From assembly GCF_000420245.1 (NCBI RefSeq), contig NZ_ATUO01000003.1, forward strand, positions 1 to 57,500: DNA of 57,500 bases, given 5' to 3'. Each line of letters begins with the position of its first letter. Position 1 is the first letter of the stretch. Shown here one piece after another: positions 1 through 57,500 of this stretch. The notes under the pieces were generated by a model, which made no database searches, was not told where the DNA came from, and saw only the letters and a list, made by a program, of their open reading frames with translations. Origin of the DNA: Psychromonas hadalis ATCC BAA-638. Its GTDB lineage: Bacteria > Pseudomonadota > Gammaproteobacteria > Enterobacterales > Psychromonadaceae. Made by a program: the position numbers and the translations under genes.

Positions 1-92
1 ATTGAGTAATAGCTAGCTATTGCGATTGAATGCAACGTCGCTATTTATTATTTTAACCAACAAGATAGATCAGATACTTATGCGGATTGGTA
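1..92 (+). mobile_element. MITE copy 1 (partial, right end)
   Basis: The first 92 bases match the right-hand part of the 157-bp element at 46812-46968 (reverse complemented) and of the copy entering at 57391. It contains the palindrome AATAGCTAGCTATT followed by TGCGATTGAATGCAACG and ends with the terminal repeat ending GCGGATTGGTA at position 92. The left part lies outside the window. This copy is more diverged than the other two. It encodes nothing and is probably a non-autonomous element. Confidence 0.8.
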
Positions 93-164
93 TAAGTTAC
101 AATTGATACTCTTTACTGATTAGAGTGAATGCCATACAACGGATTAAATGGGTAAAAACCAGCT

Positions 165-266
165 GATTTCATTGAGGAAACACTGCCCAGTGTCTACTCA
201 ACAGATCAATTATCCGTGCACACCGAATGGATCGTGCATGCAGGTATAAGAGCCCACATCTATTAA
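165..266 (+). pseudogene. possible remnant of an unknown coding sequence
   Basis: Between the MITE end and the glutathione transferase gene, one frame reads 33 codons ending in TAA at 264-266, with protein-like composition (beginning DFIEETLPSVYSTDQLSVHT). There is a stop three codons upstream and no start codon, so if it is real it is the C-terminal stump of a lost gene. I do not recognise the family. The rest of 93-286 shows nothing I can name. Confidence 0.25.
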
Positions 267-286
267 GTAAACAGAGGGTTTTAAAC

Positions 287-904
287 TTATTCGTATTGTG
301 CTTCTAATAAATCTGCTTTATTAAAAGCGTGATGTGTTTTTAATAAATCCGCATAGCGTTTTATGTGCTCAAACGAAGCAAGTGTGCCATTCTTTTCAAG
401 TATTTCAACAATAAATGACATCATAATATCAGCCCCACTTAACTGCTCATTAATCAGGTAAGTTTTTCCCTTTAACGAATCATTAAAATAAGAGATAACG
501 TTATTAATCTCGCTGTCCACATAAGTGGCAAGATAACGTGTTTCACAGCCATCTTTTTGTAAATACATTTTCATTAACAAAGGTAAAATGGCGGAGCTTT
601 CTGCAAAATGTAACCACTGTAAATATTCACTATATTCGTTTGTCTCTTTTTGTGGGGCTAGTTTTCCTGAGCCATAACGCGAAATCAAATATTCGCTAAT
701 TGCACCTGACTCAGCGATTATTTGCCCATTATCTTCAATGACAGGAGATTTTCCTAACGGATGAATTTTTTTCAATGCTTCAGGCGCTAAAAAATTTTCT
801 TTATCTCGTTGATAGGCAACAATTTTATATTCAACTTGTAACTCTTCTAATAGCCAAATAATACGTTTTGAACGTGATTTATTTAGATGATGTAAGATGA
901 TCAT
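287..904 (-). CDS. glutathione S-transferase family protein
   Basis: 205 aa, the usual length of a soluble bacterial glutathione transferase. The N-terminal thioredoxin-like domain (about 1-76) carries NKSRS near residue 10, the cis-proline segment HPLGKSPVIE (48-57) and the glutathione-binding ESGAI motif (65-69). An all-helical C-terminal domain follows. The expected role is conjugation or reduction of electrophiles with glutathione in the cytoplasm. AAGGG precedes the ATG. It is the last gene of a minus-strand group with a CurA-type reductase 14 bp upstream and a TetR-family gene beyond that, which suggests a shared role in reactive carbonyl or quinone detoxification. The substrate cannot be told from sequence. 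Confidence 0.9.
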   Translation of the reverse strand: MIILHHLNKSRSKRIIWLLEELQVEYKIVAYQRDKENFLAPEALKKIHPLGKSPVIEDNGQIIAESGAISEYLISRYGSGKLAPQKETNEYSEYLQWLHFAESSAILPLLMKMYLQKDGCETRYLATYVDSEINNVISYFNDSLKGKTYLINEQLSGADIMMSFIVEILEKNGTLASFEHIKRYADLLKTHHAFNKADLLEAQYE

Positions 905-918
905 TTTATACCCTTATT

Positions 919-1950
919 TTATAGAGGATTATTAACTTGAATAACTAATTTACCAAAGTTTTTACCTTCGAGTAATCCAATAAAAGCATCGCTCGCATTT
1001 TCTAGACCTTCAACGAGATGTTCACGATAATGTATTTTCCCCGCTTTTAACCAATGCGTCATCTGCTCTGCAAACTCATCATAACGATGTGCATAATCAT
1101 CAAAAATGATAAAACCTTGCATTTTAATGCGCTTCACTAAAATGGTTCCCATTAATAAAGAAAGGCGATCTGGTCCTTTAGGTAATTGCGTTGCATTGTA
1201 TTGTGAAATAAGCCCACAAACCGGAATACGTGCACCTGTATTAAGCAAAGGAAGTACAGCATCAAAAACGTTACCACCGACATTTTCATAATAAATATCA
1301 ATACCATCAGGGCATGCATCGATAAGTTGTTGAGCAAAGTCATCAGCCTTATGATCAATACATTGATCAAAACCTAATACATTTTTTGCGTACTCACATT
1401 TTTCTTTACCACCAGCAATAGCAATAACTCGACACCCTTTTATTTTTCCTATTTGCCCAACAACCGAGCCGACTGCCCCTGTCGCAGCGGCAACCACTAA
1501 CGTCTCTCCCGATTTTGGCTGGGCAATATCTAATAGTCCCATGTACGCGGTAAATCCAGGCATACCCATAATGCCTAATGCATGCGATGGTGTTTTGGGT
1601 GAACGCCCTAACGGCAGTAAATCTTCGCCATTCGATACACTAAAATCTTGCCAACCACTGTAGGCTAAAACCCAATCACCAAGCTTAAACTTTTCATTGT
1701 TAGAGGCTTCAACTTGGCAGACGGTTGCACCAACCATGACATCTTCTAATGCAACCGGAGGGGCATAAGAGGGGGCATCACTCATACGTCCACGCATATA
1801 AGGGTCAAGTGATAAGTAAATACTGCGCAATAAGACTTCACCTTCAGCAATGCTTGGCTTAGCGGTTATTTGTAGATTAAAGTCTGTTAATTTTGGCGCA
1901 CCAATTGGGCGTGTCTTTAATATCACTTGTCTATTTTTCATGTTATCCAT
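919..1950 (-). CDS. curA: NADPH-dependent curcumin reductase-like oxidoreductase (MDR family)
   Basis: 343 aa from the ATG at 1950. The reading frame extends to an ATG at 1962, but AGGT lies 7 bases ahead of the 1950 codon, so I prefer it. Close to E. coli CurA (YncB) along the whole length: YLSLDPYMRGRMSD, GWQDFSVS, LGMPGFTAYMGLLDIAQPK-type and DIYYENVGG segments. The Rossmann motif AAATGAVGSVVGQIGK binds NADPH. There are no structural-zinc cysteines, as in the leukotriene B4 dehydrogenase/quinone reductase branch. It should reduce the double bond of alpha,beta-unsaturated carbonyls. A palindromic operator-like site (1980-1994) lies directly upstream, matching a site ahead of the adjacent TetR-type gene. 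Confidence 0.9.
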   Translation of the reverse strand: MDNMKNRQVILKTRPIGAPKLTDFNLQITAKPSIAEGEVLLRSIYLSLDPYMRGRMSDAPSYAPPVALEDVMVGATVCQVEASNNEKFKLGDWVLAYSGWQDFSVSNGEDLLPLGRSPKTPSHALGIMGMPGFTAYMGLLDIAQPKSGETLVVAAATGAVGSVVGQIGKIKGCRVIAIAGGKEKCEYAKNVLGFDQCIDHKADDFAQQLIDACPDGIDIYYENVGGNVFDAVLPLLNTGARIPVCGLISQYNATQLPKGPDRLSLLMGTILVKRIKMQGFIIFDDYAHRYDEFAEQMTHWLKAGKIHYREHLVEGLENASDAFIGLLEGKNFGKLVIQVNNPL

Positions 1951-1979
1951 TTTTAACCTCATATTAATAATATAAATAC

Positions 1980-1994
1980 TAGACCGGTCGTCTA
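1980..1994. promoter_or_regulatory. operator-like palindrome upstream of curA
   Basis: TAGACCGGTCGTCTA has arms TAGAC/GTCTA around a 5-base centre. A near copy, AGACCAGTCGTCT, lies at 2683-2695 just upstream of the TetR-type gene. E. coli NemR binds a similar TAGACC...GGTCTA element. Repression of both units by the protein at 2043-2672 is my inference. Confidence 0.65.
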
Positions 1995-2042
1995 AGCGTT
2001 ATGTGTAAAAATCTTGCGTTAAAGACAAGATTTTTGTGTTTG

Positions 2043-2672
2043 TTAAAAGTGTGCTTGATTCGTTAAAATTGCTTTAGTGATGTGCATTGTTTGCTCTAAA
2101 TTTTGACTGTTTTTACTCAGCTTACAAAGTAAACTTGAGCCTATCCATAAGTTATAAAGCAGTTGCGCTGTGCTGTATGGGTTTTTAACCTGTATTGTGC
2201 CCTCTTTTATGCCTGCCTCAATACACAGACTTAAGATAGAAATTATTTTTTGTGCACCGGTTAATAATGCTAAACGCATGGATTCTGAAAGGTCTGATAC
2301 CTCTGCGCTCAATTTCACAACCAAACAAGTATGCACTACGCCTTGCGTATTTTGTGCATCTATCCAACGCTGCCAATAAGCAATTAATTTATCGTAATGA
2401 TTGCTATTAGGTGCATTAAAATGGGTTTCAAGTTCATTTTGATAATGAAAGAAATAATCTTGAATCAATGCTTCACCAAATTGTTCCTTGGATTTAAAAT
2501 AATGGTAAAAAGAGCCTTTAGGCACTTCTGCATGCTTTAATATTTGTGAAAGACCTACATTTGAAAAACCTTGTCTTGCTATCAATTGATAGCCACAGTC
2601 TAAAATATGTTGGCGTGTAGGGTTGTTTTCTCTTATTTTGCTCTTCGCTTCTATTTTCATGGTTGCTAGCAT
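2043..2672 (-). CDS. TetR/AcrR family transcriptional repressor, NemR/AcuR-like
   Basis: 209 aa. The N-terminal TetR helix-turn-helix (about 18-65) reads GFSNVGLSQILKHAEVPKGS followed by FYHYFKSKEQFGEAL, very like E. coli NemR and AcuR. The C-terminal ligand domain has CLVVKLSAEVSD, with a cysteine in the region where NemR-type sensors react with electrophiles. A second ATG at 2660 is also possible; neither has a strong ribosome-binding site. It sits upstream of curA and the GST gene on the same strand. The operator-like sites at 1980-1994 and 2682-2697 suggest autoregulation plus control of the two enzymes in response to reactive electrophiles. Family is firm; ligand is inferred. Confidence 0.88.
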   Translation of the reverse strand: MLATMKIEAKSKIRENNPTRQHILDCGYQLIARQGFSNVGLSQILKHAEVPKGSFYHYFKSKEQFGEALIQDYFFHYQNELETHFNAPNSNHYDKLIAYWQRWIDAQNTQGVVHTCLVVKLSAEVSDLSESMRLALLTGAQKIISILSLCIEAGIKEGTIQVKNPYSTAQLLYNLWIGSSLLCKLSKNSQNLEQTMHITKAILTNQAHF

Positions 2673-2681
2673 AAGGACAAA

Positions 2682-2697
2682 CAGACCAGTCGTCTAG
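2682..2697. promoter_or_regulatory. operator-like palindrome upstream of the TetR-type gene
   Basis: CAGACCAGTCGTCTAG shares the AGACC-GTCGTCTA core with the site ahead of curA. It lies 10 bases upstream of the gene start, in a position where repressor binding would block transcription or initiation. Confidence 0.65.
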
Positions 2698-2940
2698 CTG
2701 TTTCTAATAGTATTATTATATAACTGGCTTTTAGTGTTATTTATCAGTCAACCACTGTTTATACATTTATTAAACATAATAGCTTTATTATGTCGAAAAA
2801 GGCACGGGTTATATGTGGCTCTATTTAAGCCTTATTATTGTTTTTAATATATTCTTTAGCGCATAATACAGAACCTAATGAATGACTGTATGTGCTTACT
2901 AAAAAGTATTTTATAGGCGAAAAATAATGAAGAGATACCG

Positions 2941-3444
2941 ATGACAATTACCACAGCAAGGCTTACTTTACGCCCCGTTATCCTCTCTGATTTTCAGGCA
3001 ACTCATCAGTTATTAAGCGATCCTGAGGTGATGCGTTTTTCCCTACATGGCCCTTATTCTAAGCAAAAAACCACTGATTTCATCAAGCACTGCATTCAAC
3101 AAACTGCAAACAATTTACCCAGTTTATTGGCTGTTATTAGCAGGGAAACAGGGCTATTAATTGGCTACTGTGGCTTTTATAAACAAACCATTAAGGGTAT
3201 TCAGGAAATGGAGTTAGGTTATCGTTTAGCAAAAGAGCATTGGGGTAAAGGTCTCGCCAGTGAAGCCGCGCTGGCGGTGAAAGAATATGCCTTCAATGAG
3301 ATGGGATTAACACGTCTGATTTCTATTATCGACAAAGACAATAGAGGATCAGTACGTGTAGCAGAAAAAATAGGCTTTAAACTAGAAAAAGAGATGTTAT
3401 ACAATGGCAAAATTCACGTTGGCATTTATACCATCAACCTCTAA
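2941..3444 (+). CDS. GNAT family N-acetyltransferase, RimJ/RimL type
   Basis: 167 aa. It opens with the RimJ/RimL-type strand TARLTLRPV and DFQATHQLLSDPEVM, and has the acetyl-CoA pyrophosphate-binding segment EHWGKGLASEA near residue 100, followed by LTRLISIIDKDNRGSVRVAEKIGF, typical of the Acetyltransf_3 group. AAGAGA precedes the ATG. The substrate is unknown; members acetylate ribosomal proteins, amino groups of small molecules or antibiotics. A decayed second copy of the same gene lies at about 6801-7213, so a duplication happened in this patch. Nothing nearby points to an operon. Confidence 0.85.
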   Translation: MTITTARLTLRPVILSDFQATHQLLSDPEVMRFSLHGPYSKQKTTDFIKHCIQQTANNLPSLLAVISRETGLLIGYCGFYKQTIKGIQEMELGYRLAKEHWGKGLASEAALAVKEYAFNEMGLTRLISIIDKDNRGSVRVAEKIGFKLEKEMLYNGKIHVGIYTINL

Positions 3445-3481
3445 AATATTATTGATACTTTTCACCTACCACGCCCATCAT

Positions 3482-3742
3482 TTATTGAGTTGAGTCACTG
3501 AATATATTTTCTCCGATAGCACTGAGCACAACCATAATAAAAAGAGGCAATACATTAGAGAGACCAACCATCATCTTTTTTGTCGCATACTCTTGATAAG
3601 TGACATTTATCATACCTAACTCAATATTTTGTGATGTTAATTGAGTCATTTCTGGCATCATTGGTAGCAAAAACACAAAAGCATTAACAGTTAAAAAGGT
3701 CATACACGCATACTGAATTTTTAACCACACAGGCTTTGTCAC
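3482..3742 (-). CDS. small two-helix membrane protein of unknown function
   Basis: 86 aa from a GTG at 3742; internal ATG codons are alternatives. Two hydrophobic segments are visible (about 13-28, TFLTVNAFVFLLPMM, and about 61-78, LSNVLPLFIMVVLSAIG), separated by a polar stretch. I do not recognise a family. Its start overlaps the proposed TTG start of the divergent NUDIX gene, and the surrounding patch is rich in broken genes, so this may be a remnant of a larger membrane protein. Confidence 0.45.
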   Translation of the reverse strand: MTKPVWLKIQYACMTFLTVNAFVFLLPMMPEMTQLTSQNIELGMINVTYQEYATKKMMVGLSNVLPLFIMVVLSAIGENIFSDSTQ

Positions 3743-4569
3743 ATAATCAAAAAAGGCAATTAAACGAGCATGAAATCGTTGTTAACGTAGAAAGGAAAAT
3801 TATTTTGCTAGCTTACCAATTTGACAATTATAACGGCGTGATCATAGAAAAGCAGGCATTGCCAAATGATCAAGCACAGTTTATCAGCCAATTTAATGAC
3901 ATGTTATTCGTCGTTAAAGCACAAGGTAAGCAACTTATTTGGTTTACCCTATGCATTAAAAACGCAGCTTTTATTCAAATAGCCACCGATGCAGGATTTG
4001 TTTTTCATAACTGTTTAGAAGATGAAATTACGCTTATTTTACGCATCAAAAAAGATGCTTATGCGCCATTTGTGCCAACCCATAGCATTGGTGCCGGAGC
4101 ACTAATTTTTAATCAGCAACAACAGATACTGGTGATCAGAGAAAAGATAGCCATGCACTCCGGTTTCAAGCTACCCGGCGGTCATATTGAGTTAGGTGAA
4201 AAAATATCAGAAGCGATTGTGCGTGAGGTGTTTGAAGAAACAGGTATTCAAAGTGAATTTGTTGGCCTGCAAGGTTTTGCTTCAAAAAAAGTGTTTCGTT
4301 TTGGTAAATCTAACATTTATTTCTTATGTCGTTTAAATGCCTTAACGGATCAAATAAATATTCAAGATATTGATGAAATCGCAGAAGCTAAATGGTGTGA
4401 TGTAACCGAATTTATTAACGATACCAACAACAGTGTTTTTGTACGAGAGATAGTGAAAACATTACAATATCAACAAGGCTTTCAGCTGCTGGAATTACCG
4501 GAAAATAACAGTGCTTACAAAAAACATGAAGTCTTTTTTGCAGCAAATATCAGTAATAAACTCTTTTAA
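3736..4569 (+). CDS. NUDIX hydrolase with N-terminal pre-nudix (GNAT-like) domain
   Basis: 277 aa from a TTG at 3736. No in-frame ATG exists before the N-terminal domain; another TTG at about 3805, with AGGAAA ahead of it, is an alternative. Residues about 15-120 (YQFDNYNGVII, KQLIWFTLCIKN, ATDAGFVFHN) match the pre-nudix domain found in plant NUDT-type and some bacterial proteins. The Nudix box follows at about 146-168 (GHIELGE ... REVFEETGI), with the metal-binding glutamates present. It should hydrolyse a nucleoside-diphosphate-X compound; the substrate is not evident. The hydrolase at 4579 follows 9 bases downstream, so they are probably co-transcribed. Confidence 0.82.
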   Translation: MSHNQKRQLNEHEIVVNVERKIILLAYQFDNYNGVIIEKQALPNDQAQFISQFNDMLFVVKAQGKQLIWFTLCIKNAAFIQIATDAGFVFHNCLEDEITLILRIKKDAYAPFVPTHSIGAGALIFNQQQQILVIREKIAMHSGFKLPGGHIELGEKISEAIVREVFEETGIQSEFVGLQGFASKKVFRFGKSNIYFLCRLNALTDQINIQDIDEIAEAKWCDVTEFINDTNNSVFVREIVKTLQYQQGFQLLELPENNSAYKKHEVFFAANISNKLF

Positions 4570-4578
4570 GGGACAAAT

Positions 4579-5136
4579 ATGTTAACTGTTTTTGTCGCTG
4601 ATATTTTTGGTAAAAGTGAAGCCCTGCAACAATTAGCGGAACAAGTTGCGGGGCAAGAGACATTAATTATTGATGCCTATGCAGGTCAATGCATCGACTT
4701 TAAAAATGAGCAAGCCGCCTATGATTATTTTAGTGAACAAGTAGGGCTTAGTCAGTACGCACAATTGCTACAGGAAAAGTTAAGCAGTATTAAACAGCCC
4801 TTTAACCTCATCGCCTTTAGTGTCGGGGGATCCGCTGTTTGGTTAAATTCAGCAATGCTCGCGAACACCCAAGTAAACCGAGTTGTCTGCTTTTATGCTT
4901 CACAAATTCGCCACTATTTGAGCATTCAACCCAGTATATTGATTGAACTCATCTTACCCAAAAGCGAATTACACTTTGATATCACTGAATTCGCGCAAAA
5001 CCTGCACAAGAAACAGCGAGTAAAAATTATTCATAGCCAATATTTTCATGGTTTTATGAATAAGCTTTCCCTACATTATGATCCATTGGGTTTTCAGGGA
5101 TATGTGCACAAATTACCATTAAACAAGGAATCGTGA
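4579..5136 (+). CDS. dienelactone hydrolase-like alpha/beta hydrolase
   Basis: 185 aa, with GGGA ahead of the ATG. Features of a small alpha/beta-hydrolase: a central strand followed by the nucleophile elbow FSVGGSAVW (about 79-87, serine in a G/F-x-S-x-G-G context), then VVCFYASQIRHYL, and a histidine near the C-terminus in QYFHGFMNKLS. The dienelactone hydrolase family is the nearest I recognise, but similarity is weak and the protein is shorter than typical members (about 230 aa), so the function is open. It is probably translated from one transcript with the NUDIX gene, and the broken dehydrogenase begins 2 bases after its stop codon. Confidence 0.65.
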   Translation: MLTVFVADIFGKSEALQQLAEQVAGQETLIIDAYAGQCIDFKNEQAAYDYFSEQVGLSQYAQLLQEKLSSIKQPFNLIAFSVGGSAVWLNSAMLANTQVNRVVCFYASQIRHYLSIQPSILIELILPKSELHFDITEFAQNLHKKQRVKIIHSQYFHGFMNKLSLHYDPLGFQGYVHKLPLNKES

Positions 5137-5138
5137 CC

Positions 5139-5535
5139 ATGAAAAAATCGTCATTACCGGTACAAACCGTAGCATGGGTTTAGCATTAACAAAAACTTTT
5201 CTACAACAAGGTAAACATGTCATTGCAACCTGCCACGCAACAGTTACAAGCACTCTTTACAGGGGGTGAATTACGTTTATGCACACGGGAAGTGACCAGT
5301 AAACATCTATTCAGCGCTTTCAAGAAAACTTAACCATGACGCACATTGATATATTAATTATATTATGGGCGGTGATAAACAAAGCAGTAATGAGATGGAT
5401 CATCATGCTTGTTAGCGATATTTACTGTAAACACACTCGCCCCTTTTCATTTATCAGCCGCCTTAAAAGGCAATTTACTGGGCTCAGAAAATCCGCGTAT
5501 TATTAGTATCTCAAGCATGATGGCAAGTATCAGGT
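5139..5535 (+). pseudogene. short-chain dehydrogenase/reductase remnant
   Basis: The ATG at 5139 is followed by a run of A where the frame slips. The next frame reads KIVITGTNRSMGLALTKTFL, the N-terminal cofactor motif TGxxxxxG of short-chain dehydrogenases. More frame changes follow, then NTLAPFHLSAALKGNLLGSE and PRIISISSMMASI, matching the central N-x-A/P and S-S motifs. Homology stops at about 5530, where an unrelated gene on the other strand begins. It lacks the catalytic Y-x-x-x-K and its C-terminal half, so it is inactive. Its position 2 bases after the hydrolase gene suggests it was once the third gene of that operon. Confidence 0.75.
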
Positions 5536-5822
5536 TCAGCCACCCCCACATCATCAGAGAATCTAAGAGTAAAAGGCTTTGGACTAGTGCCAGACAGAGT
5601 ATCAGCAGATATCAAAAATCCATTAATCGGCGTTAAATCCCATACTAATTTAATAATATTCTCTCCCGCAGAGGAGTTATTAGTAAACTGAAAGGAATTA
5701 GCATTACTATAGATCGAACCCGTTAAAATTTCGCTACTGGTCATCGGTATTGCAATAACCTGTGAGCTTACTGATAAGACAGCCATGATCACTGCTACTC
5801 TACATATATTTTTAATTTTCAT
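5511..5822 (-). pseudogene. truncated secreted-protein gene (N-terminal part)
   Basis: 103 codons from an ATG at 5822. The first about 25 residues form a signal peptide (basic start MKIKNICR, hydrophobic core, cut near SQVIAI). The mature part (NSFQFTNNSSAGENIIKLVW ...) resembles the beginning of beta-rich exported or surface proteins, some of which carry PEP-CTERM tails, but the frame runs into the dehydrogenase remnant after FSDDVGVAE and ends with residues encoded by that other gene. I therefore call it a 3'-truncated gene. The family is not identified, and expression is unknown. Confidence 0.55.
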
Positions 5823-6033
5823 TGGTATTTCCCTAAGTAATGATTAATCTGAATAATTCAGGAAATCTATCTAAGCAAAAGATAAGTCACACATTCAATC
5901 ATTTAATGTCAACAACTTATGAAAGTGTGTTTTTTACTGTGTATTATATTCCGACACGTTTAAAATGTTCGCTTAGCTTGATGTTTTAGCTTGGACGGCT
6001 AATTTAATACAGAGAGATAAATAGGGAGGTGAA

Positions 6034-6798
6034 ATGTCGAGCATTCAACAGGGGATCATTGCATTTATTCTATTGTTATTTTATAACGCCTCAGTTTATG
6101 CAACTTCCCATAAACTCATTAAAATAGGGACCATTGGTTTTCCTCCCTATGGTATTAGCACACACGGAAAATTAACTGGCATCTATTACGATGTAGCTAA
6201 TATTCTCGTTTCCAAAGCCGGTTACTCCAGTCACAATAAAGTCGCCCCTTATGCGCGCATCATCAGAGAGATAAAATACGGTGATATTGATATGACCATT
6301 ATGTTTCGTTATCCAGAACTAGAAGATTACGTATATTATGTGGCACCTTTATCTTCATTAAAAACTGTAGTGATAGGTATTCAAGGCAATGATTTTGAAG
6401 ATATAAATGACTTAAATAATAAAAAAATAGTCTATTTACGTGGTGCTAAATTCAGCGATGCAATTGATAATAATGCCACGATTGTAAAGTATCAGATAAA
6501 AGACTTTTTACAGGGTATTAAAATGTTAATGGCGGGTAGAGCAGATGCGATTATTGGCCCTCTTGAGCCTATTTTAAGCGCGTCGTTACAAATTAAAGGG
6601 GTAAACGTCATTTTTGGTAAGCCCTTAATCGTAGATATTAGAACACCTTGGATACAGGTTTCTAAAAGAAACCGGGCACACATTGATATCGATAAATTAA
6701 AACAGAGTTTTTCAGAGATGCAAAGTGCTAACACTCTGAATATACTAAGAGCTAAGTACCTCAAGTTACCCCAGAAAATGCCTCTCATTAAGAAATAA
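6034..6798 (+). CDS. periplasmic solute-binding protein, SBP_bac_3 family
   Basis: 254 aa with a very strong ribosome-binding site (GGGAGGTGAA) before the ATG at 6034. A signal peptide of about 24 residues ends near SVYATS. The mature protein shows the family-3 binding-protein pattern: IKIGTIGFPPYGISTHGKLT near the start, LTGIYYDVANILVSKAGYS, a hinge region and a helix-rich C-terminal tail. Proteins of this type bind amino acids or polar compounds in the periplasm. No ABC permease or ATPase gene is adjacent, so it may be an orphan binding protein or sensor-like, as often seen in Vibrionales and Shewanella relatives. The ligand is unknown. Confidence 0.8.
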   Translation: MSSIQQGIIAFILLLFYNASVYATSHKLIKIGTIGFPPYGISTHGKLTGIYYDVANILVSKAGYSSHNKVAPYARIIREIKYGDIDMTIMFRYPELEDYVYYVAPLSSLKTVVIGIQGNDFEDINDLNNKKIVYLRGAKFSDAIDNNATIVKYQIKDFLQGIKMLMAGRADAIIGPLEPILSASLQIKGVNVIFGKPLIVDIRTPWIQVSKRNRAHIDIDKLKQSFSEMQSANTLNILRAKYLKLPQKMPLIKK

Positions 6799-6800
6799 TA

Positions 6801-7213
6801 ATAGTCATTACCACGCCAAGACTTACTTTTTCCCCGTGACGCCGCCACTCATCAATTATTGAGCGATCCAGAAGTGATGAAATTTTCATTAAAAGGTCTA
6901 CTCGGAACAGAAAACCACGGGGTTTATTGATCACTGTATTCAGCAAACAGAAAATAACTTACCAAATTTTCTTGCTGTTCTTAGTAGAAAAACGGGTCTA
7001 TTCATTGGTTATTGTGGCTTTTGTAAACAAAAAATCAATGTCGTTGAAGAGCATGCCTTTAATGACATGGGTTTAACACGTTTAATCTCTCTCATTGAAA
7101 AATGACAATATAGCCTCTATTCGCATTGCTGAAAAGATCGGCTTCAAACCAGAAAAAAATGTTATCTGACGGAAGAACTCATGTTGGTATTTATGCCATT
7201 GATGTTAAGACTC
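6801..7213 (+). pseudogene. decayed paralogue of the GNAT acetyltransferase at 2941-3444
   Basis: Several stretches match the intact gene in different frames: ITTPRLTF at the start with the ATG lost, CTCATCAATTATTGAGCGATCC (HQLLSDPEV), CRFCKQK-type GYCGF, HAFNDMGLTRLISLIEK, ASIRIAEKIGFKPEK and THVGIYAID at the end. There is a deletion after the first ten codons, another spanning the acetyl-CoA motif, and frameshifting insertions in A runs. The gene cannot make a working enzyme. It is a dead duplicate of the acetyltransferase 4 kb upstream. Confidence 0.85.
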
Positions 7214-7224
7214 AATGCTCGAAA

Positions 7225-7788
7225 TTAACGTAAGCGTTTCCCTGTTAGTGCATGATAAATTTGAGAGGGCTCATCTAATCCCGATACATTTTCGTTCATA
7301 ATCATTGCTAATAGTGGATTATTGCTAAACATCTTTTTCACTTCAATTGTATTCACACAAGCCTCTAACCCCGAAAGGTTAGCGCTAGTTGAAATAATAG
7401 GTTTAGCAAATTCGCAACACAGTTGCTGCACAATTGGATGCGCGCTGACTCGCACAGCCACACTATCAAAATCACCGCTAATCAGTTTAGAAAGGTTTTT
7501 CTGTGCTGGTACAACCCAAGTAAATGGACCCGGCCAGGTTTTTTGTATCGCTGTCAGTTGTGTTTCATTTAACGATGAAAAATCAGCATAATTTTTTAAC
7601 TGCTCGATATTAGCGGCAATTAAAATTAACCCTTTATGCGCTGGACGTTTTTTTAGATCGAGGACTTTTTGAATCGCTACATCACAATCAGGATCGCAAC
7701 CCAATCCAAAAACAGACTCAGTAGGATAAGCAATAACGCCCTGAGCGCGTAGTGCAGTCAGGGCGTTAGATAGGTCAAAATCAGTCAA
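7225..7788 (-). CDS. tsaC: L-threonylcarbamoyladenylate synthase
   Basis: 187 aa, close to E. coli TsaC (190 aa). Visible landmarks are VIAYPTESVFGLGCDPD near the N-terminus, LKKRPAHKGLILIAAN, WPGPFTWVVPA, VAVRVSAHPIV and PIISTSANLSGL, all of the YrdC/Sua5 fold. It makes threonylcarbamoyl-AMP from threonine, bicarbonate and ATP, the first step of the t6A37 modification of ANN-decoding tRNAs. It is the last gene of the dprA-smg-yrdD group; purE intervenes 15 bp upstream. In E. coli aroE follows tsaC, whereas here the accessory patch with the dead acetyltransferase follows. Confidence 0.95.
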   Translation of the reverse strand: MTDFDLSNALTALRAQGVIAYPTESVFGLGCDPDCDVAIQKVLDLKKRPAHKGLILIAANIEQLKNYADFSSLNETQLTAIQKTWPGPFTWVVPAQKNLSKLISGDFDSVAVRVSAHPIVQQLCCEFAKPIISTSANLSGLEACVNTIEVKKMFSNNPLLAMIMNENVSGLDEPSQIYHALTGKRLR

Positions 7789-7803
7789 GGTACTTATAAC
7801 CGA

Positions 7804-8313
7804 TTATAGACTTGCTAATTTTACTTGTAATGCAGCATCTTTGGCAATCACTGCACGTGCATTTTCAGCACGATTTTCTTTTACTTTTACAGCAAGCTCA
7901 TCATCAGCAATAGCAAGCATTTGCGCTGCTAAGTAAGCTGCATTTTTTGCGCCAGCACTACCGATAGCAACAGTTGCAACAGGCACACCAGCAGGCATCA
8001 TTACCGTTGAAAGAAGCGCATCGTGACCCTGTAGTGGACCACAATCAATTGGAACACCAATGATTGGACGTGTGGTAATACCCGCAACCGCGCCAGCTAA
8101 GTGAGCTGCAAGGCCAGCAGCACAGATAAATACTTTACAACCACGCGCTTCAGCATCTGTTACGTATGCATGTGTGGCAGCGGGTGTACGGTGCGCAGAC
8201 GTTACTTTTACTTCACAGCGAATATCGAAAGATTTTAAAATTTCAATGGTACTTTGCATGGTTGGTAGGTCTGAATCTGAGCCCATTAAAATGGCAACAA
8301 ATGGTTTAGTCAT
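7804..8313 (-). CDS. purE: N5-carboxyaminoimidazole ribonucleotide mutase
   Basis: 169 aa, full length for class I PurE. It shows MGSDSDLPTM, the catalytic-loop SAHRTPAATH and CAAGLAAHLAGAVAG, plus PIIGVPIDCGPLQGHDALLS and MPAGVPVATVAIG. It converts N5-CAIR to CAIR in purine synthesis. Its usual partner purK is not next to it; instead it stands between yrdD (61 bp upstream) and tsaC (15 bp downstream). The upstream gap has a small palindrome GCTAAAAATTAGC (8337-8349), but I see no convincing PurR box. Confidence 0.95.
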   Translation of the reverse strand: MTKPFVAILMGSDSDLPTMQSTIEILKSFDIRCEVKVTSAHRTPAATHAYVTDAEARGCKVFICAAGLAAHLAGAVAGITTRPIIGVPIDCGPLQGHDALLSTVMMPAGVPVATVAIGSAGAKNAAYLAAQMLAIADDELAVKVKENRAENARAVIAKDAALQVKLASL

Positions 8314-8374
8314 TGTGGTTTCCTCACGTTAGTTTTGCTAAAAATTAGCGATTTTCAAGACAATATGCTGACAA

Positions 8375-8926
8375 TTATAACGGCTTACTTCGGTAACCAC
8401 ACCCTTTTTTTGGACATATTATGCGAAATTTTGCTGAAGTTTTCCTCTCTACAAGGATTGGCCAGTGACAATCGGGGCAAAATTCATTCACTGGTTTATC
8501 ATTTATTGCGTATTTACAAGCAGGATAATTATCACATGCATAGAAAGTTTTACCAAAACGAGATAATCGCTGAACCAACTTACCTTTTTTACAAGAAGGG
8601 CAATTTACATTCAACTCATCTTTGTTTTCTTTTTTAGTTTCAGTCAGTTGAGCGGTATGTTCACATTCAGGGTAATCACTACAGCCGATAAACAACCCAA
8701 ACCTTCCTTGCTTTAACACCAACTCTTTAGTACATAAAGGGCAGCTTGTGCCTATCAGCACTTTTTTAATTTCGCTTTTTTCATGCGGCGGTCGCAGATA
8801 GTCACATTCAGGATAGCGCGTACAACCGAGGAAAGCCCCTTTTTTACCATTACGGATATGTAACTCAGCGCCACAGTCGGGGCATAAGTCGATGCTTTTC
8901 AAGTGAGTCGTTGGTAAGTTATTCAT
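8375..8926 (-). CDS. yrdD: topoisomerase-type C4 zinc-finger protein (YrdD family)
   Basis: 183 aa containing four cysteine pairs-of-pairs like the C-terminal zinc ribbons of topoisomerase I: CPDCGAELHIRNGKKGAFLG with CTRYPEC, CPLCTKELVLKQGRFGLFIG with CSDYPEC, CPSCKKGKLVQRLSRFGKTF with CDNYPAC, and a final CPDCHWPILVERK with CPKKGC. No topoisomerase catalytic domain is present. It probably binds single-stranded DNA or RNA, but the role is unknown. The gene ends the smg-yrdD pair, one base after smg, and belongs to the widely conserved dprA-smg-yrdD-tsaC cluster. Confidence 0.9.
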   Translation of the reverse strand: MNNLPTTHLKSIDLCPDCGAELHIRNGKKGAFLGCTRYPECDYLRPPHEKSEIKKVLIGTSCPLCTKELVLKQGRFGLFIGCSDYPECEHTAQLTETKKENKDELNVNCPSCKKGKLVQRLSRFGKTFYACDNYPACKYAINDKPVNEFCPDCHWPILVERKTSAKFRIICPKKGCGYRSKPL

Positions 8927-8927
8927 G

Positions 8928-9401
8928 TTAATGAATCAATCCATCTTCAAAGTCCATTAACATCGACTCTAGCTGTAAAAACTGATCTTCACTGCTCGGA
9001 TCGTTATACAACACCATTAATATCAGCCATTTAAGATCGTGTAAAACAAGTTCATTCATCTCTAATAGCATCGCACAATCAATGACCGTTTCACGCGTAT
9101 AACTGTCTAAAATATCCGCATGTTCGAGGTAGGAGATATAACCCTGACAAGCACTGTTTAAACGTTGCTGTTCAAGGTGACTATAAATTCGATGTGACGT
9201 GTGTTTTGCAGGTTGTACCCTACTTTCAACGTCTTGTTCGTGTAAGTTCGCTAAATGGTCTAACCACGCTAACGCTTTAGAAATATCACTGCGCTGAAAA
9301 CCCTCTTCCAACAATTCATCAGTGATCTCCTTTGCATCCACTTCCATGGTTTCTTCAATCTGCATATAACTTTCAAATAGATAAATAATCACTTCAAACA
9401 T
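8928..9401 (-). CDS. smg: Smg family protein (DUF494)
   Basis: 157 aa, same length as E. coli Smg. It begins MFEVIIYLFESYMQIEETME and continues with the acidic, helical pattern of the family (ITDELLEEGFQRSDISKALA, WLDHLANL). It has no catalytic motif and its function is not established. It lies 9 bp after dprA and directly before yrdD, the order seen in E. coli and many gammaproteobacteria, which supports the assignment. Confidence 0.93.
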   Translation of the reverse strand: MFEVIIYLFESYMQIEETMEVDAKEITDELLEEGFQRSDISKALAWLDHLANLHEQDVESRVQPAKHTSHRIYSHLEQQRLNSACQGYISYLEHADILDSYTRETVIDCAMLLEMNELVLHDLKWLILMVLYNDPSSEDQFLQLESMLMDFEDGLIH

Positions 9402-9410
9402 TTTATTACC

Positions 9411-10535
9411 TTACCTCTTAACATAACCTTCAACGGTTACTGTGATTCTACCAGTTATCTCTAATTCTATTAACTGATTTTGTAAATTGACAATATCTAA
9501 CCCAGAGCGGTTTAATAGTTGTTCAAGCGTGGTGAAGTGGAAATCAATATATTGCAATAAAGGGTGTTGATGTTGCACTAATTGTAGTTCAGCTACATCT
9601 ATCGTTCTTTTTTTAGCCACTATATGTTCAAACTCTTCGCTGATATCAGCCACATTCACCACCAGTTTTGCCCCCTGCTGAATAAGCTGATGACAACCAC
9701 ACGCTTGACTGTTATCAATAGAGCCGGGCAATGCAAACAGCTCTCGACCTTGTTCATTGGCATAACGTGCGGTAATTAAAGAGCCGCTGCGTTTCGAGGC
9801 TTCCACGACCAATACACCTAATGACAAACCTGAAATCAACCGATTACGCCGAGGAAAGTTGCTAGGAATGGCCGGACTATTTGGCCAAAATTCTGACACA
9901 AGTAAACCTGTTTTGATAATCTGTCGGGCTAATTTAAGATGCCGTTTTGGGTATATATTATTCAGCCCCGTCCCTAGCACCGCAATCGTTTTACCATTCG
10001 CATCTAACGCACCTTGATGGGCAAAACCATCAATACCTAATGCCAGTCCACTGGTAATGGTAAAACCCAATGAAGCTAACTGTCCAGCAAATTGATAGGC
10101 TTTCTCTTGCCCATAAGGGGTACAGTTGCGACTACCAACAAGTGCCATTTGTGGATGAGTTAATAAACGAATATCACCTTGTAAGTAAAGTAATAAAGGG
10201 GGACTGCTGATCTCTTTGAGTTGTTTGGGGTAACGTTCATCATCAAAACAGAGGATGTACCTGTTCTGTGATTCATCCAACCAACTTAGGTTCTCCTCTA
10301 CTTGTACCAAATTAGGGTGTAATAAAGCACTAATTTGCGCCTCTTTTAAACGATAATGTTGTAGTTGTGAGGCAGGGAGTTGCAGTAGTTCGTTGATTGA
10401 GTGTTTACTGAGTAGCTTGAAGATAGTACGTTTTTGTAACGCGGGGATGGCATCAAGTATCATCCAGCTTTTAATATGCTCGCAGGATGAAGGCAAGAAC
10501 TCATCAGTTGTAAATAGATCTTGTTGAATAAGCAC
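9411..10535 (-). CDS. dprA: DNA-processing protein DprA (Smf)
   Basis: 374 aa, the length of E. coli Smf. An N-terminal helix-hairpin-helix-like region (about 1-95) is followed by the Rossmann-fold DprA core (about 100-300): MALVGSRNCTPYG, SGLALGIDGFAHQGAL, IAVLGTGLNNIYP, SEFWPNSPAIPSNFPRRNR, VVEASKRSGSLITARYA and LFALPGSI. A short winged-helix end (about 310-374) completes it. DprA loads RecA onto incoming single-stranded DNA in natural transformation. It is the first gene of the minus-strand group dprA-smg-yrdD-purE-tsaC. A dispersed structured repeat lies just upstream (10575-10720). Confidence 0.95.
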   Translation of the reverse strand: MLIQQDLFTTDEFLPSSCEHIKSWMILDAIPALQKRTIFKLLSKHSINELLQLPASQLQHYRLKEAQISALLHPNLVQVEENLSWLDESQNRYILCFDDERYPKQLKEISSPPLLLYLQGDIRLLTHPQMALVGSRNCTPYGQEKAYQFAGQLASLGFTITSGLALGIDGFAHQGALDANGKTIAVLGTGLNNIYPKRHLKLARQIIKTGLLVSEFWPNSPAIPSNFPRRNRLISGLSLGVLVVEASKRSGSLITARYANEQGRELFALPGSIDNSQACGCHQLIQQGAKLVVNVADISEEFEHIVAKKRTIDVAELQLVQHQHPLLQYIDFHFTTLEQLLNRSGLDIVNLQNQLIELEITGRITVTVEGYVKR

Positions 10536-10574
10536 CTTCCTTATGAATCATCAGAAAAGAAAGTAAATGTTTTG

Positions 10575-10720
10575 GGCTAAGCCATTTATGTTTAATTCAA
10601 GGCGGAAATGCGCAGTTTAGTGGTTTAAAGACTACGTACATCCTGCACTACGCCCTACGGGCCATCCTGCGGATGTTCAAATTCATTCCTGACGAATTTG
10701 TGAGCATTTCCAACGATGAA
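10575..10720 (+). repeat. structured dispersed repeat, copy A
   Basis: About 145 bp shared with copy B at 35870-36015, same orientation. Both contain CTAAGCCAT, TAATTCAAGGCG, CGCAGTTTAGT, GTACATCCTG, GGGCCATCCT, GGATGTTCAAA and TTTGTGAG. It holds several small hairpins: CGCCC/GGGC, CATCC/GGATG and AAATTC/GAATTT. No reading frame. It fills the space between dprA and the LysM gene. Confidence 0.85.
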
Positions 10721-10752
10721 GTAAGCTTACATGGCAACGGCCCAAACAGTGA

Positions 10753-11835
10753 CTAGAATTCTAATCCTTGGATCTCATACTTAGCACCCAGTGCATCACT
10801 GCTGCGCATCACCAGACCAATACTCACTTTTTCATAAACCTTAAAGACCATTAACTCGCCTAAACGCTCAGCAGGAAGTACTAAATCAGCATCGCCCATC
10901 TGTTCGAAACGGCTTGCATCTTCTTGATATACAATCTTGCTTTCACTAACCAATACAGCAGGTCCACTGCGTAAAATAGAGAACATTGAACCAATTTGGA
11001 TATTATCGCGCTTGCCTTTATTAATAACAACCGCGTCCCATCGACCAATCGCAACCGCATTATTCAGCGCGGCTAAAATATGCCCTTTCACATCCGATGA
11101 TACTGGCTGTGGTAAGAAATACGCGGGTAATGTTTCATGCTCAGGAATAGGTAAAATCAGATCACCTTGACGCGCTTCACGGGCGCTTTTTAGGAAATCA
11201 AAAGGAGTAACTTTATCCGTCGTCGTCACATTGGGGCTTTTAGACACTTCAGTGTGGCCAATAAAGGTTAACTCTTTACCTAAAAACTCATCCGTTTTAG
11301 GATCATGAAAATCATCACCTAAACGATAAATACCATATAGTTTATTTTTATCATACTGCCCCTGCCCATAGAAAATATCCCCCGCAAAAAAACGCGGACT
11401 ACCAATTGCATCACCCAATAAACGCGGCGCAGCAACTAACAACTTAGGTTCGATGATGTGGTCTTTTGATAAAAAGGCAGAAATCACAGCTAATGGAATG
11501 GTTGGAATTGGTTCACCTTTTTCCTCTAAACGTGGAATGGGTGATAATTTTTTTAATTTCTTACGCGTAAGTTGCGGTTCACCATTAACCCAAATCAGTG
11601 TTAATACATCACCCGGATAGATAAGATGTGGATTTTCAACTTGATTGTTTGCTTGCCATAAACGAGGCCATAACCAAGGTGTATTTAAAAAGTGCTCTGA
11701 GATATCCCACAGAGTATCGCCTTTAACAACGGTATAAGTTTCTGGGTGATCCTCTTTTAATACCAATGTATCAGCAAAAGCGACAAAGGAGAACGCTACG
11801 CCTAATAAGAGTGAGGTAATTCGTTTAAATTTCAT
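10753..11835 (-). CDS. LysM-domain exported protein
   Basis: 360 aa from the ATG at 11835; the longer frame to 11910 is rejected because a clean signal peptide begins at 11835 (MKFKRITSLLLGVAFSFVAF, cut near FADT). One LysM module follows at about 33-80 (YTVVKGDTLWDISEHFLNTP ... ANNQVENPHLIYPGDVL), the peptidoglycan-binding fold. The remaining about 280 residues are soluble with no motif I recognise. Such genes commonly neighbour dprA in Vibrio, Shewanella and Pseudomonas relatives. It is divergent from def, with a 138-bp shared promoter region. Expected place is periplasm or cell wall; the exact role is unknown. Confidence 0.88.
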   Translation of the reverse strand: MKFKRITSLLLGVAFSFVAFADTLVLKEDHPETYTVVKGDTLWDISEHFLNTPWLWPRLWQANNQVENPHLIYPGDVLTLIWVNGEPQLTRKKLKKLSPIPRLEEKGEPIPTIPLAVISAFLSKDHIIEPKLLVAAPRLLGDAIGSPRFFAGDIFYGQGQYDKNKLYGIYRLGDDFHDPKTDEFLGKELTFIGHTEVSKSPNVTTTDKVTPFDFLKSAREARQGDLILPIPEHETLPAYFLPQPVSSDVKGHILAALNNAVAIGRWDAVVINKGKRDNIQIGSMFSILRSGPAVLVSESKIVYQEDASRFEQMGDADLVLPAERLGELMVFKVYEKVSIGLVMRSSDALGAKYEIQGLEF

Positions 11836-11973
11836 AACAATCCCTGTTTGGACATTTTTTTGTAATGAGGGTAATGATAATACACAGACTATCAAGATGC
11901 TTAGTTGCATCTTGAACAGTCATGGGTATAGAATTAGCATTCTTTAACATTAACTATAGAGCAAGATAATATC

Positions 11974-12486
11974 ATGGCTTTACTCGAAGTATTACATTTT
12001 CCCGATCAACGCCTTAGAACCGTTGCTAAAGCTGTTGTGCAGATCACACCAGAAATTAAAACTATCACCGAAAACATGCTTGAAACCATGTATGACGAAA
12101 ATGGTATCGGTCTTGCAGCAACACAAATAAACATTCATTTACGTATCGCTGTTATTGATATTTCTGAGCATCGAGATCAACCTATCATTCTAATTAACCC
12201 TGAAATTATAGAACAATCTGGGGAAGAAGAGTCAGAAGAAGGTTGCCTTTCTGTACCAGACACCCATGCTGACATTAAACGTAATGAATTTGTAACCGTG
12301 CAATATCTTGATCTGGACGGAAATTTACAGGTTTTAGACGCAGAGGGTTTGCTTGCAGTCTGTATTCAGCATGAATTAGACCACCTCAAAGGTAAGCTAT
12401 TTATTGATTACCTTTCACCGTTTAAGCAAAAACGCATTAAAACTAAGCTTGAAAAACTACAACGCCAAAATGAAAAATTTGCATAA
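11974..12486 (+). CDS. def: peptide deformylase
   Basis: 170 aa, typical length. The three deformylase motifs are intact: GIGLAATQ (about 45-52), EEGCLSVP (about 88-95) with the metal-binding cysteine, and QHELDHLKG (about 132-140) with the two histidines and catalytic glutamate. It removes the N-formyl group from new proteins using Fe2+. It begins the plus-strand operon def-fmt-rsmB, divergent from the LysM gene, matching the common gammaproteobacterial order. Confidence 0.97.
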
Positions 12487-12529
12487 CTATGTTACGTAGC
12501 TATTTACGCCATTAACAAAAGAGATCTCC

Positions 12530-13492
12530 GTGGAAAAATTAAACATCATTTTTGCAGGCACCCCTGACTTTGCAGCAAAACACCTTAACGCATTAATTGA
12601 GTCTGAATTTAATGTAGTGGCTGTTTACACGCAACCCGACCGCCCAGCAGGTCGTGGTAAAAAAGTAACGGCCAGTGCGGTAAAACAGTTAGCACTTGAA
12701 CATGCTTTACCTGTTTATCAACCTGAAAACTTCAAGTCAGATGAAGTGATTGCAGAGCTTGCAGCGCTTAATGCTGACATTATGATTGTCGTTGCTTATG
12801 GTTTAATTCTTCCAACCGTTGCTTTAGAAACACCGCGTTTAGGTTGTTTAAATGTACATGGTTCACTACTGCCTCGCTGGCGTGGTGCAGCACCTATTCA
12901 GCGTGCAATTTGGGCGGGCGATAAAGAGACAGGTGTGACCATTATGCAGATGAATGCAGGGCTTGATACCGGCGACATACTCAGTAAAGTCAGTACTCCA
13001 ATTGAGATGGATGAAACCAGTGCCTCTTTATATGAAAAATTAGCCATGCAAGCACCACAGGTTTTAGTTGATACCATTAAGCAATTAGTTAATGGAGAAT
13101 TAACCGCTGAAGGTCAAGATAACGCATTAGCTAGTTACGCGAAAAAACTCAGCAAAGCAGAAGCATTAATTGATTGGTCACAAGATGCTGACTTTATCGA
13201 ACGTTGTGTACGTGCTTTTAATCCTTGGCCAATGAGTTATTTCGAGCTGGCAGGAAGCCCCGTTAAAGTGCATAAAGTAAATGTAATTAACATGCAAACA
13301 GAGCAGCCCGCAGGCACTATTATTCGCGCAGATAAAGAGGGTATTCAAGTCGTGACTGGCAAGGGTGTTTTAAACCTACAAGTTATCCAGCTCTCAGGGA
13401 AAAAAGCAATGCCTGTGCAAGATATATTAAATTCACGCAAAGCACTGTTTGCTGTCGGCACTACATTTACTGCACAAGGTGAAAAAATATGA
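12530..13492 (+). CDS. fmt: methionyl-tRNA formyltransferase
   Basis: 320 aa from a GTG start with AAGAGATCTCC upstream. The N-terminal formyltransferase domain shows [63 protein letters not shown] (catalytic Asn and His in NVHGSLLP) and [11 protein letters not shown]. The C-terminal domain (about 210-315) binds tRNA. It formylates initiator Met-tRNA with 10-formyl-THF. It lies 43 bp after def and overlaps rsmB by 4 bp, so translation is likely coupled. Confidence 0.97.
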
Positions 13493-14793
13493 ATGTTCGC
13501 GCACTGGCAGCTCAAGTATTAAATCAGGTTGTAGAGCAGGGACAATCCCTTTCACAAGCACTACCCGCCGCCCAGAAAGACCTTAATCCTAAAGACAAAG
13601 CTCTGCTACAGATGCTCTGTTATGGCGTATTACGCACCCTACCACGCCTCGATTTTTTCTGTCGTTCATTGATGCAAAAACCACTTAAAGGCAAACAACG
13701 TGCGATGCATTTTTTGATTTTAGTGGGTTTTTATCAGCTACTTTACACGCGCATTCCTAGCCATGCAGCCGTTGGTGAAACAGTAAATGGTGCAAAAGCA
13801 CTTAAAAAACCAGCGCTTAAAGGCATGGTTAACGGAGTGTTACGTAGCTTTTTACGTGAACAAGAGGCTCTGCTCGAAAAAGCAGAACAACAAGACGCGC
13901 TTAAATACTGTCATCCAAGCTGGTTAGTCAAACGTCTACAAAGCGCATACGGTAATGAAAAAGCAGCCACCATCATGGATAACAATAACCAACAAGCACC
14001 GATGTGGTTACGTGTTAACGTGATTCATCATTCCCGAGAAGCGTATAAAACGTTATTAGATGACGCTGAACTGAGCAACTTTACCGCCCTTGATGATGAA
14101 AACAAAAATGCACTGCGTTTAGAGAAAGCCACCGATGTTTATAAACTGCCTGGTTTTACTGAGGGTTGGGTTTCTGTTCAAGATGGCGCAGCACAACTTG
14201 CAGCACACTACTTAGATGCACAACAAGGCGATCTTATTTTAGATGCTTGTGCCGCACCCGGTGGTAAAACTGTACATACATTGGAGCTACAACCGCAGCT
14301 AAAACAGATGGTTGCCGTTGATGCCGATGATAAACGTCTAGTGCGTGTGCAAGAAAATTTAGATCGCCTCAAACTACAAGCAACGGTGATTCATGGTGAT
14401 GCCTCTAAACCTGATGAATGGTGGCAAGGTGAGTTGTTCGATCGTATTTTATGTGATGCACCTTGTAGCGCAACAGGAGTAATTCGCCGTCACCCAGATA
14501 TTCGTTGGTTACGCCGTGATAGTGATATTGCAGAGTTAGTTAAACTACAAAAAAGCATTTTAAACGCATTATGGGCAAAATTAAAACCGGGGGGTATTTT
14601 GTTATATGCCACCTGCTCTATTTTACCCGATGAAAACGAGTTACAAATTAAAAACTTTTTAGAAAACACAGCAGATGCCACATTAATTGCCCTGTCTGAG
14701 CAACATAATGACACGACAAAAGGTCGCCAGCTGTTGCCGAATGAAGATGCTATGGATGGTTTTTATTACGCCAAGCTACAAAAAACAGGTTAA
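13489..14793 (+). CDS. rsmB: 16S rRNA (cytosine-967-C5)-methyltransferase
   Basis: 434 aa, near E. coli RsmB (429). An N-terminal NusB-like RNA-binding domain (about 1-140) precedes the SAM-dependent methyltransferase: [27 protein letters not shown] (SAM-binding), [10 protein letters not shown], the first catalytic-site segment [17 protein letters not shown] and [14 protein letters not shown] with the second cysteine. It methylates C967 of 16S rRNA. Its ATG overlaps the fmt stop. Two hairpins (14801-14830 and 14842-14861) lie beyond its stop. Confidence 0.97.
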
Positions 14794-14800
14794 CCTATTT

Positions 14801-14861
14801 AGAAGTAACCTGCTGAAAAACCTTACTTCTTAACGCACCGTGATAGCATGAGTATGCTATC
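14801..14861 (+). other. hairpin pair in the rsmB-trkA gap
   Basis: AGAAGTAA/TTACTTCT (14801-14808 with 14823-14830) and GATAGCAT-GAGT-ATGCTATC (14842-14861) are two inverted repeats directly after rsmB. Neither is followed by a T run, so they are not classical terminators; they may protect the 3' end or form part of a small repeat. Confidence 0.5.
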
Positions 14862-15023
14862 GCTAATGAAATCACCCCTGATTTCCTTTGCTAACGTAAT
14901 GATTTTCAACAGAAAATGTAACGGAAATGAAGTGTATACGCTTTGATATCATTCCAACATAAACCGTTGAGAGTGATGCTAGTTTAACACTCCCTACTAA
15001 TATACACAGGATCATAGATAACT

Positions 15024-16400
15024 ATGAAAATTATTATTTTAGGTGCAGGACAAGTAGGTGCTTCACTGGCTGAAAATTTAGTCGGTGAAAATAACGATAT
15101 CACCGTGGTTGATTCTTCCCATGAACGCTTGCAAGCTTTACAAGATAGGTTTGACTTGCGTGTTGTCCAAGGTAATGCCTCAAGCCCGCGCACACTCGGT
15201 GAAGCAGGTGCAGATGATGCAGACATGTTAATTGCGGTCACCAATTCCGATGAAATTAACATCGTTGCCTGCCAAATCGCTTTTACTCTGTTTAACGTGC
15301 CTAAAAAAATTGCCCGTATTCGTTCGCAAAGCATGATTGAATTTCAAAAAGAGCTGTTTAATAGTGATGCGTTTCCCATCGACCATATTATCGCCCCTGA
15401 AAAATTAGTCAGTGATTATATTTTCCAACTTATTGAACACCCTGGCGCACTACAAGTTGCGCATTTTGCTGAAGGAAAAGTTGGATTGGTTGCAATAAAA
15501 GCCTATTACGGTGGCTCACTGGTGGGTAATGCCATCTCTACACTGAAAGAGCATATGCCGAACATCGAAGCGCGTGTAGCGGCTATTTTCAGACGCGGTA
15601 AAGCGATTCGCCCCCAAGGTACCACCATTATTGAAGCAGATGATGAGGTGTTTTTTATCACCGCAAGTCAGCATATCAAAGCAATCATGAGTGAGATGCA
15701 AAAACTAGAGCATCCCTATAAACGTATTATGATTGTCGGTGGCGGTTATATCGGTGAAAGCCTTGCAAAACGCCTTGAAAAAGAGAACTCAGTTAAGCTG
15801 ATTGAAAAAAACTTAAAACGCGCTGAATACCTCTCTGAAACGCTCTCAAATACCATTGTTTTTTGTGGTGATTCATCAGATCAAGAACTGTTAGCAGAGG
15901 AGCATATCGATCAAATCGATCTGTTTATTACCGTCACCAACGATGACGAAGCAAATATTATGTCGGCAATGCTGGCCAAACGAATGGGCGCACGTAAAGC
16001 GATGGTACTTATTCAACGCAGTGCTTATATAGATTTGGTACAGGGCAATATTCTTGATATCGCCATCTCCCCACAACAAGCCACCATTTCAGCGCTATTA
16101 ACGCATGTGCGTAAAGCGGATCTTAAACACGTATATTCACTGCGTGAAGGCGCGGCAGAGGCGATTGAGATTGTCGCACGTGGCGATAGTATGACCTCAA
16201 AAGTCGTGGGCAAACAACTTTGTCAGCTAAAATTACCACGAGGTACCAGCATTGGTGCCATTGTGCGTAAAGACGAAGTGCTGATCGCCCACGATAAAAC
16301 AGTAATAGAGAGCGATGATCATGTCATTCTGTTTTTAGTCAATAAAAAATATATCAGCGATATTGAAAAATTATTCCAACCTAGCCCCTTCTTCCTTTGA
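15024..16400 (+). CDS. trkA: Trk K+ transport regulatory subunit
   Basis: 458 aa, same as E. coli TrkA. Two repeats of RCK/NAD-binding domain plus TrkA-C: the first begins [20 protein letters not shown], the second [20 protein letters not shown] (about 235). Each has a GxGxxG nucleotide motif and an acidic residue ending the second strand. It forms the cytoplasmic gating ring for the TrkH channel. It starts 231 bp after rsmB and is followed 14 bp later by trkH, so both potassium-uptake subunits are probably made together. Confidence 0.97.
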
Positions 16401-16414
16401 GTCGAGATTTATAG

Positions 16415-17860
16415 ATGGTTTATCGCCCTCTCTTTTTCATCACCGGCTTAGTATTGTCAAAAATGGCCGTGTTCATGTATTTCCCCATGGCACTGGCTTT
16501 TTATGAAGATAGTTTAGGCGGTGTTGAATTTTTAACTGCAATTATTATCACCCATTTCGCCTCTTTTATATTTCTTTTTTTAGGAGGAGAAAAACAGCGT
16601 TCACGTTTAGGCGTGCGCGAGATGTTTCTGCTCACCACAGGCGTTTGGGTACTTGCCAGCCTGTTTGCTGCCCTGCCTTTTGTATTGATTGAACATATCA
16701 GTTATAGCGATGCCTTCTTTGAAACCATGTCGGGGATCACCACCACAGGCAGCACTGTCTTACAGGGATTAGACAACATGCACCCCAGTATTTTACTGTG
16801 GCGTTCCATTTTACAATGGTTAGGTGGAGTTGGTTTTATCGTCATGGGCGTGGCGATTTTACCCTTCCTCAATGTGGGTGGTATGCGTCTTTTCCAAACG
16901 GAGTCTTCTGACTGGTCAGATAAAACCACATCCAAAACACGCCGTGTCGCCATCGATATCTTAGTCGTTTACCTGTTTTTAAGCCTGTGCTGTTTTATTG
17001 GCTACCGTTTAGCAGGCATGAGTAATTTTGATGCGATCAACCACGCGATGACCACTATTTCTACAGGCGGTTATTCCACCTCAGATGGCTCAATGGGGCA
17101 TTTTTCAAAGGGCGCGCACTGGAACGCCATCTTGTTTATGTTTTTAGGCGGATTGCCTTTTTTGTTATTCATTCGCGCTCTCAATCGGCACAGTTTAGCA
17201 CCACTACTCAAAGACGCACAAATCCAAGGTTTCCTTAAACTTATCGTTGTTTGCACACTCGCTTTAACACTCTATTTAACCTTCACAAAGCAGTTCGATT
17301 GGTCAGATGCGCTACGGTTAAGTTTATTTAATGTCGTTTCAGTGATCACTACGACAGGATTTGGTTTAGATGATTTCATTACTTGGGGCGATTTCAGCAT
17401 AATGATCTTTTTTGTTCTCCTCTTCGTTGGCGCTTGTTCAGGCTCAACCACAGGGGGGATTAAAATATTTCGTTTCCAGATAGCCTTCAGCTTATTAAAA
17501 CGGCAATTAATGTTATTAATGCACCCGCAGGGCATTTTTTCACAAAAATACAATAACCGCTTAGTCAGTGATCAAATTCTCCGCTCACTGATCGCCTTTG
17601 TACTTGCTTATTTCGCCACCATTGTTATTGCATCACTCTTACTAGCACTGTTTGGCGCACCCGCAATGACCGCGCTTACCGCCGCTATCACCGCCGTTTC
17701 TAATGTTGGCCCAGGTTTAGTTACAGAGATAGGCCCATCAGGAAATTTTGCACATTTCCCTGACATTTCAAAATGGATATTATCAATCTGCATGCTGATG
17801 GGACGTTTAGAGATATTAACCGTCGTGGTGATGCTAACACGCCATTTCTGGAAAAGGTAA
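16415..17860 (+). CDS. trkH: Trk potassium uptake channel subunit
   Basis: 481 aa, near E. coli TrkH (483). About ten transmembrane helices with four pore-loop repeats; filter-like segments include MSGITTTGSTVL, MTTISTGGYSTSD, ITTTGFGLDD and SNVGPGL, and GACSGSTTGGIKIFR is a family hallmark. It conducts K+ across the inner membrane under TrkA control. It follows trkA at 14 bp and converges with lysO across a 19-bp gap. Confidence 0.97.
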   Translation: MVYRPLFFITGLVLSKMAVFMYFPMALAFYEDSLGGVEFLTAIIITHFASFIFLFLGGEKQRSRLGVREMFLLTTGVWVLASLFAALPFVLIEHISYSDAFFETMSGITTTGSTVLQGLDNMHPSILLWRSILQWLGGVGFIVMGVAILPFLNVGGMRLFQTESSDWSDKTTSKTRRVAIDILVVYLFLSLCCFIGYRLAGMSNFDAINHAMTTISTGGYSTSDGSMGHFSKGAHWNAILFMFLGGLPFLLFIRALNRHSLAPLLKDAQIQGFLKLIVVCTLALTLYLTFTKQFDWSDALRLSLFNVVSVITTTGFGLDDFITWGDFSIMIFFVLLFVGACSGSTTGGIKIFRFQIAFSLLKRQLMLLMHPQGIFSQKYNNRLVSDQILRSLIAFVLAYFATIVIASLLLALFGAPAMTALTAAITAVSNVGPGLVTEIGPSGNFAHFPDISKWILSICMLMGRLEILTVVVMLTRHFWKR

Positions 17861-17879
17861 CCGTTGTATTTGAAATAGC

Positions 17880-18803
17880 TCAATGGTTAGCTGACAAGAA
17901 AAAAGTAATCAATATAGGTGCCAACAAGCTCAATAACAAACCACTTACCAGAGCAATGGGAATAATATCTTTGCTGCAAGTTTGCTTGATAATTGGCAAG
18001 GTTGAATCAAGCGATGTAGCCCCTCCCGCCCCGACACACTCTTTAGCAAAATTATGGCCAAACATATACATTAAAATGATGGCAAACAATTCACGGAAAA
18101 GATCTGTCATTAATGCGATAGCACCATAAGTCACCCCCATTTTACTGGAAACTAACACACCCGATAAAGAAAACCAGCCAAAACCACTTGATATAGCAAG
18201 CGAAGTCATTAAATCTTCACCGACAATAAGCGAAGAGATAGCACCACCACCAAAAGAGCCCACCACCACCAATAAAGGTATAAGGAGCACTGAAGGCGAT
18301 CGCCATGCAGACGACAACTTAACGGATACAATGTCAATTCCGACACAAAAAATTAAAATATACAACAAGGTATCTGAAATGGGTAAATCATGTAGAGCCC
18401 CATTACTGTCGATAACAAACAACGAAAGAATAACGCCAATAAAAACCATTGATAAAGCAATCACACATTCCTTTATTGGTTCCATTATATTTATTTTCTT
18501 CTTTTCAATCGCATCAATTTGTTGCACTTCACTTGATTTACAAAAACTATAAATAAGCAAACATGCGCCTAATGTTGTGAATAACGCAAACACGCCCGCG
18601 GTGTATATTATGTTTCTAGCCGCGTCAGGATCTTTAAATATTTGCCCAAATTCCACACCGATTGAAAGAAGTAACAGCCAAACTAAAGGTCCTAGAACCT
18701 TTGAGGCTAGTGCGGGTAACTTGTTGGGTAAAGACTTCCCCAGTAAATAGCCTAACATTAAGGCGAATAATATCGGAAAAACTGAAGACAATATATCGAT
18801 CAT
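17880..18803 (-). CDS. lysO: lysine exporter LysO family protein (DUF340)
   Basis: 307 aa, close in length and pattern to E. coli LysO/YbjE (299 aa). Eight or so membrane helices; conserved pieces include VWLLLLSIGVEFGQ, ILIFCVGIDI, SGFGWFSLSGVL, LFRELFAIILM, CVGAGGATSLDSTLPIIKQT and a C-terminal hydrophobic helix. LysO exports L-lysine and its toxic analogue thialysine from the cytoplasm. A strong hairpin lies in its leader (18831-18852). I see no standard lysine riboswitch or clear ArgR box. Confidence 0.9.
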   Translation of the reverse strand: MIDILSSVFPILFALMLGYLLGKSLPNKLPALASKVLGPLVWLLLLSIGVEFGQIFKDPDAARNIIYTAGVFALFTTLGACLLIYSFCKSSEVQQIDAIEKKKINIMEPIKECVIALSMVFIGVILSLFVIDSNGALHDLPISDTLLYILIFCVGIDIVSVKLSSAWRSPSVLLIPLLVVVGSFGGGAISSLIVGEDLMTSLAISSGFGWFSLSGVLVSSKMGVTYGAIALMTDLFRELFAIILMYMFGHNFAKECVGAGGATSLDSTLPIIKQTCSKDIIPIALVSGLLLSLLAPILITFFLSANH

Positions 18804-18830
18804 AACTTAAATAACCTGTTTCATTTGAGT

Positions 18831-18852
18831 GACACGACTCAGCCGTCGTGTC
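18831..18852 (-). promoter_or_regulatory. hairpin in the lysO leader
   Basis: GACACGAC and GTCGTGTC form a perfect 8-bp stem with a 6-base loop, about 28 bases upstream of the lysO start. No T run follows. It may be a control element for the exporter; function unknown. Confidence 0.45.
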
Positions 18853-18987
18853 CATTTCATCATATTTTAAATATTGGAGATTCACTATTTAATAAAAAAT
18901 ATCAACCACTATTTCCCCAGAGGAAACTAACTTCACATCGTCGCTTCGTGATTATATTTTTAAAAAAGGTAATGCGTTTAAGCGAGC

Positions 18988-19467
18988 TTAATTTGTAAAA
19001 TGCAAGGCGGGATCAGGTCGATTGCTCAGCATATATTCGTAAGTTTTAGCATTAAGTGTGCGACTGTTTTTTACCAATAAACAGATATCTTCCCATACCG
19101 TTTTAGATAACTCTAACTGTTCATTAATACGCCACTTTCTTGAGGTTAACTCACCCTCTTTGGTATGTTGAAAAGTTAAAATCGGGTAAGAATAATGCTT
19201 ACCACTTTCTGTATTTTTTACTTCATGAGTAAATGACAAACCTTTAAAACCGGTATTAGAGCGCTTCGATTTAATATCATTACGCGCATATTTTAGTTGC
19301 AGTTTAAGCAACTGGCGCTCTTTATCTTGGGCACGTCGCAGTGCGGTAGAGTCGGTATACTTTTGATAGGAAAAATAAACTTGTTTCGACTTTCCATTAA
19401 CACTGACCGAAACACGCACACCTGCCCATCCGCTTGAAAGATCACCGGGTTTATAAATTCGAATCAT
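18988..19467 (-). CDS. uncharacterised protein, translationally overlapping rmuC
   Basis: 159 aa, basic, soluble, with no signal peptide or membrane segment. It starts inside the last 17 bases of rmuC on the same strand, so coupled translation is likely. Features: GDLSSGWAGVRVSVSVNGKS followed by QVYFSYQKY at the N-terminus, suggestive of a small beta-rich domain, then a lysine/arginine-rich helix (LRRAQDKERQLLKLQLKYAR) and FKGLSFTHEV. These could suit nucleic-acid binding, but that is a guess. I do not recognise the family. Confidence 0.7.
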   Translation of the reverse strand: MIRIYKPGDLSSGWAGVRVSVSVNGKSKQVYFSYQKYTDSTALRRAQDKERQLLKLQLKYARNDIKSKRSNTGFKGLSFTHEVKNTESGKHYSYPILTFQHTKEGELTSRKWRINEQLELSKTVWEDICLLVKNSRTLNAKTYEYMLSNRPDPALHFTN

Positions 19468-20797
19468 AATTAATTTTTTCCTGTTTACTTGCTTGTGAAC
19501 ATTCTACCAGTTGTTGAGGTAGGGGCTTATTAACAGTCACCCCCATCTCTTTCAGGGATTCTGCTTGTGCGATTAAATTACCACGCCCTTCGCTAAACTG
19601 TTTAAGGGCGTGGTCATAACTGTCTTGTGCTTTACCAAGTTGCACCCCCACATCTAACATATTCTCGCTAAACAGGCGTAATTTGTCATATAACTTACTG
19701 GCTTGATTTGCGATTAAACGCCCATTTTTTTCTTGCGAGTCAAAGCGCCATAAATTTTCAATGGTGCGTAAGGCAATCATCAAGTTGGTGGGGCTGGCTA
19801 ATAATATATTATTGTCTAGAGCGAGTTTGACCAGCTCAGGATCATGCTCAATAGCAACGATAAAAGCAGGTTCAACTGCGACAAACAACAGTACATAATC
19901 TAAACTATTTGTGCCAATCAAATTTTGGTAATCTTTTTTAGCGAGTCCTTTTATATGCTGCCTAACTGAAAGACAATGCGCTTTTAACGCCTCTTTTTGC
20001 TCACTAATATCTTCACTGTTGAAAAAACGTTCATAAGCAAGCAGTGATACTTTTGAGTCAATAATAATATTTTTATTTTGTGGCAGATGCACCACTACAT
20101 CGGGTAAAAAACGCTGACCCGCTTCATTTTTATAATGACTTTGGGTTTCATATTCATGCCCTTCTCGTAAACCAGAATTTTCCAAAATACGTTGTAAAAC
20201 CACTTCTCCCCAGTTACCCATCTGTTTATTATCACCCTTTAACGCATTGGTCAGGTTACTGGTCTCTTTTTGCATTAACTGATTGATATTAGCTAGTTTT
20301 TTTATCTCTTCTTGCAAACTATAGCGCTCTTTACTCTCGTTAATATAACAACTATTAACCTGCTCTTTAAACCCTTCTAATTGCACTTTAAAAGGCGCTA
20401 ATAGCTGATTTAAACTCTCTTGATTTAATGCTTTAAATTGTGCAGATTTATCATTAAAAATACGCTGAGATAGTAGTTCAAACTGGTTACTTAACTTCTC
20501 TTCTGTTGCCTGTTGATCACGTAAGCGTTGCTCACCCGCTTGTAAACGTACCTCTGATTCACGTAATCGAGCAATTAATTTACTGTTTTGCAACTGTAAA
20601 CTTTCAGCCAACAATTGTGATGCTTCAAGTTCCGTTATTCGCGCTTGCAGTGACTGCTCCGAGAACTCACGTTCTTGTTCATTTAGTAGTTTAGTGATAT
20701 TAAGTTGACTGTTAGTGCGTAGATATAGCCATAAAAATAGAAAAACAACAGAACAGAGGCTAACAACAACGGTTATTTCAATGGGGGAGAGGTTCAT
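19451..20797 (-). CDS. rmuC: DNA recombination protein RmuC
   Basis: 448 aa. One N-terminal membrane helix (about 7-27), a long coiled coil (about 35-170), then the RmuC domain: NWGEVVLQRILENSGLREG, LPDVVVHLPQNKNIIIDSKV (acidic residue and D-S-K, PD-(D/E)XK nuclease-like), YVLLFVAVEPAFI, ILLASPTNLMIALRTI and NLWRF. RmuC limits inverted-repeat-associated rearrangements in E. coli. It overlaps the small membrane-protein gene upstream by one base and the unknown gene downstream by 17 bases, forming a three-gene minus-strand unit. Confidence 0.95.
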   Translation of the reverse strand: MNLSPIEITVVVSLCSVVFLFLWLYLRTNSQLNITKLLNEQEREFSEQSLQARITELEASQLLAESLQLQNSKLIARLRESEVRLQAGEQRLRDQQATEEKLSNQFELLSQRIFNDKSAQFKALNQESLNQLLAPFKVQLEGFKEQVNSCYINESKERYSLQEEIKKLANINQLMQKETSNLTNALKGDNKQMGNWGEVVLQRILENSGLREGHEYETQSHYKNEAGQRFLPDVVVHLPQNKNIIIDSKVSLLAYERFFNSEDISEQKEALKAHCLSVRQHIKGLAKKDYQNLIGTNSLDYVLLFVAVEPAFIVAIEHDPELVKLALDNNILLASPTNLMIALRTIENLWRFDSQEKNGRLIANQASKLYDKLRLFSENMLDVGVQLGKAQDSYDHALKQFSEGRGNLIAQAESLKEMGVTVNKPLPQQLVECSQASKQEKINYDSNL

Positions 20798-21048
20798 TAA
20801 TACTCTAATTTTTTAAGGGCGGAGATAACGCGTTTATTACTGCGATTCCAACAGAGGAGGTAAATAAGGTAGATGGCAAAAACCATCCATTTATGAATAT
20901 TTTTACCCTGATCTAAATCTTGAAAAGTGAAGCTACCATCATAACGATTCATCAGCATCACATAACCTAACATGATCAACGGGATCACAAACACCGAAGA
21001 GAGTTTCCACAGTAAAATTAAAAATTGACTAAGTTGAACGATAAACAT
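20797..21048 (-). CDS. small inner-membrane protein of unknown function
   Basis: 83 aa if started at the internal ATG (MFIVQLSQFL); a start 4 codons earlier (21060) is also open. Two hydrophobic helices (about 5-35, LILLWKLSSVFVIPLIMLGY, and about 60-75, MVFAIYLIYLLCW) surround a polar loop with SFTFQDLDQGKN. It ends on the first base of rmuC, so the two are probably co-translated. No family recognised. Confidence 0.6.
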   Translation of the reverse strand: MFIVQLSQFLILLWKLSSVFVIPLIMLGYVMLMNRYDGSFTFQDLDQGKNIHKWMVFAIYLIYLLCWNRSNKRVISALKKLEY

Positions 21049-21289
21049 GAAATTCTCCAATAACGATAACCTGTTATTTTAAACAGTTATTAATGATTTA
21101 GCGACCCACTTTAAAATAATCCCTCTATTTTGTGTTGTACTTCTCAGCCCTCTAGCATCATTAAACTGCAAAAACATGCACCATATACGTATTTATGCCT
21201 ATTAGTTTATTTTAAATGCGCTATTATGCGCTTATAGACATGAGCATTGCATGTTTACCTTTGTTTGTAATCGTATTAGGAAGAAAATT

Positions 21290-23113
21290 ATGTGTGGAAT
21301 TGTGGGCGCGGTTGCGCAAAGAGATGTAGCCGCTATTTTAATTGCAGGATTAAAGCAACTTGAATATAGAGGTTACGATTCAGCAGGACTCGCCATTATC
21401 TCAGCAGACAAACAGTTACACTGTTTACGTCGCGTGGGCAAAGTGGAAAAGCTACAACAAGCGGTCATTGAATCTCCTGTATTTGGTGGAACGGGAATAG
21501 CGCATACGCGCTGGGCAACACATGGCATCGCCAACGAAACGAATGCACACCCGCACATTTCGCATCAACAGATTGCGGTAGTACATAACGGTATTATCGA
21601 AAATCATCAACAATTACGTCAGCAGTTAATTGAACAGGGTTATACGTTCAGCTCTGAAACCGACACGGAAGTGATCACTCACTTAACGCACTTTCACTTA
21701 CAAACAACAGAAACACTGCTCGAAGCCGTGCAAAAAACCATTAAACAGCTGCAAGGTGCTTATGGCACAGTGATCATTGATAAAAACGATCCTGAGCAGA
21801 TGATCGTGGCGCGCTCTGGTAGCCCATTAGTGATTGGTTATGGTTTAGGCGAACACTTTGTCGCATCTGATCCACTTGCACTTTTAGCGGTCACGCGTCG
21901 CTTTTCTTTTTTAGAAGAGGGAGATATTGCCCAAATTAGTCGTTTCTCTGTCAAAATTTTCGATGCTCAAGGTGATCCAGTCAAACGTGACATTGTAGAA
22001 TCACAAACAAGCAATGAAAGTAATGATAAAGGCCAGTATAAACATTACATGCTCAAAGAAATTTTTGAGCAACCATTAGCACTGCAACGCACACTTGCAG
22101 GTCGTATACAGCAGCATAAAATTGCACCCGATTGCTTCCCTAACGAGAAACTTCAGGGGATTGAGCATATCCAAATTATTGCTTGTGGTACCAGCTATCA
22201 TGCAGCATTAGTGGCACGTTACTGGTTTGAGTCGTTAGCGGGTATTAGCTGCAACGTTGAGATAGCCTCAGAGTTTCGTTATCGAAAATCAGTCACGCCA
22301 AAAAACAGCCTGTTAATCACCCTCTCACAATCGGGCGAGACAGCCGATACGTTAGCGGCATTAAGGCTTGCAAAGCAACTTGACTATCAAACCACATTGA
22401 CTATCTGTAACAGCCCTGAATCCTCATTAGTGCGTGAATCTGATATCGCTTATATGATGAAAGCAGGCCGTGAAGTGGGTGTTGCTTCCAGCAAAGCCTT
22501 TACCGTACAGTTAGCAGCACTATTAATGCTCGTGGCAACACTCGGTCGCCAACATCAATTAAGCGCAGATCGCGAAAAACAAATAGTTGAAGCCCTACAA
22601 AGCTTACCGGCAAAAATAGAGCAGGTATTAGCCATGGAACAACAGATAAAGCAGCTTGCCGAGGGTTTTGCAGATAAACATCACAGCCTATTTTTAGGTC
22701 GAGGAGAGCAATACCCGATTGCCATGGAGGGGGCATTAAAACTAAAAGAGATCTCCTATATTCATGCCGAAGCTTATGCTGCAGGCGAGCTAAAACACGG
22801 TCCACTTGCCTTAGTTGATGCTGATATGCCAGTGATTGTAGTTGCACCTGACAATGAATTGTTAGAGAAGCTTAAGTCTAATGTTGAAGAAGTACGCGCA
22901 CGTGGTGGTTTGATGATTGTATTTGCCGACAAGAATTCAGGCTTTAAAAGTGATGATACGATGCAGGTATTAGAGGTGCCACATTGCGATCCCATCATCG
23001 CTCCTATTGTTTACACCATTCCACTGCAACTACTGAGTTATCACGTCGCCCTCATTAAAGGCACCGATGTTGATCAGCCAAGGAATCTAGCAAAAAGCGT
23101 GACCGTAGAATAA
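21290..23113 (+). CDS. glmS: glutamine-fructose-6-phosphate aminotransferase
   Basis: 607 aa from the ATG at 21290, chosen because the mature enzyme needs cysteine next to Met ([10 protein letters not shown]) and AGGAAG precedes it; the frame extends 13 codons further upstream. The N-terminal glutaminase domain (Cys2, [25 protein letters not shown]) is joined to two SIS domains ([40 protein letters not shown]) ending [13 protein letters not shown]. It makes glucosamine-6-P, the entry to cell-wall precursors. A long hairpin lies just after the stop. Confidence 0.97.
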
Positions 23114-23121
23114 AATTTTCC

Positions 23122-23158
23122 GAGTGCTCAAGGCGATGATTCATCGTCTTGAGCACTC
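23122..23158 (+). terminator. long hairpin after glmS
   Basis: GAGTGCTCAAG...CGATGA pairs with TCATCG...CTTGAGCACTC with one mismatch, giving about 17 base pairs. The following bases are AATAATAGG rather than T-rich, so it is an imperfect terminator or a processing and stability element at the glmS 3' end. Confidence 0.6.
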
Positions 23159-23298
23159 AATAATAGGTACCAATACTCATTTAAAAAATATAAAATCTAT
23201 CTAACGCATGTTTATCAAATGAACCGATTGAATTTGCCCGCTTGCCATTTTATCCTACCCCCCATTTAGATTAAATAAGTTGGTTAAAAGGTCATTTC

Positions 23299-24618
23299 AT
23301 GAATTTCAGCTTGAGAACAATCTCTCTACTGTTGCTAATTACTACAACATTATTGGCTTTATTCGCTTATGACAAAGGGATCTATAAAACCTATACCATT
23401 GATCTAACAAGACAGACCCAAATGGGGTTTAATACCGACCTCTCACAAGGGGGTGAAACAACGGCTGAGATTAGCTATACCGATGAAGGTATCGTGCTTA
23501 ACTGCAGTATTAGTTTGGAATATCAATGGCCCTACTGCGAGTTAAAAATTCACTTAGCGGAGCGAGCAGACCAAGGTGCCTTTGATTACGCACAGGGTGT
23601 AGACCTTTCTTCTTATACCGAAGTGTTTATTAATATCAGCACACAGGGTAAAAATAACGATCAAATCCGCTTTTATATGCGTAATTTCAATCCCGCTTAT
23701 ACCAATCTTAATAGCGACGGTAACTCACTTAAAATCAATGAAGTTCAGTACACCCCTAACGAGTATCCCAACGGTAAATACATTCCTATCAAAGATTTTA
23801 ATGTTGTTTCATGGTGGTTGCAAGCACGTGATATTCCACTAGAACTACGTGGTGTTGAAATCAGTAATGTGCCACTGCTAACCATTGCTTCTGGCGGATT
23901 AGTTGATGAGGGAGAGATGACCATTATCGTAAAAGAGCTTTATTTTCGTTACAACCTAATCAGTAAAGAAAATATTCTTTTTGCTGTGATTGCGATGTGG
24001 TTTTTTAGTGCCATTATCGTATTACTATTACAGCTTAAATCATTCCACTATCGACTTAATTATTCTAAAAACCAACAACGAAAACTGAGCGAGGTGATGC
24101 ATGCCTTAAAACTTGAAAAAGTACAGTTAGAAAAACTGGCAAAACGAGATGCATTAACGGGATTAAGGAATCGTGTCGGGTTAAGTAAATACCTTATTGA
24201 GGGTGAAGAAAAAGCACAGGATCACAATATCCCATTTAGTTTGATCTTTGTGGATATCGATTTTTTTAAAAAAATTAACGACCAACATGGCCACAATGTG
24301 GGTGATCAGCTTTTAATTCAGTTTGGTCGCTCCATTAGCGAAAATATTCGCCAACAAGATAAACTTGCCCGCTGGGGAGGCGAAGAGTTTATTATTTTAT
24401 GTATGGACACGCAGCAAGATAAAGCGGTCACTTTAGCAGAAAAATTATGTAAGTTGCTTGCCGACAAACCGCTGTTAGATGGTATTACTATCACCGCAAG
24501 TTTTGGTATTGCACAGCTACATAAGGACGAATCAACCACCTCATTTTTAGAGCGTGCTGATAACGCCCTATACAAAGCCAAAACGAATGGTCGAAATCAG
24601 GTACAAGCAGCAGACTAA
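23299..24618 (+). CDS. membrane diguanylate cyclase (GGDEF) with periplasmic domain
   Basis: 439 aa. One helix near the N-terminus (about 5-25), a periplasmic beta-rich domain of about 200 residues that looks like a carbohydrate-binding-type jelly roll (STQGKNNDQIRFYMRNF), a second helix (about 228-248), a short coiled coil and a GGDEF domain. The active-site signature is GGEEF (RWGGEEFIILC), and RQQD sits five residues before it, the RxxD product-inhibition site. It should make cyclic di-GMP in response to an extracytoplasmic cue. The ligand is unknown. The convergent yccF gene overlaps its stop codon by 4 bases. Confidence 0.92.
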   Translation: MNFSLRTISLLLLITTTLLALFAYDKGIYKTYTIDLTRQTQMGFNTDLSQGGETTAEISYTDEGIVLNCSISLEYQWPYCELKIHLAERADQGAFDYAQGVDLSSYTEVFINISTQGKNNDQIRFYMRNFNPAYTNLNSDGNSLKINEVQYTPNEYPNGKYIPIKDFNVVSWWLQARDIPLELRGVEISNVPLLTIASGGLVDEGEMTIIVKELYFRYNLISKENILFAVIAMWFFSAIIVLLLQLKSFHYRLNYSKNQQRKLSEVMHALKLEKVQLEKLAKRDALTGLRNRVGLSKYLIEGEEKAQDHNIPFSLIFVDIDFFKKINDQHGHNVGDQLLIQFGRSISENIRQQDKLARWGGEEFIILCMDTQQDKAVTLAEKLCKLLADKPLLDGITITASFGIAQLHKDESTTSFLERADNALYKAKTNGRNQVQAAD

Positions 24619-25055
24619 AGCCGGCGACTATTCGCAACCCTTGCTGCTTCTGCAATCTCTTTAGAAACAATCGTTTGCCCAATTGGGGCAAACGAGATAA
24701 TCGCCAGTTTCAGGTGCTGAATCGCAAACGGAATACCAATAATCGTTATCGCACAGGCCACTGCAGAAATAAGATGGCCTAATGCTAACCATATTCCTGC
24801 AACAATACACCAAATAACATTACCGACTAACCCCCACTCACCGGTACCAATATCATCACTCCCTGTTAAATACTTTCTCTCTATCGGCTCTTTACCAAAA
24901 GGCATAAATGAGAAGTTACCAATAATAAAACAGGCCTTTGCCCACGGAATACCAACAATAGTGCACAATGCCAACAAGCCCATCAACCACCATGCGAGTC
25001 CCATAAAGATGCCTCCAAATAGCAGCCAAATAATATTACCAATCAATGCAATCAT
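24615..25055 (-). CDS. yccF: YccF domain inner-membrane protein
   Basis: 146 aa from the ATG at 25055, the size of E. coli YccF (148); the frame runs back to 25151, but the family starts at this point and GAGA lies upstream. Two YccF repeats of paired helices are visible: LLALCTIVGIPWAKACFIIG with SFMPFGKEPI, and AITIIGIPFAIQHLKLAIIS with FAPIGQTIV. The end reads EIAEAARVANSRRL, as in the family. The function is unknown. It converges with the diguanylate cyclase gene. Confidence 0.88.
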   Translation of the reverse strand: MIALIGNIIWLLFGGIFMGLAWWLMGLLALCTIVGIPWAKACFIIGNFSFMPFGKEPIERKYLTGSDDIGTGEWGLVGNVIWCIVAGIWLALGHLISAVACAITIIGIPFAIQHLKLAIISFAPIGQTIVSKEIAEAARVANSRRL

Positions 25056-25143
25056 AGTGTTTCTCAATGAAAAATAAAAAGAGAGAATAATAAATAGAGT
25101 AGAAGGAAGCAAATAATAGATTTTTTCAAGAAGCTCTAAAAAA

Positions 25144-25212
25144 TTAACCACGAAGGCACAAAGAAAGATAAATTAATTTTTCTTCATGTTCTCTGTGTAA
25201 CACAGTGGTTTT
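25144..25212 (-). repeat. CACGAAG fold-back repeat, copy 1
   Basis: Matches the two repeats at 48666-48880 on the other strand: shared pieces are CCACTGNGTTACNCAG, ATGAAGAAAAA and TTCGTGGTTAA. The ends can pair with each other. Repeats of this wording are scattered in many gammaproteobacteria. It lies between yccF and the unknown gene at 25522. Confidence 0.65.
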
Positions 25213-25281
25213 GCGGTTATATTTTTTGCGCTATTGATGTTTAAAAATTACAATACACGTACTGATTGGGATAGGGTTTGG

Positions 25282-25320
25282 GCTAGAAACCTACCCGAAG
25301 GATTTAGGGAGGTTTCTAGC
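25282..25320. other. inverted repeat in the 25.1-25.5 kb gap
   Basis: GCTAGAAACCT and AGGTTTCTAGC are perfect 11-base arms around 17 bases. No T run follows, so it is not a standard terminator. It may be a binding site or a small repeat. Apart from this and the fold-back repeat, 25056-25521 shows only AT-rich sequence that probably holds the promoter of the gene at 25522. Confidence 0.5.
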
Positions 25321-25521
25321 TAACCAAAGCAGTTCAAGTGATGTTGTGCAAGACACCAAATCAACAAAAAGAATAATAACAAAGCATAAAACCAAATGCA
25401 AATGATAATTGATATTATTTGAGATATCTTTAAATATAAACTTTATCATACGAATTATAAGTCTGCTTGAGCAACCGACTCTGATACAGTGAGTCCTCTC
25501 AAAACAACCTGACGAAATACT

Positions 25522-26190
25522 ATGAGCCATGATCCTGTAATCAAAAATCCTTTAATTGAAATTCCCTTTAATTTCCGTAATAGCTGCTGGTTTTGTGGTG
25601 AGCCGAACGATAAAAAGATTAACTTTCCTAAAAAGGCTTATGAAGCCAATATTGTTAACCATGAACCGATCTGTCTACCCAGCTGTAAAGAGTGTGCAGG
25701 TATTGTCCAGCGTGGTGCTTTTGTCTCCATTTACGCTTACCGTGATGCCATTAAACAAGCCTTGATCAAGAAGCATCAAAAGGTATTAAGCATCGGCTCA
25801 AATTGGACAAAGCAAGAGTTAGCAGAATCTGAATTAGAGGGCAGTGCTTTTGAGGGGTTTAAACGCAGTGCATGGCCAATGTTTGAGATGATGCAGGCAC
25901 GTATCAATTATAAAGGTTGGTCAGTGGTGATTAATAATGATCAACTAATTGAAGAGCAAGATAACGAGCTTTTTGAATTTGATGGGGTGAGTTATATCTG
26001 CTTAGATGATGCGGTGACCCACGCCATAAAAACCTTCTTTTTAGATGAACAGCTTTTTACCCGTGTTTTGAGTGTGTTAGGAAAAGCGAAGTTTTCACAA
26101 ACGATCCGCTTATGCCGTTTATACCCACACCTAACCAGCAAAAATCGGGAAGCGGTATTTTTAGAGATCTTAGAGAGTATTGGTTTATAA
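25522..26190 (+). CDS. uncharacterised protein with N-terminal CxxC pairs
   Basis: 222 aa, cytoplasmic. Near the N-terminus two cysteine pairs, CWFCGEP (about 18) and CLPSCKECAG (about 50), could make a zinc-binding knuckle like those in HNH-type or ribbon proteins, though I see no HNH motif. The middle has YKGWSVVIN and FDGVSYICLDDAVTHAIKTF; the rest is helical. It looks like a conserved marine gammaproteobacterial protein but I cannot name the family. It stands alone, convergent with the fructose operon. Confidence 0.75.
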   Translation: MSHDPVIKNPLIEIPFNFRNSCWFCGEPNDKKINFPKKAYEANIVNHEPICLPSCKECAGIVQRGAFVSIYAYRDAIKQALIKKHQKVLSIGSNWTKQELAESELEGSAFEGFKRSAWPMFEMMQARINYKGWSVVINNDQLIEEQDNELFEFDGVSYICLDDAVTHAIKTFFLDEQLFTRVLSVLGKAKFSQTIRLCRLYPHLTSKNREAVFLEILESIGL

Positions 26191-26194
26191 CATC

Positions 26195-26231
26195 AAAAAA
26201 GAGGCGCTTTCATTGCTGGCCAGCGCCCCTC
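26195..26231 (-). terminator. intrinsic terminator after fruA
   Basis: On the minus strand GAGGGGCGCT and AGCGCCTC pair across a short loop and are followed by TTTTTT. It ends the fructose operon 9 bases past fruA. Confidence 0.85.
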
Positions 26232-26239
26232 AAGATCTC

Positions 26240-27982
26240 TTATACTGCGACAAACGATCTCTTTTCTGCTTTGTTTTTCAAGAAAGCATAGGTGAAACCC
26301 GTTACTGCTGTACCTGCTGCAATTGCCACTAAATACATAAAGACAGGTGAGATTGCATTAGGAATGAGTAGCACAAACAGACCACCATGTGGTGCTAATA
26401 ATTCTGCACCAAAGAACATAGACAAACCACCTGTCAATGCTCCACCCGCCATACAGCTAGGAATGACGCGCATCGGATCTTTTGCTGCGAATGGAATTGC
26501 ACCTTCACTGATAAAACATAAACCCAATACAAACGATGCTTTACCCGCTTCACGCTCGGCAGCTTCAAATTTATTTTTAACCAAAAAGGTCGCTAATCCC
26601 ATTCCTAGCGCAGGCACCATACCTGCCGCCATAATTGCAGCCATTGGACCATAGGTTTGCGACGCTAATAGACCCACACCAAATGTGTAAGCCGCTTTGT
26701 TGACAGGGCCGCCTAAATCGAAACACATCATACAACCAAGAATAACACCTAATAACACCGCATTGGTTGAACCCATGCTATTTAAGAAATCAGTCAATCC
26801 AGACATAATCGCAGAAACAGGGCCTCCAACGATGTAAACCATCACTAAGCCGGTAAATAAACTCGCCACAAACGGAATAATTAAGATAGGTTTAAGTGCT
26901 TCCATTGATTGTGGAAGTGAGAGCTTATCGGCAATAAATTTTGCTGCATAACCGGCAATGAAACCCGCGACAATCCCGCCTAAGAAACCTGCACCCATTG
27001 AACTCGCTAACATACCACCAATCAAACCGGGGGCTAAACCTGGACGATCTGCAATCGAAAAAGCGATAAAACCAGCAAGCACAGGAATCATCAGCGCAAA
27101 TGCAGCACCACCACCTATATCCATCAAGGTTGCGGCCATTGTCCCCTCCTCTTTAAATGCTTCAATCCCAAAGACAAAAGACAGTGCAATCAACAAACCA
27201 CCTGCAATCACCACAGGCAACATATGTGAAACACCGGTCATAAGATGTTTATACATCCCCTTTGTCTCTTCTGTTTGCGCCGTATTTGCATCTCCTGAAG
27301 CTTGGAAAATCGGTGCATTGGCAAATGCTTTATTCATCTCCTGCTCAGTTTTCTTAAGCGCTAAACTGGTACTGGTTTTATAAAGACGTTTACCATTAAA
27401 CTGCCCCATTGGCACGTCAATATCCGCCGCGATAATCACCAAATCGGCTTCTAATATATCTTGTGCAGTTAACTGATTCTTTGCACCTACCGAGCCACGT
27501 GTTTCAACTTTAATGATGTGTCCTTGGCGTTTAGCTTCTACTTCTAATGCTTCAGCTGCCATAAAAGTATGGGCAACACCTGTTGGGCAGGCGGTTATCG
27601 CAACAATTTTTTTAACTTGATTAACATCGGTTGCACTCTCTTTTTTCACCGTGATGGCCTTACCCGCAACAAGCTCAGTCGCGGCACTCACCGCTTCTTC
27701 TAACCAAGCTTGTGCATTGGATGTGCATTCAGAAATTGTACCTTGATATACTTTTTTACCAATAAAACGAGTGGTATCCACCTGCGTATTTGATGCAATG
27801 ATAATCGCATCTGCTTTATCAATAACCGCTGCTGTTAACAACTCAACAGGCAATACCGTTGATTGGCATTCAATAGAGGCTTTCCAGTTTAATTTATCAC
27901 TCGCTTGCGCTAATAAACCAGCCGCAATGATGCTGTTTGCTACGCCACTTGGGCATGCGGTAACGATGGCTATATTTTTCAT
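26240..27982 (-). CDS. fruA: PTS fructose transporter subunit EIIBC
   Basis: 580 aa. Domain order IIB'-IIB-IIC as in E. coli FruA: a first IIB-like module (1-100, VTACPSGVANS with Cys10), the active IIB module (about 125-225, ITACPTGVAHTF, phosphocysteine about 132) and the membrane IIC domain (about 245-575) with GLAPGLIGGMLASSMGAGFL, MCFDLGGPVNKAAYTFG and ISEGAIPFAAKDPMRVIP. The first module keeps its cysteine. It imports fructose as fructose-1-P using phosphate from FruB. It is last in fruB-fruK-fruA, 156 bp after fruK, and that gap contains two hairpins. Confidence 0.97.
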   Translation of the reverse strand: MKNIAIVTACPSGVANSIIAAGLLAQASDKLNWKASIECQSTVLPVELLTAAVIDKADAIIIASNTQVDTTRFIGKKVYQGTISECTSNAQAWLEEAVSAATELVAGKAITVKKESATDVNQVKKIVAITACPTGVAHTFMAAEALEVEAKRQGHIIKVETRGSVGAKNQLTAQDILEADLVIIAADIDVPMGQFNGKRLYKTSTSLALKKTEQEMNKAFANAPIFQASGDANTAQTEETKGMYKHLMTGVSHMLPVVIAGGLLIALSFVFGIEAFKEEGTMAATLMDIGGGAAFALMIPVLAGFIAFSIADRPGLAPGLIGGMLASSMGAGFLGGIVAGFIAGYAAKFIADKLSLPQSMEALKPILIIPFVASLFTGLVMVYIVGGPVSAIMSGLTDFLNSMGSTNAVLLGVILGCMMCFDLGGPVNKAAYTFGVGLLASQTYGPMAAIMAAGMVPALGMGLATFLVKNKFEAAEREAGKASFVLGLCFISEGAIPFAAKDPMRVIPSCMAGGALTGGLSMFFGAELLAPHGGLFVLLIPNAISPVFMYLVAIAAGTAVTGFTYAFLKNKAEKRSFVAV

Positions 27983-28031
27983 ATTTTATCCTTAAACTAT
28001 TAATAAACGTCTTATTAAGCAATACCTTCGC

Positions 28032-28128
28032 CCATTTTGATTTAAGCTTAAAATGGCATTTTACACCAATATAAATCAAATACTTACAGGCAAAAAAGTG
28101 GCCAAAATGGGTTGGTTTCCATTTTGGC
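28032..28128. other. paired hairpins in the fruK-fruA gap
   Basis: Two inverted repeats share one stem: CCATTTT/AAAATGG at 28032-28056 and the perfect GCCAAAATGG/CCATTTTGGC at 28101-28128. Outside them ATACCTTCGCC and GGCAAAGGTAT also pair over the whole span. They could stabilise or process the fruBK message. Confidence 0.6.
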
Positions 28129-28138
28129 AAAGGTATCG

Positions 28139-29119
28139 TTAAAGTGTTGTTGAAATCGGGTTATGTAGGGTGACTTGTTTCTGTAACGCTTTTACATCTT
28201 CAATACCGGCTACGCCGACCCCCACCTGCGCAACCGCTAAAGCAGAAAGTGCAGTAGCAAAAGAAAGTATTTGCTTAGGAGGCCATTGATTCACATGCCC
28301 CCAACACAGGCCAGCCACTAACGTATCACCCGCACCAACGGTGCTGACAATGTGCATTTTAGGGGGTTGAGCGTAAAGCCATGATGATTGATTTTTCTCG
28401 TTTTCACTTAACCACATCACCCCTTTTTCGCCCAATGAAACTACGACATTTTTAATGCCTTTAGCAACAAGCTGTTGCGCCACTTGTTGGCACGCTTCAG
28501 GTGTTTTCAAAGCGCGACCAGCAAATTCAGATAGCTCTTCATCATTGGGTTTAATTAACCAAGGTTGCGCCTCTAACCCTGCAGCTAATGCCGCACGGCT
28601 ACTATCAAAAATAACTTTTTTGCCCATTTTTTGTAATTTTTTAATCCAACTTGCGCATAACGCAGGCGAAATACCCGTTGGTAAACTGCCAGCAAGGACA
28701 AAGAAATCATGTGTTTTAGCGAGTTTAAACAGAGAATGTTCAAACTCCTCAATAGCTTGTGCAGATATCTCAATGCTAGGAAAATTAATATCACTCACTT
28801 GGCCATTTTTTTCGACTAACTTAACGTTAATACGTGTCGCACCATCAACGCGAATAAAGGCATCTTTTGCATTCATCTCTTTAAATAATTGACAAAACAG
28901 GGTTTGATTATCACGCCCTAAAAATCCCGTTACTGTCACTTGCAGACCTAAATCAGATAATACTTTAGCGACATTAACGCCTTTACCCGCAGCATGAAGC
29001 GAGCCTTTATCCACTAAGTTCACTGAGCCTGCACTCAATGTGTGCAGATTTCCTGTTAGATCTAAGGCAGGGTTCAAGGTGATAGTCACAACGTTGCTTT
29101 TTATTAAATTTGTCATCAA
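28139..29119 (-). CDS. fruK: 1-phosphofructokinase
   Basis: 326 aa, of the PfkB/ribokinase family. It begins with TITLNPALDLTG and GKGVNVAKVLSDLG, and has FDSSRAALAAGLEAQPWLIK, the substrate-binding NDEELSEFAGR and the catalytic STVGAGDTLVAGL near residue 255, with the base Asp in GAGD. It phosphorylates fructose-1-P to fructose-1,6-bisphosphate. It follows fruB with no gap (fruB stop to fruK start are adjacent) and precedes fruA. Confidence 0.96.
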   Translation of the reverse strand: MMTNLIKSNVVTITLNPALDLTGNLHTLSAGSVNLVDKGSLHAAGKGVNVAKVLSDLGLQVTVTGFLGRDNQTLFCQLFKEMNAKDAFIRVDGATRINVKLVEKNGQVSDINFPSIEISAQAIEEFEHSLFKLAKTHDFFVLAGSLPTGISPALCASWIKKLQKMGKKVIFDSSRAALAAGLEAQPWLIKPNDEELSEFAGRALKTPEACQQVAQQLVAKGIKNVVVSLGEKGVMWLSENEKNQSSWLYAQPPKMHIVSTVGAGDTLVAGLCWGHVNQWPPKQILSFATALSALAVAQVGVGVAGIEDVKALQKQVTLHNPISTTL

Positions 29120-30256
29120 CTAGCCCTCACTCAGACCAGAAGCAATCGCTTCACCAATACCAACAAGCGCCTCTTTTGCATCCACACCGTCAGCCGTAAA
29201 TTGCAATGAGTGACCATGTTTGACACCCAGTCCAATCACTTTCATTAAGCTTTTGGCATTCACCGGTTTTTTATCACCATCAATATTTAAGACCGTGATC
29301 GTTGCTTGATATTTTTTCACCGCGGCCACTAACATCGCACTAGGGCGAGCGTGTAAACCGTGAGTATTGTGGATTTTAAACAGTGCAGTATTATCTGCTT
29401 TCTTATCTACGTTAGCTTGCTGCGCCGAGGGTGAGAACATCTCCATTAATTGATCCGCTGTTGCTGATAACAATTTCTGCTGTTGTTGCTGAAAGATTAT
29501 CTCTGTGAGCCGCGTTAAAAACGGTTGGTGTAGTGCATTACAAGCACTGATAGCAATCAAACCTTTCACAGGTAAGCCATTAAACTGACAATCCTTTTCC
29601 GTTGTCAGCATAGAAATAGCCGTACGTTTAGCCCCTTTATCACTGCTTAATAGCCATAAACCATTGCCTAAATAGCTAGGCGTTTTGGTGACCAACTCAG
29701 CAACAAATTGCGCGTTAACACTACCATTATTTTTTAATAAACCGCCCGCCACAGCGCTCATCTGAATCATCTCTGTTGCTGGAAAATTTAATTGGATTAA
29801 TGAACGATTAAAGTCGAGTTCAAACTGTACGTCGCCATTAAGTAGCGCGAGTATGTCAGCTTTGTTTTTCGCTTTTTTGAATTTTTCTTCGACGCCATCA
29901 GCAGAAAGTACCTTGGTGAGTGACTTTAAAATACCAAGATGCTGATCCGATTTAGCGGCAATGCCAATTGCCACATAAACCACATTGCCATCCCCCCAAT
30001 TTACCCCATGAGGAAAATGATGAACAACAACACCCGTTTTATTAACTAAATCACGGGTCTCAGTTGTCCCATGAGGAATCGCGATGCCATTACCTAGAAA
30101 TGTCGAGTTTTGTGACTCTCGATTTAACATCCCCTCAAGGTACTTATCTGCCACCAAACCACTGTCTATTAGTTGCTTGGCAATTGCCTTAATAGCGACT
30201 ATTTTATCGCTTGCCACTTGTTGCAGGGTAATATCATTATCGGTCAATTTCAGCAT
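29120..30256 (-). CDS. fruB: PTS fructose EIIA/FPr (HPr-like) protein
   Basis: 378 aa from the ATG at 30256; the frame extends 7 codons upstream but AGAGG is 9 bases before 30256 and E. coli FruB aligns from here. The N-terminal EIIA-Fru domain has LGNGIAIPHGTTETRD with the phosphohistidine at about 62. A central linker domain follows, and the C-terminal HPr-like domain (about 290-375) has HNTHGLHARPSAMLV with its phosphohistidine and ALMKV-type SLMKVIGLG. It passes phosphate from enzyme I to FruA. First gene of the operon, facing cra; Cra-type operators lie upstream. Confidence 0.96.
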   Translation of the reverse strand: MLKLTDNDITLQQVASDKIVAIKAIAKQLIDSGLVADKYLEGMLNRESQNSTFLGNGIAIPHGTTETRDLVNKTGVVVHHFPHGVNWGDGNVVYVAIGIAAKSDQHLGILKSLTKVLSADGVEEKFKKAKNKADILALLNGDVQFELDFNRSLIQLNFPATEMIQMSAVAGGLLKNNGSVNAQFVAELVTKTPSYLGNGLWLLSSDKGAKRTAISMLTTEKDCQFNGLPVKGLIAISACNALHQPFLTRLTEIIFQQQQQKLLSATADQLMEMFSPSAQQANVDKKADNTALFKIHNTHGLHARPSAMLVAAVKKYQATITVLNIDGDKKPVNAKSLMKVIGLGVKHGHSLQFTADGVDAKEALVGIGEAIASGLSEG

Positions 30257-30302
30257 CGCTTTTCGCCTCTCGCTCATTATAAGTTCAGTGATTAACTATT
30301 TT

Positions 30303-30318
30303 GCTAAATCGATTCAGC
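30303..30318. promoter_or_regulatory. Cra-type operator 1
   Basis: GCTAAATCGATTCAGC, one base from a perfect GCTGAATCGATTCAGC palindrome. It lies 47 bases upstream of the fruB start. The Cra consensus of enterics (TGAAACGTTTCA core) is similar. Confidence 0.75.
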
Positions 30319-30411
30319 AAAATAGTTAAAAAAATTCAACAAATGTTTTCTTGTTTCTAAATCGCCTTAAAGCGTAAAAATAAGCACCTCATTTAAGAGA
30401 GCAAAAACATT

Positions 30412-30427
30412 GCTGAATCCTTTCAGC
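30412..30427. promoter_or_regulatory. Cra-type operator 2
   Basis: GCTGAATCCTTTCAGC, a palindrome with a mismatched centre, one of three sites in the fruB-cra gap. Confidence 0.75.
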
Positions 30428-30433
30428 TTCCAT

Positions 30434-30449
30434 ACTGAATCGATTCAGC
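30434..30449. promoter_or_regulatory. Cra-type operator 3
   Basis: ACTGAATCGATTCAGC, with the perfect palindromic core CTGAATCGATTCAG. It is 22 bases centre to centre from operator 2, about two helical turns. Confidence 0.8.
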
Positions 30450-30521
30450 GTATAATTCAAGCCATAAAAAGATCAAAACTAAATTTGTATGATCTGAGTC
30501 ACGCAATTCAAGGAATCTTTC

Positions 30522-31499
30522 ATGACATTAGATAAAATAGCCAAACTTGCGGGCGTTTCCAAAACCACTGCAAGTTATGTCATTAATGGTAAAGCAAAAA
30601 AATATCGTATCAGTGAAAAGACCCAATTAAGGGTGATGGCAGTTGTTAATGAACACAACTTTCGCCCCGATCACGCAGCTACTGCATTACGTGCAGGAAG
30701 CAGTCGATCGTTTGGTTTAATCATTCCAGATCTTGAAAATAGCAGTTATGCCAAATTAGCGAAACTACTGGAGTTCAACTCTCGCAAAGCGGGTTATCAA
30801 ATCTTAATAGGTTGCTCTGACGATGATCCTGAAACAGAAAAAAATGTAGCACAAGCCTTGATCAGTCGACGTATTGATGCCCTCTTTGTCGCCAGTGCAC
30901 TGCCAGATGGCAGCGAGTATTATCTAAACTTACAGGAGCAAGGTACGCCTATCATTGCCATTGACCGTGCGTTAGATGATGAGCATTTTGGTTGTATTAT
31001 CAGTGAAGATTTTAATGCAGCTTACCAGTTAACGCAGTCAGTCATTAAAAAGGGGATTAAATCGATTGGCCTCATTGGCGCATTGCCAGAATTAAACATC
31101 TCTCGTCAACGCCACGCAGGATTTGAAGCACAAGTAAAAGAGCAGGGTTTATCAAGCATCACAGGGTATGGCGACCATTTTAACAATGCATCAGGTAAAG
31201 CTATTTTTGAACAATGGATCAAAGAAGATAATATGCCAGATGCCATTATCACCACCTCTTATATGCTGCTTGAAGGTATTTTAGATGTGCTGATTGAGCA
31301 ACCTACATTAATGTCTACCCTAAAACTGGGTACCTTTGGTGATAATCGTTTATTAGACTTTTTACCCATTAAAATTAACTCACTTCCGCAGCAATTTGAA
31401 CTTATTGCCGATAGCGCACTGGCACTGGGCTTAAACGCATGCGCTAAACGTTATCAAACAGGAATAGAGTTAATAGCAAGAAAGATTGTGATTCGCTAA
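30522..31499 (+). CDS. cra: catabolite repressor/activator (fructose repressor)
   Basis: 325 aa, LacI family. The N-terminal helix-turn-helix reads MTLDKIAKLAGVSKTTASYV with the hinge LRAGSSRSFGLIIPDLENSS, closely like E. coli Cra/FruR. The remainder is the periplasmic-binding-protein-like effector domain, whose ligand in this family is fructose-1-P (and, more weakly, fructose-1,6-bisphosphate). It is divergent from fruB across 265 bp holding three palindromic sites. This supports control of fruBKA and of itself; a global role cannot be judged from one locus. Confidence 0.94.
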   Translation: MTLDKIAKLAGVSKTTASYVINGKAKKYRISEKTQLRVMAVVNEHNFRPDHAATALRAGSSRSFGLIIPDLENSSYAKLAKLLEFNSRKAGYQILIGCSDDDPETEKNVAQALISRRIDALFVASALPDGSEYYLNLQEQGTPIIAIDRALDDEHFGCIISEDFNAAYQLTQSVIKKGIKSIGLIGALPELNISRQRHAGFEAQVKEQGLSSITGYGDHFNNASGKAIFEQWIKEDNMPDAIITTSYMLLEGILDVLIEQPTLMSTLKLGTFGDNRLLDFLPIKINSLPQQFELIADSALALGLNACAKRYQTGIELIARKIVIR

Positions 31500-31527
31500 A
31501 AATGATGACAAATAACTTAGGTAAACT

Positions 31528-32001
31528 ATGAATAAACAACGGTTATTAGAACAATTCTTAATTGCATTAAATGCGGTATTTCAAAACGCGATTAATGCGG
31601 CACAACGGGCACATGATACTGCTACCGATAACGAAAATATTGCAGAAAATAAATATGATACCTTGGCCTTAGAAGCCAGCTATTTAGCCCAAGGGCAATC
31701 TGTTCGTGTTGAGCAGTGTGCGAGTGATCTTCAGGCTTTCAAAAAGCTGAATAATACCGCGTGCGAAAAGGTCAGCCTCGGTGCGTTAGTACTTTTGTTA
31801 GATGAAAAAGATAATGAAAAATGGCTGTTTTTGGGACCTGTAGCCGGTGGTTTGAAAGTGTTTTTTGAAGGTAAAAGCATTGTTGTTATCACACTAAGCT
31901 CTCCATTAGGACAAGCGATCAATCAAGCAGACGTCGGTCAAGAGGTGAGTGTCAATATTGGCGGTAATCTTATCGGTTATGAAATCATGCAAATTTTTTA
32001 A
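31528..32001 (+). CDS. GreA/GreB-family (FKBP-like domain) protein
   Basis: 157 aa. A helical N-terminal half (about 1-65, probably a coiled-coil hairpin with AAQRAHDTATDNENIAENKY) is followed by a C-terminal domain ending SSPLGQAINQADVGQEVSVN, which matches the SP(L/I)G-x-A-(L/I)-x-G-x-x-x-G-D signature of GreA/GreB C-terminal domains. It lacks the length of GreA/GreB only marginally, but the N-terminal acidic tip is not clear, so transcript-cleavage activity is uncertain; it could be a Gre-like factor such as Rnk. It follows cra by 28 bp. Confidence 0.75.
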   Translation: MNKQRLLEQFLIALNAVFQNAINAAQRAHDTATDNENIAENKYDTLALEASYLAQGQSVRVEQCASDLQAFKKLNNTACEKVSLGALVLLLDEKDNEKWLFLGPVAGGLKVFFEGKSIVVITLSSPLGQAINQADVGQEVSVNIGGNLIGYEIMQIF

Positions 32002-32309
32002 TCCATTAACGATTCAAAATCAGGCTCTGGCGCTAAACGTGAGCGTGCCTCTGCCGCACTGAAATATTCTTTATCCGCTAATAAAGCCGTTAACTTTTCC
32101 ACTGTAAATGTTTCACTGTTCAAGCCACTTTGTAAGCGTTGTAAACACTTCTTGCTGATGGTTTGTTCATCTAGCTGTAGATATTCTCGGCAAAAATAGA
32201 GCTGTGGAATGGAAAAAGCAAAAGCACTCAGTTGTGCCAGATGCATAGCATCAAGTTGTCGCGTTAATTGCTCAAGTGAAACACTGATATTTAAAAGTGT
32301 ATTAGTCAT
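31998..32309 (-). CDS. small uncharacterised protein
   Basis: 103 aa from the ATG at 32309, chosen because GGAG lies 11 bases ahead; the frame runs on to 32396 without support. Soluble and helical, with LEQLTRQLDAMHLAQLSAF, then FSIPQLYFCREYLQLDEQ and a C-terminal acidic tail APEPDFESLMD. It overlaps the end of the convergent Gre-like gene by 4 bases. No family recognised. It is downstream of the csrB terminator on the same strand. Confidence 0.65.
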   Translation of the reverse strand: MTNTLLNISVSLEQLTRQLDAMHLAQLSAFAFSIPQLYFCREYLQLDEQTISKKCLQRLQSGLNSETFTVEKLTALLADKEYFSAAEARSRLAPEPDFESLMD

Positions 32310-32482
32310 AAAACGACTCCAAACAGAAAGACAGTAAAGACTGTACAGGAAACAAGGAGGGAATGAAAAGGCAAGTGAACACTGACCCTTGTACACACAT
32401 CTAAAAAGTACGTGCTTTAGTCATCGTCTTACACCCAACTGAAGCTTTAATTCATATTAAAAGAAGTTTATTGCAGGCAATG

Positions 32483-32889
32483 AAAAGGGCAGCCGAAGCT
32501 GCCCTTAATTAGTCACTCTATCCAATCCTTGATAGTTGGTGCTCCCTGCTCTGCATCCTTTTGACTATGCCCATCTAGGCGTCCACTTCCCAATCCATTG
32601 GGCACTTCCATATTATATCCATATAAGATAAACATCCTGTTTATCAATCATCTCCCTTTCCTTAGGAGGTGTCCTTCACTTGTCATCCTGACTAATAATA
32701 ACCATCCTAGTTATTATATCCCTTCATCCTGAAAGGTGTTCCTTAACTACATCCTGTAGTTTGTTCCTTTGTTTTCCATAACGATAAAACATCCTGTTTT
32801 ATCACTTCTCATCCTGAGAATGTCCACGTTGTCATCCTGACAATGTAATCCGCTGAAACTTACATCCTGTAAGTCACTTCGTGTTTACG
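32483..32889 (-). ncRNA. csrB: CsrB/CsrC-family regulatory small RNA
   Basis: Read on the minus strand, this stretch has no reading frame but carries over 20 GGA triplets, nine of them in the loops of short hairpins. Loops CAGGATG occur at (plus coordinates of CATCCTG) about 32632, 32692, 32724, 32750, 32790, 32810, 32832 and 32862, with AGGATG variants at 32703; stems differ from one another (GATAAA/TTTATC, AACTA/TAGTT, GATAAAA/TTTTATC, AACTTA/TAAGT and others). This is the signature of CsrB/CsrC, which sequester the translation regulator CsrA by offering many copies of its AGGA loop. Length about 405 nt compares with 369 nt for E. coli CsrB. A likely -10 (TATTAT) lies at 32896-32901 and an intrinsic terminator with a UUCG loop at 32485-32506. 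The family call is strong; exact ends are estimates. Confidence 0.9.
32485..32506 (-). terminator. intrinsic terminator of csrB
   Basis: On the minus strand AAGGGCAGC and GCTGCCCTT form a perfect 9-bp stem closed by TTCG and followed by TTC ATT. The stable UUCG tetraloop is usual for strong terminators. Confidence 0.88.
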
Positions 32890-32895
32890 AAAGGT

Positions 32896-32924
32896 ATAAT
32901 ACGATGCAAGTAAACAAATTAAGT
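32896..32924 (-). promoter_or_regulatory. predicted csrB promoter
   Basis: On the minus strand TATTAT (32896-32901) is a good -10; the -35 area (32917-32924, TTAATT or ACTTAA) is poor, as expected for a promoter needing an activator such as the BarA-UvrY type response regulator. A palindrome TAAC-TTAT-GTTA at 32987-32998 lies about 100 bases upstream of the start and may be a regulator site. The rest of 32925-33140 shows AT-rich sequence only. Confidence 0.5.
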
Positions 32925-33140
32925 GTATAAAAACCACCAAAGTAGATCACCGAAACATCAAAAACAACAAAAGATATAATAATCAGTAACTTATGTTAAA
33001 TTAAAATAAAATAGGGCAGATATAAATACTTTATTACCACTATATCCCAAGTTAAAAATGGTCAATCTCTTACAACTTATTTTTATTCAAAAAAGATCTT
33101 TCTATAACTCATGAAAAAACCGTCTTATACAAATTGCAGT

Positions 33141-33166
33141 AAAAAAATCCCAACCTAAGTTGGGAT
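33141..33166 (-). terminator. intrinsic terminator of the porin gene
   Basis: On the minus strand ATCCCAAC and GTTGGGAT pair around a 4-base loop and are followed by seven T. It is 30 bases past the porin stop. Confidence 0.88.
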
Positions 33167-33195
33167 CTTTATTATCACTTTATTCAACAATATGA

Positions 33196-34128
33196 TTAGA
33201 AGTTGTAACGTAAGCCAACTAATAATTCATTATCTTTATTATCTAAGTTATTAACTTTGTATGAAGCGATTGTACGGATAGATTTGTTGAAACGGTATTG
33301 CGCTTCAAATGCGAAGAAATCTTGAGAATCAATAGTCACGCTATTTAATTCATTTTCAGCCAAGCCAACGATAGCGATTAAACGAAGCTCTTTAGTCAAT
33401 TTGTACTGCACAGCAGCTTCGAACGAAGTGAAGTCAGCAAGAGCACCATTAAAGTAATCCCCATCAGAAGCTTCACCAACTGCGTAAGATGCTGAAACAT
33501 ATAGGTCATTCCATGTGTATGCAGCCGCTAGTGTTGCTTGATTTTCTTCATCTTGATCTGCGTAAGAAGTCGCTAAGTCAAGACCAAAGTCAAACGCGTA
33601 AAGTGCAGAAATTGCAAAGGCGTCCATGTCTTTATCTTCTATCGCTTGGTAATCAACTTGAACAGTTAATGCATCAGCAAAGGTGCCTGAGTAAAGGAAG
33701 GTATTCGCTTGCTTATCAGAAGTAGAAGCGATGTACTGTTGCTGACCAGAGTGGTAAGACGCGATATCGGTCATATCTGAAACTTGCACGTTAGCTGTAT
33801 CTTGTTTACCGTAAGAGAAATCACCAATTTGTGTGCCAAAACCGGCAAATAGGTAACGGGTTGTAATTTCAGAGTCAGGTTTAATTTCATATTCCATGAA
33901 ACCAAAACCCGTTAGGTTTTCAGAGATTTGTGTTTGGCCAGCGAAGTTAATACGTGCACGGCTTTTATCTTTCATTGTGCCTTCAAACTCATCGCTGAAT
34001 AGACCACGAACTTCAGCACGACCGCCAATTTTCATTGTTGTGCCATCTTGGTCATATACTGTTGCTGCGCCTGCTGTTGCAGAGATTAGGCCAGATAAAA
34101 TTGCTGTTGCTAATAGAGTTTTTTTCAT
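33196..34128 (-). CDS. outer-membrane porin (Gram-negative porin family)
   Basis: 310 aa. Signal peptide of about 21 residues (MKKTLLATAILSGLISATAG, cut before ATVYDQ). The mature chain opens with a beta strand KIGGRAEVRGLF and RARINFAGQTQI, contains FGTQIGDFSYGKQDTAN like the OmpC/OmpU constriction-loop start, alternates strands to the end and closes with VGLRYNF, the terminal phenylalanine needed for BAM recognition. It is slightly shorter than OmpU/OmpC (about 330-360). Forms a diffusion pore. The 256 bp upstream, free of genes, should hold its promoter; the codons and composition suggest high expression. It carries its own terminator. Confidence 0.93.
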   Translation of the reverse strand: MKKTLLATAILSGLISATAGAATVYDQDGTTMKIGGRAEVRGLFSDEFEGTMKDKSRARINFAGQTQISENLTGFGFMEYEIKPDSEITTRYLFAGFGTQIGDFSYGKQDTANVQVSDMTDIASYHSGQQQYIASTSDKQANTFLYSGTFADALTVQVDYQAIEDKDMDAFAISALYAFDFGLDLATSYADQDEENQATLAAAYTWNDLYVSASYAVGEASDGDYFNGALADFTSFEAAVQYKLTKELRLIAIVGLAENELNSVTIDSQDFFAFEAQYRFNKSIRTIASYKVNNLDNKDNELLVGLRYNF

Positions 34129-34384
34129 GATTATTCCATGTTTTATTTAAAGGTTATTATAGTTAATTTTGGTTCAAATTATGTTTAGCGACTTGTAAGC
34201 CGTTGACAAAAAAGAGCTTAGACCTTTTCTATGACAAATTTGTGACAACCTTGCGAATTCTGTCAAAAAATGATCTGAAGGCAATTTTGCAAACGATAGT
34301 AATGAGAACAGTTATCAATATCAAGATAATTTGTTAAAAAATGAAAAAAACAGTTTTTTATGCCTATTTAATGGCACTTTTTGC

Positions 34385-35752
34385 TTATTTACCAATACAA
34401 AAACTGGAAAAAATACGCCCAAGCAGATCATCCGAACTAAATTCACCAGTAATTTCACTGAGATATTGCTGTGTTAAACGTAACTCTTCAGCTAATAATT
34501 CACCCGCTTTATACTCTTCCAGTTGCACTTTACCTTCGAGCAGATGTCTCTGTGCATTATCAATTGCTTCTAAATGGCGACGACGTGCCATAAAACCACC
34601 GCCTGTAGCACCTTGATAACCCATGATCTCTTTAAGATGATCCTTTAGTGGCTGTAAACCAAGCCCTGTTTTGGCAGAGATACGATACACAGGATGCAAA
34701 TGATCTTCTGTTACCGCTAATGACTCGCCCGTCAAATCTGCTTTATTACGCACCACAGTTAACCCGACTGATTCTGGTAATTTATCAATAAAATCGGGCC
34801 AAATTTCATAAGGATCTTCTGAATCCGTGGTGGTTGCATCAAGCATAAATAGAACGCGATCAGCACTTTGAATCTCTGCCCATGCGCGCTCAATGCCTAT
34901 CTTTTCAACTTCATCAGCACCTTCACGCAATCCTGCAGTATCGATAATATGCAGTGGCATACCATCAATATGGATATGTTCACGCATGACATCACGGGTA
35001 GTACCTGCAATATCGGTGACAATGGCACTCTCTTTACCAACAAGAAGATTCAGTAAACTCGATTTACCCGCATTAGGACGACCCGCAATCACTACTTTCA
35101 TGCCATCTCGTAAAATAGCACCCTGCTTTGCTTGTGCTTTTACGGCATCAAGATTTTCTATAATTTGATAAAGATCCGCGGCTATCTTGCCATCACTGAG
35201 AAAATCGACCTCCTCTTCGGGGAAATCAATTGATGCTTCAACATAGATGCGAAGATGAATCAGGCTTTCCACCAACGCATTAATTTTATTGGAAAATTCA
35301 CCTTGTAAAGAGTGCAACGCGCTTTTAGCAGCTTGCTCTGAAGTGGCTTCTATTAAATCAGCAATCGCCTCAGCTTGTGCTAAATCGAGCTTATCGTTCA
35401 TGAATGCGCGTTCAGAAAACTCACCCGGGTTCGCGCTACGGATATTTTTTATGGTCAAAATGGCTTTAATGATCATATCCATCACCACCGGCCCACCATG
35501 GCCTTGTAATTCTAAAACATCTTCACCGGTAAATGAGTGAGGCGCTTTAAACAGCAGTGCAATACCTTGGTCTAATACGTCACCTTGTGGATCATTAAAA
35601 GGCAGGTATTCGGCATAACGCACTTTAGGTATTTTACCTAAAATGATCTTCGCCACCGCTTCAACATCAGGCCCTGAAACACGAATAATACCCACACCAC
35701 CACGACCTGTTGCTGTTGCCTGTGCAACAATTGTATCTGTGACTTCAATCAT
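34385..35752 (-). CDS. mnmE: tRNA uridine-5-carboxymethylaminomethyl GTPase MnmE
   Basis: 455 aa from the ATG at 35752; the frame extends upstream only to a GTG. The N-terminal tetrahydrofolate-binding domain starts [20 protein letters not shown]. The GTPase domain lies in the middle, with [12 protein letters not shown] (P-loop), DTAGLRE and NKADL. The C-terminal end CIGK carries the cysteine needed for modification. With MnmG it installs cmnm5 at U34 of tRNAs. It is the last gene of rpmH-rnpA-yidD-yidC-mnmE, though 385 bp separate it from yidC, with a terminator and repeat copy B between. Confidence 0.97.
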
Positions 35753-35869
35753 AATAAAAACCACCCGTTATATAACGTTAGCTTCACCTCGTATTTTGCA
35801 TATTGAAGCAATGCCTACCAATACTATGCAGTTAAGGTGTTTTGTGTAAAAGAAACTGTAAATGCTCAA

Positions 35870-36015
35870 GACTAAGCCATGTACGCCTAATTCAAGGCGA
35901 AAAAGCGCAGTTTAGTCGTTAAATACTGCGTACATCCTGTACTCCGCCCAATGGGCCATCCTCCGGATGTTCAAATACATTCCCGATGTATTTGTGAGTA
36001 TTTTTAAACACGGTT
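35870..36015 (+). repeat. structured dispersed repeat, copy B
   Basis: Second copy of the repeat at 10575-10720, same orientation, about 80 percent alike by eye. Hairpins TACA/TGTA, GCCC/GGGC, CATCC/GGATG and AAATACAT/ATGTATTT are present. It lies between yidC's terminator and mnmE. Confidence 0.85.
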
Positions 36016-36090
36016 ATCGCAAGATAACTGAAGCTTAAATTTAAACAAACCTTACATAGCGACAACTTGAGTAGTTACATAGTAAAAAGC

Positions 36091-36119
36091 AAAAAGGCGA
36101 CTAATAAGTCGCCTTTTTT
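36091..36119 (-). terminator. intrinsic terminator after yidC
   Basis: AGGCGACT and AGTCGCCT form a perfect stem around AATA with A and T runs on both sides, so it can act in both directions. It ends transcription 19 bases past yidC, cutting off mnmE. Confidence 0.88.
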
Positions 36120-36137
36120 ATCTGCTTGAAGAGAGAG

Positions 36138-37841
36138 TTATTTCTTTTCAATCAAGTTCTTTTTATCACTTGAGCCTTTTTTCTCGGTCAAACCCTGTTT
36201 TTCAAACTGCTTATAGATATAAGTTTGTTGAATCAGGGTAACAATATTACTGACTAACCAGTATAGAACCAGACCGGCTGGGAACCATAAGAAGAAGAAA
36301 GTAAAGATAATAGGCATAAACTTCATTATCTTCTGCTGCATTGGGTCTTGCACTTGTGTTGGAGACATCTTCTGAATAAAGAACATGCTCACACCCATCA
36401 AGATAGGCAGAATGTAATAAGGGTCTTGTACCGACAGATCTTGAATCCATAACACAAACGGTGCATGACGTAGTTCAACCGCTTCCATTAATGACCAGTA
36501 TAAAGCAATAAAGATAGGCATCTGTAGAAGAATAGGGAAACAACCACCGAGTGGGTTCACTTTCTCTTTCTTGTACATCTCCATCATCGCTTTAGATACT
36601 TTTTGTTTGTCATCACCGAAACGATCACGCAGTGCTTGAATCTTAGGCTGTAACAGACGCATCTTCGCCATTGAAGTATACTGTGCTTTAGTCAATGGAT
36701 ATAACGAACCTTTCACCGTAAAAGTAATTAAGATGATTGCTAAACCCCAGTTGCCAACAATACCTTGGAAAAACAGTAGTAGTTGAAATAATGGCTGTGC
36801 AATAAACCATAACCAACCGTAATCCACCGTCAGATCAAGGTTGTCCGCTAGCTGTCCCATCTCATTTTGTAACTTAGGACCCACCCAAAGGTTCGCTTCA
36901 ATATTAGCAATACTGTGTGCATCAATTGTTTGTACTGGCGCTTTAAAACCAATAGCGGCATCTTTACCATGAATAATATTACTGTATAACTCGTTGGTTT
37001 GATCGCTTGCTGGTATCCACGCAGAAACAAAGTAATGCTGTAGCATTGCTACCCAGCCACCTTCTGTATTTTTGCTTAATGCATCATCTTGCATATCATC
37101 AAAACTGTATTTTTTGTAACGCGTTTCTGACGTTGAGAATGCTCCACCACGGTAGACAGGCATCATCATATTAGTACCAGTGTCTTGGATGGTCTCTTTA
37201 AGTTGACCATATAACTGCACGTCTAACGCACTGTCACTGTTATTTTCAATAGTATATTTTACATTAACAACATACTCACCACGCTTCAGCGTGAATGTTT
37301 TAGTAAACACATTACCGTGACTATCGACAAAACGAAGGGCTGCAGAAACTTGATTTTGACCTTCTGTGATCACCGTTTTATCAGTCGTTACACTATAAAA
37401 AGGACGCCCTTTTTTATTTGCGTCTGGGCCTTGGCCGATCAAACCACTCTGGGCAATATAAGTAAAACCATTACCGCTGTCTAAAAGACGGAAAGGCGTT
37501 TCAGAGTCCATTTCAACGTCATGTTCAAGTAGATCAGCTGTAATAACATCACCACCAATCAGCGAGATAGCAATACGTAGTTTATCACTCTCTAAAATCA
37601 CAGATTCATTGGTTGCTAACTGTGTTGGCACTTCATTGTTAACCGCAACGGCCTCAGTTGATGTGGGTACATCAGCACTGAAATTGCGACTTGAAGGTAC
37701 AGAAGAGGTATTCTTCGTTGTTTGCTCAGTCGTTTGTGCTTGCGCAACAGGCTGAGGATTTTGTTCTACTACCCATGCTTGATAAAGCAAAAAGCTTACA
37801 AACAGCAGGGCAAGTAGCAATAAATTGCGTTGGGATTCCAT
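36138..37841 (-). CDS. yidC: membrane protein insertase YidC
   Basis: 567 aa (E. coli 548). One N-terminal helix (about 5-22, [14 protein letters not shown]), a large periplasmic beta domain (about 60-345), then the five-helix insertase core (about 355-545): [54 protein letters not shown] and [20 protein letters not shown]. The C-terminal lysine-rich tail is typical. It inserts inner-membrane proteins alone or with SecYEG. It follows yidD by 9 bp. Confidence 0.97.
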
Positions 37842-37850
37842 AACGTTTAT

Positions 37851-38132
37851 TTAGTCTCTTTTATTAATTGAATCTGTTTTATGACTCTTTTTATGACAAC
37901 AAGTAGGTACCGGATCGTAACCACCTTCACTTAAAGGTTGGCATCTTATAAGACGTTTAGCTGCAAGCCAACATCCTTTTACAATTCCATGTAATTTTAT
38001 CGCCTCGATCGCATAATGAGAACAGGTTGGCGTGAAACGACAACGAGGCCCAATCATCGGACTGATAATTAACTGATAACCACGAATGAACTTAATTGCT
38101 AGCCATTGCAACGCTGCACTAATTTTCGCCAT
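37851..38132 (-). CDS. yidD: membrane protein insertion efficiency factor
   Basis: 93 aa. YidD pattern: [19 protein letters not shown] then [18 protein letters not shown], with the conserved cysteines, [20 protein letters not shown] and YDPVP. Basic, membrane-associated, assists YidC-dependent insertion. It overlaps rnpA by 34 bp and precedes yidC by 9 bp, as in E. coli. Confidence 0.96.
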
Positions 38133-38455
38133 AATTTATCCAAGACCTTATTAATTTCTTGATTTGATAAATCAGCAATACCCGCTTTGGCAATAACGAC
38201 AATATCGATATTAGGAAGTTGGTGTTGTTGATGACGGAACTGCTCTCTTACTACACGGCGGATACGATTACGCCCAACTGCATGTTTAATATGCTTTTTA
38301 GGTATAGCCATGCCAATACGAGGATGATCTAAGGTATTTTTTCGTGCAAGAAGTGTGAGGTGCGGTGAGACTGCTGGGACAGCATTCTTAAAAACAGGTT
38401 GAAAATCTTCAGGAGTTAACAAACGTAACTCCCGAGAATACGAATAATTTACCAC
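38099..38455 (-). CDS. rnpA: ribonuclease P protein component
   Basis: 118 aa, very basic. The RNase P protein signature is intact: [20 protein letters not shown] and RRVVREQFR (conserved RNR motif), plus [13 protein letters not shown]. It assists the catalytic RNA in maturing tRNA 5' ends. It follows rpmH by 10 bp and overlaps yidD. Confidence 0.97.
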
Positions 38456-38465
38456 GTCTGGGAAA

Positions 38466-38600
38466 TTATGCGCTTAAGCTTGCGCGGCCTTTAGCACGAC
38501 GACGAGCTAGTACGTTACGACCGTTTTTAGTCGCCATACGAGTTCTGAAACCGTGTGAACGCTTACGCTTAATGTTGCTAGGTTGAAAAGTACGTTTCAT
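38466..38600 (-). CDS. rpmH: 50S ribosomal protein L34
   Basis: 44 aa, too short for ordinary frame calling but unmistakable: [20 protein letters not shown], then [20 protein letters not shown] and SLSA. It is the start of the minus-strand rpmH-rnpA-yidD-yidC group, facing dnaA, the arrangement typical of the dnaA region. Ribosome-binding sequence GTGGAAGAGC lies just ahead of the ATG. A 22-bp near-palindrome is found 18 bases upstream. Confidence 0.98.
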
Positions 38601-38618
38601 GCTCTTCCACTTATATAT

Positions 38619-38640
38619 GTTAGTTACTGTACAGTAGCTA
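38619..38640. promoter_or_regulatory. palindrome in the rpmH leader
   Basis: TTAGTTACTGT followed by ACAGTAGCTAA, arms pairing with one mismatch around the exact core TACTGTACAGTA. It could fold in the rpmH message or bind a dimeric regulator. It is not a LexA box, which needs 8 bases between CTGT and ACAG. Confidence 0.5.
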
Positions 38641-38886
38641 ATATTTTAATTTTACGATTTAGATAACTTAAAAAGTGACATAAATAACAAAGTAAAAATG
38701 CTAGCCGATTAAAAAGAGAGCGAATTCTATGGTTTGATCGACTAAAAGTCAATCACAGAGTTCTCTTTCACGCACATTAAATAATTCCCTTAAAAAGCAT
38801 TCACTTAAATAAGGTAGATATTAATTGCTTGCCAGACTCGAAAGTTTGGGTGGGAGGATTATATAGAAGCAGCATTAATATGCAAG

Positions 38887-39036
38887 GATCTATCGGTGAT
38901 CTTTCTGTTTTTGTTTAAAATTAATGCTTATCATTAACCCTTATTCATAAACTTTCTTAAGCCAGTACGGATTACAATCTATTTAATGATCTTTTTTTGC
39001 AAAAAGATCGAATGAACTAGTGGATTGATCGTGATC
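38887..39036. promoter_or_regulatory. GATC-rich dnaA upstream region
   Basis: Six GATC sites in 150 bp, where fewer than one is expected by chance. Two flank a perfect hairpin at 38988-39009 (arms GATCTTTTT/AAAAAGATC, loop TTGC). Dam and SeqA control of dnaA uses GATC clusters in E. coli. The DnaA-box-like words (TTATTCATA, TTATCATTA, TTATCCGCC) are poor, so I do not call oriC here. The remainder of 38601-39082 holds the divergent rpmH and dnaA promoters. Confidence 0.55.
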
Positions 39037-39082
39037 TTCTCGGTAGAATTATCCGCCCCGAAATTCACAACTGGAGTTAGTC

Positions 39083-40462
39083 ATGTCCCTCGTTATTTGG
39101 CAAGAGTGCTTAGCACAATTAAAAGATGAACTGTCAAAGAGTGACTTCAGTACATGGTTGCGACCATTGCAAGCAGGCTATAAAAATTCAATACTGTCTT
39201 TATATTCTCCCAATAAATTTACTAGCGATTGGGTGCGTAATAATTTCATGGATATTATTGAAGGAAAAGTACAACAACTTGCACAATTAGAAGATCCAAA
39301 CCACAGCATTCAGATTCGTCTTTTAGTGGGCAGACCCGATGCAGATGAAGCACCCGCTCCCAGTCGTAAACCGATTGCACCACAGCCAACCGCGGCACAA
39401 CCTTGGCAATCAGTAAATAAAGCCTCTGCGGTCGCACATAAAAGTAACCTGATTAAACGTTACACCTTTGATAATTTTGTTGAAGGTAAATCCAATAACT
39501 TTGCCATTGCCACCACCCAACAGATAGCAGAAAATCCGGGAGGCGTTTATAACCCGCTATTTTTATATGCTCATCCTGGGCTCGGTAAAACCCATCTTTT
39601 ACACGCGGTAGGCAATGCGATTGTGGCAGCCAACCCTGACAGTAAAGTGGTTTATATTCGCTCAGAACGTTTTGTGCAAGATATGATCAACTCTATTCGT
39701 AATAATACCATTGAACAATTTAAAGAGTATTACGCATCACTCGATGCACTATTAATTGATGATATCCACTTCTTTGCCGGCAAAGAGCGCTCGCAAGAGG
39801 TACTTTTCCAAACCTTTAACTCGATGTTAGATGGACACCAACAAGTTATCTTAACCAGTGATCGCTTTCCAAAAGAGATTGAGGGCATTGAAGAACGTCT
39901 ACGCACACGCTTTGGTTGGGGGCTGTCAATTCCAATTGATCCGCCCGAACTGGAAACACGTGTTGCAATTTTGATCACCAAAGCAGAAGAGCGTGGTTTA
40001 ACACTACCCGATGACGTCGCTTTCTTTATCGCAAAACGCCTCACCATTACCGATGTACGTGTTTTAGAAGGTGCAATTGCTAATATTTCTGCTAAAGCAC
40101 AATTCACAGGTCAAGATATTACCATCTCATTAGTGCAAGACGCACTGCGTGACATGCTTGCTGTACATAGCAAACAAACGACCATTGATAATATCCAAAA
40201 AGTAGTTGCTGAACATTACCGCATTAAAATTTCCGATATGTCATCCAAACGCCGCACTCGTACTGTTGCACGTCCTCGCCAAATTGCGATGGCGTTAGCC
40301 AAAGAGTTAACTCAACATAGTTTGCCTGAAATTGGTGAAGCATTTGGTGGACGTGACCATACTACCGTTATGCATGCTTGTCGTAAAATAGCAGAGCTGC
40401 GCAGTGAAAATAACGATATTCAAGAAGATTATAAAATTCTGATCCGCACATTGTCGATGTAA
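39083..40462 (+). CDS. dnaA: chromosomal replication initiator protein DnaA
   Basis: 459 aa, normal length. Domain I (about 1-85) begins with [20 protein letters not shown] and STWLRPLQ; a short proline/alanine-rich linker follows. The AAA+ domain starts [12 protein letters not shown] and has Walker [15 protein letters not shown], Walker [10 protein letters not shown] and sensor regions. Domain IV ends with the DnaA-box-binding signature [16 protein letters not shown]. It binds DnaA boxes and opens oriC. GGAG lies before the ATG. First gene of dnaA-dnaN-recF-gyrB. Confidence 0.98.
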
Positions 40463-40475
40463 GGTTAAATAAGTC

Positions 40476-41579
40476 ATGAAATTTTCAATCTCACGCGATA
40501 CTTTTTTGCGCCCGCTACAACTTGTTGTAAGCTCGGTCGCAAGTGGTCGTCCTGCGTTACCTATTATGGGTAACATCTTAATCGAAGTGAAAGAGGGCTT
40601 GTTAAGCCTGACCGGGACTGATTTAGAAGTAGAATTAATTACCCAAATTCAACTGCAGCAGCCCGCAACAGATGGCATTATCACTGTACCTGCGCGCAAA
40701 TTACTGGATATTTGCCGTGGTTTATCTGCCCCTTGTGAAATTACCTTTGAAGTTAAAAATGAACGGGTAACCATACGCTCTGGCCGTAGTCGTTACTTAC
40801 TTTCATCACTGCCCGCTATCGACTTTCCTAATATAGAGTCATGGAATAGCCTGCTTGAATTGACGGTTCAGCAAAGTGAGTTCAAAAAGTTAATTGAGTA
40901 CACTCAGTTTGCAATGGCTAGCCAAGATGTTCGTTATTACCTTAATGGCATGTATTTTGAAGCCAGTGAAAACAGCCTACGCAGTGTGGCAACCGATGGT
41001 CATCGATTAGCCTCTTCAGCAATTACTTTGCCACAGACCATTGAGCCACAATCAATTATCGTGCCTCGAAAAGGGGTGTTAGAGCTGGTTAAGTTACTTG
41101 ATAATGACCAAGAAAATGTCACCTTACAGATAGGTAAAAATAATTTGCGCGCGATTATTGGCAACTTTATCTTCACCACAAAACTGGTTGATGGACGTTT
41201 TCCCGATTATCGTCGCGTTATTCCGCGTAACGGCGATAAAGTGCTATTAGCAAGTCGTGAATTATTAAAGCAAGCTTTTACCCGTGCCGCTATTTTATCC
41301 AACGAGAAGTTCCGTGGTGTACGTTTAACACTCTCTGAAAACCTGTTACAAATCACCGCCAATAACCCTGAACGTGAAGAAGCAGAAGAGTATATTGATG
41401 TTAGTTATCAATCTGAGCCATTGGAAATTGGCTTTAACGTCAGTTATGTTTTAGACGTATTAAACACCCTCAAAAGTGATCAAGTTAAAATCACCTTTAG
41501 TAGCAGCGATCACAGTACATTGATTGAATCTACTGATAGTGATGACTCACTTTACGTACTAATGCCAATGCGTTTGTAA
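40476..41579 (+). CDS. dnaN: DNA polymerase III beta sliding clamp
   Basis: 367 aa, matching E. coli (366). Three repeated clamp domains; recognisable pieces are MKFSISRDTFLRPLQLVVSS, LPIMGNILIEV, VRYYLNGMYFE, ATDGHRLASS, RFPDYRRVIP and the C-terminal YVLMPMRL. It tethers polymerase and mismatch-repair proteins to DNA. It starts 13 bp after dnaA; an intrinsic terminator-like hairpin follows it before recF. Confidence 0.98.
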   Translation: MKFSISRDTFLRPLQLVVSSVASGRPALPIMGNILIEVKEGLLSLTGTDLEVELITQIQLQQPATDGIITVPARKLLDICRGLSAPCEITFEVKNERVTIRSGRSRYLLSSLPAIDFPNIESWNSLLELTVQQSEFKKLIEYTQFAMASQDVRYYLNGMYFEASENSLRSVATDGHRLASSAITLPQTIEPQSIIVPRKGVLELVKLLDNDQENVTLQIGKNNLRAIIGNFIFTTKLVDGRFPDYRRVIPRNGDKVLLASRELLKQAFTRAAILSNEKFRGVRLTLSENLLQITANNPEREEAEEYIDVSYQSEPLEIGFNVSYVLDVLNTLKSDQVKITFSSSDHSTLIESTDSDDSLYVLMPMRL

Positions 41580-41588
41580 GTGGTTTAC

Positions 41589-41622
41589 ACTACAGCAGGA
41601 CTTCAGTTCTGCTGTAGTTTTA
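41589..41622 (+). terminator. intrinsic terminator between dnaN and recF
   Basis: ACTACAGCAG and CTGCTGTAGT form a perfect 10-bp stem with a 10-base loop, followed by TTTTAC. It would end many dnaA-dnaN transcripts and lower recF-gyrB readthrough. Confidence 0.75.
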
Positions 41623-41717
41623 CTTTAGTTTGTATTAATAACCAACCGCAAGTTCGTTAAATGCCAAAATACGCATATTAACGTTACCCTTGACCCCATA
41701 ATAAAACGGAGCTGTTG

Positions 41718-45249
<3,532 letters not shown>

Positions 45250-45271
45250 CCTTTCTCTTACAGCCAAAACT

Positions 45272-45299
45272 AAAAACCAGCATTGTTGCTGGTTTTTTT
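45272..45299 (+). terminator. intrinsic terminator of gyrB
   Basis: AAAAACCAGCA and TGCTGGTTTTT pair around TTGT, followed by more T. It ends the dnaA-gyrB group. Confidence 0.9.
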
Positions 45300-45377
45300 A
45301 TGCCCTAAATAATCTGTCACATTACGGCCACATTAAAAACCTACAATTTCAGCTTAATTTGAATTTTTGAGCGCTTT

Positions 45378-47471
45378 ATGTCGGTCAGTTTTTTTACTAA
45401 ATTAATTTCAGTTAGCATTACTTTATTACTTATTTTCATTAGCGATTTTATCATATGGGCGTGGCAAGAGATGGATAAACCTTATCAAATTAGCCAGTCC
45501 TATCATGCAATCAAAGCAGAATTTTAAGCGGATATCGCACTCTCTTTAGAACAATACTTGAACTCTGGTAATGCCAGTAAACAGCAACAGGCAGAAAAAC
45601 AATTAAACACATTAAAAAACACAGCTATTCACTGGCTTAATGATAAACAAAAATAATCCATTGTTGATGTAATCACAGCATTAGAAAAAGCAATTCAAGA
45701 GGTTAGAGGTGCTGGAAAACTGGCCGCAGATCCTGATATGCGATTAATTAATAATGAGATGGAACGACATGCTATCAGCGCTGATTTATTGGCTTTAACG
45801 ATTCAGTCAACCGTTAGCAATAAAATAAAACTATAATATTAAACACAGTTGCTTAACATTAGCCTCGGATTGCAACAAATGTCCCTTCGTCGCCAACGCT
45901 ATATACAACATAAAAATGAGCCGTTAAAAGAGGCACTGCTCACCGAAACCGGTTAATAACAAATGCCTTAAAGGCATTAGCAACATCACCTAGTTTAGCG
46001 CTATTTAAAACAGAAGAAGTCGATGAATTTAGTTTTGATGAAGCAGAAAAAATCGACCGAGCAAAAGAGAGTATTAGCCGTTTAATAAGCTTCACCAATC
46101 GCTACCCGAAGAAGTTATCAAACACCTCTAGAATGCAACAAGCCGTAGTCTACAGTAGAAAAAATTTGAGATAACAACTCACGAGCCTCACTGAAAAGTT
46201 TGCTTTATATGCCACGGTTGTTGATACACAAAAACAACGGATCACTAATAAAGTGCAAATTATTGGTACACTCGTCTACTTCTATTTATGATAATGAATG
46301 TCATTTCTACATTGTTACAGTTTAAAACGCTACGCTTTACGCAACAACTACTGCCCTTTTTTAATGCGTAAACAATAGGGGATTTCAATCAATCATTGAA
46401 TATAAAAAGTAACTTTTCTGAGTTTAATTGGGTCAAAGATCGTAGCTTGCGTTTACAAAATTATTTAAAAGAGCTTATCGCCTCATTACAAGTGCAATCA
46501 CAAAAAGCATTAATCGCGAGCAATACCTTGCAGAAACATACTCTGCAAGCGAAAAAAGTAGCCAACAGCAACAACAAACTAAACAAGTAAGCATCGTGAT
46601 TTCACAGCTTTCTGCCTCTTTTAACGAGGTCAGTAAAAATGCAGCATATACTTGTCAACAAACAGATAAAGCAGTACAACTGGTCACCCAAGCCGATAAA
46701 GCATTAGCCCTTGAAACAGAGAAAATCAAAAAACTTGCAGATAATATTCTTTCACTGAGTAAATTAGTTCAACAACTCACCACAGATACACACTCCATCA
46801 ACAATGTATTATACCAATCCGCCTAAGTAACTGATCGTTTTTACTGGTTTAAATTACTAATATCTGCGTTGCATTCAATCGCAATAGCCGGCTATTACCC
46901 AATCATGCGCCTTGACCTTAGTAATTTACCCTGCGTAAAACCTGATCATTATATTAAGCGGAATGGTATTAGAGGTGATAAATAATGTGTCAGAGCAGAC
47001 TAATCTACTGCACTTAATGCCGCCATTGAAGTGGCCAGAGCAGGGGAGCAAGGTCGTGGATTTTCCGTTGTTGCCGATGAGGTACGTTCATTAGCAATAC
47101 GCACATCAGCTTCCACAGGTGAAATACAAATCATCATTAATCAACTCGTCAATACCGCCAAACAGGCCAATGAGTATGTATTACAGCAGAGAGAGGTCGC
47201 CATTGATTGCGCCGAACATAACCTCGATTTACAGAAAAAGTTAAAGTCAGTTGCTACCATTAGTAACAATATACACCGCTACAGCCGCACCATTGCATCA
47301 GCAACGGAAGAGCAAGCTGTCACCATTAACGATGTGGCAAATAACGCAATGGCGATAGATAGGTACACACAAAAAGCAACCGAAAATATGCAAGATATCA
47401 GCAATTCAAGTGAGAGCATTAAAACGATTAGTGAAGTATTGAGTCATCTGATAATGAAATTAAAGCACTAA
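45378..47471 (+). pseudogene. methyl-accepting chemotaxis protein pseudogene, split by a MITE
   Basis: The ATG at 45378 opens a membrane helix (LISVSITLLLIFISDFIIWA), but the frame stops at 45525, again after about 40 codons, and shifts several times (periplasmic fragment ALSLEQYLNSGNASKQQQAE). The cytoplasmic signalling part survives as pieces: 46396-46587, 46596-46811, and from 46969 on [15 protein letters not shown], then, after a lost [21 protein letters not shown] with [13 protein letters not shown], the hairpin tip of chemoreceptors. The 157-bp element at 46812-46968 interrupts the tip. Damage is multiple, so it is a dead gene; no HAMP or methylation site is clear. Confidence 0.9.
46812..46968 (-). 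mobile_element. MITE copy 2 (complete, 157 bp)
   Basis: Imperfect 25-bp terminal inverted repeats: TACCAATCCGCCTAAGTAAC at the left and, on the other strand, TACCATTCCGCTTAATATAA at the right, both ending in TGATC. Flanked by TTA on both sides (46809-46811 and 46969-46971), the apparent target duplication, since removing the element and one TTA restores the chemoreceptor reading frame. It has no coding capacity. Over the shared 110 bp it differs from copy 3 by two bases. Confidence 0.88.
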
Positions 47472-47481
47472 AAATTCTAAC

Positions 47482-47892
47482 TTACTGATAAATTTCACCT
47501 TTATGCTTTAACCAACCATGGGCATGATTATTGTGTGGATCGTGGTGTGTCCAATGCACCACGCCACCTTTTCTGTTCCACTCATATTCACCATAAAATT
47601 TAACCTTATCACCCACTTTTAAAGTGTTTATACGCGGTGCTAAATCTATGTTGTGGGCAATAAGTAACGTCTGTTTATTAGTTATTTTGAGGATGAATTT
47701 CTGATGGCGATCCCCTTTGAGATCATCTGCCAAAAGGCGAATAACAATACCCGAGCCAGAAACTTGTAGATCACTGACTTGGTTTTTATAGGCCGTTTTT
47801 ATCTCGTTATTAGCGGCAAAAGAAAAGAGTGGCGCAACAAATAAGAGGGCAGTTAAAAGTATTTTGGCTCTTGTCAATTTTAAGTAGATCAA
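47482..47892 (-). CDS. DUF3465 family exported protein
   Basis: 136 aa. A signal peptide covers about the first 27 residues (LLTALLFVAPLFSFA). The mature part carries the family pattern: SGSGIVIRLLADDLKGDRHQ, KFILKITNKQTLLIAHNIDL, APRINTLKVGDKVKFYGEYE and WNRKGGVVHWTHHDP with HAHGWLKHKGEIY at the end. The conserved histidine-rich WTHHDP suggests a metal or nucleic-acid-like site, but the function is not established. It lies 2 bp after the DUF1801 gene on the same strand. Confidence 0.85.
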   Translation of the reverse strand: MIYLKLTRAKILLTALLFVAPLFSFAANNEIKTAYKNQVSDLQVSGSGIVIRLLADDLKGDRHQKFILKITNKQTLLIAHNIDLAPRINTLKVGDKVKFYGEYEWNRKGGVVHWTHHDPHNNHAHGWLKHKGEIYQ

Positions 47893-47894
47893 AA

Positions 47895-48299
47895 TTACGC
47901 TCCAAGAAGTGGTAACTGTTTTAGCTGATGATAACGCAATGCAAGCGCGATACAGTGTTTTAACTCCGACAGTGGGATAGTGTCATGAATATTAAAAACA
48001 ATCGCTCTATTACCTGCAAATTTTAAGCTGTCACCATAAAGTTCTTTGAACGTAGCCACTAATGATGTTTTACAATTAAAATAGACAGCGAACTGCTCAG
48101 GGTATTTTTGCTTCCAATCAAAGCGAATTGTACTACCAAATTTAGTCACATAACTTGGCTCTCCCCATTTCAATGTTTCTTTAAGGCAGCTAATATTTTG
48201 CTCATTTACCACAGCAAAAATAACCTCACGTAATGCCAGTAAGATCGTTTTAACTTCACTTGGGTAACGCTCAAATTTTTGTTGTACGCTCAATTCCAT
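47895..48299 (-). CDS. DUF1801 domain protein (YdhG-like)
   Basis: 134 aa. DUF1801 features: LLALREVIFAVVNEQ, CLKETLKWGEPSYVTKFGST, FAVYFNCKTSLVATFKEL, FAGNRAIVFNIHDTIPLSEL and a helical end. The fold resembles YdhG and frataxin-like iron-chaperone groups; its function is not known. It forms a two-gene unit with the DUF3465 gene downstream. A perfect parS palindrome lies 15 bases upstream of its start (48314-48329). Confidence 0.85.
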   Translation of the reverse strand: MELSVQQKFERYPSEVKTILLALREVIFAVVNEQNISCLKETLKWGEPSYVTKFGSTIRFDWKQKYPEQFAVYFNCKTSLVATFKELYGDSLKFAGNRAIVFNIHDTIPLSELKHCIALALRYHQLKQLPLLGA

Positions 48300-48313
48300 T
48301 ATTGTCCCTTTTA

Positions 48314-48329
48314 TGTTTCACGTGAAACA
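48314..48329. promoter_or_regulatory. parS ParB-binding site
   Basis: TGTTTCACGTGAAACA, the perfect 16-bp parS palindrome, just upstream of the DUF1801 gene. Confidence 0.93.
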
Positions 48330-48408
48330 CTGGGTGCTTAAATAATATAACTATCAGCTAAATATTTACTAACGACATACAGAGATTAACCCTTTTTACT
48401 TTATATGG

Positions 48409-48639
48409 TTACTTCCCAATATAGTCTATATCAGACTCTACAATGCTAATTTTGCAACCTAAAAGCAGGCTGATAATAAGCCCTACAATGATAAAACCGG
48501 AGAGAAATATCATTGCAATTAAGAACCACAATAATTGCAGGTCAAAAATAGTCTCATTACGCTTGTTTTCTAAAACAACTTTGCGTGACGTTAAAAAATT
48601 CATAATCCCTTTTCCAGCAACTTTAAAATTTGTTTTCAT
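48409..48639 (-). CDS. small membrane-anchored protein, possibly DUF4342
   Basis: 76 aa from the ATG at 48639, chosen because AGAGG precedes it; a longer frame reaches 48663. Residues about 1-35 (MKTNFKVAGKGIMNFLTSRK, VVLENKRNETIFDL) resemble the start of DUF4342 proteins, followed by one strong membrane helix (about 38-62, LLWFLIAMIFLSGFIIVGLI) and a short tail. Family resemblance is weak and I could not test it. Function unknown. Confidence 0.6.
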   Translation of the reverse strand: MKTNFKVAGKGIMNFLTSRKVVLENKRNETIFDLQLLWFLIAMIFLSGFIIVGLIISLLLGCKISIVESDIDYIGK

Positions 48640-48665
48640 TTTTACCTCTGTAAATAAATACAATC

Positions 48666-48760
48666 ACCACGAAGCCACTGCGTTACGCAGCAAACACCAA
48701 AAGAAAAAAGCCACCAAACAATGTTGGTTTCCCTCCTTTTTCTTCGTACCTTCGTGGTTA
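48666..48760 (+). repeat. CACGAAG fold-back repeat, copy 2
   Basis: Starts ACCACGAAGCCACTGCGTTA and ends TTCGTACCTTCGTGGTTAA; the ends pair with each other, folding the unit. Related to copies at 48792-48880 and 25144-25212. Confidence 0.7.
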
Positions 48761-48791
48761 AATGCTTTTGAACTAACCCTAAAAAACAATT

Positions 48792-48880
48792 ATCACTACG
48801 AAGCCACTGCGTTGCAGAGACACGAAGAAGATAAAGACTTAAACAATGTTTCTGTTTTTCCTCGTGCCTTCATGGCTAAT
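48792..48880 (+). repeat. CACGAAG fold-back repeat, copy 3
   Basis: Starts CACTACGAAGCCACTGCGTT and ends CCTCGTGCCTTCATGGCTAA. It stands in tandem with copy 2, 31 bp apart, in a gene-free stretch (48640-48956). Confidence 0.65.
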
Positions 48881-48932
48881 TATTTTGCTTTTATGGCTTG
48901 CTGATCTTTAGTGTTGTTAATAAATACAAAGG

Positions 48933-48948
48933 TGTTTCACGTGAAACA
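48933..48948. promoter_or_regulatory. parS ParB-binding site
   Basis: TGTTTCACGTGAAACA, perfect palindrome, in the gap downstream of avtA. Confidence 0.93.
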
Positions 48949-48956
48949 TCTCTCTG

Positions 48957-50213
48957 TTAATTTACTTCGGAATATAACGCATTAATCTCATCAGCCAAAA
49001 TAGCAATACCACGTTCAACCACATCATCATCCTGTGCATAGTTCAAGCGAATGCATTCTTGAGTATGTTGCCATTGCTGATCAAGTCCCGGAAAGAAGTA
49101 GTGTCCAGAAACGATCAACAGGCCTTTTGCTTTCAAACATTTATATAATTCATTTGAGCTAATGGGTAAGTCTTTAAACCATAACCATAAAAACAGCGCA
49201 CCTTCCGCTTTATGAATTTTAAACTTAGGTGTGCTGATTTGTGCCTGTAATAACTGAATCGCTTTTTGTGATTTTTGATAATAAAACGGCTTAATCACCT
49301 CATCACTAAGCTTTAGTATCTCTTTTGTTTTTACCAATGGCAAAGCAATCTCAGGACCAATACCACCCGGTGAGAGTGCCATGATTCCAGAAAGGTTAGA
49401 CATCGCTTTAATAATAGTAGGGTTGGCGACCACAATACCACAACGTGCGCCAGGTAAACCAAACTTAGAGAGGCTTAAACACAAGATAGTATTGCTGTTC
49501 CAAAATGGCGTTACCGGTTCAAAAATAATATTAGGGAAAGGTATACCGTAAGCGTTATCGATAATAAGAGGAATATTATTTTCACGCGCGAGTTTATCTA
49601 AATGGATAATCTCTTCATCAGTTAATACATTACCCGTTGGATTAGTTGGGCGAGAGACACACAATGCACCAATATTTTCATCAATTTTTAACGCATCAAA
49701 ATCAACATGATATTTAAACAGTCCATTTTCAAGCTCACTAATTTTAGGGCGAATAGCAACAAACGCATCTTCTGAAACAGAAGCATCGGCATAACCGATA
49801 TATTCAGGCGCTAAAGGAAAGAGTATTTTTTTCTTTTTATCGTCACTAAAATTGCCCCCCAAAAGATTAAACAGATAGAAAAACGCATTCTGACTCCCAT
49901 TGGTTAACATGATGTTGTCGCTTGTTAACCCCCAACCATAGAGATCATTAAACAACTCCGCTAAGGCGTCTATAAAGCTGTTCTTTCCTTGCGGGCCATC
50001 ATAATTAGCCAGTGTATTAATGAGCTTACCTTCATCTAATAACTGTTGCATTAGCTCAGTTAATCTTTCTTGAATTGCAGGTATCGCGGCAGGGTTACCC
50101 CCCCCGAGCATTAGAATATCATCCCCTCCTTGCACACCAGCATTGAGATCATCCATCAATTCCGTAATACCTGAATGTTGAGTAAATTTATTTCCAAATA
50201 TTGAGTAGGGCAT
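48957..50213 (-). CDS. avtA: valine-pyruvate aminotransferase
   Basis: 418 aa, near E. coli AvtA (417), aligned from the first residue (FGNKFTQHSGITELMDDLN). PLP fold-type I features: MLGGGNPAAIP, NYDGPQGKNS, LTNGSQNAFFYLFNLLGG, LFPLAPEYIGYAD, VSRPTNPTGNVLTDEE, IDNAYGIPFP (Asp binding the pyridine nitrogen), SLSKFGLPGARCG (PLP lysine) and INYAQ-type RLNYAQDDD near the end. It exchanges amino groups between valine, alanine and keto acids. Monocistronic by spacing, with parS sites on both sides (48933 and 50240). Confidence 0.97.
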   Translation of the reverse strand: MPYSIFGNKFTQHSGITELMDDLNAGVQGGDDILMLGGGNPAAIPAIQERLTELMQQLLDEGKLINTLANYDGPQGKNSFIDALAELFNDLYGWGLTSDNIMLTNGSQNAFFYLFNLLGGNFSDDKKKKILFPLAPEYIGYADASVSEDAFVAIRPKISELENGLFKYHVDFDALKIDENIGALCVSRPTNPTGNVLTDEEIIHLDKLARENNIPLIIDNAYGIPFPNIIFEPVTPFWNSNTILCLSLSKFGLPGARCGIVVANPTIIKAMSNLSGIMALSPGGIGPEIALPLVKTKEILKLSDEVIKPFYYQKSQKAIQLLQAQISTPKFKIHKAEGALFLWLWFKDLPISSNELYKCLKAKGLLIVSGHYFFPGLDQQWQHTQECIRLNYAQDDDVVERGIAILADEINALYSEVN

Positions 50214-50232
50214 TTTATTTCCAATAAAAAAT

Positions 50233-50907
50233 TTAAAGATGTTTCACGTGAAACGTCTGTGTATATGAATAAAGCCAATAAACAAACGCTAATAATAATG
50301 ATAAGAAGATGGGAAAGAAGAGGGCATTATACTGAAAAAGAGTAAATAACCATGCTCCAAGTGTACTGCCAAATAAAAAGCCAAACACGATAAGCATAAA
50401 TAAAATGCTCTTACGCTTATCAAACCCTTTACCTCTTAAGTATTGTCCAATCATCAAACCGAGATCGGTAAAAATACCCGTGAGATGTGTTGTTCTTAAT
50501 ATTGCACCACTAAATGTGGTGAACAGCGCATTCTGTAAACCGCATGCCATTGATGCAAAATAGTGTCCAGAAAAGGAATCTTTATTAAGCAGGTACAATG
50601 CAATATAGAGAAGTAATGCTTCAATTAGTAAGGCATACCCATAGCGGCGACCTAATTTCAATGCTTCATTTTGGATCAGCATACCACTAATAATGGCACC
50701 AAATATAAAACTAAGCAGAATAATAACAAGGTGTGGCGTCGTATTAATATCGAGAAAAAGTGACACAGCTAATTGAGAAACAGTGCCAGAAACATGTGAG
50801 ACAGCTTGATGTTCAAAGCCAATCAATCCGACTGCATTAATACTCCCAGCAAGTACGGCAAGAAAAAAGGTACAATACTCAACCCATTTAGGTAGTTTCT
50901 TTATCAA
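50233..50907 (-). CDS. YoaK/DUF1275 family membrane protein
   Basis: 224 aa with six or so membrane helices. The family motifs are GSINAVGLIGFEHQAVSHVS (near residue 20), GTVSQLA and later TTHLTGIFTDLG. The function is unproved; a transporter-like role is often assumed. The last codons (FHVKHL) are encoded by a parS-type site at 50240-50255. It precedes avtA by 19 bp on the same strand. Confidence 0.88.
   Translation of the reverse strand: MIKKLPKWVEYCTFFLAVLAGSINAVGLIGFEHQAVSHVSGTVSQLAVSLFLDINTTPHLVIILLSFIFGAIISGMLIQNEALKLGRRYGYALLIEALLLYIALYLLNKDSFSGHYFASMACGLQNALFTTFSGAILRTTHLTGIFTDLGLMIGQYLRGKGFDKRKSILFMLIVFGFLFGSTLGAWLFTLFQYNALFFPIFLSLLLAFVYWLYSYTQTFHVKHL
50240..50255. promoter_or_regulatory. 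parS-type site at the end of the DUF1275 gene
   Basis: TGTTTCACGTGAAACG, 15 of 16 bases of the palindrome. It overlaps the final codons of the membrane-protein gene. Confidence 0.85.
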
Positions 50908-50993
50908 GTAATGGCCTCATAAATTTTTACCGATTAAACAGCGTAACTAACGTTTCACATCCAATAAATTTAATTTATCATTTTTTGAATAAT

Positions 50994-51009
50994 TGTTTCA
51001 CGTGAAACA
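50994..51009. promoter_or_regulatory. parS ParB-binding site
   Basis: TGTTTCACGTGAAACA, perfect palindrome, in the gap between the DUF1275 gene and the glyS terminator. Confidence 0.93.
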
Positions 51010-51027
51010 ACTATTCAAAAAACCAAC

Positions 51028-51057
51028 AAAAAAGCTCAGTAAACACTGAGCTTTTTT
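51028..51057 (-). terminator. intrinsic terminator after glyS
   Basis: GCTCAGT and ACTGAGC pair around AAAC with A and T runs on both sides, so it can act in both directions. It lies 49 bases past the glyS stop. Confidence 0.9.
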
Positions 51058-51105
51058 AACGTTGTTCACATTAAAGTAGGGTTACCTATTCAGTAAACCA
51101 CTTTT

Positions 51106-53172
51106 TTATAATACCGACAGATCAGCAACTTGTAAGAACAAGTTACGTAAACGGTTTAATAGCGCTAAACGATTCTGCTTTACTGATTCATTTTCCACCA
51201 TTACCATGACATTATCGAAGAATAAGTCCACAGGGGCTTGTAGTGAAGCGAGTTCAAACAATGCAGACTCGTAGTCTCCCGCTTTAAATAAAGGGCTTAG
51301 CTTGCTTTCTAGCGCGCTCAATTTTTCAGATAATGCCTTTTCAGCGTCCTCTTCAAACAAGGTGGCATCAACATCGGCGTTAATTTCGCCTTTTACTTTC
51401 GCAAGAATATTTGAGATACGTTTATTAGCAGCTGCAATTGGCTGTGCTTCTGGAAGCTCTTGGAACTTAGCCACTGCTTGAAGTCGTTTTTCAAAATCTA
51501 CAGGTTTTGTTGGACGACGAACTAGGACTGATTGAATTAACTCAGCGCTAAAACCATTGGCTTGATAGGTTGCACGGAAACGCGCAAACAAGAAATCAAC
51601 GACATCATTGACAACATTATCGTTGGTTAGTTTATCGGTATATTGTAATTTAGCCATTTCAACTAACTCAACAATATCCAAATCTAGCTGTTTATCTTTA
51701 ATAATACGCAGTAGGCCGATGGCGGCGCGGCGCAATGCGAACGGATCAGCAGCCCCTTTAGGCGCTTGACCAATGCCAAAGATACCCACTAATGTATCTA
51801 ATTTATCAGCAAGAGAAACGGCACAAGCGACTAACGATGTAGGTAATTTATCGCCCGCAAAACGGGGGAGATATTGCTCGTTAAGTGCAATTGCAACCTC
51901 TTCTGCTTCACCATCAAAACGTGCATAGTACATACCCATCACGCCTTGCACATCAGGAAACTCTAATACCATTTCCGTCATCAAATCCGCTTTAGAAAGT
52001 AAACCTGCACGTTGTGCATGTTTGGTATCCGCTTTGATTTGCAATGCGATATCTTCTGCAATGTTTGAAATACGCTCAGATTTTTCTTTCAACGTACCCA
52101 GTTGTTTTTGGAAAAGCACCGTTGATAACGACTCTAAGCGACTTGCTAATGTTTTCTTTTTATCTGTTTCAAAAAAGAACTCTGCATCGGCTAAACGCGG
52201 ACGAACTACTTTTTCGTTACCTTCAATTACCTGTTTAGGATCGCGACTAACGATATTTGAAACAAAGATAAAGCGTGGTAATAAGTTGCCCTGTTTATCC
52301 AACACAGGAAAGTATTTTTGATTATCTTTCATGGTATAGATAAGGGCTTCAGAAGGCACCGCTAAGAATTTTTCTTCAAATGAACCCACCAATGTAACGG
52401 GCCATTCAACCAGTGAAGTGACCTCTTCAAGCAGTGCCTCATCAATAGCTGCGACACCATTTTCATGGGCTGCTAATGCTTCAACTTGCTCACGAATAAT
52501 TGCTTTACGGCGTTCGTAATCGACAATTACTTTGCCACTTTCATCAAGTAACGCTTCATAATCGTCGGCATGATTAATGGTTAATTCCGCTTCACCTAAG
52601 AAACGATGTCCTTTTATGGTCCGATCTGATTCAACACCTAATAATGTACCTTGAATCAGTTTGCTACCAAACAACATACACACAGTATGCACAGGACGAA
52701 TGAATTGGATACTTGATGAACCCCAACGCATCGGCTTAGGGATAGGTAATTTTGCTAACGCATCAGCAGCAATAGTAGGAATAAGCTCTGCAACTTTTTT
52801 GCCTTTCACTTCCGCTTTAAAGAGTAACCACTCACCTTTAGGTGTAACTAAACGCTCAGCTTGCTCAACAGTAATTCCGTTTGAGCGCGCCCAACCTTGT
52901 GCCGCTTTGGTTGCATTACCTGCGTCATCAAACGCGACACCCACTGCAGGGCCTCGTTTTTCAACTACTTTATCCGCTTGTGAGTCAGATAAGTTAGTAA
53001 CGACTACCGCTAAGCGACGTGGAGATGCTAGCCAGCTTACTTTTTCAAAACTCAGTTCTGCTTTTTTTAATTCTGCTTCTACGTTACTTGCAAAAGACTC
53101 GGCAAGTTGTCGTAATGATTTGGGGGGTAACTCTTCGGTTCCCAGTTCAATCAGTAAATTTTCTTGTGACAT
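51106..53172 (-). CDS. glyS: glycyl-tRNA synthetase beta subunit
   Basis: 688 aa (E. coli 689). It begins [20 protein letters not shown] and has [101 protein letters not shown] and [20 protein letters not shown], an HD-like core. The C-terminal end is the anticodon-binding part. It forms the alpha2beta2 enzyme with GlyQ, whose gene ends 11 bp upstream. Confidence 0.97.
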
Positions 53173-53183
53173 CTGATTTGCCT

Positions 53184-54104
53184 CTATTTATCTATATTTG
53201 TAATTGTATTTTTACAAAGTGGGAAACCAAGCGCTTTACGCTTCGCATAATAAGCTTCGGCAACCGCTTTTGACAGTGCACGTACACGTAAAATATAACG
53301 TTGGCGCTCGGTTACTGAAATAGCATGGCGTGCATCTAACAGATTAAAAACATGAGATGCTTTCATCACTTGCTCGTAAGCTGGCAAAGGTAGATTAGCT
53401 TCAATCAGTTTTTGACTCTCTTTTTCACACTGATCAAACTGCCCAAACAACGCATCGACATCAGCATATTCAAAGTTATACGTTGATTGCTCAACCTCAT
53501 TTTGATGAAAAATATCACCGTAAGTAATACGCCCCATCGGACCATCAGCCCAAACAAGATCATAAATACTATCAACACCTTGCACATACATTGCCAGACG
53601 CTCTAACCCATAAGTAATTTCGCCTGTCACAGGTGAACACTCGATACCACCCACCTGTTGGAAGTAGGTAAATTGTGTTACTTCCATGCCATTTAACCAG
53701 ATTTCCCAACCAAGACCCCAAGCACCAAGCGTGGGTGATTCCCAGTTATCTTCTACGAAACGGATATCATGGATAGAGGTATCAATACCGATCTCTTCGA
53801 GTGACTTAAGATAAAGCTCTTGAATATTTTTTGGCGATGGTTTTAATACCACTTGAAATTGGTAATAATGTTGCAGACGGTTAGGGTTTTCACCGTAACG
53901 ACCATCTGTCGGGCGACGACATGGCTGCACATAAGCACTGTTCATGGGCTCAGGGCCAATTGAGCGTAAGAATGTTTGTGGATGGAATGTACCCGCACCC
54001 ACTTCCATATCGAGAGGTTGTATAATGGCACAACCTTGGCGAGCCCAGAAATCTTGCAATGCAAGAATCAGCCCTTGGAATGTTTTTGTATCGAATTTTT
54101 GCAT
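53184..54104 (-). CDS. glyQ: glycyl-tRNA synthetase alpha subunit
   Basis: 306 aa (E. coli 303). Class II catalytic subunit: [100 protein letters not shown] and [20 protein letters not shown], then [20 protein letters not shown] near the end. It activates glycine and charges tRNA-Gly together with GlyS. First gene of glyQ-glyS, divergent from the histidine kinase with a 360-bp gap. Confidence 0.97.
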
Positions 54105-54395
54105 GATTTTTGGCTTCGAGTTGATTATAAAAATTGTTGGATATTATAGCCGTTGCAAAGGGTTTATAGCAATGCTAAACAAACCGAGACAAGCTTTAAC
54201 AGCACATTAATCAATGAAATGAACGAATAATTTACATACAACTCACGCTCAAGCGATGTAAGCATCTAAAACCGCAATAAGACGGACAAAAAAGTCTTTA
54301 ATAACGCCTGCGTTTAGCCCTATTTTACTTTTAAAAAATCAAATTATTAGGCTACCATTTGAAATTTATTGACTATGATTGATAGATGCCACTAC

Positions 54396-54431
54396 TTATC
54401 AACCAGTTATCAACTTATCCACTTATCCACT
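54396..54431 (+). promoter_or_regulatory. array of DnaA-box-like units
   Basis: Four direct units: TTATCAACC (54396), TTATCAACT (54407), TTATCCACT (54415) and TTATCCACT (54423), the last two one base from the consensus TTATCCACA. They are spaced 11, 8 and 8 bases. An AT-rich run follows. This array overlaps only the unlikely N-terminal extension of the kinase frame. Elsewhere in 54105-54464 I see only AT-rich sequence holding the divergent promoters. Confidence 0.55.
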
Positions 54432-54464
54432 ATTATTAATAACACACCGTTTAAGGTACAGAAG

Positions 54465-57275
54465 ATGCTAAAGAATCATTTATCTATTCGTAGCAAAATA
54501 ATTTTATGCACCGCCATCCCGATGTTACTTATGATCACGATTGCGATGGTGGTTTATATCAATATTGAGAAAACCATCTCTACGGCAAAATGGGTTGAAC
54601 ATACACACTCTGTCTCCGCAAAAGGTCACCAATTAGTTAAACTAATGTTGGATATGGAAACAGGTGAACGCGGTTATTTAATTACCGGGAAAACTATTTT
54701 TTTAGAGCCCTTTAACCATGCAAAAGCAACATGGTTAGAACATATTGAAGAGCTACAAGTACTGGTTGCTGACAATCCACCACAGGTAATAAAAGTAAAA
54801 AAAATAGCACAGTTACAAAAGCGCTGGTTAAAAGAAGCGGCTGAAATAGAAATAGCGGCCAGACAAAAAGTAAATAGCGCAATGAGTGATAGTGAGAGAA
54901 CAACAACCTTAGCAGCAGTGGTTACACTGATAGAAAGTGAAGCGGGTAAAAACATCATCGATAACATTCGTCGTGTTAAAGATGACTTTATTAACGAAGA
55001 GAAAATATTACTGGTTAAACGCCAAAATCAGGCGTTAGCAGCCGCTAATAACACCCAAAAAGTGATTGTTATAGGGACGATTTTGGCCATTATTTTAGCA
55101 AGTTTGATTACTTTTTTAACCTCTGCTAGCGTACTCAAAAACCTTAAAAAATTATTACTTGGCACGGAAAAAATAACCAATGGTAATTTTAATAGTGTTA
55201 TTCATGTCAGTAGTAAGGATGAATTATACTCATTGGCAGTCGCGTTTAATAACATGTCACTATCACTCAAAGAATCCACTGAAAAAATGGAAGTAGCGCT
55301 ACAAACCAAAAGTGAGTTTCTGGCCTCAATGAGCCATGAAATTCGCACCCCCATGAACGGGGTATTAGGTATGTTAGGTTTATTACTCAATACTCAGTTA
55401 AATAAAGAGCAATATCATAAAGCTTCTATCGCACAATCTAGCGCCCAATCGTTACTCACGGTTATTAACGATATTCTTGATTTTTCTAAAATTGAAGCGG
55501 GTAAATTAGCACTTGAGAAACGTCCCTTTAACTTGCAGCAAACATTAGAAGAGGTCTCCGAAAGCTTAGGTTTTCAAGCGCATGAAAAGGGGTTGGAATT
55601 AGTCCTGGATATTGCCACGGTGCAACATATTAATGTAAAAGGGGATAGTAATAGACTGCGCCAAATTTTAACCAACTTAATCAATAATTCAATCAAATTT
55701 ACAGCCCATGGTGAAGTACTCATTCGTGCATTACTACAACAAAATGATAAACAAAATATGCTATTCACTTGTCAAATAATTGATACTGGTATTGGCATTG
55801 CACCGGATAAACAAAGCACCTTATTTGATTCATTCACTCAGGCAGACTCTTCAACAACACGTAAATACGGTGGCACGGGATTAGGGCTAACCATTTGCAA
55901 GCGTTTGACGGAACTAATGGGCGGTAAGATTAGCGTCAGCAGTGAAGTAGAAAAAGGCAGTTGCTTTACGATTGTTATCCCCTTCGAAGTATCGAGTGAG
56001 CCACTACGCCAAGTACCCCATATTAATATCAGGGGCTTAAATATCTTAATTGTTGATGACAATAAAACCAACAGAGAAGTCTTACGCGGGTTATTAGAGC
56101 ACTGGGGAGCAATTGTTAGCGAAGCAGTGAGTGGTCAACAAGCCTTACAGATTTGCCAGCAACGAAGTCAGCAAATAGATAAAGACTTCTTTGATATTGC
56201 GCTGTTAGATATGCAAATGCCTGAGATGGATGGCGAAGATTTAGGTAAAAAATTACAAAAAAATCACAATTTCTCGCAGATGAAGCTAATTATGATGACC
56301 TCTATCGGCGAGCAAAGTGACAGCCAGCATTTTTTTGACTTAGGGTTTAGTGCTTATTTTACCAAACCAACCACCGTCTCAGACTTATATTCAGCTTTAG
56401 CCATCATCGTTGAAGGTGGAGAGTTATTAAAACAAGCCAATCCACTGATTACCAGTCAATACATTAACAGTTTAAGCCGCCAACAACCGAAGAAAAGACA
56501 ACACTGGACAAAATCGACGCGCATTCTGTTAGTCGAAGATAACAAAGTAAATCAAATGGTGGCGAAGTCGGTATTAGAAGAATACAACGTCACTGTGGAG
56601 ATTGCAGAGCACGGTAAAGAAGCGATAGCGAAACTACAAGCGTCGACCTATCATTTGCTATTTATGGACTGCCAAATGCCCGTCATGGATGGTTATCAAG
56701 CGACACAAAGAATTCGCGCTGGAGAAGCAGGACAAGAAAACAGTAACATCACCATTATTGCCATGACCGCAAATGCCATGGTAGGCGATAAAGAAAAATG
56801 TATCGCAGCCGGCATGAATGACTATTTAAGCAAACCACTGGATGTTGAACAGTTATTAAGACGGCTACAAAAGTGGTTACCTTCATCAGAAACAAATAAC
56901 CTCGCCAGAGAAAACCCCAAAGCAGTCTCAAAAGACAATCCACCCGCTGTTATTTGGGATAAACAACAAGCACTGCAACGCTTACTCAATAACAGCGACT
57001 TACTTGCTGCTGTCATTGCACAATTTATCAAAGAATCGAGTGCTAATATCAAGCAAATAACCACCACGATTAATGATCTTAACTGGCAACAAGCAGCCCA
57101 AACAATACATATTGTTAAGGGTAATTCAGCCAATCTGAGTGCATTCGATCTATTAGAAAAAAGTGAACAACTGGAATCACAAGTCATCTCTGAAAACGCC
57201 CTGCAAGTAAAAAAAATACTGCCTGAGTTTGTCAAATCATATCAAACACTGATTGCGACATTACAGGACCAGTAA
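54465..57275 (+). CDS. hybrid sensor histidine kinase with CHASE3, two receiver domains and Hpt
   Basis: 936 aa from the ATG at 54465; a frame reaching back to 54369 crosses the DnaA-box-like array and has a low-complexity start, so I reject it. Order: membrane helix (about 15-33), periplasmic CHASE3 domain (about 40-185; [34 protein letters not shown]), second helix (about 198-220), HAMP, HisKA with HEIRTPMN (phospho-His about 291), HATPase_c ([26 protein letters not shown]), first receiver (phospho-Asp about 582 in [11 protein letters not shown]), second receiver (Asp about 735 in [11 protein letters not shown]) and Hpt (His about 882, [14 protein letters not shown]). A full phosphorelay in one chain. 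Signal and response regulator are unknown. Confidence 0.93.
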
Positions 57276-57390
57276 GAGCGAGCCCCAGGGAACAAATCTC
57301 ATGACTAATCAGGGTAATGGATGGATTGATTTATCTTCAACTATATTGATATAAGAAAACTTTATAATATGAGCCAAAGCAATCAGTTAA

Positions 57391-57500
57391 TACCATTCCG
57401 CTTAATATAATGATCAGGTTTTACGCAGGGTAAATGACTAAGGTCAAGGCGCATGATTGAGTAATAGCCGGCTATTGCGATTGAATGCAACGCAGATATT
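57391..57500 (+). mobile_element. MITE copy 3 (partial, left part)
   Basis: Begins TACCATTCCGCTTAATATAA and matches the reverse complement of copy 2 with two differences over 110 bases; it continues past the window end. It lies 115 bp after the histidine kinase, in the same orientation as copy 1. Confidence 0.88.

Follow-up and report, generated by a model that had tools for sequence, protein, structure and literature searches.

A csrB-type RNA gene predicted on the minus strand of a Psychromonas hadalis contig

Between a small gene and a porin gene of Psychromonas hadalis ATCC BAA-638 lies a series of short hairpins, and the question raised by this locus is whether they belong to a regulatory RNA and, if so, to which family. 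The DNA analysed, called the window hereafter, is a stretch of 57,500 nt from contig NZ_ATUO01000003.1. An initial annotation made from the letters alone had proposed a CsrB/CsrC-type sRNA on the minus strand, and our results agree: RF00018 scores above its gathering score, the partner genes are encoded in the genome, a UvrY-type site is present and the stems covary. With a probability of about 0.96, positions 32889-32481 of the minus strand constitute a csrB gene, the RNA of which would be activated through BarA-UvrY and titrate CsrA, transcription and binding being extrapolated from the known family. The locus is an ordinary member of the known CsrB family, a true csrB, and a reader of raw sequence can call an RNA of this type correctly. 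The analysis adds to the initial annotation the likely bounds of the gene, its upstream box and sibling copies, and conservation across the genus, and a clean, conserved csrB locus is now given for the marine genus Psychromonas. No work on Csr RNAs of Psychromonas was found in the literature searched; the genus name occurs once in a Shewanella paper (PMC5471319).

A GGA-rich hairpin array matching the Rfam CsrB model

Within the 57.5 kb window the sole Rfam match at gathering score was RF00018, the CsrB model, at 32779-32475 on the minus strand (77.5 bits, only 6.5 above the gathering score of 71; E 6.1e-19), and it covers the model over its full length (1-356). A match over 32480-32890 of that strand had been anticipated; the gathering score was passed, but the match begins about 110 nt inside the inferred RNA, so that the 5' part lies outside. 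Hairpins 1-4 (32875-32783) fall within this 5' part, where only a weak separate match was seen (32842-32806, 15.3 bits), and the gene is therefore longer than the part aligned to the model. The whole-Rfam scan lists CsrB without CsrC, with overlapping matches within a clan reduced to the best one, so that a weaker CsrC match would stay hidden; the locus is better called CsrB than CsrC. The RNA gene is indeed found in the interval first given to it (32483-32924), but positions 32924-32890 are promoter and the UvrY-type box lies beyond that interval. Protein-based annotation would miss the gene, as had been pointed out, whereas a routine Rfam scan finds it. The features of the locus are as follows.

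33057-33074, minus strand: UvrY/GacA-type upstream box TGTAAGAGATTGACCATT, a sequence match, some 175 bp before the inferred start
32896-32901, minus strand: -10 element TATTAT, conserved as GTATTAT/GTAATAT/GTACTAT in genus copies
32481-32889, minus strand: putative CsrB RNA, about 409 nt, 27 GGA, 15 AGGA; both ends inferred; RF00018 and census
32857-32875, minus strand: hairpin 1, CAGGATG; 78.6% of cells paired in seven copies
32829-32843, minus strand: hairpin 2, CAGGATG; census and seven-copy alignment
32806-32820, minus strand: hairpin 3, CAGGATG; outer pair U-A in 3/7 and C-G in 3/7 copies
32783-32803, minus strand: hairpin 4, CAGGATG; outer pair A-U in 4/7 and G-C in 3/7 copies
32745-32761, minus strand: hairpin 5, CAGGATG; census and seven-copy alignment
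32720-32736, minus strand: hairpin 6, CAGGATG; census and seven-copy alignment
32695-32717, minus strand: hairpin 7, TAGGATG; both-side changes in 5/10 pairs, 88.8% of cells paired
32682-32692, minus strand: hairpin 8, CAGGATG; U-A in 17/26 and C-G in 7/26 distinct rows
32652-32668, minus strand: stem CTCC...GGAG with AAGGA in the loop, without both-side changes
32627-32645, minus strand: hairpin 9, CAGGATG; census and 26-row alignment
32589-32602, minus strand: stem with UGGA in the loop, both-side changes in 3/5 pairs
32518-32535, minus strand: stem with AAGGAUUG in the loop, 100% of cells paired, without both-side changes
32486-32505, minus strand: intrinsic terminator stem, UUCG loop, then UUUUC; 99.5% of cells paired

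A census of the minus strand between 32900 and 32480 (421 nt) counted 27 GGA and 15 AGGA, with eight exact CAGGATG and one TAGGATG. All nine hairpins described at the outset are present; their loop had been given as a constant CAGGATG, which holds for eight, but the remaining one carries UAGGAUG. The extra GGA loops correspond to further GGA-bearing stems found beside the nine. Nine GGA are carried by stems of at least six pairs, and in 8 of these 9 GGA itself forms the three-base loop. GGA with a stem of at least 4, 5 and 6 pairs numbered 13, 12 and 9, respectively, compared with means of 3.6, 1.6 and 0.6 and maxima of 8, 5 and 4 in 300 dinucleotide-preserving shuffles; for CAGGATG the count was 8 (shuffle mean 0.07, maximum 1). 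No other stretch of the window, on either strand, is as dense in GGA as the array (27 per 400 nt; mean 2.7, sd 2.0), and the fold of 32892-32481 (-114.3 kcal/mol, z -4.28) was equalled in stability by 0 of 100 shuffles. An inverted-repeat finder with a minimum length of 10 returned no pairs over 32450-33000, probably because most hairpin arms are shorter than 10. The absence of a coding frame was borne out, as the longest stop-free runs span 45 (minus strand) and 55 (plus strand) of 136 codons.

The array ends in the UUCG-capped intrinsic terminator recognized initially, the stem of which (GGGCAGC-UUCG-GCUGCCC, at 32505-32486) is kept in the genus, with G-C replaced by A-U in 2 of 26 rows, though its U tract is only UUUUC. 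A consensus scan for promoters and terminators reported neither the csrB promoter nor the terminator; the short U tract of the latter escapes such a scan.

Siblings, covariation and genomic neighbourhood

Relatives were sought with RF00018, using stricter filters, in 60 genomes including that of P. hadalis (24 of the genus and 36 others of the order); 35 of the 60 had a match at E <= 0.01 and 22 had one over the cut-off. A genus model, R1 (114 positions), was built from 29 Psychromonas copies, with sequences supplied by 19 of the 24 genus genomes (alignment A3). At E <= 0.001, R1 found a relative in 24 of the 24, among them the five genomes independent of the model (G001, G005, G006, G017 and G021, with best E of 5.5e-27, 1.0e-20, 1.0e-18, 1.5e-20 and 3.6e-18, respectively), none of which had an RF00018 match at E <= 0.01. 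In Psychromonas, sibling copies of csrB escape the Rfam gathering threshold. At the window copy, itself a training sequence of R1, the model matched 32592-32481 on the minus strand.

The genome of P. hadalis holds a second csrB on contig C132 (L038:4484-5097), which scored 67.2 bits, below the gathering score of 71; it has a terminator and the exact box, and is identical to the window copy at 360 of 403 aligned positions. Neither mnmE nor a porin lies beside this copy, and a frame that by eye looks like a transposase is located about 0.9 kb downstream. A third, weaker candidate on contig C217 (L039:340-890, minus strand) contains 31 GGA in 551 nt, a strong terminator and a box with three mismatches; it reached 20.9 bits with RF00018 in a permissive search, and gave no RF00018 match at E <= 0.01 and none with R1. 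It adjoins genes for proteins of 104 and 658 aa, and the same neighbours occur at a weak CsrB match in another Psychromonas genome (G023, L083). A weak RF00018 match on C112 (9.4 bits, E 4.3) was set aside as chance, since 8 of 14 control genomes match at that threshold, one of them over the cut-off.

The inferred lengths of the 34 bounded copies were 382-428 nt in 20, 451-465 in 8, 514-550 in 3 and 617-689 in 3, with 23-44 GGA per RNA over the whole range of 382-689 nt, and hairpin units seem to have been gained or lost among the copies. The three longest (L075:5805-6493, minus strand; L081:6353-7002, plus strand; L082:922-1538, minus strand; 617-689 nt by inferred bounds) carry 40-44 GGA. 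Some relatives in the genus have two or three tandem copies: at L068:5684-7683 and L081:5576-9043, three stand in tandem downstream of mnmE, every one of them with its own box and terminator, and RF00018 missed the middle one of L081. In another family of the order, genome G032 (C1:4533806-4536939) has an array of five csrB copies at a spacing of about 0.7 kb, all over the RF00018 cut-off.

The initial annotation had read stems that change around a loop that is kept as the mark of selection on RNA structure, and covariation across the Psychromonas copies does exceed that of shuffles. The 3' half was aligned for 28 genus copies (26 distinct rows, 44 pairs) and compared with 500 shuffles and with slid structures, and 95.6% of cells were paired. 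Both-side changes occurred in 12 pairs and 46 cells versus 6.4 and 14.3 in the shuffles, none of the 500 reaching either value, and the slid structures did not exceed 6 pairs and 8 cells. For the seven full-length copies that share the architecture of the window copy, 96.4% of cells were paired and both-side changes were found in 7 pairs and 12 cells, versus 4.2 and 5.7 in 500 shuffles, of which 6 and 0 reached these values. One of the five measures, 'further pair types', was not above shuffles in the full-length copies (428/500 reached the value) and was weakly above them in the 3' half (23/500). The counts do not represent independent events: the rows share ancestry, tandem copies from a single genome are among them, and one A2 row is misaligned. 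Helix 1 had only 78.6% of cells paired in the full-length alignment, and one inner pair of hairpin 7 fails in 17 of 26 rows. The AGGA cores changed little across the alignments.

The position of the locus between a small gene (31998-32309) and the porin gene is as first described; mnmE lies on the porin side. Neighbourhoods were compared for 28 csrB-bearing stretches: 25 from 18 other genomes of the genus, two other contigs of the same genome, and the window. In 15 of the 28, the window included, mnmE lies in the examined flank, and in 10 of these 15 there is also a porin gene; this recurrence makes porin-mnmE a conserved csrB neighbourhood. On its opposite side the window copy has the small gene, a GreA-like gene and FruR, a flank unlike that of these relatives. 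The small gene, on the minus strand, encodes a 103-aa protein without a Pfam or NCBIfam match at E <= 0.001; relatives 45-58% identical occur in 12 other Psychromonas genomes (13 of 24 with its own), that of G018 being split into two pieces. In 11 of the 12 the relative is on a contig without a csrB match, and in G019 it is on the csrB contig about 1 Mb away; judging from these sequences, the small gene is probably irrelevant to csrB. At 31528-32001 (plus strand) a 157-aa protein is encoded; Pfam recognizes a GreA/GreB C-terminal domain in it, but it stays far below the cut-offs of NCBIfam for GreA. Two relatives (L064 and L074) have GreA-like homologues near csrB at another locus, on the opposite side of csrB, and recombination between csrB loci is accordingly not supported as the source of the differing downstream flank of the window.

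The predicted promoter region and its UvrY-type box

The -10 element noted at one end of the array, TATTAT at 32901-32896, follows a pattern conserved among the genus copies and places the 5' end at about 32889. A good -35 was not seen in the sequence of the csrB promoter, and a weak one may be expected of an activator-dependent promoter. On both strands of the window, TGTRAGAGAT occurs only at the upstream box, and the exact 18-mer has two sites in the 4.0 Mb draft genome, both preceding csrB copies. With up to 3 mismatches, 11 sites matched the true pattern and 12 a backwards control, so that only the exact sites are meaningful. The 11 comprise the two csrB copies, the C217 candidate and eight others: four (L132-L135) were checked and rejected as extra copies, with 2-6 GGA downstream, and four lie on C11, C49, C108 and C146. 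The window box differs at two positions from the UvrY/SirA site of Salmonella csrC, TGTGAGACATTGACCATT, to which the box of one Psychromonas copy (L061) is identical.

Each of the 32 copies with a '-10' pattern has an upstream box TGTRAGAGATYGACCATT with 0-3 mismatches, at a box-to-'-10' spacing of 172-176 in 30 and of 159 and 161 in the other two; where the pattern matched more than once the position-fitting match was taken, so the narrowness of the spacing is partly chosen. The -10 of three further copies was placed by spacing, and L066 had neither box nor -10. Two other lines were dropped. Three 1-mismatch matches to an IHF consensus between box and promoter lie in AT-rich DNA and are not counted as evidence; the box-to-'-10' identity of the two own copies (115/157) was set against 112/169 and 117/159 in the outer flanks, in gappy alignments, and promoter homology was not adopted.

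The exact 18-mer was found 38 times, in 35 stretches, among 84,980 species genomes, and GGA were counted 180 to 580 nt downstream. A GGA-rich stretch follows in 19 of 19 Psychromonas occurrences (20-31 GGA; one, cut at 192 nt, has 11) and in 8 of 8 from Photobacterium (20-22 GGA), and single occurrences in Agarivorans, Pantoea and an Aeromonadales MAG are followed by 21, 13 and 10. The other eight (two Saprospiraceae, a Bacteroidetes MAG, Peribacillus, Sporosarcina, Crocosphaera, Oleiphilus and Coxiellaceae) have 2-7 GGA and look like chance. In an Rfam scan of 18 of the 35 stretches, RF00018 passed its threshold only in Agarivorans (two matches). At gathering score it missed four Psychromonas loci that have both the box and a GGA-rich stretch (L098, L100, L117 and L120), which makes RF00018 an insensitive judge in this genus. 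The same scan found Spot 42 in 7 of the 8 Photobacterium stretches and in that of Pantoea. In the former (L107, L111, L115, L116, L118, L119 and L121) the GGA-rich stretch that follows the 18-bp box is located about 2 kb from Spot 42 and has no Rfam match at gathering score. Because csrC of E. coli lies near spf, the box stretches near Spot 42 in Photobacterium and Pantoea may be csrC loci.

Could the hairpins instead be no RNA gene at all but an array of repeats of the REP/BIME kind, or a mobile hairpin element, in which GGA occurs by chance? Short intergenic inverted repeats in such number, and the tandem copies of some relatives, would be in keeping with this, but no unit is a copy of another, the stems differing around a constant loop, and orthologues of the same architecture keep the order of the hairpins and one terminator. 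With covariation and the Rfam match speaking strongly against it, and the promoter distance nearly fixed, we regard such an origin as extremely unlikely. That the plus strand, with its TCC/CATCCTG repeats, is the functional one is hardly credible either; hairpin symmetry alone would allow it, whereas RF00018 and R1 match here on the minus strand only, and box, -10 and terminator all share its orientation.

A different proposal accepts the family and holds that the window copy is decayed or silent and that the second copy on C132 or the C217 candidate does its work. Redundant copies do exist in the genome, and loss of a single csrB copy is tolerated in Vibrio tasmaniensis (PMC6262261). We nevertheless consider this very unlikely: the box, the -10, the nine hairpins and the terminator of the window copy look intact, its differences from the C132 copy include both-side stem changes (for example, in the outer pairs of hairpins 3 and 4), and it is the window copy, not that on C132, which occupies the place conserved in the genus.

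The Csr pathway and comparison with known systems

For the window locus read as an active csrB, the hallmarks of the CsrB/RsmB family were found together: the covariance score, GGA/AGGA in loops, compensatory changes, an intergenic non-coding position with a rho-independent terminator, the UvrY/GacA box and BarA-UvrY genes (by sequence match) and CsrA encoded in the genome. There are two CsrA genes (90.5 and 87.6 bits, cut-off 27). The UvrY encoded on C222 is 72% identical to that of E. coli and intact to a natural stop; a response regulator of 212 aa encoded on C23 was rejected as UvrY, since its identity to the E. coli protein is only 25%. BarA shows 44% identity over full length, and a CsrD-like protein shows 30% identity over residues 1-635 of 646.

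Activation of csrB-type RNA by BarA-UvrY is established in E. coli and Shewanella (PMC4682653, PMC3171408), and sequestration of CsrA by Csr RNAs in E. coli. By analogy, we infer transcription, UvrY activation, CsrA binding and CsrD-assisted decay at the window locus. The BarA kinase would give rise to phosphorylated UvrY, which would bind the box (33074-33057) and, from its position about 175 bp upstream, activate the promoter with the -10 TATTAT. Transcription through to the UUCG terminator at 32505-32486 would then give an RNA of about 409 nt from the minus strand, and its approximately 27 GGA, many of them in hairpin loops, could bind many CsrA dimers. The mRNAs that CsrA represses or stabilises would be released by this sequestration, and decay of the RNA would be assisted by CsrD. 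More tentatively, and with the odds somewhat against it, the CsrA-titrating capacity of Psychromonas might be tuned by turnover of the sponge (gain and loss of hairpins, tandem duplication and coexisting loci), all under one conserved asymmetric UvrY site at a near-fixed distance.

CsrB of E. coli K-12 is, like the window RNA, a GGA-rich hairpin array with an upstream UvrY box. Its gene is annotated at 369 nt, with the box TGTGAGAGATCTCTTACA at -191 from the annotated start; in published work the UvrY site TGTGAGAGATCTCTTACA is centred at -183/-182 (PMC4682653) and the RNA has 22 GGA (PMC11882849). The Psychromonas RNA is longer (about 409 nt, 27 GGA), and its place is different, beside porin and mnmE in contrast to the yqcC-csrB-syd arrangement of E. 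coli. The csrC boxes of E. coli and Salmonella are asymmetric, as is the Psychromonas box TGTAAGAGATTGACCATT, whereas the E. coli csrB box is a near-perfect palindrome. The Salmonella UvrY/SirA site TGTGAGACATTGACCATT (PMC4682653) matches the window box at all but two positions, but belongs to csrC and not to csrB.

For Shewanella oneidensis MR-1, PMC3171408 describes csrB1 and csrB2 as close together, UvrY-dependent and provided with putative UvrY boxes, with transcripts of about 450 nt (csrB1) and 450-700 nt (csrB2); there, the two genes are separated by a transposase and the box is given as TGTAAGN6CTTACA. Vibrio resembles Psychromonas in having several csrB siblings per genome: PMC6262261 reports CsrB1-CsrB4 of V. 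tasmaniensis and CsrB, CsrC and CsrD of V. cholerae as sibling copies that arose via duplication, most Vibrio copies being under VarS/VarA and csrB1 of V. tasmaniensis independent. Unlike Vibrio, some relatives of P. hadalis in the genus carry adjacent tandem copies beside mnmE.
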